Shown: piece after piece, positions 1 through 55,485 of the stretch
Layout of the letters: each line of letters begins with the position of its first letter
Numbering within the stretch: the stretch's first letter is position 1
Assembly (NCBI GenBank): GCA_017556805.1
Contig: JAFYMC010000005.1
Coordinates: 1 to 55,485 of the forward strand
DNA length: 55,485 bases
Source of the DNA: Lachnospiraceae bacterium
GTDB taxonomy: Bacteria > Bacillota > Clostridia > Lachnospirales > Lachnospiraceae
Reading direction: 5' to 3'
Program-made: the position numbers and the translations under genes
Notes under the pieces: generated by a model
Seen by the model: the letters and a program-made list of their open reading frames with translations, nothing else
Databases searched by the model: none
Told to the model about the DNA's origin: nothing

Positions 1-3000
1 GAAGGAGTCGTAACAGTAGGTAGCTGCCACCTCTCCGTCCGAAAGCAACGTCACTACGTCGCCGTGAGCGTTGTACAGATACTGATAGGTCTCCTCAGCA
101 TCATCTTCACCATATACCGTACGCAACAGTAGAGGTCCGCCGTAGGTGTTCTTTGCCGTTATACCGTCCTTATCTGCCTCCATTATAACATGGTTTCCGT
201 CGTAAAGGAAATAGGTATTTGTGGTTATTCCATTCTCGGCAACAGTCTTTTCCACCCGGTAGCCTGCGGCATTATATATATTAGTTATCACTGTATCTTC
301 TGTTACAGAACAGATAAGCTGATTACGAAGGTCGTAGGTATGAGTCTTTGTTATAACTTCTACCTTTCCGCTTTCCGTTATGTTAGCATATCTCGTCTGT
401 TTTTCTGTCAATCGATTTCCGTTGGCATCGTATGTATACTCCGTTTTCGATACCGTCCGGTTGTCTACAGTCGTCAGAATCTCCGTCAACTTACTCGGTT
501 CATCATAGATATACTCTGTCACAGTTTCTACATCGGTTTTCCCATCCTTTACTTTTTCAAAAGCTCGCTCACCATACATCCCATAGGTATAACTTATCAC
601 ACTGCCATCCGGTTCGGTTACAGTTAATAAGCGATTCCTTTTGTCATAAGTATAGGTTGTTTCTCCACACATTACACCATCTGTAAATTCAATCTTAGAG
701 ATAAGATTTCCAACCCCATCATAATTGTAGCTGAACTGATCTACAATCGTGCCGTCCGCAAGCTTGTTGGTTACACCCTTTACCAAACCGTTTCCGTAAA
801 AGGTGTACTTTTCCGTACTACCGTCCCCGTAGGTCACTTGCTTTCTGGCTCCGTTATCATAGTAGGAAATCTCAACCGTTTCCTCCCTGCCGTCTGTACT
901 CTCCGTAATCACCTTCACAACACGGTTTTGTCTGTCATATACGGTCTTGGTCGTTCCGGCAGCATCGGTTTGCAGTTCATAGTGATACCCGGACTCCACA
1001 CCATCGGTCAAGTCATATTCGTAGAATACCGTTCCGAAATTCGGTACTGTCTTCTCCGTTACTCTTCCCAACTCGTCATACTTGTAAGTAGTGGTCCCAC
1101 TTCCGTCGGTCATTGAGCTCAAATTTCCGGCAAAGTCATATTGATACGTATATGTACTTTCCCTTCCGTCAATACCGACTGCCGTTTCGGACACCAATTC
1201 TCCATATACATCGTATTGGTATGTGTTTATTGTACCGTTCGCATCTATCATGGTCTTAACACTACCATCACCGTTATATGTATATTGTTCTACGCCAATA
1301 CTATAGATATTTTTTTTAAGCAACAAATCTGCAGCGTTGTATGTATACGACACAATTGAGAAACTACTACCATCCTGCCAAGTCAGATTTCCTCTGACAT
1401 CATATGTATATCTTGCTATATTCAAGGAGTTACTATAAATACTACGGAGCTTACCGAACCCATCATACGCATAACGTGTTACACTTTCGTTTCCATCTGT
1501 AACTGTACTTAAATTTCCGAGTGAATCGTACGACTGAAGTGTAGTATAGCCTTCTGCATCCGTTGTCTTTGTGATGCGCCCCGAACTATCATACTCATAT
1601 GATATGATATTTCCCATAGCATCCTTCTGCTCTATGCAATTTCCCACAGCATCATAAAGATAGCTCACCTGCACTATTCCATCCGGAGAAACAACCATAG
1701 TCAGATGATTAAATGCATCATAGAAATAACTTGTTTTATTTCCGAACGTATCTATCTTCCCAATCACATTTCCGTTAGCATCATATTCTGTTTCCGCAGT
1801 ATGTGCCTTTTCTGATACAGTCAATGATTCCGAAGTTATGCGGTCTAATGCATCGTATGTATACGATGTGGTTACCCCCGCCGCATTTGTGTACGTCTTA
1901 ATATTACCGTTTTTATCGTAAGTATATTTTTCCTCACGACGATCCTCCCCACTCGCATCAGAGACAATCCGCTTTGTTACATTTCCAAAACAATCATACT
2001 CTATTTTTGTTACGGTTCCGGTAGAACTTATTATGGATACAAGCTGCCCTGCAAGATCATAGCCATAGGTTTCCTTATAGCTATCCATTCCCTCAGCTCC
2101 GGTTATCTCCTTTGTAAGCAACAGGCCCAACGAGTTATAAGTATAGTTCGTAACAAGTCCTTCATCAGTAATTTCTGTCAACACATTTCCTGCACCGTCA
2201 TAGTTGTAGGAAACAGTATACTCCGCTCCGTCCTCTACAGCTTGACGTGTTACTGTTCTGATATTATCCGACGCATCATAGGTATAACTTATCGTACCTT
2301 CGAGTGCATTATGCTCCGTTAACAATCGCCCTAATGCATCGTAATGATAGCTTGTTGCGTAGGACAACTCCTCCTCTTCTGCTTCCGGAGTTATAATCTC
2401 TTTTATTTTACCATTCGAACCATATACATATGACGCTTTGACTCCCTTCTCATTTTTTTCACTGAGAAGATTTCCGTTTTTATCATACTCATATTGACAA
2501 ATAAGAGTGCGCTCCGGGCTTTTTTTATCACCGACAATGTCAACTTCAACAATTGTCAATACCCTTCCGAACGAATCGTATGTATATTCTATGTGCGGCA
2601 AATCCCAAACAGATACGCCTCTTCTATAATTCGCCGGCGTGACTTCTGCTCTACATTTTCCGGCACGATCATAACTATACCATGTTATACCACCTTCTGC
2701 ATCTCTGATAAAAACACAGTTTCCGATACCATCATATTCGTATACGGTTTCGTTTCCGTTCGCATCAATTTCTTTACATATTTTTCCAAGAGCATTATAT
2801 TCACGCGTCTCCGTCTTTGTTTCCCCGTTTTTTCCTTTAACTGTAATATCAACACAGTTTCCCAAACGGTCATATGAATATGTTGTCTCAGTGCCATCCG
2901 GTGCGAGTTCTCTTTTCAAACGTCCCTCTTTATCATACTCATAGCCAGTTGTAAGTTTTACCATCCCTGTCGTTTCATCAACTTCCACATTTCCAATAAA

Positions 3001-6000
3001 ACCATTTTCTTCTGTATAGATACTTGTCGTGGACGGTTCACTCAAATGATTATATGTATATGTTTTAAGACTGGACTGCATATCAGAGATTTTCGTTTCT
3101 TCACTTAGGCATCGATTGTCCGCGTCATATGTGTATGTCGTAGTCATCCCATTCGCATGCGTTATGGAACATAGTCTGCCCACTCTATCATACTCATAGT
3201 TTATAGTAATTACCTCTGTCGGAATCTCACCATTTTCCACCAAGTTTACTCCTTGTACTTGTGACTTAATCTGTCCGTCTCGATTATATGTCATACCTTG
3301 ATATGCATAAATATCTACCCCGTCTACCCATACAATTCCATTACTCGGTATCCACATCCCGGTGCAATTCTTTAATGCATCATATTGATAATATGTAGGT
3401 TGTGACAAAGCATCCCATTCAACCTCTAACAAGCCATCCTGACGATACTTCTTTTTTACTGTGATGTTTCCCGGATTAGTCTGTTCTACTAAGTTACCGT
3501 TATTATCATACAAACAAATTATGACATCGTAGTCTGTTGCCGTTTTATAAATTTTCTCCTCCACTTTCAATTTTTTGTCATAAACCGAGTATGTATATTC
3601 CTTTGTCACATATTTCATATCACCTTTCTTTTCTCTTACTTCTACACATTTAATACGATTCTTTGCATCGTAAGTATAATAATACTCTGCTCCTAACGGT
3701 GTTTTCTCATACGCAACATTACCATACTTGTCATAACGATATTGTGTAACATTCCCCTTTGGATCCTCTTTTTCTATCAGATTTCCTCCCACATCGTATT
3801 TATACTCATATGGAAAAACCTCACTCCCTTCAGCAGAAATCTCCATTTCAGGAAGTCCCTGATAGTTATATCTTACTTCTGCAGTTTCGCCCTCATGAAG
3901 AATTGTCTTTGTCAACCGACCGGCCTCATCGTACTCATATGCCGTTTTATAGCCTTCCGGGGATACCTGGGAAATGATTCTTCCAAGTTCGTCGTATTCA
4001 TAAGAGGTTGTATATCCAAATTCGTTTTCCATTGTCAAGCGATTACCGTATCTATCATACGTAAACGATGTGACCACTCCCTCCGGCGTAGTTAGCGTTT
4101 TCACTAATCCATTGACCGGACAACCATTTTCCATTTTATCATAATAAGTATACGATGTAATAGCAAACTGATCTGCATCAGCCTCTTCAGAATAACTTAC
4201 GTCACTACTCAGTTCCACAATTTCACGAATCATCAATCCGGAATCATCAAACTCATAACGTGTAACAACACCCATCTGGTCCTGATAGAAAACACAATGA
4301 TTTCTTTCATCGTACCTAAAAATTTCAACACCTCCATCAGGATGAGTTATTCTGGTAATATTTCCCTCTGCATCTCTTTCGTATCCTGTATAGTTACCTA
4401 ATACATCCCATTCAAACTGTAATTCACCATACTTCGTCTCACCATCTGCGTCTTTCCAGTATCCATATTGTAAGGTTTCTCCTTCTGCGTCTGTAATACC
4501 TATGATATTATAAAACTCATCATAATAATGTGTTTCGTAAGTCCCGTCACTATTTGTAATAATTGTAGCTTTTCTTTCATCTTCATATGAGAAAGTACGC
4601 ATATTTCCATTAGTGTCAGTGATAGAATCAACACGCCATTGTCTATTCTTCTTTACATATGTAAGACGTTCTTTTATATTTCCCTTATCGTCTATCACTT
4701 CACTGATACCATATGCCGCATCGCCTTCGTAACGGTAACTTTCTGTAACATCATCTACACCAATCACATCAACCAGACGACCTTTCGAATCGTAGTGATA
4801 CTTTACAGTTCTCCCCGAAAAATCAGTAATAGAAATCAAACGACCGTTTTCATATGCAACCCTTGTCGTTCTTCCCACACAATCCGTTATTGTCAATGGA
4901 TTGCCGATTCCATCCACGGTTATCAAAACCGTATTCCCTTGCTCATCACTGATTTTATACATTGCGCCGTTTTTATCATAAAAATACCTTGTATTATCAG
5001 GTGTGGTTAGTATAAGTTCACCATTTAACCCAATTTTGATTGAGTTCCTCGTGCACATTGACACATACCCATTTTCTGTAGACTTGAAGTAGTCCTCCCT
5101 ACCGTCCGGCATCTGTACAAATCTAAATTTCTCCCCATATTTTTCGGACTCATATGTCTTACATGCGTAGTTAAAGTCCCATCCGTTTCCAAACACACTC
5201 TCATCATCTATCTGTAAAGAATTATAGGTACGAACAAACTCCATAGTGCCATCTAAACAAGCATAGGAAAGATCTGTTTTTGTTATGGAATAATTTCCTG
5301 TTGCCGCGTGCACTCCTTCCGTTTTCTCAAAAATAATTTCTGTACGTATCTCTCCCCCCAGTTGGTGGCTCCAATCAATATTTCCAACAATATGCTCTCC
5401 GTTACCTACAAGTTCCCCATCTTCGTAACGTGTTGGTCCTCCCGGATCCCCCCAATAATTGTATCGGGCATCAACGACAATAGAATCCTTATTGTTATTC
5501 ATTGCGTATGGATTCCCCGAAAAAAAACAGTAATTGATTATAGGCACAGTATCAGAATCCACATAAATTCCATAAACCCTTGAATTAATAATATCACTAT
5601 TTGTGATATTAGCCTCTCCTTCTATTTTTACTCCGTAAAAAGCATAACTTAACACATTGTAATACGCTTCATATTTTCCCCCTTTGCTTACAGTTATTCC
5701 GTTCCAGCTCGGAATAGCGGCATCTGAGATATCATTCAATTCAGAAACACCTACTGATGTAAGCACAATCTTTTCATCCGGTGTTCCTATTGCTGATAGA
5801 GTTCCTTCCACCGTTATCCCCTTTATTACTCCAAAACGCAATTCAGTTGCAGGCTCTATTGTCAATCTCTCTCCGGATTCAATCTTAATATTATCGCATG
5901 CATACAAACCTTTCGGAATAGTAATATTGTCACTTACATTTCCTCCCAAAGACAAGAGATTTGCTTCCTCATTTCCTTCAAATTGATTCGCCTTTATTTC

Positions 6001-9000
6001 AACCAGTTCAAATCCGGTATTCAAGCCCCCTAATTCTACATAAATTGGACTATCCCCACATTGACGCACAATATTATTTTGTACTTTAAATATTCCAGCG
6101 CCTATAGACTCAATGTACACCCCATCAGAACTGCAACCTTCAACCAATGTATCTGACATTTTACATGCACCAAAACCGGTATTTTGAACATAGACACCGA
6201 TTCCTCCGCCTCTTATCCTACAATTAGAAATCTCTGTATCTGTGACACTCTGTGATACATATATCCCATACCGTTCTGCATCTTCGATTGTACTGTTTTG
6301 AATTGATAAATGTCCTCTAGTTGAGATATTATTTACACCCCTTCGTAATACACAATTATCCAAAAGAACCACACCGGTATTTCGGACGTTAATTCCTCCC
6401 CAACTTCGTTCTATATCTCCTTTATCTATTCCAACATATTCCGGGTCTTTTGCATACGTAATAACAACCGGACTCTCGTCTGTTCCCGTTGTCTGCATAG
6501 TGCCTTCAATAATTATCTGACATCCACTAAGTGCTAATACCTGTACCCCCGATACCAATTCCAAACTAATCCCTTCCGGAACAATAATGGTTTCACAAAA
6601 ATATCGTCCAGCCGGAATACTTAAATCTTTGTGCAAAGTTCCGGACAATACCAGATCGTAAAAGTTTTCACTTCCGTCGACTATATTATTTTTTATATTA
6701 ACAAGTTTTCTACCGTCACTTAACTTGCCTAACGCCACATATATCGGATGACTACAGCAATCAAAAAACGTATTATCTGTAACTATATATTCTCCATCTC
6801 CCACAGAGCTAAAATGAATACCATACTGCAAACTTCCTGTTATCGTAGAATCAATAATCGTTACATTTCCCATTCCCTGTTGATTAACATATATCGCTGT
6901 TTCTCCCTCAATTATACTTTGTTTTACATTAAGCGTAGATTCCTTTTCCACATATATTGCATACTCCGTTTTATAATCATTATTGTACACCGCCTTTATA
7001 GTTGTGTTCTTACAACTAAATTTTCCTTTCTCCATTACTGCAACCAATGCGTTTTTTTCTCCGCTTATATTACATCCCGTTAAATCTGCACTTCCTTCAA
7101 CATAGATTATTGCAAAATCCAACCCGCGAAGAAAATTATCTGTAGATATAAAATCCGTGTTTTCCGCAATCAACACTGCATTCTCACGTATATCGATTCG
7201 GCTCGTTTCTGGCATAGAAGAACCTATATTCCGATATTCTATTCTTTTCTCTTTCAATCCAAGTAATTCCAATCTTCCTTCCACAAATAATTGTGAGTAC
7301 GCCTTGGTTATTATACTTGAACCGGCAACAAATCTCAAAGTCCCCTCAGGTTTAACATAGATCTTATCTAAACAATAGTTTCCTTCAGGCAACTCCACTT
7401 CAGAAGAAATAGTTCCGGAAAAAGATATGTAATTTTGGCCTTCGAACACCTCATTATCATTTATAAAACCAAATACATCTTTTTTCTCTATCTCAGATAA
7501 CGACACCACAATTTTTCCGTTTCTTTCGAATATGTTTTTCTCTATTTTCACATTTTCTTGTCCCAAAGATACTATTTCTATCCCTGTGTAATACCCTCCC
7601 TTTGTAGGAAAGAAATTGTCCACAACAATAGCCGAACCCGCCCCTGATTGCGCTATACAAATCCCCGAGTCTGCTCCCTTTATCACATTGTTTTTCACAT
7701 AAATTTTGGACTCATCATCACAATAAATTACGTAGGCATCCCCTTCTGTACCTATTTGTTCCATCTTTTCCAATGTAGAATCAACACATACTAATTCTCC
7801 TGTATCAAATACATTAATGATACTCTGGGTATAACTATTTAACGTACAATTCTTTATATCCATTATACCGTAGACCAAAAAAGATCTCTTTATATAATTC
7901 AGCGTTCTTCCTCCCATTCCAATAAAATCAGTATGCTCTGCCACAAACTTTCCACCGGAATATACCTGTATGCTCCCCCCTTGCCATTCTACTCTCTCAT
8001 TTTCTGTACCATTCAAACTCATTGTGCCATATATATCAATTTTCCCTCCCCATGCACTATATATCTTTACCCCGGCATTAACCTTCAGATGACCTCGAAC
8101 AGAAAGTTCTTCCAGACTATACTGCCCATCCCTTAACTCAAAATCGTTGTATAGAGTTCCATGTAATGATACATAATCATGTTCATTTTCTCCTGTATAT
8201 ACTGCTTCACAATATAACCACTCCAAATCACTTATATCATCAATAAGACTTATATTAACCCGAAACGGGAATCTACAATTACTGATTACATTCCTTTCCA
8301 ACGTAACATTATTCCAATTAACTTGCTGGATGTCTATTGCGTATGTTCCCTTTTCTTCAACATGACACTCAGACATCACAAACTGAGCCTGATTCCCTTG
8401 ATAAAGATAGACCGCGGCTGTTCTACCTCGAAGAGTACTCATCTCCAAATCAACATTTCCCGACGAGTTTACATATATGGAATAATTATCTCCGCTTAAT
8501 ATCGAATCATTACAATACAAACTTCCACTCTCTCCCACATATATCAATTGCGTGGATCCGCCTTCCATTCCACAACTATTCAGATGCACTTCCCCCTTTA
8601 CCGAAATGCCGCTCCATCTTACACTAGTAGATGATTCTTCCGCCAGATTATATACATGCTCCGCATATAAACTTCCCCCTTTTTCAATATAAAAATGTCC
8701 TCTTCCTCGAGTCGTCGTAAAATGTATTGCTTTCTCTTCTTCTCCTAACAACAAAGCTTTACCCTTAACGCATATTCCTGTGGACTCATAAAAATCAATC
8801 TTTGTTCCTGCTTCTACCCTAAGTATACCGTCCTTTTCAACCCACATCCCACCAAAAATGTATGTTCCTTCCATAAGACTTAACTCGCAGTTCAGTGTTC
8901 CTCCCAACGCGAGATAACATCCATTTTCTTCTTCAATATCACTGAAATAATTAATCTCCTCTCCCGTACAAAAGAAATCACACACTACAAAAACAGGGTA

Positions 9001-11406
9001 TAGCTGTTTGTCAAGTAACCGATTATCCTTTATAGATATTTCACCCATACCTAAACTGTCAACCAACAATCCATAACGTCCATTCCCAGCCAACTCAGAC
9101 TTATTCATTACAAACGAGGCTAATCCTTGTTGTTTAATCTTTACAGACACATCATGAGATTTAATGTTACATTCTTCAATTTCAACTTGGGTCTCACCCT
9201 CGACAATAATAGCTGCTTCCCCATTATACCAAGTGTTGAAGTCATTATAAACTTCTATATTTGACCGCTTGCAAATTAACTCTCCCTTTCCTGTAAGACA
9301 TATTCCAAATAAATATCCTCTAACATCACAATCTCTTAATTCTACCGTACCTTGTGACCAGATAACCCTTGAATTACTTTTTTCTTCATCCTCTCCTAAA
9401 CTACAAATCAATTTTGTATACTGTGCCCTAAACACTCCCCTTTCTTCGACCTTAACACCGTTCCAATCTCCGTCTATCTTCTCACAATCTACAATATCTT
9501 CATTTCTATTTGACACAAACACAATTTCTTTGTTTTCTTCACCTTCTGCGATTACACTCCCCTTTATATTTATACCTGCATTTTTATCAAATCTAAGAAT
9601 TGTGCCAGCCTTAATCCGTAGCGTTGCCCCCTCTTCAACCGTAATCTCTTCTACTACCTCGTAACTTCCGACATCATCTCCCCATACAGTATCTTCTGTA
9701 ATCACGCCTCCCACTTTTTCTATGTTTGTATAATTAATCTCTTGACTTTGAACAGCACATTCTCCCTCTTCATCAACTCCACTTATCTGATAACTTTGTT
9801 CTGCATAAGCATCTTGTATTACATACTGAAATGCCCCTCCGCTAACGCATCTCACTTCACTTACAACCTTTTGATTAACTTTCACTTGATACTTACTTAT
9901 GTTTTCAACCGTAGTCCATGCCAAATAAACCGTCTCTTTATTCTTATAAGACACGGTCAATTCTATTCTTTCCTCCTCTGGTTCTGGCGTTACTGTAGGG
10001 TTCGGACTCGGCGTAGTCGTCGGCTCCGGTCTTGTCGTTGGCATTGGTGTCGCTGTCGGACTAGGGCTTGGCGTCACAGTCGGAACCGGGCTTGGCATTG
10101 CTGTTGGCTTCGGCGTCGCGGTCGGAGCCGGACTCGGTGTTGCCGTTGGCATTAGCGTCGCGGTCGGTGTCGGACTCGGACTTGGCGTTGCCGTTGGCAT
10201 TGGCGTCGCAGTTAGAACCGGACTCGGTGTTGCCGTTGGCATTGGCGTCACGGTCGGTGTCGGACTCGGACTTGGCGTTGCCGTTGGCATTGGCGTCGCG
10301 GTCGGTGTCGGACTCGGACTTGGCGTTGCCGTTGGCATTGGCGTCGCGGTCGGTGTCGGACTCGGACTTGGCGTCGGCGTCGCGGTCGGTGTCGGACTCG
10401 GACTTGGCGTTGCCGTTGGCATTGGCGTCACGGTCGGTGTCGGACTCGGACTTGGCGTTGCCGTTGGCATTGGCGTCGCAGTTGGAACCGGACTAGGTGT
10501 TGCCGTTGGCATTGGCGTCACGGTCGGTACCGGGCTCGGACTCGATGTTGCTGTTGGCTCCGGTGTGCTTGTCGGAGCAGGATTTTCCTCTTCCGCATAT
10601 TTCCCTGTATATTCTGCTTCCGACGGAATTTCTAATTCATCACCCTGTACCGTATATCCGAAACTAATACTTTCTCCTGGTGCGATTTTCTGCATCTGAT
10701 TCTCGCTTGCAATCACATATTCATTTCCGTTCTGCTCCGCTATCTGCGCATTCCAAATCTGAATAATCTCACCCTTTTGGGTATACAAAAGAGACCAATT
10801 CTCCATCTCTCTTGATCCGGTATTGGTCAGGATAACATTCATATTGCAGTGATTTTCCCATACATTTTCTACTACAAACTTAACAGAAAAACCATCTCCC
10901 TGTACGCAAAGAGATGCCCCTTGTACAGGCGTGGTCTCTGTTATAACAAAATACTCTCCCGTGTATTGCACCGTTGTCGGAAGTACTATATGCTCCGATT
11001 GTAGAACATAGCCGAATTCTACGCTTGCTCCTACTTCGACTTTTTCATTCCATCCAATGTTTTCTACCGTATATCCATCTTCTTCCTGTTCCACAATCTG
11101 TGCATTCCAAATCTGGGTAATCTCTCCCTTCTGGTCAAAAAAGAGAGCCCAATTTTCCATTGGTCTATCCCCGGTATTCGTTAGTCTTGCTTTCATTGTA
11201 CAATGATTTTCCCATACGTTTTCTACCAGAAACTCAACTTCTAAACTATCTCCCTGTACCGTAGATACAGTCCCCGGCATCACATCTTCTGCAGCGTATA
11301 CCACAAATGATTTTTCTGTTCCTGCAGGTGCTATACAGCCTATCAAAATAGACACTACCAGCAGAAATGATAATTTACGTGTTACTTTTCTTAACAGTGC
11401 ATTCAT
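1..11406 (-). CDS. Giant secreted RHS/YD-repeat protein with cellulose-binding-like modules and beta-helix (partial, C-terminus off window)
   Basis: The frame is open from ATG 11406 to the left edge (3,802 codons, no stop). RBS AAGGGG lies 8 nt upstream. Seen in order: signal peptide (about residues 1-40, ending near VVYAAED); two CBM2-like modules (about 45-136 and 159-259), each with an NTG...ENW...WNAQI...G.SV.FGY pattern; a Pro/Thr linker of 16-residue repeats (about 273-473); an Fn3-like segment (476-556); about 1,470 residues of right-handed beta-helix repeats (N.I.G..GIYV type, 563-2036), closing with a [11 protein letters not shown] motif; an RHS entry domain resembling DUF6531 ([10 protein letters not shown]...FVRTYNS); then dozens of YD repeats (Y-D-x-x-G-[NR]) to the edge. 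The architecture recalls WapA-type wall or secreted RHS proteins, which usually end in a variable toxin domain; here that end is not visible. Cellulose or cell-surface attachment is inferred. Expression is probably set by the upstream c-di-GMP riboswitch. Confidence 0.93.
10134..10545 (-). repeat. 48-bp tandem repeat encoding the Pro/Thr linker
   Basis: A 48-bp unit (16 residues, [16 protein letters not shown] type) recurs with near-identical copies, plus shortened 36- and 42-bp variants. All are multiples of 3, so the frame is kept. The copies are clean enough to recombine or slip, giving a linker of variable length between the binding modules and the beta-helix. Confidence 0.9.
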
Positions 11407-11448
11407 TTTAAGTTTCCCCTTCTTCTCATGTTTTATGGCAAGTAAAAA

Positions 11449-11473
11449 GGCTGCAAAGGAAACCTTTGCAGCC
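11449..11473 (-). terminator. Intrinsic terminator in the leader of the giant gene
   Basis: A perfect 11-bp stem (GGCTGCAAAGG / CCTTTGCAGCC, loop of 3) is followed on the minus strand by TTTTT. It lies between the riboswitch aptamer and the start codon. Its 5' arm shares GGCTGC with the 3' end of the aptamer, so the two structures should compete. Confidence 0.9.
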
Positions 11474-11553
11474 GAACCATCATAAGGATGTATTATATCC
11501 CCGTAGACTTCCAACTTTGCGTCCTTACATTTCTGTAAGTTTGCCGTAGTCTA
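11468..11553 (-). ncRNA. c-di-GMP-I (GEMM-I) riboswitch aptamer
   Basis: On the minus strand the leader reads CGGCAAAC (11539-11546), then a 6-bp stem capped by a GAAA tetraloop (CUUACA-GAAA-UGUAAG), then GGACGCAAAG (11515-11524), CUACGG, a second stem GGAU...AUCC, and UUAUGAUGG...GGCUGC. GCAAAC plus GAAA plus GGACGCAAAG is the signature of the c-di-GMP-I riboswitch class. It begins essentially at the predicted transcription start. Because its closing 3' strand overlaps the terminator arm, I infer that c-di-GMP binding favours read-through (ON switch); this direction is inference only. Confidence 0.88.
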
Positions 11554-11559
11554 GCAATA

Positions 11560-11588
11560 ATAATACATCGTTTTTTAAACTCTGTCAA
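11560..11588 (-). promoter_or_regulatory. Sigma-A promoter of the giant RHS gene
   Basis: Minus strand TTGACA (11583-11588), 17-nt spacer, TATTAT (11560-11565). The -35 lies inside the last codons of the upstream MutS-like gene, so the leader RNA begins right after that gene's stop codon, at the aptamer. Confidence 0.85.
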
Positions 11589-13182
11589 CCTCTTTTCTCA
11601 ACACACTGTCATACAAATCCAATCCGTAGCTGGTCAGCTCCGGTTCCTGCTCCACCATGCGGAAGGTACGTTCTCCGTCCTCTTTCCGCTCTGCGGACAG
11701 GAAGACGGCGTGCTCCAACTTTTTCGCGTAGCAGCTCTGGGCAAAGGCCATGAGGTGGGTAACCATCATGACACGGATGCCGCGCTCGTAGAGAGCGGTG
11801 GTAATGTCCTCCGCGATAATGGAGCCTTCCTTCTCCGTGGTGGTGGCAAAGGACTCGTTTAAAAACAGGACAGAATCCTGCGTCAGGTTGTCGATGATGC
11901 GCTCCATTCTGCCTAGCTCCTCATCGAGACGGCCGCTGTTCATGGCGCTGTCCTCTCGGCGGGTAAAGTGGGTAAATACCCGGCTGTACAGTCCGCTGGC
12001 AAAGCTCTTTGCCGGAACGAACATGCCGCACTGCATCATGATTTGGGCAATGCCGATACTGCGCAAATAGGTGGATTTTCCGCCCTGGTTGGCTCCGGTT
12101 ACCACCAGCAGACGCTTATCGCTTGCCTGCAGGGAATTGTCCACCGGACAACGTAGCGTATTGATGGCAAGGCTCAGCTCCACCAGACCTTCAAAGCGGA
12201 TATGCTTCCTGTCAATGATTTCCGGGAAACAGATATCCACATTCATCCGCTTCATTCTGCGGTATAAGTTGGCCGCCCCCATCAAAAAAGCCGCCTGGGA
12301 GTGGAGCTTTGAGAAGAATACCTCCTGCTCCTCCAAAAAACCTTCAAACGGACGCATAAGACCGCCCAAGGCCGCATTTTTTATGTCATAGATATCCTGC
12401 CAGAGGTTCTGGTTTTCTCCCTCGAATACCAGCTCTTCCACCGTAAACAACTGCTTACAGAACTTTCCGAACCGGTCCGCCGCATTTTTCAAGAAGGTAA
12501 GCTTTATTTTATTGGACTCCCAAATATCGGTTAACGTCATGGAGGACATAAAAAGTCCCGGTCCCAAGGACGCCGTCACATCGATAATTCCGTCGGTCAG
12601 GGAGGAACGCAAATCCTTTACCACCTTTTCCAGACAAAGCATAAACTCTGCGGAGTATTCTTCAAAGAAGGCTTCCGAAAAGGTCTTCATCTCCGGCGTC
12701 ACAAAGCGGGGACTCCAATCCTCCAGGGCATCCCGCACCCTGCCGATATGATATACCATATGCTCCAGATATTCCACATTTGCCACATTCCGCCGGCCCA
12801 GATCCGTGCCGCTGCCGTAGCCCTGCTTTTTCTTTGCCATGGTATATTTTGCAATATCATCCACCGCAGCTTTGATTCTGCGGTAAAACTCATCCATCCG
12901 GTCATAGTTGGAGATAGCTTCTTTTACCATCTGCTGACGATACAGCACCTCCTCCGGGGTGGTAAGCGGCGTCAACATGACACGCTTCATCATATCCATA
13001 ATATCATTGTTCCGCTCTTTCGCCACCTGTACGGTTTTCCCCGCCTCTGCCGCTTCGTCGTAAAGAGAGGCTGCCGCCCGGAACAAAATATGTAAGTTTA
13101 AATCCTTAACGATTTCCTCCCGGTCAAAGTAGAGCTTTTCTCTTCCCCATTCTCTGTCGGGATACAGTAACGTTACCTTCAT
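11575..13182 (-). CDS. MutS domain V family ATPase (second of tandem pair)
   Basis: 535 residues. The C-terminal half is a MutS-type ABC ATPase: Walker A GANQGGKST near residue 363, Walker B-like VLFLNESFA, and a later MVTHL switch. The N-terminal half is helical (MutS core/lever-like). It lacks the mismatch-reading domain I of MutS1 and an obvious Smr endonuclease domain of MutS2, so it belongs to the short MutS-like families whose role is poorly known. Its ATG overlaps the stop of the preceding MutS-like gene by 4 nt (ATGA), which suggests translational coupling and perhaps a heterodimer. A mismatch-repair role should not be assumed. Confidence 0.88.
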   Translation of the reverse strand: MKVTLLYPDREWGREKLYFDREEIVKDLNLHILFRAAASLYDEAAEAGKTVQVAKERNNDIMDMMKRVMLTPLTTPEEVLYRQQMVKEAISNYDRMDEFYRRIKAAVDDIAKYTMAKKKQGYGSGTDLGRRNVANVEYLEHMVYHIGRVRDALEDWSPRFVTPEMKTFSEAFFEEYSAEFMLCLEKVVKDLRSSLTDGIIDVTASLGPGLFMSSMTLTDIWESNKIKLTFLKNAADRFGKFCKQLFTVEELVFEGENQNLWQDIYDIKNAALGGLMRPFEGFLEEQEVFFSKLHSQAAFLMGAANLYRRMKRMNVDICFPEIIDRKHIRFEGLVELSLAINTLRCPVDNSLQASDKRLLVVTGANQGGKSTYLRSIGIAQIMMQCGMFVPAKSFASGLYSRVFTHFTRREDSAMNSGRLDEELGRMERIIDNLTQDSVLFLNESFATTTEKEGSIIAEDITTALYERGIRVMMVTHLMAFAQSCYAKKLEHAVFLSAERKEDGERTFRMVEQEPELTSYGLDLYDSVLRKEVDRV

Positions 13183-14744
13183 TTCGTCAGCCCTCCCTCA
13201 TCCAGTCGTTTACACAGTTCTTCATAGCCCAGGTGATGCTTATCCACAATGTCGCCGGCATATCCGACGCCCTCCGCTTCTCTCCGTTCCACACGGAAGG
13301 TACGCTTTTTGTGGTCCTTCTCATCCGCAAGCGCAACCAAACTGGCCACATCGTCCCCGGCCTTTGTAAGCTCCGCAATGTGAGTAACATACACACCGAG
13401 ACACCCTTGGTCCGCAAAATGCCGTATCACCCTCTGCCCCATAACAAAGGCATCATAAGTGGCCGCCGTAGTAAACAATTCGTTCAGAATCACGAAGCTT
13501 TTTCCGTTCTGCTCCTCCATCATCGGCTTTAAACGTACCAGCTCCTCCTGCAGCTTACCGCGACCGCTCTCTAAGCTCTCCTCCACGGAAAAGTGGGTCA
13601 GAAGCTTTTCAAAGAACGGTATCACTGCCGATTCCGCAGGCGCCGCCAGTCCCATCATAGCAAAGTAGACTAACTGTCCCAGACTCCGGGCGAAGGTGGT
13701 TTTTCCGCCCTGATTCGGTCCGGTTACCACAAAAAAACGTTCCCCTTCCCGGTACTGTACGGAGTTGCTGACCACTTCCAAATCCGCAAAGCGGTTCTTT
13801 CTGGCCAGCGCCAAATCATATACTTCATGGGCCACAAAAGCTCCGCCACCGTTTTGTACCTTCGGTTCGCAGAACACGCAACCTCTGGCCTCCATATCCT
13901 TCCGGAACATGGAATATGCCAGATAATATTGCACCTCTTCCTCCACGCGGTATATACTCTCTTCTACGATATGTTCGTAGTTCTTATAAAACTTTTCCAA
14001 CTCCTTAAAGAAATCCGGGCGTCTTTTCCGATACATCCGGACAATTTCCGATTCCAAAAAGCCCAACTGCTCATTGGCAATAAACGGGCTGGCAATCAGA
14101 TAATCATACGGAATCCCGTCCGGATCGGTCCGGTCGGAAAACTTATGCGGAAACAGCTTTTTCAGATGGTCGAAATAGTACTCGTCTCTCTGTTTGGCTC
14201 TTACCCGCAAATTCGTTCCGTCAATGCTGAGTTCAAACCGAAGGCTTGACAGCATTCCTTTTATTTTCTCTTTATCCCGGCGACACTCTTCCCACAGCTT
14301 CTTCCCGCAAAGCTCCTCCACATAGCCAAGCAGGTCCGCAAGACCCTTGGCATCCGGCTTCGCCTCCAGAAGAGTTTCCCGGAGCAAATCCACACCGTCC
14401 GTAAACTCGCTGACTACATTGAACCAGTACATCTGATACTGTTGCTTATTCTCTGCCTTATCGTGAAGCGCCTTATATTTTCTGGTTTCCCGCATCTTCT
14501 GCGAAAACGCATCCAGAGGCTTTTCCAGGTGTTTTCCCCAAATTTCCCGAAAAATCTCCTGTCGATAGCAGACGGTCTCGTAGTGTTCCGGCAAACGGTA
14601 GTACATTTTCCGGATATCGTAGTCGTCTACATTATTCTGCAGTTCTCTTACAATCTGATTGAGATTAAGGTCGATAAAAAAGTCCGGCATCCCGGTACTT
14701 TCCTGTTCTTCTCTAACCTCACAGTCCAATAAACCCGAATACAT
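13179..14744 (-). CDS. MutS domain V family ATPase (first of tandem pair)
   Basis: 521 residues; start ATG 14744 with GGGAGG just upstream. Walker A is GPNQGGKTT near residue 342, followed by a SVEES...SGRGKLQEEL segment and FVILNELF as Walker B, then VYVTHI. The N-terminal region is helical with no recognisable mismatch-binding domain. It is similar in plan to, but clearly diverged from, the next gene, with which it overlaps by 4 nt. MutS ATPases act as dimers, so a two-subunit complex is a reasonable inference. A sigma-A promoter lies 40 nt upstream. Confidence 0.87.
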   Translation of the reverse strand: MYSGLLDCEVREEQESTGMPDFFIDLNLNQIVRELQNNVDDYDIRKMYYRLPEHYETVCYRQEIFREIWGKHLEKPLDAFSQKMRETRKYKALHDKAENKQQYQMYWFNVVSEFTDGVDLLRETLLEAKPDAKGLADLLGYVEELCGKKLWEECRRDKEKIKGMLSSLRFELSIDGTNLRVRAKQRDEYYFDHLKKLFPHKFSDRTDPDGIPYDYLIASPFIANEQLGFLESEIVRMYRKRRPDFFKELEKFYKNYEHIVEESIYRVEEEVQYYLAYSMFRKDMEARGCVFCEPKVQNGGGAFVAHEVYDLALARKNRFADLEVVSNSVQYREGERFFVVTGPNQGGKTTFARSLGQLVYFAMMGLAAPAESAVIPFFEKLLTHFSVEESLESGRGKLQEELVRLKPMMEEQNGKSFVILNELFTTAATYDAFVMGQRVIRHFADQGCLGVYVTHIAELTKAGDDVASLVALADEKDHKKRTFRVERREAEGVGYAGDIVDKHHLGYEELCKRLDEGGLTK

Positions 14745-14783
14745 AAATACCTCCCATTCTCACGAAGTTTTCATTCTGTTTTC

Positions 14784-14812
14784 AGTATAAAATTTCCCCG
14801 GTGCCATGTCAA
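14784..14812 (-). promoter_or_regulatory. Sigma-A promoter of the MutS-like operon
   Basis: Minus strand TTGACA (14807-14812), 17-nt spacer, TATACT (14784-14789). A GC hairpin (CCCCGG...CCGGGG, about 14794-14822) overlaps it and may be the terminator of the upstream helicase gene. Confidence 0.8.
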
Positions 14813-14825
14813 TAACGCCGGGGAT

Positions 14826-17492
14826 TTATTCACAATCTGTTCTATTTTTGTACATAATTTCCGGGCTGCTTTTCCAGAACCTTCCCAGTACATCCGGCAT
14901 TGACTCAAGGGTCACCGTCTCGTAAGGATACCACTCCTTCGGATACAGGGCTGTGTATTGGCCTTTCGCAAAGCGGTCGTCCAACAGCAGTACCGCGCCT
15001 TTGTCTTCCATGGTACGGATGACCCGGCCCGCCGCCTGCTGTACTTTATTCATGCCCGGGTACAGGTACGCGCAGGAAAATCCGTCCCGGGCACCTTCCT
15101 CCCGTTCCTCGTAGTACCGCCGGAACAGCTCCCGCTCGTCACACACCAGAGGCAGTCCGGTTCCCACTATCACCGCACCGATGAGGCGTTCGCCCTTTAA
15201 GTCGATGCCTTCTCCGAAGATGCCGCCCAACACACACAGTCCGATGTGAGTGCCTTCGTTCTCCGCGGTAAACCGTGCAAGAAACTCCTCCCGCTCCGCT
15301 TCCGTCATGTTGGTTTTCTGCTTGTGGAGGGAAATTTCCGAGCCGCTTTGCGTTCCGTCCGGACCGGTTTCCCACTCCGGCAAGCACACCGGCAGTTTGT
15401 CCGCCAGTCGTTCCTCCAGCACTGCCGCCACATCCTGCAGCATCCGGTAGGAGGAAAAGAAGACAAAGTAGTTGCCCTGCTTTGCTTCCATAAATTTCAG
15501 AATATAATCCGCCGCCTTTTCATACATCGTCCGTCCGCGGTTGGAGTAGCGAAAGTTTACATCACAGGCCACCGTTACCAGGCGTTGCTCCTTTAAAAAG
15601 GGCGACGGTACATAAATGGCATAGTCCTCCTCATTGCCCCCCAGCTCCTCCATATAGTACCGTACCGGAAGAAGGGTAGCCGAGAAAAATACCGCGCTCT
15701 TTCCTTTCTTTAGCTGCTCCGTCAGAGCTCTGGCCGGCTGCATGCATTGCACTCTGGCGTAAAAGGAACCGTCCTCTCCGTAGGCGGTATAGAACCGGTA
15801 ATCCGTATCGGAGAAATCGTACATTGCCAAAAAATGCCTTGCTTCAAAGTAAAGATTTAATACTGCCTCCCGTTCGGTTCCCGGCCGTTTCTCATCTTTT
15901 AAATATTCCTCGCACTCCGTCATCAGCCTTGTCAGACACATGGCAAGGGCACCGAATTCCGTATACTCCGTAAAGCCCTCCGACTCTCTTTTTAAGCGCA
16001 AAAGCTCCTTATTGCAGGCCTCCAGGCGTTTCGTAAGCTTCGGTTGCTGTTTCCCAAGCAGTCGCTTTACATTTAAAAATTCTTCCTTCCAAAGGGTAGC
16101 ACTGTACATCTCTCTGGCCCGCTCCGGTAAGTTGTGGGCCTCATCCACCAGAAATACAAAATTATTTTTTCCTTCGCCTCCAAAGAAGCGTTTCAATGCC
16201 ACTGTCGGGTCAAACACATAGTTATAGTCACAAATTACCGCATCCGCCCACAACGTCAAATCCAGACAAAATTCAAAAGGACAGACCATATGCTTTTCCG
16301 CATAGACTTCAATCAGTTCTCTTGTAATGTTTTTTTCGTTGGTCAGCATATCGAACAGGGCATCGTTTACACGATCGAAATGGCCCTTTGCCCTCGGACA
16401 TGCAAAAGGATTGCACTCCGGCTTTTCCAGCACACAGATTTTTTCCTTGGCGGTGATGGTCACGGTTTTAAACATCAGGCCCCGGTCCGAAAGAATGGAA
16501 AAGGTCTCCTCCGCCACTGTCCGGACAATCGTCTTTGCCGTCAGGTAAAAGAGCTTCTCCGTCAGTCCCTCCCCTACCGCTTTTACTGCCGGAAATACCG
16601 TAGATATTGTCTTTCCGACACCGGTGGGTGCCATGGCAAAGAGCTTTTTCTCCCGGAGGATGGAACGATACACTCCTGCGGTAAAGTCCCGCTGTCCTTC
16701 CCTGTACGGAAACGGGAACTGCAGCTCCTTTGCAGAGGCGTTCCGCTGTTTCTTCCAACGCCGCTCCCAGGCAGCCCATTTGGTATATTCTTTAATTAAT
16801 GCATCAAACCAGGTCGTCAATTCCTCCGCGGACAACTCCTCGTTAAAATGCTTGATATTCTCGGTTTCAATGTTACAGTAGGTCAGACGGATACCGAAGG
16901 TAGGCGACAATTCCGGCGTAATTTCCGCTGTATTCTCTCCCAAAATATCTGCTTCAAAGTGCTCCGATACCTCGCAGTCACTCCCGGCATCCCGGGCTTC
17001 GCCTGCGGTTTTCCCCAGTCTTCCTTCCTTTACCCCCAGCATATAGGCATAGCACCGGGCCTGGGCCAGATGCACCTGTTCCGCCCCGGTAAAACTCTTT
17101 ACATCCCGGTAGGTGCATTTGATTTCGTCTATCACAAAGCTGTCATCCGCATTCCGGATAACCCCATCGGCACGTCCCTCTACCACAAGAAGAAAGCGCT
17201 CCTCTCCGTCCGAAAGCGGCAGTTCGATAGAAAGTGGCACCTCCGCGGTATAATTGCTTCCCATGCTTTTTTGAATCTTACGGTGCAACCGGCTGCCCGC
17301 CTGCATGGCATCCGCATCCATACGGCCGCTTCCGCTTTCCAAGTCTCCGGAGCGCATAATAAACTCCACCAGAGTACGGACTGAGACCTTGATTTTATCC
17401 TGTGGCAATGTGGTCTTTTCTCGGTTCTTCTCCGTCACAGTTTCCTTCTTTCGTTCTGCGCCCGCTTGCTCACTTTTCTTCTTTCCGGCCAA
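14826..17492 (-). CDS. Rad3/XPD (DinG-type) ATP-dependent DNA helicase with N-terminal PD-(D/E)XK nuclease-like domain
   Basis: About 888 residues. The start is set by the RBS ACGGAGG 8 nt before TTG 17492; the GTG at 17501 sits inside the RBS. Residues about 15-120 carry a PD-(D/E)XK pattern (GRADGVI...FVIDEIKC). The helicase follows: Walker A APTGVGKT (about 287), a four-cysteine Fe-S patch (CVLEKPECNPFACPRAK, about 350), DEAH (VDEAHN, about 449) and C-terminal motifs including QAAGRVIRT. This is the superfamily 2 Fe-S helicase plan (XPD/DinG, 5'-3' in characterised members). The nuclease fusion suggests processing of branched or damaged DNA; substrate unknown. It lies upstream of the MutS-like pair but has its own promoter. 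Confidence 0.9.
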   Translation of the reverse strand: MAGKKKSEQAGAERKKETVTEKNREKTTLPQDKIKVSVRTLVEFIMRSGDLESGSGRMDADAMQAGSRLHRKIQKSMGSNYTAEVPLSIELPLSDGEERFLLVVEGRADGVIRNADDSFVIDEIKCTYRDVKSFTGAEQVHLAQARCYAYMLGVKEGRLGKTAGEARDAGSDCEVSEHFEADILGENTAEITPELSPTFGIRLTYCNIETENIKHFNEELSAEELTTWFDALIKEYTKWAAWERRWKKQRNASAKELQFPFPYREGQRDFTAGVYRSILREKKLFAMAPTGVGKTISTVFPAVKAVGEGLTEKLFYLTAKTIVRTVAEETFSILSDRGLMFKTVTITAKEKICVLEKPECNPFACPRAKGHFDRVNDALFDMLTNEKNITRELIEVYAEKHMVCPFEFCLDLTLWADAVICDYNYVFDPTVALKRFFGGEGKNNFVFLVDEAHNLPERAREMYSATLWKEEFLNVKRLLGKQQPKLTKRLEACNKELLRLKRESEGFTEYTEFGALAMCLTRLMTECEEYLKDEKRPGTEREAVLNLYFEARHFLAMYDFSDTDYRFYTAYGEDGSFYARVQCMQPARALTEQLKKGKSAVFFSATLLPVRYYMEELGGNEEDYAIYVPSPFLKEQRLVTVACDVNFRYSNRGRTMYEKAADYILKFMEAKQGNYFVFFSSYRMLQDVAAVLEERLADKLPVCLPEWETGPDGTQSGSEISLHKQKTNMTEAEREEFLARFTAENEGTHIGLCVLGGIFGEGIDLKGERLIGAVIVGTGLPLVCDERELFRRYYEEREEGARDGFSCAYLYPGMNKVQQAAGRVIRTMEDKGAVLLLDDRFAKGQYTALYPKEWYPYETVTLESMPDVLGRFWKSSPEIMYKNRTDCE

Positions 17493-17531
17493 CCGATTCA
17501 CCTCCGTTCCGTATCGTTTTCACATGCTTCT

Positions 17532-17560
17532 ATGATAGCATATTCGGGGTTGTATTGCAA
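17532..17560 (-). promoter_or_regulatory. Sigma-A promoter of the helicase gene
   Basis: Minus strand TTGCAA (17555-17560), 17-nt spacer, TATCAT (17532-17537), about 40 nt before the TTG start. Confidence 0.7.
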
Positions 17561-17633
17561 AAGATTTCGGAGATTGTCCGACGGTGTGCAGTCTGCGCTT
17601 ATGCGCTCGCCTACGCACTTCGCGGCAAAGCAA

Positions 17634-17665
17634 AAGGGGACAGCGCCTAATTGCGCCGTCCCCTT
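17634..17665 (-). terminator. Terminator of the nfeD-floT operon
   Basis: Hairpin AAGGGGAC-A-GCGC / GCGC-C-GTCCCCTT with a 6-nt loop, followed by TTG, 20 nt after the flotillin stop. Confidence 0.75.
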
Positions 17666-17687
17666 GATTTATTGTTTCCTGATTTGA

Positions 17688-19094
17688 TTACTCTTCTACC
17701 GGAGCCTCAACCGTTTTCACTGTCTCGGCTACAACGCCCTCTTCCTTCTCTTTTCCGAGAAAGTTCGGAAGCTCCATACCTACCTGCTTAAATACTTCGT
17801 TAAGCGGCGGTACTGCCTGCATCATACCGGAAAGGAAACCGGAGGTAGCGGTCTTGCCGTCGCCGCTCTTGCCACCGTCCCAAACGGTAACCTTATCAAT
17901 CTTGATATTCTTAATTGCGTCAACCTGAATCTGAAGGAGCTGCTCCATCTTATCCGCAAGAATAAGCTTTACTGCGTTGTCGGAATCTCCGCCTGCTGCT
18001 TCTACGAGCTTACGCATACCTTCTGCCTGCTTCTCCAAGAGTTCCTGGGTACCGCGAGCCTCTGCCGCCATCTTTGCGAAAATAGCGTCTGCCTCACCTT
18101 GTGCCTTACGTCTTGCAACTTCAGCCTCTGCATCTGCTTCAATCTGAGCCTGCTCTTTTGCAATCTGCGCCTTAACGATGACGTCGGCCTGCTGGGTTGC
18201 CATTTCGAGCTGTGCACGGGTCTGCTCTGCTTCCTGCTGTGCAATGTAAGCTTCCTGCTTTGCCTTTGCAGCCTGTACTGCCTCTGCTGCGGTTGCGATA
18301 CGGAGTGCCTCTGCCTCCTTTTCACGACGATTTGCCTCAGACTGTGCTACTTCAATCTTTGCATCATTTTCACCCTGGATAGCGGATGCGTCCGCAGCCG
18401 CCACCTGGATACGCTGATCCTTTCTTGCGAGAGCCTGACCGATTTCACCGTCTCTGTCCTTCTCTGCTACGTTTTTCTTTGCGTCGTTGATTGCCTTTGC
18501 GGCTGCTTCCTTACCGAGAGCCTCGATGTAACCGGACTCGTCGGTAATATCGGTTACGTTTACGTTGATGAGACGAAGACCGATCTTCTTAAGCTCGATT
18601 TCCACGTTCTTGGAAACCGCAAGTAAGAACATATCACGGTCGGTGTTGATTTCCTCGATTTCCATGGTTGCGATAACGAGACGTAACTGACCGAAGATAA
18701 TATCCTTTGCAAGTTCCTGAATCTCGTTTAACTTAAGACCCAACAAACGCTCTGCCGCATTCTGCATGATGCCGTCTTCGGTAGAAATACCTACGGTGAA
18801 TCGGGACGGAACGTCTACACGAATGTTCTGCTTAGAAAGTGCATTTCTTAAATCTACATTTAACGAAATCGGTGTTAAGTCTAAGTACTGATAAGACTGG
18901 ATAACCGGTACTACGAAGGCCGCACCACCGTGAATACATTTCGCACTACGCGGCTGACCGTTCTTGTCGGTACCTACCTTACCGTAGATAACCATAACCT
19001 TGTCGGACGGACACTTACGATATCTGGATAAGATACCGGCAAAGGCCGCAAACACAATCAGTACAATTACACTAATCATTACAATTGGTTCCAT
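17688..19094 (-). CDS. floT: Flotillin (SPFH domain membrane scaffold)
   Basis: 468 residues. It has an N-terminal hydrophobic segment (about 5-24, VMISVIVLIVFAAFAGIL), an SPFH/band-7 domain (about 30-200, FVVPVIQSYQYLDL), and a long Glu/Ala-rich flotillin coiled coil (about 210-350). Flotillins organise membrane microdomains and bind the inner leaflet. The gene follows an NfeD-like gene, the usual bacterial pairing (yuaF-floT in Bacillus). The RBS GGAGG precedes the ATG. Confidence 0.93.
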   Translation of the reverse strand: MEPIVMISVIVLIVFAAFAGILSRYRKCPSDKVMVIYGKVGTDKNGQPRSAKCIHGGAAFVVPVIQSYQYLDLTPISLNVDLRNALSKQNIRVDVPSRFTVGISTEDGIMQNAAERLLGLKLNEIQELAKDIIFGQLRLVIATMEIEEINTDRDMFLLAVSKNVEIELKKIGLRLINVNVTDITDESGYIEALGKEAAAKAINDAKKNVAEKDRDGEIGQALARKDQRIQVAAADASAIQGENDAKIEVAQSEANRREKEAEALRIATAAEAVQAAKAKQEAYIAQQEAEQTRAQLEMATQQADVIVKAQIAKEQAQIEADAEAEVARRKAQGEADAIFAKMAAEARGTQELLEKQAEGMRKLVEAAGGDSDNAVKLILADKMEQLLQIQVDAIKNIKIDKVTVWDGGKSGDGKTATSGFLSGMMQAVPPLNEVFKQVGMELPNFLGKEKEEGVVAETVKTVEAPVEE

Positions 19095-19170
19095 TTGTTA
19101 AATCCTCCTTTAATTTTGAAACTTTCCCTAAAATAACTTCTTTTATCCCCATGAACACAGCCTTCGCTGT

Positions 19171-19812
19171 TTACAGGTCTTTTTCCACAACTACCACGTC
19201 GCCCCGTACGTCCACGATGCGCACTCTGGAACCGCTTGGAATCGCATGCGGTCCTTCGGTAATTGCATCTGCCTCCGTAAAACGAGAGGTACTGCTCAAG
19301 GTTACCTTACCGCCGCTCTCTCCGTTCGGCAAAATCGTCAGATACACCTGTGCGGTTTCTCCTACCATACTCTTTAACTTAAAGGTACCGTTCTCTGCCA
19401 GCTTTGCCATCCACTGTAAAAGCTTTGCCACAAAAAACATCATTACCGCACCGCAGATAAAACCGATGGCAAGCGCAAGCACCTCGTTCATGTCAGCCTT
19501 TACACAGACAATGGACACCCAGGAAAAGGTTGCCAGAAACGCTACCGCACCCTGTACGGTAAAAAGCTTTAAGCTGCCGAAGTCACCGGATACCGCATCC
19601 CCGATATCTCCGTCCACCAGATCTCCCGCGGAAACATCTCCGTCAAGATCAAGTCCGGATGTATCACTCGGGTTAAAATCGGCACCGCTGGCACCGTCTC
19701 CGAATCCCATAATGACCAAAACCGTCTGTAAAATCAAAACCAGTGTGGCCGGGATTGCGATACAATACAGAATCTTCTGCAGAATACTAAGGGCTTCCCA
19801 CCAAGCATTCAT
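19171..19812 (-). CDS. NfeD-like membrane protein (flotillin partner)
   Basis: 213 residues. TM segment at about 12-36; an acidic, Asp/Gly-rich loop (about 38-72, DGDVSAGDLVDGDIGD); further TM segments (about 78-100 and 105-135); and a C-terminal OB-fold-like domain (about 145-213, MVGETAQVYLTILPNGESG...G.RVRIVDVRGD.VVVE) typical of NfeD. It is first in the operon with floT, and NfeD proteins are thought to assist flotillin assembly. RBS GGAGG; promoter 50 nt upstream. Confidence 0.85.
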   Translation of the reverse strand: MNAWWEALSILQKILYCIAIPATLVLILQTVLVIMGFGDGASGADFNPSDTSGLDLDGDVSAGDLVDGDIGDAVSGDFGSLKLFTVQGAVAFLATFSWVSIVCVKADMNEVLALAIGFICGAVMMFFVAKLLQWMAKLAENGTFKLKSMVGETAQVYLTILPNGESGGKVTLSSTSRFTEADAITEGPHAIPSGSRVRIVDVRGDVVVVEKDL

Positions 19813-19865
19813 AAACTTCCCTCCTTTTCCCCTTGTGAAACCGTGGGGTAAATTTTATTTACTTC

Positions 19866-19894
19866 ATAATACCATGCCACTGCCTCCTTGTCAA
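19866..19894 (-). promoter_or_regulatory. Sigma-A promoter of nfeD-floT
   Basis: Minus strand TTGACA (19889-19894), 17-nt spacer, TATTAT (19866-19871). Confidence 0.82.
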
Positions 19895-19952
19895 TGGTTT
19901 TTTAAGATATTTTTTCCTTTTATGACTTTTTTCCTGCTTTAAAATAAAGTAC

Positions 19953-19980
19953 TTGCTTTTTCTAACTTTTATGTTATAAT
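19953..19980 (+). promoter_or_regulatory. Sigma-A promoter of the XRE regulator
   Basis: TTGCTT (19953-19958), 16-nt spacer, TATAAT (19975-19980), followed by an AT-rich leader to the RBS at 20060. Confidence 0.75.
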
Positions 19981-20071
19981 ATGTGTAAATACTATTTACA
20001 TGCAATCTTTTTTTCATTTACCATATAGTAGTTATCGCTTACAAATTTATTACTTATAAGGAGGGTACCGC

Positions 20072-20635
20072 ATGGATCCGAAGCTTTTAGGACAGCGCAT
20101 CAAAGAGGCGCGCCTCGCAAAGAAAATGACACAGACCGAAGTCGTCGGTTCTTTTATCACACGCAACATGCTCAGTCAAATAGAAAGCGGCAACGCCGTT
20201 CCTTCCGTAAAGACTCTGACTTATCTGGCACAGGTACTGGAGCTTCCGCCGTCCGTATTACTTCCGGACACCGCAGAGGGTTCCGATGCATCCGGCGGTC
20301 CGGATGCAACCGTTTCTTCCACCGTTCCGCAAGAGGCCGCCACACTTTATCGTGCCAAGGAAGCCTACCTTGCGGAGGACGACGAAAAAGCCTACGAGCT
20401 TCTTTCCTCTATAGAAGAAGCCTCCCCTTTGTTTGATGAGACGCAGGCTTTGCTGGCCAGAGTCGCCCTTCGTATGGCGAATGCACGTTGTAACGACGGA
20501 AATCACCTAGAGGCCTTGGATTTATCCAAGAACGCAGCTACTGCCGCCACAAAGGGCCTTTATGCATCTTCGGAGCTCAAATCCCAGGCTTTGCTCCTCC
20601 TTTCGGATGCCGCGGCAAAGCTGGCACAGATGTAA
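20072..20635 (+). CDS. XRE-family helix-turn-helix regulator with helical C-terminal domain
   Basis: 187 residues; ATG preceded by AAGGAGG. Residues 5-62 are a Cro/C1-type HTH (GQRIKEARLAKKMTQTEV...RNMLSQIESGNAVPSVKTLTYLAQVL). Residues 85-187 are Ala-rich helices that look TPR-like and may sense a ligand or partner. It is the only plus-strand gene in the first 33 kb, transcribed away from nfeD-floT and convergent with the ABC gene, with which it shares a terminator. Target unknown. Confidence 0.85.
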   Translation: MDPKLLGQRIKEARLAKKMTQTEVVGSFITRNMLSQIESGNAVPSVKTLTYLAQVLELPPSVLLPDTAEGSDASGGPDATVSSTVPQEAATLYRAKEAYLAEDDEKAYELLSSIEEASPLFDETQALLARVALRMANARCNDGNHLEALDLSKNAATAATKGLYASSELKSQALLLLSDAAAKLAQM

Positions 20636-20676
20636 TTTACCGACTTCTCTTTCCACAAATTATGATATGATAAAGA

Positions 20677-20708
20677 AAAGGTGCCACCGGAATACCGATG
20701 ACACCTTT
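20677..20708. terminator. Bidirectional terminator between the XRE gene and the ABC gene
   Basis: Stem AAAGGTG-c-CAcCGG / CCGaTG-a-CACCTTT with a 4-nt loop, A-rich on one side and T-rich on the other (CCTTTTATC). It serves the convergent genes on both strands. Confidence 0.8.
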
Positions 20709-20759
20709 CCTTTTATCTTACGGCGCTGACGCATTCACCATGCGCCGGCGCCTCTCTTC

Positions 20760-23705
20760 TTACTCACTTCTTAATGCAATTACCGGATCCTTCTTTGCTG
20801 CCACCTTAGACGGGAACAAGCCTGCGATAAAGGTAAGAAGCATACTGATACCTACCAAAATCACACCCGCAAGCGGCGGAAGCACCGCATTTAAGTTTGC
20901 GATACCGGTTACCGCATGAAGAATAATATTGATGATTACAATAAATCCGAGGGTCACCAGGATACCGATGGCACCGGATACAAATCCTACGATAATCGTC
21001 TCCGCATTAAACACACGGGAAATATCCTTCTTGGAAGCACCGATTGCTCTGAGGATACCTATTTCCTTGGTACGCTCCAATACGGAGATGTAGGTAATAA
21101 TACCGATCATGATGGAGGATACTACCAGGGAAATTGCCACAAACGCAATCAGCACGTAGGAAATCGCATTGATTACCGTAGTAATGGAGGACATAAGAAG
21201 TGCCACGTAATCGGTGTACTCAATCACATCTTCCTCCGCTGCATTTTCATTGTACTGTGCAATTAAATCCGCAATCATATCTTTATTTTCAAAGGTCTCT
21301 GCGTAAATATTGATCGCAGACGGGCTGTCCGGGTCCGCATAACCGAGAAGCTTTAAGTTCTCCTCGTAGGTTGACTCGGAATATGCCTTCGGAAGATACT
21401 CCTCGTAAAACTTCACATACTCCTCCGTAGTAAACCGTGCCATATCAAACATACCGGCCAGCTGCTCCACAGTCATGGTTCCCAGGTTCGCCTGTACACC
21501 CTTTGCATACTGCTCTGCCACCATTGCCGCAAGCACCTGATATGCATAGGTCTGTACCTCCTCGGCACTCATCTCTGCCACATAGCCCTGTACCTGCTCC
21601 GCTTCCACTGCCATCTGCTGGGCAAATGCCTGCACCAGCATTCCGCGAAGGGCCGTATCATCCATGGTTGCCATCTGTGCACTTACCGCCTCCGCAAGAT
21701 AGCTTTCCGACGGAGTCGCCATAATGGTGCCGTATAACTCTGCCTTTTTAGAATTATCAAGACCCGCGAAATATGCCTTTACCGCAGCTTCCTTCTCCTC
21801 TACGGAAACCTCTTCCTCTTCTCCGGTCTCAAACGGAAGTCCGGAAATCGCATCTACGGTCGTATCCGCAAGCTGTGCCTTTAAAATCTCGGAGCCTGCG
21901 TTCTGCTCCATCACATACTTGGTCAGCTCTGTGGTATAAGCGATTGCACCGGTCATGGACGCGGAGGTAGCATCCTCGTTCGGCCGAAGGATACCGACCA
22001 CCTTTAAGTCTACGCCCTTTTCGTCATACAAATAGGAAAGTCCCGCATCGGAAGCGGATAAATCCACATAGCTTCCGTTTGTCTGCTTCTGATATTTTAA
22101 TGCACTCGGAATCACACGGAAGGTCATTCCGCAAATTTCCTCATAGGTCCAAGGACCGAGATCCTGAGACACCTGCTTACCTGCCATAATGTCCTGGGTG
22201 GCTTCCATCATCACATCCATAGTGGTCAGACCAAGGGCATACAGTACCATATCACTGACTTCATTGTTTCTGTCCACCAAAACCACTACTTCATTATAAG
22301 CATCCGGCCATTCGCCGTGAATCAAATCGTACTGGTCCTTTACGGTCTGGCTGATGAGTTCTCCGTCTTCGCCGGTCATCATCTCGTTCCAGACATCCAT
22401 TCCCACCATCATGGAGCTCATGCTTTCCATCATGGTGCTGGCCATACCGAAAGAGCTCATCATCATGGACATCAGCTCATTCACGTCAGCCTTTACCACC
22501 TTACCGTCCACATCCTTGGTGTAAACGCTCAGGTCCATATCATAAGAATACTGTACCGAAGAAATATACTGCTTGATTTCCTCGTTTTCTTCCAAATACT
22601 TCTTGAACTTTCTTAAGTTATTGGTCTTTGTTTCCATATCCGTGAGTGCGTTCATCATCTCGTACATGGTAGAATTTGCATATACCTTGTCAAGCTCATG
22701 ATCACTAATCGGATTACCTTCCTTATCCACTCCCATCATAGTTGCAAGAAGCGCGGAGGAATCCACCACTTCCGCTTCCATGGTAATCGGGTAACTGGAA
22801 AGCGTATCTCTCTGTACGGAATCAATATACTCCTGCACACCGGTAGATACCGACAAAATCAGCGCAATACCGATAATACCGATGGACCCTGCAAACGCAG
22901 TCATAAAGGTACGTCCCTTCTTCGTCAGAAGGTTATTAAAGGAAAGAGAAAGCGCCGTAAGGAAGGACATGGAGGTCTTCTTTGCCCTCTTCTCCTTCTT
23001 GGTCTGCTCTATCGCCTGCACCTCTGCCTCGTACGGATCGGAATCGCTAATCAACTTACCGTCAAGCAAACGCACGATACGGCTGGAATACTCCTCTGCC
23101 AATTCCGGGTTATGGGTAACCATGATAACTAACTTATCCTTCGCTACCTCTTTTAAAATCTCCATAATCTGTACGGAAGTCTCACTGTCCAATGCACCCG
23201 TCGGCTCATCCGCCAGTAAAATATCCGGATTGTTTACCAACGCACGGGCAATCGCCACACGCTGCATCTGTCCGCCGGACATCTGATTCGGCTTCTTATT
23301 TAACTGGTCTCCGAGACCTACCTTCTCAAGCGCCTCTTTGGCACGCTTTCTGCGCTCTGCCTTAGAAACACCGGAAAGGGTCAGCGCCAGCTCTACATTC
23401 GCCAGTACGCTCTGGTGCGGAATCAGATTGTAGCTCTGGAATACGAAACCGATGGAATGATTACGGTAACTGTCCCAGTCGGAATCCTTAAACTTCTTCG
23501 TGGATACACCGTTAATAATCAAATCACCCTCGGTATACTGATCCAGTCCGCCGATAATGTTCAGTAATGTGGTCTTACCGCAACCGGACTGTCCGAGTAC
23601 AGACACAAATTCACTCTTTCTGAACTGGATGCTGACTCCCTTTAACGCCGGCACAGTCATATCGCCTACGCGATACTCCTTCTTGATGTCACGTAATGTA
23701 AGCAT
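20760..23705 (-). CDS. MacB-like ABC transporter, fused ATPase and FtsX permease, large extracytoplasmic domain
   Basis: 981 residues; ATG 23705 with AGGAGG. The N-terminal ATPase has Walker A GQSGCGKTT (about 38), signature MSGGQMQRVAIARAL (about 142) and Walker B ILLADEPTGAL (about 160). One TM segment follows (about 268-290), then about 570 extracytoplasmic residues rich in Met, Glu and Ala, then three TM segments (about 860-970) with FtsX-type LGILRAIGASKKDI. MacB-type proteins are mechanotransmitters that move or release substrates outside the membrane, often peptides, antibiotics or lipoproteins. Substrate unknown. The very large insert between TM1 and TM2 is the unusual part. Confidence 0.9.
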   Translation of the reverse strand: MLTLRDIKKEYRVGDMTVPALKGVSIQFRKSEFVSVLGQSGCGKTTLLNIIGGLDQYTEGDLIINGVSTKKFKDSDWDSYRNHSIGFVFQSYNLIPHQSVLANVELALTLSGVSKAERRKRAKEALEKVGLGDQLNKKPNQMSGGQMQRVAIARALVNNPDILLADEPTGALDSETSVQIMEILKEVAKDKLVIMVTHNPELAEEYSSRIVRLLDGKLISDSDPYEAEVQAIEQTKKEKRAKKTSMSFLTALSLSFNNLLTKKGRTFMTAFAGSIGIIGIALILSVSTGVQEYIDSVQRDTLSSYPITMEAEVVDSSALLATMMGVDKEGNPISDHELDKVYANSTMYEMMNALTDMETKTNNLRKFKKYLEENEEIKQYISSVQYSYDMDLSVYTKDVDGKVVKADVNELMSMMMSSFGMASTMMESMSSMMVGMDVWNEMMTGEDGELISQTVKDQYDLIHGEWPDAYNEVVVLVDRNNEVSDMVLYALGLTTMDVMMEATQDIMAGKQVSQDLGPWTYEEICGMTFRVIPSALKYQKQTNGSYVDLSASDAGLSYLYDEKGVDLKVVGILRPNEDATSASMTGAIAYTTELTKYVMEQNAGSEILKAQLADTTVDAISGLPFETGEEEEVSVEEKEAAVKAYFAGLDNSKKAELYGTIMATPSESYLAEAVSAQMATMDDTALRGMLVQAFAQQMAVEAEQVQGYVAEMSAEEVQTYAYQVLAAMVAEQYAKGVQANLGTMTVEQLAGMFDMARFTTEEYVKFYEEYLPKAYSESTYEENLKLLGYADPDSPSAINIYAETFENKDMIADLIAQYNENAAEEDVIEYTDYVALLMSSITTVINAISYVLIAFVAISLVVSSIMIGIITYISVLERTKEIGILRAIGASKKDISRVFNAETIIVGFVSGAIGILVTLGFIVIINIILHAVTGIANLNAVLPPLAGVILVGISMLLTFIAGLFPSKVAAKKDPVIALRSE

Positions 23706-24069
23706 ATTCGCCTCCTATTTTCTGCCTCACAAACCAAAATATAAAATCCTTCTATCTATATGTAGCTTACAAAAGAAAACAATATTAACCATTATAAAAT
23801 AACAGATTGCTTTTTTTTCGTCAATATATTATGAAAAATTTAATAAATTATTTAGGAATATCTTCTTACTCTCCCCTTGCTCGTATCCGCCGCAGGATTT
23901 TCCCCCCCGCGCTTGACGTGATTGACGTGATCCCCTCGTCAGTCCTTTTACTTCCATGATGCGTTCAACGTCCAGCTTCGGTTCCAAAGAATAATACGGA
24001 AAGTATACTCATACTTTGTCAACAAACTTATTGGTAAACCTTTATACATATAACCCAAAAATAATAAAA
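23706..24069. other. AT-rich gap upstream of the ABC gene
   Basis: No convincing gene. It holds a possible long-spacer promoter (23991-24022), a duplicated TTGACGTGA (about 23913-23930) and a stretch of about 50 codons open on the minus strand (about 23840-23990) without a recognisable product, possibly a remnant. Confidence 0.5.
23991..24022 (-). promoter_or_regulatory. Possible MerR-type promoter with a dyad in a 20-bp spacer
   Basis: Minus strand TTGACA (24017-24022), 20-nt spacer, TATTAT (23991-23996). The spacer contains the dyad AAGTATgagTATACTT (24001-24016). Long spacers filled by a dyad are typical of MerR-activated promoters. It points toward the ABC transporter, 285 nt away; no MerR gene is in the window. 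Confidence 0.45.
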
Positions 24070-24106
24070 AAAGTCCGTCGAAAAGTAACTCTTCCCGACG
24101 GACTTT
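24070..24106 (-). terminator. Terminator of asd
   Basis: Perfect 11-bp stem AAAGTCCGTCG / CGACGGACTTT, followed on the minus strand by a T-run. Confidence 0.9.
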
Positions 24107-24122
24107 GATGGTCTGCTATTTC

Positions 24123-25205
24123 TTACTTTGCCTCAATATATCCCTGTGCCTTAAGAAGCTCTGCACAAAGTACTGCGCCGCCTGCCGCACCGCGAACGGT
24201 GTTGTGGGAAAGTCCTACAAACTTCCAGTCGTATACGGAATCCTCACGGATTCTGCCGACAGAAACGCCCATGCCGTTCTCATAATCCACATCCAGCTTC
24301 ACCTGCGGACGATTGTCTTCCTCAAGGTACTGGATGAACTGCTTCGGTGCACTCGGAAGTTCAAGCTCCTGCGGAACACCCTTGAAGTTTACTAACTTCT
24401 CGATGAGCTGCTCCTTGGTTGCCTTCTTTCTGAACTTAACGAATACTGCAGCGGTGTGACCGTTTAATACCGGAACACGGATACACTGACAGGTGATTAC
24501 CGGAGAGGTTGCCGGAACGATTACGCCGTCCTTAATTTCGCCCCAGATACGAAGCGGCTCCTTCTCACTCTTCTCTTCCTCACCGCCGATGTACGGGATG
24601 ATGTTCTCTACCATTTCCGGCCAATCCTTAAAGGTCTTACCTGCACCGGAGATTGCCTGGTAGGTAGTAGCTACTACTTCGTACGGCTCGAACTCAGCCC
24701 AAGCGGTAAGAACCGGAGCGTAGCTCTGAATGGAGCAGTTCGGCTTTACTGCTACGAAGCCTCTCTTGGTACCGAGACGCTTCTTCTGGAAGTCGATAAC
24801 CTTCATATGGTCCGGATTGATTTCCGGCACTACCATCGGAACGTCCGGGGTCCAGCGATGTGCGCTGTTGTTGGAAACAACCGGAGTCTCGGTCTTTGCA
24901 TAAGCTTCCTCGATTGCCTTAATCTCGTCCTTGGTCATATCTACTGCACTGAATACGAAGTCAACGGTTGCAGCAACTGCTTCTACTTCGTTTACGTTCT
25001 TTACGATTAACTTCTTTACTGCTTCCGGCATCGGGGTGGTCATCTTCCAACGATCGCCTACTGCCTCTTCGTAGGTCTTACCTGCGCTACGAGGGCTTGC
25101 AGCCACGGTAACTACCTCAAACCACGGATGGTTCTCAAGGAGAGCAATAAATCTCTGTCCTACCATACCGGTTGCACCTAAAATTCCGACTCTTAACTTT
25201 GCCAT
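24123..25205 (-). CDS. asd: Aspartate-semialdehyde dehydrogenase
   Basis: 360 residues. It reduces aspartyl phosphate to aspartate semialdehyde with NADPH, leading to lysine/diaminopimelate, threonine and methionine. Seen: N-terminal Rossmann motif GILGATGMVGQRF (about 7-19), catalytic cysteine in VKPNCSIQ (about 155) and catalytic histidine region LNGHTAAVFV. The sequence resembles the archaeal/fungal-type Asd subfamily, common in Clostridia, rather than the E. coli type. RBS GGAGG; single-gene transcript with its own promoter and terminator. No lysine riboswitch is visible in the leader. Confidence 0.95.
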   Translation of the reverse strand: MAKLRVGILGATGMVGQRFIALLENHPWFEVVTVAASPRSAGKTYEEAVGDRWKMTTPMPEAVKKLIVKNVNEVEAVAATVDFVFSAVDMTKDEIKAIEEAYAKTETPVVSNNSAHRWTPDVPMVVPEINPDHMKVIDFQKKRLGTKRGFVAVKPNCSIQSYAPVLTAWAEFEPYEVVATTYQAISGAGKTFKDWPEMVENIIPYIGGEEEKSEKEPLRIWGEIKDGVIVPATSPVITCQCIRVPVLNGHTAAVFVKFRKKATKEQLIEKLVNFKGVPQELELPSAPKQFIQYLEEDNRPQVKLDVDYENGMGVSVGRIREDSVYDWKFVGLSHNTVRGAAGGAVLCAELLKAQGYIEAK

Positions 25206-25299
25206 AATAATTTACCTCCATCTTTCAACCGAACTTCTTATTCATTACTTCCTATCGCGTCTCGGTTTGTTTTTCTCTCGCGAACATTTGTCTTTCGCT

Positions 25300-25328
25300 A
25301 TCATACACTCTTTTTATAGAATTGTCAA
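25300..25328 (-). promoter_or_regulatory. Sigma-A promoter of asd
   Basis: Minus strand TTGACA (25323-25328), 17-nt spacer, TATGAT (25300-25305), about 90 nt before the start. Confidence 0.85.
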
Positions 25329-25481
25329 CACCCAATTTGAAATATTTTTAAATTTTGTCATCACTGTCTAAGAATCGACGAAATGTGCCTTCCTTTTTGC
25401 CTATTCTGACGAGGCTTTACACATACGATTCCGCCGTTGCTCCAATTTCATCTTATATCTTCCGGGATATTCTCCCGAATA

Positions 25482-26459
25482 TTATTTTGCCTCCTCCGCA
25501 TAGCTCTCCAGCAGTTCCTCCAGCTCCGCCATGGTCTCCACCGCGTTTACCTTTACCCGAAGCTTTGCGGAATTCGGATATCCCGTGGTATACCAGGCCA
25601 CGTGCTTTCGCATTTCCCGGATGCCGAGGTACTCTCCCTTAAACTCCAACTGCAGCCTTGCGTGTCGCAAAATCGTCTCAATCAGCTCCGCCATCGCCGG
25701 TTTCGGAAGCAATTCTCCCGTTTCCAAATAATGATTCACCCGATGAAACAGCCACGGGTCTCCCTGTACTCCCCGGGCCAGCATAAGTCCGTCACAGCCT
25801 GTGGTGTCTAACATCCGTTTCGCATCCTCCGGGGTAAAAATATCTCCGTTTCCGATGACCGGTATCTTTACCGCCTCTTTTACCTGCCTAATAACCTCCC
25901 AATCCGCTTTGCCGCTGTAATACTGCTCTCTGGTGCGTCCGTGGACCGCAATGGCAGCCGCACCGCTCTCCTCGGCAATTTTCGCCATCTCCGGAGCATT
26001 GGCATCCTCTTTTCCGAAGCCTTTCCGAATCTTTACCGTCACCGGCTTCTTGATTGCCTTTGCGATTGCCTCGATAATCTTTCCCGCTTTTGCCGGGTCC
26101 TTCATAAGTGCAGAGCCTTCTCCGTTATTGACCACCTTCGGCACCGGACACCCCATATTGATATCCAGAATATCAAAGGGCAGCTCCTCGATTCTCTTTG
26201 CCACCTCACTCATAATCCGGGCATCCTCACCGAAGAGTTGCAGCGCTACCGGGCGCTCGCTTTCTGCGGTCTCCAGCATAATTTTTGTATTTTTATTGTT
26301 ATACAGAACTCCTTTCGCACTGACCATCTCGGTATAAATCAGGCTTGCCCCCTGTTCCTTACAAAGACAACGAAAAGGCAGGTCCGTTACACCTGCCATC
26401 GGCCCTAAGGCCAGTATGCCGTTCACTTTTACATTGCCGATTTGTAAACTTCTCTCCAT
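25482..26459 (-). CDS. dus: tRNA-dihydrouridine synthase (DusB-like)
   Basis: 325 residues. FMN-dependent TIM-barrel enzyme that reduces uridines in tRNA. Seen: LGPMAGVTDLPFR at the N-terminus, DINMGCPVPKVV near residue 98, catalytic-loop Cys in the same segment, VKIRKGF, AVHGRTREQ and GNGDIFTPEDA. The gene starts 1 nt after the coaX stop, so the two are one operon, a pairing frequent in Firmicutes. Confidence 0.93.
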   Translation of the reverse strand: MERSLQIGNVKVNGILALGPMAGVTDLPFRCLCKEQGASLIYTEMVSAKGVLYNNKNTKIMLETAESERPVALQLFGEDARIMSEVAKRIEELPFDILDINMGCPVPKVVNNGEGSALMKDPAKAGKIIEAIAKAIKKPVTVKIRKGFGKEDANAPEMAKIAEESGAAAIAVHGRTREQYYSGKADWEVIRQVKEAVKIPVIGNGDIFTPEDAKRMLDTTGCDGLMLARGVQGDPWLFHRVNHYLETGELLPKPAMAELIETILRHARLQLEFKGEYLGIREMRKHVAWYTTGYPNSAKLRVKVNAVETMAELEELLESYAEEAK

Positions 26460-26460
26460 G

Positions 26461-27240
26461 TTACTTCCCCTGTCCTTTGTTACGACGCCATATCAAATAC
26501 AAGCCCTTCATGGTAAGCATCGGGTCATACGTATCAATGTACGCGGTCTCCTCTGCTATAATACGCCCTAGGCCGCCGGTTGCCACTACTTTTACATTCT
26601 GATAACCGGATTCTTCGATCATTTTCTTTACGATATATTCCGTCTGACCGATGGTCCCGTACACAAGACCCGCCTGCATACTGGTGATGGTCTCCTTGGC
26701 CAGGATGGACTCCGGCTTTTTAATTTCAATCTTCGGAAGCTTTGCCGCCTCGTTCCAAAGGGCATTGGCAGAGATCGCAATGCCCGGGCTCGTCACACCG
26801 GACACAAACTCTCCCTCCGCGTTCACCAGGTCATAGGTGGTTGCCGTACCGTAATCGATGACAAGTATCGGTCCACCGTACAATTCATAGCCTGCCACCG
26901 CATCCACCACGCGGTCCGCACCGATTTCCTTCGGATTAGCCGTCACGATCCGAAGCCCGGTCTTTGTCCCCGCCCCCACAATCATCGGCTTGCAATCAAA
27001 ATATTTTAATACGGAATTGGTCAGGGAGTGCATCACATCCGGCACCACCGACGCAATAATCACATCCGTAATCTGTTCCTTCTTTATCCCGCGGTTTTCC
27101 ACCAAACCGCAAAACATCAGACCGTACTCGTCCGAGGTACGTTTCTCTTTCGTCGTCATACGGAATGTCGTCACCAACTCTTCCCCGTCAAATATACCGC
27201 ATGTAAAATTCGTATTTCCCACATCAATGGCAAGTAACAT
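26461..27240 (-). CDS. coaX: Type III pantothenate kinase
   Basis: 259 residues, the usual CoaX length. First step of CoA synthesis. Seen: ASKHA-fold phosphate motif [11 protein letters not shown] at the start, [29 protein letters not shown] and the [10 protein letters not shown] segment. RBS AAGGAG before the ATG. It leads the coaX-dus operon. Confidence 0.95.
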
Positions 27241-27308
27241 ACCTATACTCCTTTCCGTTTCCCGTCAGACACTCCCGCACTCCGCACAGAAGCCCTACAC
27301 ATACACAA

Positions 27309-27336
27309 GAGCGAGGAATAACGTCGGTTATCCCTC
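27309..27336 (-). terminator. Hairpin after the LiaF-like operon
   Basis: 12-bp stem GCGAGGGATAAC / GTTATTCCTCGC with one mismatch and a 4-nt loop, 15 nt after the stop of the 117-residue gene. The T-run after it is poor (TCTTGTG), so its efficiency is uncertain. Confidence 0.55.
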
Positions 27337-27348
27337 GCACCATTTCCC

Positions 27349-27702
27349 TTAATATCCCGGAACAATCAGTTTTCCCGGGTCCTCTCCCAGAAAAAATACC
27401 TTAAAATACAACTCTAAAGACTCCAACAGTTCCTTCTTATCCTCCTGTAGCTTCTTGATCAAAAGGACACTGCCGATTTCATCGTACAACAAATCGCCTT
27501 CATCCGAATTCACCTCAAATACCAGCGTTCCGTCCTCCTCAAACACAAGAGAAAGGATACCGCCCACATCCTCCGTATAAAGAACGCACATAATCTTCAG
27601 TTCGTCCTTTATGGTCTTCGGAAGACCTTCGAAGTCTTCGTTTAAATAATACTTCTGCTCATAGGCATTGCTGACACACAGCACCACACGTCCCTCGTAC
27701 AT
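27349..27702 (-). CDS. Small conserved protein of unknown function (possibly DUF6145)
   Basis: 117 residues, acidic, no signal peptide or TM segment. The start reads MYEGRVVLCVSNAYEQKYYL; I associate this type with a Lachnospiraceae family annotated DUF6145, but from memory only. It follows the LiaF-like gene by 13 nt in one operon, so a role linked to that membrane protein is possible. No catalytic motif is seen. Confidence 0.75.
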   Translation of the reverse strand: MYEGRVVLCVSNAYEQKYYLNEDFEGLPKTIKDELKIMCVLYTEDVGGILSLVFEEDGTLVFEVNSDEGDLLYDEIGSVLLIKKLQEDKKELLESLELYFKVFFLGEDPGKLIVPGY

Positions 27703-27715
27703 AAAAGCCTCCGAT

Positions 27716-28579
27716 TTACTTTACTTCCAAACCGCCGAACAGACAGGTTCCTCTGATAAATACCGTCGGTGTGTTTTCGTCTGCCCCCAGCGGTGCCCTG
27801 GTACCGTTTTCCACACCGCCCAAAATCGGTGTAACGTCCATTACCACTCTGACATCAGCCGGCATAATAATGTCGATTCCGCCGAACACCGCCTTGACAT
27901 CAATGGTAACATTGTTTCTTATCAACGCATTTTTCAGATTCATGTCAATTCCGCCGAATAACGCGGACAAATCCGCTCCGTTAAAGTAAGAATTGTCTAC
28001 CCGGATATCCCGTCCCGAAAACACTGCGGAACACACAATTTTGTCCGTGTCTCCTACGTTCTCGTAAGTCCGGGTATTCTCCTCAATCCTCTCTTCTGTC
28101 CCGTCGTTCTCTTCCGGGATTTCCCGGTATACTGCGCCCTCTACCACCTCGGCATCCGTAACATACTCCACCGTCCCGGAGACTCTCTGCTGTCCGTTTT
28201 CGGACTCTCTCCGGTCAAACCGGTCCTCTGTAGTGTCTTCGCGCTCCGTCTTTCCTGCCTTCTTCGGAAAAATCAGATTCACACCGATGAGTACACAAAC
28301 TGCCGCAATTAACAGTGCCCACAGTTTTTCGCCGCTAAGCACATCCTGTGCCATCAAAAGAAGGAACAGTCCGATTGCGATACCGATTAAGTTTCCTACC
28401 TTCGCTCCGTCCTTACGGAACAAGTTGCAAAAGCACGGTACAATAATAAACAACGTCCACCAGCCGTCAAAGAAAATCGTAAAATCATCAATGAAGCCCA
28501 GTGCCTCTGCCAAATATCCCCCACCGATTACTAAAAAGAGCAATCCCAGGATAATACCGACCGTATTATTTTTCTTCAT
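27716..28579 (-). CDS. LiaF-like transmembrane protein
   Basis: About 287 residues. The ATG at 28579 is favoured because GAGAGG is 8 nt away; the ATG at 28585 is too close. Four hydrophobic segments lie in the first 110 residues (LGLLFLVIGGGYL, WWTLFIIVPC, LIGIAIGLFLLLM, LWALLIAAVCVLIGVNLIF). A charged linker follows, then a beta-rich C-terminus with repeated F/LGGxx motifs (FGGIDMNLKNA, FGGIDIIMP, LGGVEN), the 'cell-wall-active antibiotics response' fold of LiaF/VraT. LiaF proteins inhibit LiaS kinases, but no two-component system is present here. Confidence 0.8.
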   Translation of the reverse strand: MKKNNTVGIILGLLFLVIGGGYLAEALGFIDDFTIFFDGWWTLFIIVPCFCNLFRKDGAKVGNLIGIAIGLFLLLMAQDVLSGEKLWALLIAAVCVLIGVNLIFPKKAGKTEREDTTEDRFDRRESENGQQRVSGTVEYVTDAEVVEGAVYREIPEENDGTEERIEENTRTYENVGDTDKIVCSAVFSGRDIRVDNSYFNGADLSALFGGIDMNLKNALIRNNVTIDVKAVFGGIDIIMPADVRVVMDVTPILGGVENGTRAPLGADENTPTVFIRGTCLFGGLEVK

Positions 28580-28619
28580 ATCCATTACCTCTCTTTATAG
28601 GATTTTTATCTCTGTCTCT

Positions 28620-28648
28620 ATCATACAAGAGGTTTGGTCAAAAATCAA
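28620..28648 (-). promoter_or_regulatory. Sigma-A promoter of the LiaF-like operon
   Basis: Minus strand TTGATT (28643-28648), 17-nt spacer, TATGAT (28620-28625). Confidence 0.65.
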
Positions 28649-28687
28649 ATTAGAAAATGATTAGATTTCTTAGAAAACCCGATGTTC

Positions 28688-29689
28688 CTACTTCTCCGGT
28701 TCGCCGAGAGTCGCAAGCATAACCGCCTTAATGGTGTGCATACGGTTCTCCGCTTCTTCAAATACCACGGACTGCACAGACTCAAACACCTCATCCGTCA
28801 CTTCCATCTCGGAAATACCGAACTTCGCACTGATTTCCTTACCGATGGTAGTCTTTAAGTCATGGAATGCCGGCAGACAGTGCATAAAGATTGCCTGCGG
28901 TCCCGCATTGTCCATCGCTGCTTTGTTTACCTGATACGGAGAAAGCTCCTTGATACGCTCTGTCCAAACGCTGTCCGGTTCACCCATGGATACCCAGACA
29001 TCGGTATACACAACATCCGCACCCTTGGTACCTTCCGTCACATCCTCGGTCAAGGTAATGGTAGCACCGGTCTGTGCCGCAATTTCCTCACACTGCGCAA
29101 CCAGCACCTTATCCGGAAAATACTTCGCGGAGGTACATGCGGTAAAATGCATACCGAGCTTTGCGCACACTACCATCAGGGAATTTGCCATATTGTAACG
29201 GGCATCGCCCATATAAGTCAGCTTCACGCCCTTAATTCTTCCGAGCTTCTCCTTAATGGTAAGCACATCCGCCAACATCTGGGTCGGATGGAACTCATTG
29301 GTCAAACCGTTCCATACCGGTACGCCGGCATACTTCGCCAGTTCTTCCACGATTTCCTGACCGTAGCCACGGTATTCGATACCCTCGTACATGCTGCCCA
29401 GCACTCTTGCGGTATCCGCAATGCTTTCCTTCTTACCGATCTGGGAACCGGCCGGATCCAGATAAGTACAGCCCATACCCAAATCGTAAGCTGCCACCTC
29501 GAAGGAGCAACGGGTTCTGGTACTGGTCTTTTCGAAAATCAAAGCCACATTCTTTCCTGCATGGTAATCCTTGGTCAAAATGCCCTTCTTTTTCTTCTCC
29601 TTTAACTCTGCAGCCAAATCCACCAGATACAAAATCTCCTCCGGCGTATAATCCAATAATTTTAAAAACGAACGTCCCTTTAAATTCAT
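28688..29689 (-). CDS. argF: Ornithine carbamoyltransferase
   Basis: 333 residues. Makes citrulline from ornithine and carbamoyl phosphate. Seen: carbamoyl-phosphate motif STRTRCSFE (about 57), HPTQMLAD (about 134), DARYNMANS for ornithine-side binding, and catalytic HCLPAFHD (about 272). The biosynthetic or catabolic direction cannot be told from sequence. Its ATG overlaps the stop of the upstream FKBP lipoprotein gene by 1 nt (TAATG) and has an AAGGAGG RBS inside that gene, so the two are coupled. No other arginine gene is nearby. Confidence 0.95.
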
Positions 29690-30831
29690 TACTCTGCCTC
29701 CTTCTCAACTTCGACAATATTCACAAGAATATGCTCCAGTGCCTTTTCCATCAACATGGACTGGCGAAGAGTTGCTTCATCCTGTACTTCGTATAACTGT
29801 TCCAGCGTCATGTTGTTGCTTGCCGCGTATTCCGCTACCGCTTCGTTATACTCCGTTTCGGACAATTCAATATTCTCGGCCTTTGCCACACAATACAATA
29901 CGATTCTGTCCTGCTCGTAACGGCGAATCTGCTTCTCTACCATGGTCCACAACACTTCGCTTGCTTCTTCACCAAATACCGATTCAAACTCTTCTACGCT
30001 CGTAAATCCGTACATATAGGCATAATACTGCTTCTCCAAATCAAAGGCCGCAGCAATATAGTCCTCATTCAATTTACCGAATTCGGCATTCTCCACCAGA
30101 TAATCCATAATCCCGTTGTACTTTCTCTCCTCGGTCAAAAAGCCCTTGGCATACAAACGGAAATCCTCGGTGGTGGTGTATGCTCCTGAGGTAATCTCCG
30201 TTACAAACTCATCCGTAAACTCCGGCAGTACCTGTGCGGCGGAAGAATGAATCTTTACCTCAAACACAACCTCTTTGCCTGCCATTTCTTCGCTCCAGTA
30301 ATCGTCCGGGAACTTCAAATTCAGGCTCAAAGCATCTCCCTTTTTCGCACCGACCAGACCTTCTTCAAAGCCCTCCATAAACTCTCCGGAGCCCAGTTCC
30401 AACTCCTTACTCGCTTCGGAACCGCCTTCAAAAGCCACCCCGTCTAAGTATCCCACATAATCAATGATGGCAATATCGCCCATCTCTAACGGTCCGTCCT
30501 TTAACTCTCTGACCTTGTTATTTTCCAGTACTTCCTGGACATAGACATCTACATCCGTCTCCGTAATCTTCTCTACCTCAAAGCCCATATACCCTTCCGG
30601 TAACACGGTAGTTGCCACATAGTCATCGTAATTTGTAATCGGCAATTCCGCATAAGCCTGATCCATCTCAGTCGGTGTTGCGGTCGGTCCCGGAGTACTC
30701 GTCGCCGGCAACGTCACATCCGCCGGTGCCTGGGTCGGGTTCTTTCCTCCCGCCGGATTCGTCGTGTTACATGCACAAAGTGCCATACTCATTGCCACAC
30801 AAACAGCAGCAACTAACATCTTCTTTTTCAT
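29689..30831 (-). CDS. FKBP-type (trigger-factor-like) peptidyl-prolyl isomerase lipoprotein
   Basis: 380 residues from ATG 30831, chosen for the RBS AGAGGAAG and the signal sequence [21 protein letters not shown]; an upstream in-frame extension has no RBS. Lipobox L-C-A-C near residue 20, a Pro/Thr linker (about 25-50), an FKBP domain (about 115-200: [20 protein letters not shown]...[20 protein letters not shown]) and a helical C-terminal domain like the trigger factor chaperone arm. It probably folds exported proteins on the outer membrane face, comparable to PrsA. Transcribed with argF. Confidence 0.88.
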
Positions 30832-30905
30832 ACTTATCTTCCTCTTTTCTAAAAATACATTCATTTTCCATAAACTCCCGCAATCCTGCGAAACCAGAAA
30901 AAAAC

Positions 30906-30937
30906 AGCGTGCCTCCCGCAACATCGGAAAACACGCT
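30906..30937 (-). terminator. Terminator-like hairpin in the leader of the FKBP-argF operon
   Basis: Minus strand AGCGTG...CACGCT stem enclosing CCG-ATGTTG-CGG, followed by GTTTTTTC. It lies just after the promoter, inside the leader, about 75 nt before the start, so it could attenuate the operon. Confidence 0.55.
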
Positions 30938-30941
30938 TTAT

Positions 30942-30970
30942 AGTATACCACGATGCAGTGAAAAAGGCAA
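30942..30970 (-). promoter_or_regulatory. Sigma-A promoter of the FKBP-argF operon
   Basis: Minus strand TTGCCT (30965-30970), 17-nt spacer, TATACT (30942-30947). Confidence 0.7.
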
Positions 30971-31006
30971 GCAAAACACCGTTAAAATGCCCTGTTCACC
31001 AATTTT

Positions 31007-31366
31007 TCACGAATCCTTCATTTGAGATTTAAATACGTGAGCCGCCAAATATCCGAATACAAGTGCCGCGCTGATTCCTACCGCAGAGGAAGCAAAGCCG
31101 CCTTTAAATATACCAAGGAACCCCGACTCGTCTACCGCTTTCTTTACTCCCTCAAACAACGTATGCCCGAAACCGGTTAACGGAACCGACGCCCCGGCCC
31201 CCGCCCATTCCTTAAAAGGCCCGTACAAGCCTACCGCACTGAGCACCGCACCTGTGCATACCAAAAGTACCATAATCCGCCCCGGCTGCAGCTTCGTCTG
31301 ATCCATCAAAATCTGTACCAGGGCACAGATTCCTCCGCCTACCGTAAATGCAAGCACATACTCCAC
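31007..31366 (-). CDS. spoVAE: Stage V sporulation protein AE
   Basis: 119 residues, usual length for SpoVAE/SpoVAEb. Starts at GTG 31366, 1 nt after the spoVAD stop, with GGAGGTG 8 nt upstream. Hydrophobic throughout: TM segments at about 2-20, 30-50 and 90-112, with the conserved loop GAGASVPLTGFGHTLFEG. SpoVA proteins form the spore inner-membrane channel for dipicolinic acid. It sits directly behind spoVAD but far from spoVAA-AB-AC. Confidence 0.92.
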   Translation of the reverse strand: MEYVLAFTVGGGICALVQILMDQTKLQPGRIMVLLVCTGAVLSAVGLYGPFKEWAGAGASVPLTGFGHTLFEGVKKAVDESGFLGIFKGGFASSAVGISAALVFGYLAAHVFKSQMKDS

Positions 31367-31367
31367 T

Positions 31368-32465
31368 TTACCACACCTCCTGTTTCCGTTCCAAAACAAT
31401 GGCATGAGCAATTCCCGGAATGCTGCTGCCCTCGTTGGCACTGACCGGAGAAAGCAGCGCCCCCGTCGGCACAAACAAAATCCGGTTCCAATCGCCCTTA
31501 TATAACTGATCCAGCAAATAGCCCGCCAGAGTGGACGCGCTGCATCCGCAGCCCGAACCGCCGGAATGGGTATCCTGAAGCTCATTATCATAAATGAGCA
31601 ATCCGCAATCCTCCTGTACCGGCTCCACCCGGTAGCCCTTCTGTCCCAACAGATCCGCAAAAATTTTCACGCCTACCGCACCCAAATCGCCGGTAATAAT
31701 CTTATCGTAATCCGCCGGCGTCCGATGAAAGTCCTTCAAATGAGCCTCTACTACCGCAGCGGCCGCCGGAGCCATACAAGCTCCCATATTGGCCTTATCC
31801 TTAACACCGTAATCCGTGACCCGGCCCACGGTACCTCCGGCCACCACCACTTCTACTCCCTGTTTTCCCGTTCCGCCGCGTACTGCCGCTGTATCCTCCC
31901 GTTGGGCACGGCTCCTCTCAAGCGCTGTCTTATTTCCCAGGACAATGGCGCCGCTGCCGGTTACGGTCCAGGTTGCCGCAAGCGGTCTCTGATTTCCGTA
32001 GGCGAGAGGAAAGCGGAATTCCTTCTCCGCACTGGCGAAATGGCTGGAGGTAACCGCCTCGGTACAATCCGCAAACCCGCCATCCACCGCCATGGATGCC
32101 AAAAGCAGGCTTTCTCCCATGGTGGAACAAGCTCCGTATACCCCAAGAAACGGAATCGGCAGCTCTCCCGCACCGAAGGAGCTGGCCAGAAGCTGACCCA
32201 GCAAATCTCCCGCAAACAACATCCGTATCTGTTTCGGCGTCAGGCCCGCCTTTTTTATCGCCAGCGCAGCTGCCGTCTGCATCATCCGGCTTTCCGCATC
32301 GTTCCAGTTCTCTCCTCCGAACCGGTCCGTATCATCGATAATATCGAAAAAAGAACGAAGAGGACCTTCCCCTTCTTTGCTTCCTACCACTGCCGCCCGT
32401 CCCAGTACATACACATCCTCTGTAAAACGAACACTTTGTGCACCGACACTCTTGCTTTCTCCCAT
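31368..32465 (-). CDS. spoVAD: Stage V sporulation protein AD
   Basis: About 365 residues. I chose ATG 32465 because MGESKSVGAQSVRF aligns in position with the known SpoVAD N-terminus and AAGGCGG lies upstream; an in-frame ATG at 32516 has no RBS. Thiolase-like fold: GVYGACSTMGES (about 130), SSHFASAEKEFRFPL, GSGAIVLG and GGSGCGCSASTLAGY. SpoVAD binds dipicolinic acid during its uptake into the forespore. Its usual upstream neighbour spoVAC is 16 kb away in this genome. Confidence 0.93.
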   Translation of the reverse strand: MGESKSVGAQSVRFTEDVYVLGRAAVVGSKEGEGPLRSFFDIIDDTDRFGGENWNDAESRMMQTAAALAIKKAGLTPKQIRMLFAGDLLGQLLASSFGAGELPIPFLGVYGACSTMGESLLLASMAVDGGFADCTEAVTSSHFASAEKEFRFPLAYGNQRPLAATWTVTGSGAIVLGNKTALERSRAQREDTAAVRGGTGKQGVEVVVAGGTVGRVTDYGVKDKANMGACMAPAAAAVVEAHLKDFHRTPADYDKIITGDLGAVGVKIFADLLGQKGYRVEPVQEDCGLLIYDNELQDTHSGGSGCGCSASTLAGYLLDQLYKGDWNRILFVPTGALLSPVSANEGSSIPGIAHAIVLERKQEVW

Positions 32466-32597
32466 TCCCTTGCCGCCTTTCCGCAGGATTTTCCATCTCT
32501 TTCCCGTCCGATTCATTTTGCCGTTAATTCATTTACAGTATTCGCGTTCCGTTCCGAATTATACATTAAAATCGAATTACCCAATGTCCATAGCGGA

Positions 32598-32647
32598 GCG
32601 TTTTTGCTCTCTAGGAAATGCACAATTTCCTATAACGCAAAAAGCGC
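32598..32647. repeat. Imperfect inverted repeat upstream of spoVAD
   Basis: Inner stem TAGGAAAT (32612-32619) / ATTTCCTA (32625-32632) with loop GCACA; outer arms GCGTTTTTGC (32598-32607) / GCAAAAAGCGC (32637-32647). There is no T-run in the right position for a simple terminator, so it may be a small palindromic repeat element. Confidence 0.6.
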
Positions 32648-32693
32648 ACCTTCTATCCGAAAGCACGCTTCTCATTCCAAAACTTCATTGGTC

Positions 32694-32924
32694 TTATTTA
32701 AGTATTTTTTTCAGATTCACCTTATCCGCCGCAACCGCAAGTACCACAAACAAGGCATAAGGAAGCGGCAACAGGCAGGCTGCAAAATAAATAAATCCGT
32801 CCCCCACATGAACATACCCGTTTACACTCGGAATATGAAGATAGGCGGTAAACACAAATACCAGTGCCGTAAGCACGCCGGCCAGACACATATTTTTCAA
32901 TCTGTTTTGATTTCCTTGTTTCAT
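32694..32924 (-). pseudogene. Truncated ECF transporter S component (PdxU-like)
   Basis: 76 residues where ECF S components are usually 160-190. The N-terminal part is intact and typical (LKNMCLAGVLTALVFVFTAYLHIP...GYVHVGDGFIYFAACLLPLPYALF); after about residue 62 it runs into an unrelated tail (ADKVNLKKILK) and a stop. Overlaps the pdxK stop by 4 nt (ATGA), so it was part of the pdxK operon. The vitamin B6 precursor role is inferred from pdxK. Probably non-functional. Confidence 0.75.
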
Positions 32925-33769
32925 TTTACGTCCTCCGTTTCGTCTCTGATTTCCGTTAAAAATTCTTCAAAACATACTCCGTCGGTAACCGGAATATTAA
33001 GCTCTACCGTACGACGCAACACCTTTGTAATAAAAGCCGCCGCATGGCGCACCGAAGCAAGAAATCCCACTCCGTTTACCGCATCTGCCGCTATGACGGA
33101 AGAAAACACATCTCCCGTTCCCGCACGGAACGGTCCGATTTTCGGCACTGCCACCTCCACCGGTACATTCCCTTTTTCATAAACAAAGTTAATCAGACGT
33201 CCATCCCGTTCCAGTCCGGAAATCACAATTTTCTTCGGTCCCAAAACACTCAGCTTCTCACACAACGAGGTCAACTCCGCTTCTCCCATATCCGCCTGAT
33301 ACACGGTATCCGTCAAAATACACGCCTCCGTCAGATTCGGCGTCAGAATATCGGCGTAGGGCAGTAGTTCTTTCATCTGCTTTGCCAGTTCCGGGGAATA
33401 CGTAGAATAAAGCTTTCCCTCGTCTCCCATCACCGGGTCCACCACCGTCACAGTGCCTTCTTTCTTAAAGTATTCCAAAAAGTGCCTTACAATCTTTGTC
33501 TGCTCCGGGGAGCCCAAAAAGCCGGTCAAAATCCCATCAAAGGTCAGTCCCAACTTTTTCCACTCGTCTATGTACGCACTCATATTGTTGGTATAGTCCG
33601 TATAAAAGAAACTGTCGTAGGCTGTATGATTGGAGAATACCGATGTCGGCACAGGACAGCACTGCACCTTTAAGGCCGAGACAATCGGCAGGGACACGGT
33701 CAGAGAGCATCGTCCGAATCCGCAAAAATCATTGATTACCGCAATCTTTTTCTGCTGATTGTGTACCAT
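32921..33769 (-). CDS. pdxK: Pyridoxine/pyridoxamine kinase
   Basis: About 282 residues from ATG 33769 (RBS GGAGGATCGG; an upstream in-frame extension is AT-rich promoter sequence). Ribokinase-fold kinase that phosphorylates B6 vitamers: DFCGFGRCSLT at the N-terminus, VVDPVMGDEGKLYS (about 118-131), TPNLTEACIL, ISGLERD and the anion-hole/catalytic GPFRAGTGDVFSS (about 220). Divergent from a MocR regulator, with an ECF S component behind it: a B6 salvage module. Confidence 0.92.
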   Translation of the reverse strand: MVHNQQKKIAVINDFCGFGRCSLTVSLPIVSALKVQCCPVPTSVFSNHTAYDSFFYTDYTNNMSAYIDEWKKLGLTFDGILTGFLGSPEQTKIVRHFLEYFKKEGTVTVVDPVMGDEGKLYSTYSPELAKQMKELLPYADILTPNLTEACILTDTVYQADMGEAELTSLCEKLSVLGPKKIVISGLERDGRLINFVYEKGNVPVEVAVPKIGPFRAGTGDVFSSVIAADAVNGVGFLASVRHAAAFITKVLRRTVELNIPVTDGVCFEEFLTEIRDETEDVK

Positions 33770-33781
33770 TTCCGATCCTCC

Positions 33782-33810
33782 TTGCTTTTTTTCTTTTCTC
33801 AGTATATAAT
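33782..33810 (+). promoter_or_regulatory. Sigma-A promoter of the mocR-like gene
   Basis: TTGCTT (33782-33787), 17-nt spacer, TATAAT (33805-33810). On the opposite strand TATACT (33801-33806) could be the pdxK -10, so the divergent promoters overlap. Confidence 0.7.
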
Positions 33811-33832
33811 AGATTTGGTTATATGATAATAG
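33806..33832. promoter_or_regulatory. Candidate MocR operator (direct repeat)
   Basis: ATAATAG at 33806-33812 is repeated at 33826-33832, 20 bp apart on the same helix face, between pdxK and the mocR-like gene. MocR/PdxR regulators usually bind direct repeats in such divergent regions. Confidence 0.5.
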
Positions 33833-33860
33833 CCAGAAAAGGAGAATTTTATAATACCAG

Positions 33861-34964
33861 ATGAAGTATAACATTCAAAAGACAGACACCATCCCCGCCT
33901 ATCTTCAGTTGTATAAACAGGTCCGGGACGATATTATTGCGGGCATCTACCCTTACGGAACCAAGCTTCCCTCCAAGCGCCTCATTGCCACGGAAACCGG
34001 CATCAGTACGGTTACGGTGGAGCATTCCTATGCGCTTTTGTGTGAAGAGGGCTATATCGAAACCAGGGAACGTAGCGGCTACTTTGTCAGCTTTCGTACC
34101 GAGGACGCTTTCTTAGCCTCCACCGCAGATACCGCTCCTGTTTCCGAAGTACTTCCCCACCACACCGACGCCGGCACACCGGATTTTCCCTTTTCCGTCC
34201 TTGCAAAAACAATGCGTAGCGTGTTAAGCGAGTACGAAGAAGGAATTCTGGATCGCAGTCCCAACTCCGGCTGTACCGAACTTAGAAATGCCATTCGGCG
34301 TTATTTATTACGCAGTCGCGGCATTACGGCGGATACAGAGCAAATTATCATCGGTTCCGGGTCCGAGTACCTGTACAGCTTGCTTGTAGAATTATTGGGT
34401 CGTGATAAAACCTACGCCTTGGAATCTCCTTCCTACAAAAAAATCCAGCAGGTATATCACGCCGCAGATGTGCAGACCACACTGCTTCCTTTAGGCACCG
34501 ACGGTATTAAAAGCACCGCCCTGCGGTCATGTACCGCCGATGTTCTGCATATTTCCCCGTACCGCAGCTTCCCAAGCGGTGTCACCGCATCCGCTTCTAA
34601 ACGTCACGAATATATGCGCTGGGCGTCAAACAGGAAACGATATATTATCGAGGACGACTTCGAATCGGAATTTACCGTCTCGAAAAAGCCGGAGGAAACC
34701 TTGTTTTCCCACACCTCCGACGATAACGTCATCTACATGAATACCTTCTCCAAAACCATCTCGCCTTCCTTACGTATCGGCTACATGGTATTGCCGAAGC
34801 ACCTGGTTCCGGAGTTTCAAAAAAAGCTCGGCTTCTACTCCTGCACCGTACCAACCTACATGCAGTATGTATTAGCCAAGCTTTTAAATAACGGCGATTT
34901 CGAACGACACATCAACCGTGTCCGTCGTAAAAAACGAGCTTCGTCCCGCTCAAACGAAGACTAG
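33861..34964 (+). pseudogene. MocR/PdxR-family regulator (GntR HTH plus aminotransferase fold), C-terminally truncated
   Basis: 367 residues; family members are about 450-480. The GntR-type winged helix is intact (about 10-75, YLQLYKQVRDDIIAGIYPYGTKLPSKRLIATETGIS.VTV). The aminotransferase domain starts well (SPNSGCTELRNAIRRYL, GSGSEYLY, HISPYRSFPSG, IIEDDFESEF, PLP-lysine motif NTFSKTISPSLRIGYM), but the protein stops right after HINRVRRKKR with tail ASSRSNED, losing roughly the last 90 residues of the fold. Its TAG and the MATE gene's TAG use the same CTAG. Regulates pdxK by context; activity doubtful. Confidence 0.82.
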
Positions 34965-36328
34965 GCGTTTCTCCGTACAATGGCCTTGCCCTTCCATTTT
35001 CCGAGACGCCAACGTACCAGCATGATAATACCGCGGATACATTCGTCCGCAGCGGTTCCCATAAACACGCCGCCGATTCCGAAGGACAATGCCACACCGA
35101 AGGTATAGCCTACGGTTACACCGCATCCCCACATACATAAGAGTCCCATCAGTACCGGGAACAACACATCACCGGCCGCCTTCATACTGCCGATGACCAC
35201 AAGGTTTGTGGTACGACCGATTTCCAGTACAATACCTACCGCCAGCACCTTTTGTACCAACGGCACCACAGCCGTATTCGGAGTAAAGATTTTTAGAGTC
35301 CACGGACAAAGCAAAAAGTTTAACGTCGCAATTCCGATGGCCACCGGCAGGGAGGTCATAAGCGTCTTCATTACACGCTTATCCGCTGCGTCCTCTCTAC
35401 CCGCACCAACCAGATGTCCTGTTACAATCTGGGTTGCCTGCGCCAGCGCATTGGAAAACACAACAGAGAAGGACATTAGTGTATTGCTGTACACCTTGGC
35501 ATTCGCCGACAGTTCTCCCATCGGGTTAATAAAGGAAAGCAACACCAACTGGTACATGGAATAGGCCAGATTCTCTCCCGCGGACGGCACGCCGATTTTC
35601 AGCATTTTCACAAGAATCTGTTTCGGGAACGGATTCAGCGTCCGAAGAGAAATCTTACCGATCTTATATCGGAAGAAAATAAACATCGCCACGGAAAGTG
35701 CCAAAATACGGGCCGTTACGGTGGAAATTGCAACACCTGCAACACCCAGATTCAAATACTTTAACGGACCGTACAAAAACAGCCAGTTTCCCACGATATT
35801 TACCAGATTCACCGCAAGAGAAATAAACATTCCCACTCGGGTATATCCGTGACAACGGAGAATCTGCACCATTACATTGTAGCCTGCCTGCAAAAACAGG
35901 AAACCACCTACGATGGCCATATAGATACCGGCATCCTCTACCTGAGCCGGACTTACCTTTAATATACGCAAAAAGGTGTCCCGGAACAAAAATACCACAG
36001 TACTTAAAACCACACCCAAGGTAAGGTTAAATACCACCGACAGGGTATAAATCTGATTCATGTTCTCCGTCTTTTTCGCTCCCAGATACTGTGCCACCAC
36101 AACGCCGGTCGCACTGGCAATCACGTTGAACATAATAATAAACAAAAACATCATCTGGTTGGCATTTCCCACCGCGCCTACCGAGTTTTCGGAATACCGG
36201 CTGAGCATTACGGTATCCACATTATTTAACAAAATATTTAACAACAGTTCCACAAAAATCGGTCCCGCCAGTAACAGCATGGAGGTCTTTTCGTTGATTT
36301 CCATTGTTCTTTGCTTGCTCTGCTTCAT
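34961..36328 (-). CDS. MATE family multidrug efflux protein
   Basis: 455 residues from ATG 36328 (GGAG is 8 nt upstream; the in-frame TTG at 36334 is too close to it). Twelve hydrophobic segments in two halves; MATE features include GPIFVELLLNILLNNVDTVMLSRYS near the start and GVPSAGENLAYSMYQ in the second half. Exchanges Na+ or H+ for cationic drugs in characterised members. Convergent with the truncated mocR-like gene; the stop codons overlap. Confidence 0.92.
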   Translation of the reverse strand: MKQSKQRTMEINEKTSMLLLAGPIFVELLLNILLNNVDTVMLSRYSENSVGAVGNANQMMFLFIIMFNVIASATGVVVAQYLGAKKTENMNQIYTLSVVFNLTLGVVLSTVVFLFRDTFLRILKVSPAQVEDAGIYMAIVGGFLFLQAGYNVMVQILRCHGYTRVGMFISLAVNLVNIVGNWLFLYGPLKYLNLGVAGVAISTVTARILALSVAMFIFFRYKIGKISLRTLNPFPKQILVKMLKIGVPSAGENLAYSMYQLVLLSFINPMGELSANAKVYSNTLMSFSVVFSNALAQATQIVTGHLVGAGREDAADKRVMKTLMTSLPVAIGIATLNFLLCPWTLKIFTPNTAVVPLVQKVLAVGIVLEIGRTTNLVVIGSMKAAGDVLFPVLMGLLCMWGCGVTVGYTFGVALSFGIGGVFMGTAADECIRGIIMLVRWRLGKWKGKAIVRRNA

Positions 36329-36646
36329 CTGCAACTCTCCTTTAAGCTTCTCGCTACCTGTTTTTCAACAATACGCCTCATTGCAAATCCTGATACACAT
36401 TCCTTCATTCACATTACTATACACCACTTTTTTCCATCTTGCAAGCCAAAATATGCAAATATTTATATTATTCATTTTTGTTCATTTTGTCATGCGGTTG
36501 TTTTTACCAGTCTGACACGTCTTTCCTTCTTTTCTTCCGTCTAACATGTGATTCGTTTTTTTATACCGAATCAATATTTCTCAACCTCTGCAAACCCGTT
36601 TTTTTACTGCAATATTTTAATATAGTAAAGAATCAGCCATAAAAAA
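36329..36646. other. AT-rich gap upstream of the MATE gene
   Basis: No gene seen. Contains the MATE promoter at its left end; the rest is AT-rich spacer between two minus-strand units. Confidence 0.6.
36416..36444 (-). promoter_or_regulatory. Sigma-A promoter of the MATE gene
   Basis: Minus strand TTGCAA (36439-36444), 17-nt spacer, TATAGT (36416-36421). Confidence 0.65.
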
Positions 36647-36688
36647 GAGCGGTCGACACCGGCACTGTTTTCCTCCGGTTCTCCGCTC
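36647..36688 (-). terminator. Terminator of the pyrophosphatase gene
   Basis: Minus strand GAGCGG...ACCGG...CCGGT...CCGCTC hairpin followed by TTTTTT. Confidence 0.8.
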
Positions 36689-36719
36689 ATTTTTCTTTTT
36701 ATTCAAAACGGAACCGATT

Positions 36720-38375
36720 TTACATCTGCTCCACCCCACGAATCAGCACCGGCACCAACTGTTTTTTACGGGACACTACCCCTGCCAGTTCGATGCTGTT
36801 ATCCGCGCCGCCATGACCATAGGACACCTCCAACAAACTTCCCACATCTTCTCCCGCATACAGCAAAGTGGTGGATTCCTTTACAATATCCGTCAGCATA
36901 AAGAATACCATATCCACCTGCTGGTTCTCGCGAAAACGCGTAAGGCTCGGCTTGATTCGATCGCCGATCATCTTCAGTTCTTCCGCATTCATAGACATAA
37001 TCTGGCTGATACCGAAGGTCACGTTCTCGGAGGAGAACTTTTTAAAATCCTGGAAGAAAATCTCTTCCTCGGATTTATGACAAAGGTCACTGGCCGCCAA
37101 AAACATTTCGTTTGCGTAGGATTCCACATCAATTCCCGCAATTTTCGCCAAATATTCCGCTGCCGCCTGATCCGCCGGGGTACAGGTCGGGGAACGGAAC
37201 ATCAAGGTATCGGACAAAATGGCGGAACACAACAACCCGGCAATCTGTTTTGAAATCTCCGCCCGGTTTTCCTGATACATCTGATAAATAATGGTTGCGG
37301 TACAACCGAGAGGCTGATTTCGGAAAAACACCGGTGCCATAGTCTCCATGGTACCCAGACGATGATGATCGATAATCTCCAGAATCTCCGTATTTTCCAC
37401 ACCTTCCGCCGCCTGGCTCTTTTCGTTATGGTCCACCAGAATCACCTGCTTTTTCTTCATATCCAGCAAATTTCTGCGGGAAATCATACCGCGGTACTTC
37501 CCCTTCGTATCCAAAATCGGGAAGTCTCTGGTACGCTTCTTTGTCATAACCTCACGGATTTCATCTACAAAATCCGTAGTTCGGAAGCTGTCGATTTTCT
37601 CTGTAATCATGAAATGCGCAATCGGCATACTCTGATTAATCAGTCGTGCCACCGTATACGTGTCATGAGGGGTAGACAGTACGGTGCATCCCTTGGCCTC
37701 CGCCATTTTACGAATGGTCAGAGATACATTGGCTCCTTCACAAATAATAATACAGGCCGCGTTCATTTCAATGGCACATAACTGCGTCTCGTAACGATTT
37801 CCGGTAATGACCAGGTCGTGCTCCGCAATATAATCCTCCATCAAATCGGGATTTGCCGCCGCAACCAGTACCTTTCCTGCATCAAAAAGCGCATTCTCGT
37901 CTCCCACCAAAAGCTGCGCGTCCAAAGTCTCCACAATATTGCGATAGGAGGTCTTTGCCTTTGATAAAATGCTGCTGTCATAAACATCCATATATGAAGT
38001 AGCGATATCCCCGATGGTAATGAGGCCCTCCAAGTAACCGTCCTTCGTTACAATCGGCAAGGTTACCACATTCTTTTCCTTCATAAGGGTATAGGCGTTT
38101 TTCAACGAAATGCCCCCCGACACACCGTCAATTTCACGAATCTGGATATCCTTTACCTGTGTACCTACATCCTCCACCAGTTCCGGCACATCCACTTTAA
38201 AATAATTCAAAACAAATCGGGTCTCGGCGTTAATCCCTCCTGCCCGGCGCGGTACATACAAATCGGAATCAGTCACCCTGTTCTTTAACTCCGCATAAGC
38301 AATGGCGGAACAAATCGAATCGGTATCCGGGTTTTTGTGACCGATGACGGTAATCTTTCTTTTATGTGTAGTCAT
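36720..38375 (-). CDS. ppaC: Manganese-dependent inorganic pyrophosphatase with CBS and DRTGG domains
   Basis: 551 residues. DHH phosphoesterase half: GHKNPDTDS (about 12), and after the insert DHHRLGTME (about 336). The insert (about 70-300) holds two CBS motifs with a DRTGG domain between them, the plan of nucleotide-regulated CBS-PPases in Clostridia, where AMP/ADP inhibit and ATP or diadenosine polyphosphates activate. C-terminal DHHA2 domain (about 420-545). Hydrolyses pyrophosphate in the cytoplasm. Monocistronic with its own promoter and terminator. Confidence 0.94.
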   Translation of the reverse strand: MTTHKRKITVIGHKNPDTDSICSAIAYAELKNRVTDSDLYVPRRAGGINAETRFVLNYFKVDVPELVEDVGTQVKDIQIREIDGVSGGISLKNAYTLMKEKNVVTLPIVTKDGYLEGLITIGDIATSYMDVYDSSILSKAKTSYRNIVETLDAQLLVGDENALFDAGKVLVAAANPDLMEDYIAEHDLVITGNRYETQLCAIEMNAACIIICEGANVSLTIRKMAEAKGCTVLSTPHDTYTVARLINQSMPIAHFMITEKIDSFRTTDFVDEIREVMTKKRTRDFPILDTKGKYRGMISRRNLLDMKKKQVILVDHNEKSQAAEGVENTEILEIIDHHRLGTMETMAPVFFRNQPLGCTATIIYQMYQENRAEISKQIAGLLCSAILSDTLMFRSPTCTPADQAAAEYLAKIAGIDVESYANEMFLAASDLCHKSEEEIFFQDFKKFSSENVTFGISQIMSMNAEELKMIGDRIKPSLTRFRENQQVDMVFFMLTDIVKESTTLLYAGEDVGSLLEVSYGHGGADNSIELAGVVSRKKQLVPVLIRGVEQM

Positions 38376-38426
38376 AGCAACGAATCTCCTTTCGAAGAAA
38401 GCATAAATAGGTCTACGTTTTCACTT

Positions 38427-38456
38427 ATTATAGACCGCAAGCGGTAACATCGTCAA
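38427..38456 (-). promoter_or_regulatory. Sigma-A promoter of ppaC
   Basis: Minus strand TTGACG (38451-38456), 18-nt spacer, TATAAT (38427-38432). Confidence 0.72.
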
Positions 38457-38522
38457 GTAGCATTCCCCCACCCCATAAAATAACCTTTTATATAAAAATC
38501 CTTGCATTGATTAGCTTTCTAA

Positions 38523-38551
38523 TTGACTTTAGGAATCAATTGTTTTATCAT
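38523..38551 (+). promoter_or_regulatory. Sigma-A promoter of the GH43 gene
   Basis: TTGACT (38523-38528), 17-nt spacer, TATCAT (38546-38551), 77 nt before the start codon. Confidence 0.75.
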
Positions 38552-38627
38552 AGAATCAATGGGGTTTGTTTCTGTTTTGAAATCATCCCCGGATTTTAAA
38601 TTTATGAATTTTTACGGAGGTATTTTT

Positions 38628-40031
38628 ATGGCAAAAGCACTTGGTTTGAATCCGTATCTTCCGTCCTGGGAATATATTCCGGACGGCGAGCCGTATGTAT
38701 TCGACGGTCGTGTCTATGTGTACGGTTCCCACGACTATTACAACGGTTATGTATTCTGTATGGGCGATTATGTCTGCTGGTCCGCACCGGTAGATGATCT
38801 CGGCAACTGGCGTTACGAGGGAGTGATTTACCCGAAGACTTCAGACCCGTTGAACCCGGAAGGTAAGATGTGTCTCTATGCACCGGACGTGACCGTAGGT
38901 CCGGACGGCAGATACTATCTGTACTATTGTCTCGACCACGCTCCGGTAGTTTCCGTTGCGGTTTGTGACACTCCGGCAGGTAAGTATGAGTTCTACGGCT
39001 ATGTTCACTATGAAGACGGCACCCGTCTCGGCGAAAAGCCGGGGGATGAACCGCAGTTTGACCCGGGCGTTCTGACCGAAGGCGGCAAGACCTACCTTTA
39101 CACCGGTTTCTGCGGCAGAGGCGACAAGAGCCGTACCGGTTCTTTGGTATCGGTACTGGATTCCGATATGATTACGATTTTAGAGGCTCCGAAGCTGGTA
39201 GCACCGGGTTGCATGTACTGTGAAGGTACCGGCTTTGAAGGACATTCCTTCTTCGAAGCATCCTCCATCCGCAAAATCGGCGATACCTATTACCTGATTT
39301 ATTCCTCTGAGGTAATGCACGAACTGTGCTACGCTACCGCAAAGTGCCCGACGGATAAGTTTACCTACGGCGGCGTTATCGTCAGCAACTGTGATTTACA
39401 TATCGACACCTACAAGCCGGCAGATATGCCTGCTGCCTACGGTGCCAACAACCACGGCAGCATCGTGGAGATTAACGGCGAATGGTACATCTTCTATCAC
39501 CGTCAGACCAACGGCGGCTGGTATTCCCGTCAGGGCTGTGCGGAAAAGATTACGGTCCTTGCAGACGGCTCCATCCCGCAGGTTGAGATTACCTCCTGCG
39601 GCTTAAACGGCGGTCCGCTTCCGGGCGAGGGCGAATACGCAGGTTACCTTGCTTGTAACTTATTCACCGATAAGCCGCGGGCTTACGTAGGCGGCGAAGG
39701 CTTCCCGAAGGTTATGCAGGACGGCCGCGACGGCGACGAAGAGATCGGCTATGTGGCTAACATCAGCAACAGCGCAACCGCAGGCTTCAAGTACTTTGAC
39801 TGTAAGGGCATCAAGCGTTTCGCGGTGACCACCCGCGGCTACGGCAACGGTACCTTCGAAATCAAGACCGCTTGGGACGGCGAGGTTCTTGGCTCCGTTA
39901 CCTTAGAGTACACCAACGTATGGGAGCGCTACGAGGCCGAAGCCAACATCCCGGACGGTGTCAACGCAATCTATCTTACCTACCGCGGTGGCGGAAACGT
40001 AAGCTTAAAGTCATTTGAACTGATAAAGTAA
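38628..40031 (+). CDS. Glycoside hydrolase family 43 enzyme (arabinosidase/xylosidase type) with C-terminal carbohydrate-binding-like domain
   Basis: 467 residues from ATG 38628 (RBS ACGGAGG); the in-frame sequence upstream is promoter and leader. No signal peptide, so intracellular. Five-bladed propeller with the three GH43 acids in context: base Asp near the start (EYIPDGEPYVFDGRVYVYGSHD), the pKa-modulating Asp in CLYAPDV (about 87) and acid Glu in HSFFEASSIRKIGDTYYLIYS (about 210). The last 125 residues look like a CBM6-type beta-sandwich. Likely trims arabino- or xylo-oligosaccharides after import. An esterase follows on the same strand across a fold-back element. Confidence 0.92.
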   Translation: MAKALGLNPYLPSWEYIPDGEPYVFDGRVYVYGSHDYYNGYVFCMGDYVCWSAPVDDLGNWRYEGVIYPKTSDPLNPEGKMCLYAPDVTVGPDGRYYLYYCLDHAPVVSVAVCDTPAGKYEFYGYVHYEDGTRLGEKPGDEPQFDPGVLTEGGKTYLYTGFCGRGDKSRTGSLVSVLDSDMITILEAPKLVAPGCMYCEGTGFEGHSFFEASSIRKIGDTYYLIYSSEVMHELCYATAKCPTDKFTYGGVIVSNCDLHIDTYKPADMPAAYGANNHGSIVEINGEWYIFYHRQTNGGWYSRQGCAEKITVLADGSIPQVEITSCGLNGGPLPGEGEYAGYLACNLFTDKPRAYVGGEGFPKVMQDGRDGDEEIGYVANISNSATAGFKYFDCKGIKRFAVTTRGYGNGTFEIKTAWDGEVLGSVTLEYTNVWERYEAEANIPDGVNAIYLTYRGGGNVSLKSFELIK

Positions 40032-40045
40032 TTTAGGATTTTATG

Positions 40046-40347
40046 AAATTGCGCCCGCCACGGGCTACGGGCGTGGCGATTCTTACGATTTGATCGGAGG
40101 AACTTTAAATAGTTCTGGCTCCCACTGTGCCATTCCGATTTTTGCTTTTCCCGAAGGGGCGCGCTTCTAGCGCAGTCGAAATCACCTCTTAACGGTTCTA
40201 AGTCTCGAGGTCGCTCCCGAGAGACGCCTAGAACCGGTTAGAGGAAGTTTGACGGAGCGTTGCGCTCTGCAAAAATGGAATGGACTCAGTGGAGGCAGAA
40301 CTACCAAAGCTCTCTCAAATCGTAAGAAGGGCGTGGCGGCGCACAAT
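40046..40347. repeat. 300-bp fold-back (structured) element between the GH43 and esterase genes
   Basis: Nested inverted repeats span the whole gap: 40079-40093 with 40315-40328; 40110-40145 with 40269-40303 (long, few mismatches); 40185-40200 with 40229-40244, capped by TCTCG/CGAGA; plus a local hairpin at 40056-40078. It has no gene. Transcribed, it would form a rod-like RNA ending 10 nt before the esterase RBS. It could be a MITE-like insertion or a structured intercistronic RNA. Confidence 0.75.
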
Positions 40348-40363
40348 CAAAAAGGAGGGTATT

Positions 40364-41902
40364 ATGATTCGTAAGGCAAAAACAGAAAACGGTATTGTAA
40401 AGGGTCTCCCGGCAGCAGACCCGCGTATTACCGCATTTAAAGGTATTCCGTTCGCAGCTCCGCCGGTAGGCGAAAACAGATGGCGCGCACCGCAGCCGTG
40501 TCCGAACTGGGAAGGCGAGTTGGAAGCCTATGAGTTCGCTCCGATTTCCGTTCAGAACACACCGGGCCTGGGCACCGACATCTACTGTAAGGAATGGCAC
40601 GTGGATCCGGAGATTCCGATGGGCGAGGATTGTCTGTACTTAAACGTATGGACCAATGCAAAGAGCACCGAGGATAAGCTTCCGGTTCTCGTTTGGATTT
40701 TCGGCGGCGGTTTCAACTGGGGTTATACCGCTGAAATGGAATTTGACGGCGAGCGCTTCGCACGCAGAGGCGTCGTTGTGGTTACCGTAAACTATCGTTT
40801 GAATTTGTTCGGTTTCCTGGCTCATCCGGAGCTTGCAAAGGAACAGCCGGGCGCTCCGGCAAACTTCGGTCTTTTGGACCAGCAGGCCGGTATCAGATGG
40901 GTAAAGAGAAATATTGCAGCCTTCGGCGGCGACCCGGACAATATTACCATTGCAGGCCAGTCCGCAGGCGGCGGCAGCGTAATGCAGCAGCTGGCCACTC
41001 CGCAGAATGAGGGATTATTCCAAAAGGCAGTTATTATGAGCGGCGCTATCCGCAGTCCGTACCAGGTACAGTCTCCGGTAACCTCTCCGATGACCTTTGA
41101 AAAGGCACAGGAGCAGGGTAAAGGCTTCTTCGATTTCATCGGTGCCAAGTCCTTAGCCGAAGCAAGAGCGATGGATGCTACATGGCTCCTTAGTAAATAT
41201 GATGAGTATGTTGTTACTCACGGACGCATGTTCCCGATTGAAGACGGCGTATTTACCGTCGGAGACCCGATGAAGCGTATTGCAGCCGGTCAGGCCTTAA
41301 ACGTTCCGATTATGGCAGGTAATACCGCTGACGAATTCCCGAATTCCATCCCGGCAAAGGATGAGGCGGAATTCATTGCCAAGGCAAAAGAAATGTTCGG
41401 CGACAAGGCAGACGAGTTCCTGGCATTCGCAGAAAGCAAGAAGCAGATTTCCTTCATGGGCAACACCGCATTCGCACCGGTAAACGGCATCGAATGCTCC
41501 GTAAAGAGCCTGTTCCTTGACCGTCAGGAAAACGGCAACACCAAGGATTGCTACTACTATCGTTTCGATGCGGATATTCCGGGACCGGATGCGCCTGGCA
41601 CCTTCCACTCCGTGGATTTATGGTTCTGGTTCGAAACACTGGCAAAGTGTTGGAGACCGTTCACCGGCAAGCACTACGATGTATCCCGTCAGATGTGTAA
41701 CTACATGACCAACTTCATCAAGACCGGCAACCCGAACGGCCTTGACATCGACGGCACACCGCTTCCGGAATGGAAGGCTTACACCAAGGAGCACAACTCC
41801 GGTATCGTCTTCGGCAAGGAAAACTGCTACGGCGAGGAAAACTCCGACAGTGCTTATGTGGACTTCCTCATCGAAGAGATTCGTGACCAGTTAAAGAAAT
41901 AA
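40364..41902 (+). CDS. Type-B carboxylesterase (para-nitrobenzyl esterase family)
   Basis: 512 residues from ATG 40364 with AAGGAGG; the longer in-frame start at 40280 lies inside the fold-back element and is rejected. Alpha/beta hydrolase: FKGIPFAAPPVGENRWRAP, EDCLYLNVWT, oxyanion GGGFNWG, nucleophile Ser in GQSAGGGS (about 199), and His in FHSVDLWF. No signal peptide. By context it may remove acyl esters from imported hemicellulose fragments; the substrate is inferred. Confidence 0.92.
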   Translation: MIRKAKTENGIVKGLPAADPRITAFKGIPFAAPPVGENRWRAPQPCPNWEGELEAYEFAPISVQNTPGLGTDIYCKEWHVDPEIPMGEDCLYLNVWTNAKSTEDKLPVLVWIFGGGFNWGYTAEMEFDGERFARRGVVVVTVNYRLNLFGFLAHPELAKEQPGAPANFGLLDQQAGIRWVKRNIAAFGGDPDNITIAGQSAGGGSVMQQLATPQNEGLFQKAVIMSGAIRSPYQVQSPVTSPMTFEKAQEQGKGFFDFIGAKSLAEARAMDATWLLSKYDEYVVTHGRMFPIEDGVFTVGDPMKRIAAGQALNVPIMAGNTADEFPNSIPAKDEAEFIAKAKEMFGDKADEFLAFAESKKQISFMGNTAFAPVNGIECSVKSLFLDRQENGNTKDCYYYRFDADIPGPDAPGTFHSVDLWFWFETLAKCWRPFTGKHYDVSRQMCNYMTNFIKTGNPNGLDIDGTPLPEWKAYTKEHNSGIVFGKENCYGEENSDSAYVDFLIEEIRDQLKK

Positions 41903-41915
41903 TAATAAAGAAAAG

Positions 41916-41949
41916 ACCACTAAGGTGTTAGCTTACGCACCTTAGTGGT
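41916..41949. terminator. Bidirectional terminator between the esterase and DUF3800 genes
   Basis: Perfect 12-bp stem ACCACTAAGGTG / CACCTTAGTGGT with a 10-nt loop, T-run on the plus side and A-run (T on minus) on the other. Confidence 0.9.
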
Positions 41950-41953
41950 TTTC

Positions 41954-42631
41954 TTATAACTTTTTCTTTGCAATATTTTTATAAATATTTTTCTTAAAAT
42001 CTTTCTTTGAATGAAAAAATTCACTCTCCGATTTGCTCAACACACTCTTCTGTGCAATAGCTTCAACCGTGCAAATTAAATCTGCCGCTTGCGATAGCTT
42101 ATACTGATTCGTCTCAATCTTTCTAAATTCAACATTAGAAAACATCGCATTAAAAACCGATATCAGTATCTGTGCCAGTTCTATCTGTCCATAGTCATAG
42201 TATACAATAAGCCTATCAAACGCGGAAAAATAACCATAATTTGCACGTAGTTGATTCGCTATTTCTTTTGTTAGTTTATCAGTATACGCTAGCTTAGATT
42301 TCTCCGCACACTCCCCTTGATTAATAACAGGACAAATATATCGCACATCTAACATACGCGTAAAGTGATACAGTGCATTAAACAAAGCTTTTCTTTGTTC
42401 TCTCAAATCATTTTTATATACACTTTCACGTCTGATTAACGGACCTGTATGAATCGTATGTTCCGGATATCCCCAGTTACTTACTTGTCTTTCTAAAGCT
42501 TCAATATTCTTTGATATATCTATTTCCTGATTATGTAAAATCATTGCAACATAATAATTTGGAAAAAGTGGATTATATTCCCCAAAATCTCCGGATTCAT
42601 CTATAAAAACACTAAGTACCTTCTCCCGCAT
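41954..42631 (-). CDS. DUF3800 domain protein
   Basis: 225 residues from ATG 42631 (AAGGGG 8 nt upstream); the in-frame extension to 42718 lies in the structured RNA and is not coding. It opens with VFIDESGDFGEYN, the DUF3800 hallmark acidic motif (RNase H-like fold suspected), and has a second acidic patch DRLIVYYDYGQ and a late QAADLICTVEA helix with Asp. More AT-rich than its neighbours, which fits acquired DNA. The function of the family is unknown; it is often found near mobile or defence genes. A small structured RNA lies immediately upstream. Confidence 0.88.
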   Translation of the reverse strand: MREKVLSVFIDESGDFGEYNPLFPNYYVAMILHNQEIDISKNIEALERQVSNWGYPEHTIHTGPLIRRESVYKNDLREQRKALFNALYHFTRMLDVRYICPVINQGECAEKSKLAYTDKLTKEIANQLRANYGYFSAFDRLIVYYDYGQIELAQILISVFNAMFSNVEFRKIETNQYKLSQAADLICTVEAIAQKSVLSKSESEFFHSKKDFKKNIYKNIAKKKL

Positions 42632-42652
42632 CACAAACACCCCTTCAATGTA

Positions 42653-42747
42653 TAAAAATGGCGGGGTAAATCCCCGCCAGCCGGTGGACCAGGACCTTTC
42701 GGTCAGCCCAAATTTCAATGCACTTCGTGCAACAGATTCATATCTGT
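42653..42747 (-). ncRNA. Small structured RNA upstream of the DUF3800 gene
   Basis: A roughly 95-nt transcript with its own promoter and terminator. On the minus strand: hairpin ACAGAU-AUGA-AUCUGU, hairpin UGCAC-GAA-GUGCA, hairpin GACC-GAAA-GGUC, CUGG-UCCA-CCGG, and a perfect terminator stem GGCGGGG-AUUUA-CCCCGCC (42660-42678) followed by AUUUUUAU. Structured RNAs called DUF3800 motifs have been reported upstream of DUF3800 genes; which of those classes this matches cannot be told without a covariance search. Confidence 0.75.
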
Positions 42748-42753
42748 AATTAT

Positions 42754-42782
42754 ATTATATGCCATTTACGTAAGAACGTCAA
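42754..42782 (-). promoter_or_regulatory. Promoter of the DUF3800-linked RNA
   Basis: Minus strand TTGACG (42777-42782), 17-nt spacer, TATAAT (42754-42759). Confidence 0.82.
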
Positions 42783-42897
42783 CCGGTTTTATATAAAACA
42801 GCCATTTTTCCCATTTATCCCCAATTCTCACATGCAACGAGACTTTTTCGGAACGAATTTCTTATTTCGACAAATTTCTACTGCAGTATTTTATTCT

Positions 42898-43803
42898 CTA
42901 CTTGTAGAATTGCTTCAGATTCCGCACAAACAGTTTCGCCGGCCGATGTCCCTTTCCTTCCGTCATCTTTTCCGTTTCTATCACGTAATCCGCAATCTTT
43001 CTCCGGAAGTTTGCAGTTAACAGTTCCTGCCCGGATATGAGCTCCATGGCGTTCTGAAGCTGATTTAAGGTAAACATCTCCGGCATCAGGTCAAATGCGA
43101 TTCTCGGGTCCTTCTCCAAGGTCTCCCGCAGATATTGCCATGCTCTTAAAACAACCTTCGCATGGTCAAAGGCAAGTCCGTTGCTTTCCGTAATGCTGTA
43201 GCTCACTCTCTCGTGGTAGTCACAAAAAGTCTTGCATTCCGTAACCTTTGCCGTCAGCACCACTCCCGTTTCTTCCTGACGGAAGTTTAAGCTGTATTCT
43301 GTTTCAATACCGGCATAATTCTCTTTTACCTCTTTTTTCACTTCCGCAGACGACACCTCTACGGTAAACCATGCCGCTTCCTTGGCATCCGTTCCCGCAT
43401 TCAACTTATATTTTCCGGCATCGATTAAGGCCAGAAACGCATTGGAAATCACCCAGCCTCTGGGATCTCTGTCCGCTTCTCCGAAGCTTCCGAACAGACT
43501 CAGGTAGGCATTTTGCACCCCGGTCTCCTCCAACAACTCCCGTCTTGCGGTCTCCGACACATCCTCTTCCGGTCTGCAAAAGCCGCCCGGCAGCGCCCAG
43601 CTTCCCTTATACGGGTAAGTTCCTCTGCAAACGAGCAAAATCCGCAACGATTTCTTCGGAAGCTTTCGGAAGTTCTCCGCTTCCGCCGCCTCCATTACCG
43701 AAAAAATCGCCATATCCGTTGCCAACGACGGACGCTTATATCTGGATATGTCATACTGCTCCAGGTACTTTTTTTCTTCTTCACTCATTCTGTACTTATT
43801 CAT
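42898..43803 (-). CDS. nrtR: NrtR-like Nudix protein (NAD metabolism regulator) with winged-helix C-terminus
   Basis: 301 residues from ATG 43803 (AAAGGAGAAG upstream). Complete Nudix box G-x5-E-x7-REUxEExGU (GFCRPEEDVSETARRELLEETGV, about 88-110). The C-terminal 90 residues (FDLMPEMFTLNQLQNAMELISGQELL.ANFRRKI) match the winged helix of NrtR regulators, which repress NAD genes and release DNA on binding ADP-ribose or related ligands. Because the Nudix box is intact, ADP-ribose hydrolysis is also possible. Last gene of the pncA-prs-nadV-nadE operon, which strongly supports the call. Confidence 0.85.
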   Translation of the reverse strand: MNKYRMSEEEKKYLEQYDISRYKRPSLATDMAIFSVMEAAEAENFRKLPKKSLRILLVCRGTYPYKGSWALPGGFCRPEEDVSETARRELLEETGVQNAYLSLFGSFGEADRDPRGWVISNAFLALIDAGKYKLNAGTDAKEAAWFTVEVSSAEVKKEVKENYAGIETEYSLNFRQEETGVVLTAKVTECKTFCDYHERVSYSITESNGLAFDHAKVVLRAWQYLRETLEKDPRIAFDLMPEMFTLNQLQNAMELISGQELLTANFRRKIADYVIETEKMTEGKGHRPAKLFVRNLKQFYK

Positions 43804-43828
43804 TTCTTCTCCTTTCCCCGGATAACTT

Positions 43829-44563
43829 CTACGGTTCAAAACACGGCATTAACTCCAACTTAAACAGGTTTCTCTTATGCAGGGTATCGATACGCTCCTT
43901 TACCGCCGGATCTTCGCAAATCCCCTCCCGGATGTAGCGGTCCAGTGCCGCATAGGTAAAGCCCAGATTATCTTCGTCGGTCTTTCCGCAAAGGCCGTCA
44001 ATCGGTACCTTTTCCACCAAATCCAAAGGCAATCCCAGCTCTTTTCCGATGGCCTTTACTTCTGCCACCGTAAACCGGGACAACGGGCTGAAATCTCCCA
44101 CACTGTCACCGTAACGGGTAGAATACCCTACCCAGTCCTCGGAAAGGTTACAGGTGTTTGCCACGCGTCCGTTTACGCTCTGACTCACCGCATACAGCAC
44201 CGTCATACGGATACGCGGCGGCAAATTGGTTCTGGACTGGGTAGAAATCTCGATGTCCGGTAGCGCTCCCAGAATACCGTCCAGGGCCGCCTTAATATTT
44301 ACCTCATAATTCTTGATTCCCAATACGTCAACCAGCTTTCTTGCCATGTCGATGTCCCCCTGTATGCCACACGGCATCAGTACACCGATGACCCGGTCTT
44401 TTCCTAACGCTTCCACACAAAGGGCTGCCACCACGGAGCTGTCCTTTCCTCCGGAAATCCCCACTACCGCATTACAGCCGGTTCCGTTTGCATCAAACCA
44501 GTCTCTGATCCACTGTACACATCTGTCCTTCATTTCTTTTGCATTAAATTCATAGCCACTCAC
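43829..44563 (-). CDS. nadE: NH3-dependent NAD+ synthetase
   Basis: 244 residues, the short ammonia-dependent form. GTG start at 44563 overlaps the NAMPT stop by 1 nt (TAGTG), RBS GGAGG. P-loop SGGKDSS (about 34), NTCNLSEDWVGYSTRYGDSVGDFSPL (about 140-165) and KVPIDGLCGKTDEDNLG. Amidates nicotinate adenine dinucleotide to NAD+ in the cytoplasm. Works with the salvage enzymes upstream. Confidence 0.95.
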   Translation of the reverse strand: MSGYEFNAKEMKDRCVQWIRDWFDANGTGCNAVVGISGGKDSSVVAALCVEALGKDRVIGVLMPCGIQGDIDMARKLVDVLGIKNYEVNIKAALDGILGALPDIEISTQSRTNLPPRIRMTVLYAVSQSVNGRVANTCNLSEDWVGYSTRYGDSVGDFSPLSRFTVAEVKAIGKELGLPLDLVEKVPIDGLCGKTDEDNLGFTYAALDRYIREGICEDPAVKERIDTLHKRNLFKLELMPCFEP

Positions 44564-46035
44564 TAAAAAGCACCTCCGTTTAATACTTCTCTGATTTCCC
44601 GTAACGTCTGCTCCTTTACAAGCTTTCCGTCCTTAAATACGATATTAAGCAAGTTCCGTTCATCCGTCACCGCCTCGTTCCAGTTATATTCATCCTTGTA
44701 TTTCAGTACTCCGTCCTCGCGATAAACCACACAGCAGCCCTTCTGGGACTTTTTAAAACCACCATCCTTCGGGTTCTTAAAAATCGGATACGGAGCCCCG
44801 TCAATCTCACAATAGGTTGCCTTAATACAGGAACTGAAGGTATCTCTTGTAAACGGTTTTAAAATACCGTCCTCCTCGATACACTGGAAGGAGAAGGAGC
44901 CTACGCCCAGCGCCACATTGGAGCAGGCAAAACCTTTTTCCGTCAATATTTCGTAAATCTGCTCACAACGCTGTACCGTAATAGAATCCCCGTAAATCGC
45001 CTTCACATGCGGGTCCAGCACCTTATATCCCTTACTGTTTACCGTACCTCCGAAAATATCCCAAAGCTTAAATACGGTTTCGGTAACTACCTCCACGCAA
45101 TCTCCGGAATCTCCCCGCATCAGCATACAGCCGTTATGCTCCAAAATCTCCTTCTTTAACTGCGGCAACACGTTTTCAATAATGTTCCAGTAATCATAGG
45201 AATCCAACACGGCAGAGAAAGAGGTATTCGGATAGATCTCGGTTAACAAACGACGGAGCAGGGTGATTTCATCTCCGTCCACAGCAAAGTTACTGCACAT
45301 GACGGAATGCTCCGTACTCGGGCTGCCGAAGGCCACCGGCTCTTTTGTACAGTCGCAGTTATAGTTCTGCTCCAGATACGGAATGGTCGGCACCGTAGCG
45401 GTATTTAGGAAGGACAGACACCAGCCTGCACCCGCCTTTACAGCAGACTCCGTACATTCTTCTCCGCGGAAATCAAAGGCTCCTAAGGCTCTCGCCCGCG
45501 GTATGGTATCCTCACAGGTAAGGTCATAGTACCTGTTTACGATTTCTCTGTAGGTATGTCCTACGGTAGCTGCCAACATCGGGTGCCAGCTCTCCGCGGA
45601 AATCAAACTTTCCAGGGACTGAGGCAGCCATGCAAAGTCCGGGTGGGTATTGGTGATTCCGAACATCGGCACATGCATCGGTACTAAGGTTCCCTCCGGC
45701 AGAGCAAATATCTCAATCGGAAGATAGCCCAGCTTATGGAGCTTTTCCACCTTTTCGATTTTATACGCTTCCGCGCCTAAGGTGGCATCCATAATTCTCC
45801 GATACCCCTCCATCACATCGTCAAAGGACTTTAGAAAAAACTCTTCGTTAAAATAATCCACCAGATAGGTCTTAATAAATCCCTGTAAGCCGAACATAAC
45901 CACCTCGTTCCAGCGCTTTACCCGGCTCATCCGCGGGGTAAAATAAGACACTGACTTCGTAATTCCCTTCGGCAACATCTCGGCATGTACCGCCTTATAA
46001 AAATCAATCAACAACATCGGATTTGTTCTGTTCAT
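44563..46035 (-). CDS. nadV: Nicotinamide phosphoribosyltransferase (NAMPT/NadV)
   Basis: 490 residues, normal NAMPT length. Joins nicotinamide and PRPP to give NMN. Seen: SYFTPRMSR near the start, AFDFRGEECTESAVKAG (about 200), SVLDSYDYWN-type loop (FSAVLDSYDYWN, about 278), MRGDSGDCVEVV (about 310) and LGVGSFSFQ. It is between a prs-like gene and nadE, so its PRPP donor is encoded beside it. In phages, related enzymes can use an ADP-ribose donor instead; this cannot be excluded here. Confidence 0.94.
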   Translation of the reverse strand: MNRTNPMLLIDFYKAVHAEMLPKGITKSVSYFTPRMSRVKRWNEVVMFGLQGFIKTYLVDYFNEEFFLKSFDDVMEGYRRIMDATLGAEAYKIEKVEKLHKLGYLPIEIFALPEGTLVPMHVPMFGITNTHPDFAWLPQSLESLISAESWHPMLAATVGHTYREIVNRYYDLTCEDTIPRARALGAFDFRGEECTESAVKAGAGWCLSFLNTATVPTIPYLEQNYNCDCTKEPVAFGSPSTEHSVMCSNFAVDGDEITLLRRLLTEIYPNTSFSAVLDSYDYWNIIENVLPQLKKEILEHNGCMLMRGDSGDCVEVVTETVFKLWDIFGGTVNSKGYKVLDPHVKAIYGDSITVQRCEQIYEILTEKGFACSNVALGVGSFSFQCIEEDGILKPFTRDTFSSCIKATYCEIDGAPYPIFKNPKDGGFKKSQKGCCVVYREDGVLKYKDEYNWNEAVTDERNLLNIVFKDGKLVKEQTLREIREVLNGGAF

Positions 46036-46054
46036 CGTCTCTCCCTCGCTTTCC

Positions 46055-46846
46055 TTACCCCTTTAAAACGGTAATTTTCTCATGGTTTCCGGTAAAAATA
46101 CTGTCCGTGGTATACACCCGGGTAATCCAATCGGTCGCAAGAAGCTCTCCTTCAAAAATCGTAGCTTCACAATGGGAAATATACAAAGAAATTTCACCTG
46201 CCCCCAACTCCTTCAATGCCTTTGCGCTATGAAAGAAGGTACCTCCCCTGCTGCAAATATCATCGATAATCAAAACCTTGCTTCCCGCAATCAGTTCTGT
46301 GCGTCCCGCCACGTCAAGACCCAGAATTTCCCCGGTAGTCCAGTCTCTTTTCTTAATTCCGAACACATACGGTAACTCAAACATACTCGAATAACGCTTC
46401 ATAGCCCCTTCATCCGGGAAGAAAAGAAGCAAATTCTCCGTTCCGCCCAGTTTCTCAATCACCTGCGCCACATAGTCCTTCGGCGTCCGAATCCGGAGAT
46501 TGTCAAACAGTGCCTCGCTGACATAGGAATGAGGATCCAGCACCGCAACCTCCGCAAAACCAAGGGAATTGATAAACTCCGCAAAATATTTTAAGGTAAA
46601 TACATCCTCCGGCTTCTTTACTCTGTCCTGTCTTGCATTCGGGATGTACGGAAGTTCCAAAACAATCCGCTTTACTCCCTTGCCCCTAAGATGTCTTGTA
46701 AGAAAATACAATGCTACCATCTCTTCATTATTTTCAAAATTCCAGCAGATGACTGCCTCTTCCGTCTCCGTCACCGTCTCCTTCATCAAAAGAGTACCGT
46801 CCGGAAAATGATTCGGTTCCACCGGTTTTCCGTTATATCGTATCAT
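46055..46846 (-). CDS. Short ribose-phosphate pyrophosphokinase-like protein
   Basis: 263 residues against about 315 for housekeeping Prs. Seen: ELPYIPNARQDR (ATP-binding loop, about 65-77), VAVLDPHSYVSEALFDN in place of the usual DLHxxQIQGFF (about 100), and a PRPP loop VLIIDDICSRGGT (about 192-204). The usual N-terminal lead-in is also short. Such short Prs proteins accompany NAMPT genes and probably supply its PRPP (or a PRPP-like donor). RBS present; 19 nt before nadV. Confidence 0.85.
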   Translation of the reverse strand: MIRYNGKPVEPNHFPDGTLLMKETVTETEEAVICWNFENNEEMVALYFLTRHLRGKGVKRIVLELPYIPNARQDRVKKPEDVFTLKYFAEFINSLGFAEVAVLDPHSYVSEALFDNLRIRTPKDYVAQVIEKLGGTENLLLFFPDEGAMKRYSSMFELPYVFGIKKRDWTTGEILGLDVAGRTELIAGSKVLIIDDICSRGGTFFHSAKALKELGAGEISLYISHCEATIFEGELLATDWITRVYTTDSIFTGNHEKITVLKG

Positions 46847-46868
46847 AACACACTCCCCTTTCGAAGCA

Positions 46869-47375
46869 TTAGCCCTCGTATACCTCCACCTGACACATCT
46901 TCATGGTGGTCAGTGCCGCCGCGTGACTTTCCGGTGTTACTCCCGCACAGCAGGTGGCATCTACCTTTACCGTAATTTCCGGATACAATGCCTTTAAAAT
47001 CAATGCATTGGAAACCACGCAAATATCGGTACACAATCCAACAAGTTCGACTTCCTCAAATTGATACTTTGCCCAATCAAGATAACCGAAGGTCGGCTTG
47101 TTCACAAGCTTAGCTCCCTCCGTCGGCAAACCGTCATAAATCTGCCAGCCGTCGGTTCCTTCGATACAATGAGGTACCGGAAGATACTTTCCTTCGTTGG
47201 TGCTTAAGTACTCCTGCTGATGGGTATCTCTCGTAAAGATAACCTCGCCACCGTTCGCTTGGTACTCGGCAATCTTTTTCTTTACGTTGTCCACGATGGC
47301 AACCGCCTCCTTGGTACCCAATGCACCGTCAATGAAATCCTTCTGCATGTCTACCACAATCAACGTCTTTTTCAT
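46869..47375 (-). CDS. pncA: Nicotinamidase (isochorismatase-fold cysteine hydrolase)
   Basis: 168 residues. Deaminates nicotinamide to nicotinate. Catalytic triad visible: Asp9 (IVVDMQKDF), Lys in KLVNKPTFGY and Cys in CTDICVVSNAL (about 121); metal ligands in FTRDTH and PVPHCIEG. First gene of the NAD operon; RBS AGGAGG. Having both pncA and nadV gives the cell two routes from nicotinamide (via nicotinate or NMN). Confidence 0.9.
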   Translation of the reverse strand: MKKTLIVVDMQKDFIDGALGTKEAVAIVDNVKKKIAEYQANGGEVIFTRDTHQQEYLSTNEGKYLPVPHCIEGTDGWQIYDGLPTEGAKLVNKPTFGYLDWAKYQFEEVELVGLCTDICVVSNALILKALYPEITVKVDATCCAGVTPESHAAALTTMKMCQVEVYEG

Positions 47376-47392
47376 AGCAACGACCTCCTTTT

Positions 47393-47456
47393 GATATTAT
47401 CAATTTAATATTATTTGTTCCGTTATTATGATAATATTTTTTCAATACTATGTCAA
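47393..47456 (-). promoter_or_regulatory. pncA promoter with candidate NrtR operators
   Basis: Minus strand TTGACA (47451-47456), 17-nt spacer, TATCAT (47428-47433). Around and after the -10 are GATATTATC (47393-47401), AATATTAT (47407-47414) and GATAATATT (47430-47438), inverted and direct copies of one motif. Confidence 0.68.
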
Positions 47457-47482
47457 CCGGTAATTCAATTTATTTTAATAAA

Positions 47483-47512
47483 AAGCCCAAACCGGCAATC
47501 CGGTTCAGGCTT
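47483..47512 (-). terminator. Terminator of the 166-residue membrane protein gene
   Basis: 13-bp stem AAGCCcaAACCGG / CCGGTTcaGGCTT-type with one C-A step and a 4-nt loop, T-run on the minus strand (CTTTTTATT). It separates this gene from the pncA operon. Confidence 0.85.
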
Positions 47513-47537
47513 TCTCTATTTATAGAATCTACTCCGC

Positions 47538-48038
47538 TTATACGAAAGCGCTCACAATCAGCATTGCCAACGCAAACTGCACAAGTAACGAAATCGCTAA
47601 AATAGCGGTGCATACTCCTACTTTGTACGCAGTTTCCTTTTTATTATCCGATGCGATCGCAAGCATGAGACAAATCACACCACCCTGAATGGCACCACCT
47701 ACAGCGCCCCCGATCAGTAAAAAGAATCCCAGTGCATGAATGACTACATGAATCCATGCCCACCACGGAATCTTCGGTGCTTCGTATGCTTCGCCTGTCA
47801 AGCAATCCTTACCGTCCAGAGTCAACGCAACCTGTCCCAAGTTGGTTACACGCAATATCGCATTCTGATTTCCTAAAGGAACTATGTAATTCGAACCCTT
47901 TCCTTCCCCCACTGCCTTTTGGAGCTTCGTGAACTTCACCGGCTCCGAACCGTTTACGGAAATCTTGTTTTTTGCCATTGTAACCTTGTACGAAACCTCC
48001 TCTACCACAACATTCCAAACCTTTTCTTTTGCTGCCAT
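47538..48038 (-). CDS. Two-TM membrane protein of unknown function
   Basis: 166 residues; RBS AGGAGG. The N-terminal 85 residues are soluble and beta-rich (YKVTMAKNKISVNGSEPVKF); then TM segments at about 92-125 (WWAWIHVVIHALGFFLLIGGAVGGAI, continuing GVICLMLAIA) and about 140-165 (VGVCTAILAISLLVQFALAMLIVSAF). I do not recognise the family. Its promoter shares the GATATTATC-type repeats of the pncA promoter, so it may be co-regulated with NAD salvage. Monocistronic. Confidence 0.8.
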   Translation of the reverse strand: MAAKEKVWNVVVEEVSYKVTMAKNKISVNGSEPVKFTKLQKAVGEGKGSNYIVPLGNQNAILRVTNLGQVALTLDGKDCLTGEAYEAPKIPWWAWIHVVIHALGFFLLIGGAVGGAIQGGVICLMLAIASDNKKETAYKVGVCTAILAISLLVQFALAMLIVSAFV

Positions 48039-48089
48039 TTCATTTTCCTCCTTCTTTCTTGTAAAAGCTTTGTCTTAATATTTCGTTTT

Positions 48090-48153
48090 GATATTATCTT
48101 TTTGTTAATATCAATTCTGCTATTATAATAATATCTTTTTGATAATATGTCAA
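48090..48153 (-). promoter_or_regulatory. Promoter of the membrane protein gene with operator-like repeats
   Basis: Minus strand TTGACA (48148-48153), 17-nt spacer, TATTAT (48125-48130). Repeats: GATATTATC (48090-48098), GTTAATATC (48104-48112), ATAATATC (48128-48135), GATAATATG (48141-48149). The layout is the same as at pncA. Confidence 0.65.
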
Positions 48154-48213
48154 GTACTTTTTTAAATTTTTTTAAAATATTTTTTTAATCCCGGAATATC
48201 GCCGTTTTTACGC

Positions 48214-48525
48214 AAAAGTAGCCTCTTTTATTTTCTTTCACATCGTTCTGAATATAGCCGGCGCCCTTTCAATTATTCTCTTTGAACTTTACGCAGGATA
48301 GTAGACTATCTTATTACTTCGATGACTATCAGCAACGCACGGACAGGAGGTCCGGGCGAGCCCGCCATAAGGCACGGATGCCGCATCAGGGCGGTTGCGT
48401 CACTTCTTCATATATTCTCCCGAAGTAATTAGAAAGCCTCTATCCGTAGTACGAGAAAAGAGGATAATTGAAAGGGCGCCGGCTAATTTCTATTTGTTAC
48501 GAAAGAAATAAAAGAGGCTGACTTT
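48214..48525. repeat. 300-bp fold-back element downstream of spoVAC
   Basis: Outer arms AGCCTCTTTTATTTTCTTTC (48220-48239) and the near-perfect complement at 48501-48519; second arms about 29 bp (48255-48284 with 48456-48485, one wobble); GGATAG/CTATCC (48296-48301, 48439-48444); ATTACTTCG (48313-48321) / CGAAGTAAT (48421-48429). The centre holds GGAC-AGGAG-GTCC, GGGC-GA-GCCC and GGCA-CGGA-TGCC hairpins. No gene. The outer arm touches the spoVAC stop codon. Either a MITE-like element or a structured RNA. Confidence 0.78.
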
Positions 48526-49030
48526 ACACCACGCCCAACAGTTTCAGTATCCAGTAAATCACCCCCAACGCCCAACTGGTCAGGATTCCGTACAAAATGA
48601 CCGGTCCGGCAATCGTAAAAATCTTGCAACCGATACCGAAGACCTGCCCTTCCTTGCCATACTCAATGGCAGAGGCCGCTACGGAATTGGCAAACCCGGT
48701 AATCGGAACCACGCTTCCCGCGCCGGCATATTTCGTCAGCTTCTGATACAGATTCAGACCGGTAAACAGCGCTGACAATGCCACCAGTGTAATTGTCTCA
48801 TACAGGGCCGCATCTTCCTTGCTTGCGCCCCAGCCCTGATACAGATTGAGCAACACCTGTCCCAGAGTGCAAATCGCACCGCCCACTACAAAGGCCCATA
48901 CAATATTAATCCAGGGATTATGCTTCGGAGTGACCTGCTCCACATATTGATTGTACTTTTTATCCCGTTTCTGCGTGTCTGTCTCCTTTACCACTTCATG
49001 TATCATACGCTTTCTTTGTTTGTCGTCCAT
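48524..49030 (-). CDS. spoVAC: Stage V sporulation protein AC
   Basis: 168 residues. Soluble N-terminus (about 1-35), then TM segments (about 42-65, 78-98, 128-165) and the family loop KYAGAGSVVPITGFANSVAASAIEYGKEG. SpoVAC acts as a mechanosensitive channel component for dipicolinic acid release. Transcribed after spoVAB. The spoVAD that normally follows is replaced by a fold-back element. Confidence 0.93.
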   Translation of the reverse strand: MDDKQRKRMIHEVVKETDTQKRDKKYNQYVEQVTPKHNPWINIVWAFVVGGAICTLGQVLLNLYQGWGASKEDAALYETITLVALSALFTGLNLYQKLTKYAGAGSVVPITGFANSVAASAIEYGKEGQVFGIGCKIFTIAGPVILYGILTSWALGVIYWILKLLGVV

Positions 49031-49108
49031 TTCCTGCTCCTTTCCGTCATTTTCCCATGTCCACGTCCATCCACTCTTTTTCCGGGTATCCGTCTCTACA
49101 AAAACTCT

Positions 49109-49537
49109 CTACTTTCCATTCCCTATAATCAGATGATACCAGGCCCCGAACCCTTTTCCCAGTGCAAAGGCCAGTACCAGCCACGCCATTCCCACCGTAA
49201 GCTTAATGCGACGTGTCATTACCGGAAATACATTGACCACCTCTGCCAGCGCCGCCGCCAGACAGCCCACAAACACTCCGCTGAATAACCCGCACAGCGC
49301 TCGGAATATTACGCCTCCCGCAAATTGCAACTGAAACAGATCCACCAGATTCGCCGCCGTCACTCCCACAATCGCAATCGACTCATAAAGCATCACATGT
49401 TTTGCGGTTTTTGTTCCCGCCGCCAGTCGTGTCACCACACCTACGGTCGTAATAAATGCAAACAATCCCGCTGCCACAGCGACTCCAAAGGAGATTCCCA
49501 CTCCATAATACACCATTGTTCGAATCCAGTCAGACAT
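49109..49537 (-). CDS. spoVAB: Stage V sporulation protein AB
   Basis: 142 residues from ATG 49537 (AGAAGGAAAG upstream). Four hydrophobic segments (VYYGVGISFGVAVAAGLFAFITTVGVV; SIAIVGVTAANLVDLF; LCGLFSGVFVGCLAAALAEVV; LTVGMAWLVLAFALGKGFG). Overlaps the end of spoVAA by 8 nt. Membrane component of the SpoVA dipicolinate system. Confidence 0.9.
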   Translation of the reverse strand: MSDWIRTMVYYGVGISFGVAVAAGLFAFITTVGVVTRLAAGTKTAKHVMLYESIAIVGVTAANLVDLFQLQFAGGVIFRALCGLFSGVFVGCLAAALAEVVNVFPVMTRRIKLTVGMAWLVLAFALGKGFGAWYHLIIGNGK

Positions 49538-50165
49538 CCACTTTCTTTCCTTCTCTTGTTGCATTCTCGATAATCGTAGCATTCACGTCTTTCTCGTATT
49601 GGCGCATCTGCACTTGAAGCGGCGTCGGGTCGCTGTCGATTTTCTTTCTCAAAAAATGATTGAAAAACAGGATAATTCCCAACGGAAGACCCAGACTGTA
49701 TGCAATTTCCAGTTCTCCCGGCCCGCTCCGTTCCGCCCCTTCCGTCAGGCGGTAAATCATAGGAAAAATCTCGTCCACACCGGCGTCTTTATTAAAGGTC
49801 ACAATCGTAAATGCGGAGCCGAAAAACACCGCCAGCGCCACAAAACCCGTCTTGCACCACTCCGCTGCTTTTTCAAATTTCCGCTTCTTTTCCGGTTTAT
49901 ATTCCACAATAAAATCCGGTTCTCCCACCGGTGTCACCGTAACCTCCGGATATGCTCTCCCGATGAGTTCTACCACCTTCATTACGGAAAAAACCTGTTT
50001 TTCCTTTTGCTCCTTCGGAAACCGATGTAACTCAAGCGCACCTATTTTCTGCCTCATAGCCGGCTCACTTCCGTAAATCGATGCCACCTCGGATAGCAAT
50101 ACTCTGTTTTGTTTTACCAACACACACTGGTCAAATTGAAGAAATACCGTTATCTCCCGCGACAT
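49530..50165 (-). CDS. spoVAA: Stage V sporulation protein AA
   Basis: 211 residues from ATG 50165 (GGGAG upstream). N-terminal globular domain (about 1-95, YLQFD-like ITVFLQFDQCVLV...YPEVTVTPVGEPDFIVEY), then two TM segments (about 112-132, 165-188). First recognised spoVA gene of this locus; overlaps the small gene before it by 16 nt. Confidence 0.9.
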   Translation of the reverse strand: MSREITVFLQFDQCVLVKQNRVLLSEVASIYGSEPAMRQKIGALELHRFPKEQKEKQVFSVMKVVELIGRAYPEVTVTPVGEPDFIVEYKPEKKRKFEKAAEWCKTGFVALAVFFGSAFTIVTFNKDAGVDEIFPMIYRLTEGAERSGPGELEIAYSLGLPLGIILFFNHFLRKKIDSDPTPLQVQMRQYEKDVNATIIENATREGKKVDV

Positions 50166-50335
50166 AAATATTCTCCCTGCCACGGCCGGTCCGCCATCCG
50201 CATATATGCCTCTTTATATACCAATACCCCATCCGGTGCTTTCTCCGGCTTCCTCACCACCCAGACCAAAAGAACAATTACCGCCACAAGTGCCACCGCA
50301 ACCGCTGCCAACACAATCCGTTGCTTCACCGTCAT
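50150..50335 (-). CDS. Small single-TM protein between sigF and spoVAA
   Basis: 61 residues: MTVKQRIVL, then one TM helix (AAVAVALVAVIVLLVWVV, about 9-26), then a charged tail. RBS-like AGAGGCGG upstream. It overlaps spoVAA by 16 nt and lies downstream of a sigma-G-type promoter, so it is probably made in the forespore with the SpoVA proteins. No known family recognised. Confidence 0.65.
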   Translation of the reverse strand: MTVKQRIVLAAVAVALVAVIVLLVWVVRKPEKAPDGVLVYKEAYMRMADRPWQGEYLCRGR

Positions 50336-50366
50336 GCATTTTCACCGCCTCTCTTTCTACTGACGG

Positions 50367-50396
50367 AAGTATGTGCCGTTTCTGCGTAAACTATGC
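50367..50396 (-). promoter_or_regulatory. Sigma-G-type forespore promoter of the spoVA genes
   Basis: Minus strand GCATA (50392-50396), 18-nt spacer, CATACTT (50367-50373), close to the published sigma-G consensus GHATR-N18-CATXHTA. The -35 overlaps the sigF stop, so spoVA can be switched on separately from spoIIA. Confidence 0.6.
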
Positions 50397-51110
50397 AAGC
50401 AGAGAACGCATTCTTTGCAAAATTTTCTTTTCCATGCGACTGACCTGCACCTGGCTGACACCAAGAAGTCCGGCAATCTCGGTCTGGGTTTTATTTTTAA
50501 AATAGCGCAATTCGATTAACTCCCGTTCCTCTTCCCTAAGTTCCCGAAGCAGCTGCTTCATCACCATATGATTTACAATCTCCTCCGTAGCATCCGTTTC
50601 TCCCGGAATCCGTTCTCCCAGAGTACTTTCGGAACCATCCGGACGATTGACGGGCTTTGACAAGGATTCCACCTCCGTACAAGCTTCCATAGCCAGTACG
50701 ATTTCTTCCATGCTAAGCCCGGTGTCAAGAGCAATCTCCTCCAATGTTGCATCCCTGCCCAGACTTGCCGACAAGCGTTCTCCCGCCGCACGAAGCTTCA
50801 TATTGTTTTCCTTTAAGGTTCTGCTGACCTTAATCATGCCGTCATCCCGAAGAAACCGTTTGATTTCTCCCGTTATCATCGGTACCGCATAGGTGGAGAA
50901 TTTCACATCAAAATTGACATCAAACTTATCAATGGCCTTGATTAATCCGATGGTTCCGATTTGGAACAAATCCTCCGCTTCACAGCCACGTCCCAAAAAT
51001 CTTCGTACCATGCTCCATACAAGGCCTACATTTTCGGTAATCAGCCGCTCCCTAGCCTGCTTGTCTCCCGCCTGCGAAAGACGAATCAGTCCGATTGTAT
51101 CCAACCCCAC
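50391..51110 (-). CDS. sigF: RNA polymerase sigma-F factor
   Basis: 239 residues. Region 2 (NVGLVWSMVRRFLGRGCEAEDLFQIGTIGLIKAIDKFD, about 27-64), region 3 (about 110-150), and region 4 HTH (TQTEIAGLLGVSQVQVSRMEKKIL, about 208-231). First forespore-specific sigma factor. Third gene of the spoIIA operon, 9 nt after spoIIAB. Confidence 0.95.
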   Translation of the reverse strand: MGLDTIGLIRLSQAGDKQARERLITENVGLVWSMVRRFLGRGCEAEDLFQIGTIGLIKAIDKFDVNFDVKFSTYAVPMITGEIKRFLRDDGMIKVSRTLKENNMKLRAAGERLSASLGRDATLEEIALDTGLSMEEIVLAMEACTEVESLSKPVNRPDGSESTLGERIPGETDATEEIVNHMVMKQLLRELREEERELIELRYFKNKTQTEIAGLLGVSQVQVSRMEKKILQRMRSLLA

Positions 51111-51119
51111 GCCTCCCGC

Positions 51120-51545
51120 TTACCCGATTCTTTTTTTCATTTTTACTACAGTTCCTTCTCCCACTGCGGATTCCACCACCAGTTCGTCCGTAAATGCTTC
51201 CATAAAAGAAAATCCCATTCCCGAACGTTCCATCTCCGGCTTTGTGGTATACATCGGTTCCATGGCAGCTTCAATATCCGCAATTCCGCTTCCGGTATCC
51301 TTTATATGAAAAAACACCTCCGATCCCTTTCTGGCGCACCACAGCTCCACGGTACCTTCCTTATCCCCGTACCCGTGAATAATCGCATTAGTCACCGCCT
51401 CCGACACCGCTGTTTTGGTATCCGCCAATTCCTCTAAGGTGGGATTTAACGGCGTCAAAAAAGCTGCCACCGTCATTCGCGCCAATGCTTCGTTACAGGA
51501 CTTTGCCTGAAACATAAGCCTCATCTCGTTATCAAAAGTCTCCAC
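51120..51545 (-). CDS. spoIIAB: Anti-sigma F factor SpoIIAB
   Basis: 141 residues. GHKL kinase: N box EAVTNAIIHG (about 46-55), G1 IKDTGSGI (about 82-89) and G2 RSGMGFSFMEAF (about 106-117). Binds and inhibits sigma-F and phosphorylates SpoIIAA. Length and order in the spoIIA operon are normal. Confidence 0.95.
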   Translation of the reverse strand: METFDNEMRLMFQAKSCNEALARMTVAAFLTPLNPTLEELADTKTAVSEAVTNAIIHGYGDKEGTVELWCARKGSEVFFHIKDTGSGIADIEAAMEPMYTTKPEMERSGMGFSFMEAFTDELVVESAVGEGTVVKMKKRIG

Positions 51546-51567
51546 TCTCCTGCCTCCTTATTTCATT

Positions 51568-51933
51568 TTAATTACTGCCCGTAAGACATTCTTCCGACGG
51601 GCGGGTAAATGCTTCTTCTGCCGTTTCGTATCGCTCTACGATTTTATAAAGCCCCGAAATTTTCAAGATTCGGTCCACATTGCTACCGACACCCATAACG
51701 CCTACGCGTCCCCCCTGAAAAATCACCTGACGATAGCGTCCCATAATGACACCGATTCCGGAGCTGTCCATAAAATCCACTCCCGTAAAATCAAACAAAA
51801 TATGTTTGGCACGGCTTCGGGTCAAAAGCGCATCCGCACTTTCCCGTACCGTTACCGCCGTATGGTGATCCAAATCCGCTTTCAGACGAATCACCAATAC
51901 ATCTTTTTGCAGTTCATATTCCGCAGCCTGCAT
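51568..51933 (-). CDS. spoIIAA: Anti-sigma F factor antagonist SpoIIAA
   Basis: 121 residues from ATG 51933 (AAAGGAG upstream; the longer frame starts within a terminator). STAS domain with the phosphorylation site DFMDSSGIGV (Ser near 59). Unphosphorylated SpoIIAA releases sigma-F from SpoIIAB. First gene of spoIIA. A terminator sits 25 nt upstream and I see no sigma-H promoter in the small gap. Confidence 0.94.
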   Translation of the reverse strand: MQAAEYELQKDVLVIRLKADLDHHTAVTVRESADALLTRSRAKHILFDFTGVDFMDSSGIGVIMGRYRQVIFQGGRVGVMGVGSNVDRILKISGLYKIVERYETAEEAFTRPSEECLTGSN

Positions 51934-51957
51934 AGTTTCTCCTTTCCAAAACATAAG

Positions 51958-51990
51958 GAAAGAGGACACGCGCTCGTCATGTCCTCTTTC
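51958..51990 (-). terminator. Terminator between the TPR gene and spoIIAA
   Basis: Perfect 11-bp stem GAAAGAGGACA / TGTCCTCTTTC with an 11-nt loop, then CTTATGTTTT on the minus strand. Confidence 0.8.
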
Positions 51991-52012
51991 GTACTATAAT
52001 TTTGTATTCAAT

Positions 52013-53458
52013 TTATTCCAGTCCGTCCATACACTGATGTGCCATTTCCGCACGCTCACTGTTCGGATACTGTCTTACCAAGGTCTGAAAATACGCTCTG
52101 GCATTTTCTTCATCTCCGCTACGCTGATAGGAACGGGCCAAAAAGTACATCGTATCCGCATCGGTACCGCCCATCTGATAAACCGCCAACAAGTACGGAA
52201 TCGCCTCTGCGTATTTTTTGTCGTTATATAAATCGTGTCCGTAATCGTAGCCGTATTCCTTTACCCGCTTCGCCACCTCGTTAAAAATTTCAGTGTAGCG
52301 TTCACCGGTCTTCTTACGTAACGTAGCACCGTTTTCACTGGCACGAAGCTTCTCCCCGTAGGCAATCAAATCATCCAGTACACTGTTCGGCTTCTTGTCA
52401 CTCTCTGCTTTCTTTACCTTTGCCTCCAGCTCCGGATACTCCATCAGCACCAACACCGCCTGCTCGTAACCTGCCACGTCAAACTCACCGGACATCGCAG
52501 CATCTACTTCCTCCTGCAAACGCTCCGCCTGCAGCTTAGCATCCGCCAGCTTATCTGCCAAATCCTTCTTTTCGTTCTCCAATACGGACACCTGCGTCGT
52601 GTAGGATGCAATCTCCGCACCGTAATCACGCTCCTGTGCCGCATACTCCGCCTTCACATCGGAGCGCACTGTCGGCACTACCAGCCAGTACAACACCGCA
52701 ATTCCGATTAAGATACCGGCAAAAAAGGTAATAAACGCAATATAATTCGGCTTGTCCTCCCGGTAGGTAATGCCGGAAGACGCCGGCTGATAGGAAACAG
52801 CCTCCTCCTTCCGCTCCGCCCGTACCGGCGCACCGTCCGGATTTAACACACGGTCGATTTCCGCCAGATAGGAAAGAGTCGTAGTATTTGCTACGTCCGT
52901 CTTCTGGGCACGCACAAGACAACGCTTCGCCTTTTCGTATTCTTCGTTTTTCATGTATAACAGCGCCAACAACTGCAGGGCACGTATGTAACCCGGATTG
53001 ATACTGATAGCCTTACGAAGCTGCAGCATTGCCAAGTCATCACTTCCCTGCTTTGCATAGGCAAGGGCCTGATTATACTTCTTCACGGTCTGATTCACCG
53101 CATCCAGCTTCGCCGGATTGGACTGAACCTTATTGATAAAGTAGTCCGCCTGATTATTCTCCGGCACAAAATGTTTACTGATAATCCACTCGCTGAGAGC
53201 TAATACCGGCTCTCCCATTTCATAATACACCAAGCCAAGCAAATTTCTTGCCTCTATATTCCGCTTGTTGTTTTCCAGACTTTTTTTCAGCATAAGCACA
53301 GCACCGGACAAATCCCGTACCTGCGCTCTCGCTAAACCTTCATTGTAATAACGGTTGGAAAGTCGGTAAAGACGCATTGCAACAACCGTGTCTGCACCGC
53401 ATTGATCGCAATACCGACGATTCCGCCCCATTTCAAAGCCGCATTTCGGACAATTCAT
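52013..53458 (-). CDS. Zinc-ribbon, TPR and single-TM protein
   Basis: 481 residues. N-terminal zinc ribbon (CPKCGFEMGRNRRYCDQCG, 3-21), TPR units (about 35-200, e.g. ALAYAKQGSDDLAMLQLRKAISINPGYIRALQLLALLYMK), one TM helix (about 240-263, NYIAFITFFAGILIGIAVLYWLVV), a coiled coil (about 270-325) and a second TPR set outside or beyond the membrane (about 405-475). A scaffold for envelope proteins is plausible; no function known. Follows a 47-residue gene by 9 nt. Confidence 0.85.
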   Translation of the reverse strand: MNCPKCGFEMGRNRRYCDQCGADTVVAMRLYRLSNRYYNEGLARAQVRDLSGAVLMLKKSLENNKRNIEARNLLGLVYYEMGEPVLALSEWIISKHFVPENNQADYFINKVQSNPAKLDAVNQTVKKYNQALAYAKQGSDDLAMLQLRKAISINPGYIRALQLLALLYMKNEEYEKAKRCLVRAQKTDVANTTTLSYLAEIDRVLNPDGAPVRAERKEEAVSYQPASSGITYREDKPNYIAFITFFAGILIGIAVLYWLVVPTVRSDVKAEYAAQERDYGAEIASYTTQVSVLENEKKDLADKLADAKLQAERLQEEVDAAMSGEFDVAGYEQAVLVLMEYPELEAKVKKAESDKKPNSVLDDLIAYGEKLRASENGATLRKKTGERYTEIFNEVAKRVKEYGYDYGHDLYNDKKYAEAIPYLLAVYQMGGTDADTMYFLARSYQRSGDEENARAYFQTLVRQYPNSERAEMAHQCMDGLE

Positions 53459-53467
53459 GGCGTCTCC

Positions 53468-53611
53468 CTACCTTCTTTCTTTTTTTCCGGTCACTACCTG
53501 CTCCAATAAATCGGATAAATCCGTCAAATCATTGTTCATAATTGCTTCTTCTGCCTGGTCAATCTCCAGACTCGGCTGAAATTTCGCCAACTCTTCCTCG
53601 TAATTTAACAT
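53468..53611 (-). CDS. 47-residue acidic protein of unknown function
   Basis: From ATG 53611 with GGAGG 7 nt upstream; the longer frame (to 53725) overlaps the promoter. Acidic, helical (EEELAKFQPSLEIDQAEEAI...LSDLLEQVV), no TM. Co-transcribed with the zinc-ribbon/TPR gene and may bind it. Confidence 0.65.
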   Translation of the reverse strand: MLNYEEELAKFQPSLEIDQAEEAIMNNDLTDLSDLLEQVVTGKKERR

Positions 53612-53696
53612 CCCGTTTCCTCCTGCCTTGTACAAATTCCAAAACAGCCTGTTCACTGCAACAAAACACCTTTTTGTTTCTTTCATTCCAATTTCT

Positions 53697-53725
53697 ATCA
53701 TATCGGTTAATGCTTCAAAAATCAA
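53697..53725 (-). promoter_or_regulatory. Sigma-A promoter of the 47-aa/TPR operon
   Basis: Minus strand TTGATT (53720-53725), 17-nt spacer, TATGAT (53697-53702). Confidence 0.65.
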
Positions 53726-53762
53726 TAGTTTCCTGCCATTTTTTAATAAATCTTAAACAATA

Positions 53763-53802
53763 AAGGGCGATATTACACGTTTTTTTGTGTAACATCGCCC
53801 TT
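53763..53802 (-). terminator. Terminator of valS
   Basis: Stem AAGGGCGATaTTACAC / GTGTAACATCGCCCTT (16 bp, one G-U/A-C step) with an 8-nt T/A loop, 50 nt after the valS stop. Confidence 0.88.
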
Positions 53803-53853
53803 ATCTCTTATTTTCTGCTATACTTTTACAGCTTTTCCGTTCTTACCGAGTAC

Positions 53854-55485
53854 TTACTTGGAAAAATGTGCCAGACGCTCTTCCACCTGCGCCATCATTG
53901 CGGTGTACTTCTCAAGCTTTGCACGCTCCTCTGCCAGCTTTGCCTCCGGAGCCTTATTTACGAAGTTCGGATTAGCGAGCATACCGTTTACACGCTTAAG
54001 CTCTCCCTCAAGACGAGCCTTTTCCTTGGTGAGACGCTCGATTTCCTTCTCGATATCAACCAGGTCTGCAAACGGAATATAAATGGTAGCGTTCGGAATC
54101 ACTGCAGATACCGCATCGTCATCAATGCCGTTCTTGTCTGCCTGAATCTGTACTTCACTTGCACCGCCTAAGGATGCGAAGAACACCTTACTGTTCTCGA
54201 AGATGGTACGAACGTTCTCCTGCTCGGATACAATGAATACCTGTGCCTTTCTGCTCGGCGGAACGTTCATCTCGCTACGCAGGTTACGGATTCCCTTTAC
54301 TGCTTCCTTAATGAGTTCTACCGCTTCTTCCTCCGCTGCAAATGCGAATGCATCGGTGTACTCCGGCCACTGGGAAATCATGATGGACTCATCTGCGGTA
54401 TTCTCTTCCATTTCCTTTAAGGTACAGAAAATTTCTTCCGTTACGAACGGCATGTACGGATGAAGGAGCTTTAAGGCATCGGTCAGTACATGACGCAAGG
54501 TCCAGATGGCTGCTGCCTTGCTGCTCTCGTCATTTCCGTAGAGACGCGGCTTTACCATCTCGATGTACCAGTCACAGAACTCTTCCCAAATGAAGTCGTA
54601 AATCTTCTGTGCCGCAATACCCATCTCGAACTTATCAAGATTCTCGGTTACTTCCTTGCAAAGAGTGTTTGCCTTGGAAAGAATCCACTTATCCGCATCC
54701 GCAAGACTTGCCATATCCGGGGTAGCTGCCTTTGCCGCAGCACCGTTGCCGGCTGCCTCCATCTGCTGCATATTCATCATAATGAAACGGCTTGCGTTCC
54801 ATACCTTATTTGCAAAGTTTCTGCTTGCCTCTACACGCTCCATATAGAAACGCATATCGTTACCCGGTGCGTTACCGGTAATAAGCGTAAAACGAAGTGC
54901 ATCGGCACCGTACTGGTCGATGATTTCTAACGGATCGATACCGTTTCCTAAGGACTTACTCATCTTACGTCCCTGAGAGTCACGTACAAGTCCGTGGAAC
55001 AGAACCGTCTTAAACGGCTTCTCCTTCATCTGCTCGTATCCGGAGAAAATCATACGGATTACCCAGAAGAAGATAATGTCATAACCGGTAACAAGAACAT
55101 CCGTCGGATAGAAGTACTTTAAGTCCTCGGTCATCTCCGGCCAGCCTAAAGTAGAGAACGGCCATAATGCGGAGGAGAACCAGGTATCCAGAGTATCCGG
55201 ATCCTGCTCTAAGTGATCATGTCCGCACTTCGGACAAACACTCGGTGCATCCGCAGTCTTTGCCACGATAATCTCACCACACTTGTCACAGTAGTACGCC
55301 GGGATACGGTGTCCCCACCACAACTGTCTGGAAATACACCAGTCACGGATGTTATCGGTCCAGTTAAAGTAGGTCTTTTCCATACGCTCCGGAACAAGGG
55401 TAATTTCCTTATTCTTAACCGCCTCAACCGCCGGCTTAATGAGCTCATCCATCTTTACGAACCACTGCTGCTTGATTAACGGCTC
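53854..55485 (-). CDS. valS: Valyl-tRNA synthetase (partial, N-terminus off window)
   Basis: 543 codons to the right edge, no start in the window. Begins inside the catalytic domain ([12 protein letters not shown]...[17 protein letters not shown]). Zinc-binding CDKCGEI...[29 protein letters not shown] loop [14 protein letters not shown] (about 165 from the edge), anticodon-binding domain, and the C-terminal coiled-coil arm ([20 protein letters not shown]...[13 protein letters not shown]) characteristic of ValS. The HIGH motif lies outside. Confidence 0.96.

Follow-up and report, generated by a model that had tools for sequence, protein, structure and literature searches.

The question raised by this locus is how expression of a giant, putatively secreted protein is controlled by the short leader between its start codon and the gene upstream, and to which signal that leader might respond. 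The window, by which we mean the whole 55,485-base stretch of DNA analysed, is contig C4 of the assembly, which starts at window position 1; the assembly comes from an uncultured gut bacterium, comprises 2.9 Mb in 37 contigs and is 86% complete. The giant gene occupies 1..11406 on the minus strand, beginning with the ATG at 11406, and 3802 codons are visible before it is cut by the contig edge. A first-pass annotation, made from the letters alone, had placed a promoter, a c-di-GMP-I aptamer and an intrinsic terminator back to back in front of this gene, and we found exactly this order on the minus strand, with the promoter at 11588..11560, the aptamer at 11555..11464 and the terminator at 11473..11449. 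We consider it probable, and hold this with good confidence, that the leader is a transcriptional c-di-GMP-I ON switch for the CBM2/beta-helix/RHS gene and that it belongs to a sessile-state regulon of the genus.

The identity of the aptamer, as proposed by the annotation, was borne out by a covariance search with the Rfam c-di-GMP-I model (RF01051, cmscan), which matched 11464..11555 (minus strand) over the full model (positions 1–87) at 61.8 bits (gathering score, 35) and an E value of 1e-9 for the 55-kb window. The aptamer has a GAAA tetraloop, the GCAAA and ACGCAAA boxes and the ligand-contact G and C, where the boxes and the two contact bases are placed as is usual for the class and the names G20 and C92 follow Vc2 numbering. 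A corresponding search of ten genus genomes gave 26 c-di-GMP-I aptamers, distributed over 8 of them; the C corresponding to C92 is kept in all 26 and the G corresponding to G20 in 20. When the 24 distinct genus sequences were aligned, the Rfam pairs formed in 92.5% of cells and 16 of the 22 pairs showed changes on both sides, i.e. compensatory changes, while none of 500 shuffles scored as high and slid versions of the pairing reached at most 43.2% of cells. The window leader shares no more than 71% identity with any of the other 25 genus leaders, the nearest being that of a CBM2-pair subtilase gene (G002:C151), and it gave no blastn match against phages. The riboswitch of the window is an ordinary member of the c-di-GMP-I class.

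The terminator hairpin, GGCTGCAAAGG-TTT-CCTTTGCAGCC at 11449..11473 (minus strand), consists of 11 pairs and a loop of 3 and is followed by TTTTT; its predicted energy is −18.2 kcal/mol (z −5.3), and none of 200 shuffles was equally stable. The first base of its 5′ arm, GGCTGCAAAGG, is 11473, which is still part of the aptamer, as the latter extends to 11464. The annotation had let the last six bases of the aptamer double as the start of the terminator; the overlap itself stands, and its length has to be corrected to 10 nt (11473..11464). These comprise the GGCU at 11470..11473 (minus strand), which is the 3′ strand of the P3 base with its four pairs and at the same time the four bases with which the terminator begins, and the bases that follow, including the C at 11468, presumably C92 of Vc2 and thus the ligand-pairing cytosine. 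Such an overlapping terminator accompanies 20 of the 26 genus aptamers. Upon shuffling of the 60 nt behind the aptamer, −10 kcal/mol was reached in 8 of 500 trials for the other 25 genus aptamers and in 4 of 200 for the window aptamer, for which −18.2 kcal/mol was reached in none of the 200. The six aptamers that lack the overlap count against an ON explanation; four of them are followed by a separate downstream hairpin (G000:C27, G001:C62a, G003:C23 and G008:C152b), and neither an overlapping terminator nor a separate downstream hairpin was found for G001:C62b and G008:C152a.

Because the aptamer and terminator folds exclude each other, we read the leader as an ON switch, which is the best reading of the window riboswitch and, as a computational prediction, a very likely one. 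Mutual exclusion had been suspected by the annotation and follows in our models from the 10 shared nucleotides with their four P3 pairs and the invariant C. We folded eight transcript ends in combination with three assumed starts (11552, 11555 and 11557), and for every start, among the ends folded, P3 remained closed up to a transcript end at 11453 and the terminator fold won from 11450. This predicted transition suggests that the switching decision would be made within a stretch of roughly 14 nt and depend on kinetics and ligand. In the mechanism that we propose, the transcript would begin at the aptamer edge or slightly inside it, and without c-di-GMP, about 14 bases past the aptamer, the downstream strand would capture the aptamer's 3′ end (the P3 base and the ligand-pairing C). 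The captured 3′ end would then form the 11-bp terminator and transcription would stop; with c-di-GMP bound, the 3′ strand would stay in the aptamer, the terminator would be blocked and the giant secreted protein would be made.

The predicted energies can also be read in another way, namely that c-di-GMP binds and the terminator forms anyway, or that the ligand even favours termination, which would make the leader an OFF switch or leave it without a switching function. In the apo state, the terminator fold has an advantage of 11 kcal/mol over the most stable fold with the aptamer pairs retained (for the full leader from 11555, −36.0 kcal/mol vs −25.0 kcal/mol with the aptamer pairs enforced), and the class I switches of Clostridioides difficile are described as OFF switches, a description that by analogy would count against an ON explanation, although one class I gene is listed there as up in RNA-seq (PMC6200980). 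An OFF switch, however, needs an aptamer and a terminator that coexist, as the folds of the OFF switch Cd1 are described to do, unlike those of pilM (PMC9262584). Here the two elements have 10 nt in common, the ligand-pairing C among them; they overlap and hence leave no separate antiterminator strand between them, and the overlap is kept in most of the genus aptamers, as counted above. We rejected an OFF switch as the best reading because the terminator is built from aptamer bases, and we regard a leader that works as an OFF switch or not at all as unlikely. The ON switch that we prefer has its closest counterpart in pilM of Geobacter metallireducens, described as a cGAMP ON switch whose aptamer and terminator cannot form together, C75, the ligand-pairing base, being tied up in the terminator; the likeness extends to a closely related aptamer, to a terminator that uses the aptamer's own 3′ strand and to the sequestered ligand-pairing C (PMC9262584). 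Unlike pilM, the window aptamer has a G at the specificity position, which predicts c-di-GMP, and the two switches have other targets.

The promoter lies partly within the gene upstream. Its −35 hexamer, TTGACA at 11583..11588 (minus strand), is placed within the final codons of a MutS domain V gene (11575..13182, minus strand), the 3′ end of which thus holds it, and is separated by a 17-nt spacer from the −10 hexamer, TATTAT at 11560..11565 (minus strand), which ends 4 nt short of the start of the Rfam model. Together the hexamers make 11 of 12 promoter matches; by count, a simple scan of 501 bases is weak evidence, with 2 promoter-like sites vs 0.8 expected and, in the same region, 1 terminator-like site vs 0.4 expected. 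As a raw count, 13 of the 26 genus leaders have a promoter-like pair (9 or more of 12 matches) whose end is no more than 10 nt from the start of the model, and the gap of 4 nt in the window leader compares with 3 nt in G001:C32. That the leader starts at the stop codon of the MutS domain V gene would fit a hairpin that mainly terminates this upstream gene, next to an aptamer that is a decaying relic. We consider this highly improbable: the aptamer is full-length and high-scoring with its invariant positions intact, the promoter with 11 of 12 matches stands where the upstream gene ends, and the arrangement recurs, as judged by eye, behind other upstream genes at other loci of the genome. The MutS domain V gene is one of a neighbouring pair of such genes upstream of the riboswitch (14744-11575, minus strand; 521 and 535 aa).

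Because the promoter is so near the aptamer, the transcript should start within the 5′ strand of the classical P1, at an expected 7–8 nt or so past the −10 hexamer, and aptamers of this kind may function with a very short P1 or without one. With a weak classical P1 and an expected start inside its 5′ strand, affinity could be low; a short or absent P1 would speak against a very tight aptamer and would, to that extent, count against the ON-switch explanation. For a start at 11552 and an end at 11464, the predicted apo fold equals the Rfam fold in the core. For starts at 11555 or 11557, the 5′ end is predicted to pair with GGC(AA) in a helix of 3 or 5 bp that competes against the aptamer core, and this helix would likewise count against the ON explanation if transcription began at either position. 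In another genome of the genus (G004:C23, 143375-143465), a promoter with 12 of 12 matches overlaps the start of the aptamer model by 3 nt; this aptamer precedes a frame of 1978 codons, and the transcript would be without a classical P1.

The specificity position, model position 11, which we take to be nucleotide 20, is a G in the window aptamer. In a Geobacter aptamer, an A-to-G change at nucleotide 20 is described as switching specificity from cGAMP to c-di-GMP (PMC6456294). Six of the 26 genus aptamers, including two of the window's genome, have an A at model position 11, which raises the question whether the natural ligand could be another cyclic dinucleotide, 3′,3′-cGAMP, and not c-di-GMP. 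The genome holds 17 GGDEF loci, and by eye the Asp position of their GHxxGD motif is D in 12, N in 4, T in 1 and Ser in none; Ser at this position is linked to Hypr enzymes. Given these residues and the G in the window aptamer, cGAMP as the natural ligand is very improbable, and we rejected it for the window aptamer on the strength of the G at the specificity position. The A-type aptamers (G000:C9 29559-29642, G000:C28 20929-21022 and four relatives) are found beside G-type aptamers within the same genome.

The gene that follows the leader encodes, as the annotation had it, a CBM2/beta-helix/RHS protein, with a Pfam layout of two CBM2 domains, eight beta-helix stretches, DUF6531 and 21 RHS repeats; by eye, a signal-peptide-like start and a P/T-rich linker can be added. 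The CBM2 domains span 10606..11241 on the minus strand (10957-11241 and 10606-10884; Pfam CBM_2, 94.4 bits vs a cut-off of 24, in two stretches), and DUF6531 at 5086..5319 (minus strand, Pfam) heads the RHS part. CBM2a of C. fimi has three surface tryptophans, and in an alignment with it (1exg) the first CBM2 has all three; the second CBM2 has two, the third being missing. Among solved structures, the first CBM2 is matched best by the chitinase module 6bt9, so that chitin is a possible ligand besides cellulose. Attachment to fibre by this giant, putatively secreted protein is plausible. The combination by which RHS polymorphic toxins are recognised, DUF6531 with RHS repeats, is present, and the C-terminal tip of the gene lies beyond the contig edge. 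The protein resembles WapA-type Gram-positive RHS proteins in its DUF6531 head and many YD/RHS repeats, and it is unlike them in its N-terminal CBM2 pair and beta-helix, its riboswitch control and the position of its tip beyond the contig. The DUF6531 search also matched the B. subtilis control genome, presumably in WapA, and a search of named genomes for the beta-helix/RHS junction found no relative. On another contig of the same genome (G000:C34, 1-14000) we observed short orphan RHS pieces together with a frame matching Tox-MPTase4 and a transposase of the IS110 type; this region looks like a store of RHS tips, as expected of a genome with RHS tips.

Among the ten genus genomes, nine genes start with a CBM2 pair and eight other genes carry CBM2 near the C-terminus. 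An aptamer lies directly upstream of eight of the nine (G000:C4, G000:C25, G001:C32, G002:C151, G006:C129, G008:C80, G008:C154 and G008:C165), with no more than 215 nt between its end and the first candidate start codon, and of none of the eight controls (Fisher p 3.7e-4, with genes treated as independent though they are not fully so, because the controls seem to fall into two groups of orthologues and the G008 leaders are duplicates). The apparent orthologous groups among the controls comprise six genes of ~610 aa and two of ~950–1100 aa, with CBM2 domains 514 to 874 residues past the first Met of the frame; in one control, G001:C41, a second CBM2 match falls below the cut-off. None of the eight controls has an aptamer on its contig, and we rejected CBM2 in general as the target on this count. 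The ninth gene with an N-terminal CBM2 pair, G009:C77, had no aptamer within 1 kb even at a relaxed threshold, and its whole genome gave no c-di-GMP-I match; as a CBM2-pair gene without an aptamer, it counts against the regulon reading. The bodies behind the CBM2 pair differ, being VWA with TSP3, TSP3 with the rest cut off, subtilase, CarboxypepD_reg (Ig-like) repeats, none at all (268 aa) or beta-helix/RHS, the last an exception found only in the window gene; DUF6531 occurs in 1 of the 10 genus genomes, that of the window. Three G008 leaders are 89–97% identical and the genes behind them differ, which points to duplication of the leader; in the same genome, two leaders with 97% identity precede a CBM2-subtilase gene and a small gene without a Pfam match. 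A further reading, whose chances we put at about even, is a module of the genus in which an ON-switch leader for c-di-GMP is followed by a signal-peptide-like start and a CBM2 pair and the bodies behind them have been exchanged; one second messenger would then deploy varying fibre-directed proteins along with type IV pili.

Outside the genus, we checked upstream of 20 chosen CBM2 genes (19 from other genera and G009:C77) and found an aptamer at three, two in G205 and one in G119, with 17 of the 20 lacking one. All three show terminator overlap by eye, and the G119 CBM2 gene is interrupted by a stop. In a family sample of 299 genomes, c-di-GMP-I aptamers occur in 110, CBM2 in 74 and DUF6531 in 62. 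For the 84 DUF6531 matches in these genomes, an aptamer within 10 kb upstream was seen by eye only at the window locus, among the best 150 aptamer matches. RHS proteins as the usual target of such switches were rejected on this proportion (1 of 84 DUF6531 matches near an aptamer, among the aptamer matches listed). Pairing of the aptamer with RHS looks rare, and its pairing with a CBM2 pair looks frequent in the genus and occasional outside.

The window's genome contains eight c-di-GMP-I aptamers. Besides the window's CBM2/beta-helix/RHS gene (C4), they are followed by a CBM2-pair VWA/TSP3 protein (C25), a VWA/TSP3 protein (C9), a type IV pilus operon with two T2SSE and one T2SSF (Pfam) and pilins recognised by eye (C28, 89724), a P/T-rich protein with a signal-like start judged by eye (C27), a lipoprotein-like protein, again by eye (C18), and a lipoprotein-like protein with DUF6273 (C28, 20929). 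The eighth aptamer (C29, 19020-19115) has an overlapping terminator and precedes a gene with a broken-looking 5′ part, followed by a 284-aa frame without a Pfam match. The sessile-state regulon of the genus that we propose would place N-terminal CBM2-pair proteins, VWA proteins and a type IV pilus operon under such switches.

A c-di-GMP-I ON switch upstream of an adhesin gene is already known: Bc2 of the Bacillus cereus group is described in this role in front of cbpA, and the window, with its predicted c-di-GMP-I ON switch before the gene of a putative surface adhesin, resembles it. According to that report (PMC7423583), CbpA binds collagen and is wall-anchored, unlike the window target with its CBM2 pair and beta-helix/RHS. 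C. difficile likewise has several riboswitches before surface proteins and type IV pili; as described (PMC6200980), class II ON switches control putative adhesins and pili there, unlike here, where class I with an overlapping terminator precedes adhesin-like and pilus genes. In our searches of the open-access literature, we found neither a CBM2-pair module nor an RHS protein under a c-di-GMP riboswitch. Through a simple RNA-based switch, such an arrangement would connect the sessile/motile messenger with a set of secreted proteins directed at cellulose or chitin in uncultured members of the Lachnospiraceae. Should the switch act as proposed, the attachment decision of fibre-associated clostridia could be tested with short RNAs, and there would be a handle for regulating a giant RHS protein; the CBM2-pair module is the part worth following.

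Two further structured RNAs were observed elsewhere in the window. A TwoAYGGAY RNA lies at 48289-48452 on the plus strand (94.9 bits vs a gathering score of 43). A DUF3800-XI RNA at 42710-42663 on the minus strand (61.4 bits) sits at the 5′ end of a frame (42718-41954, minus strand) whose DUF3800 match is barely above the cut-off.
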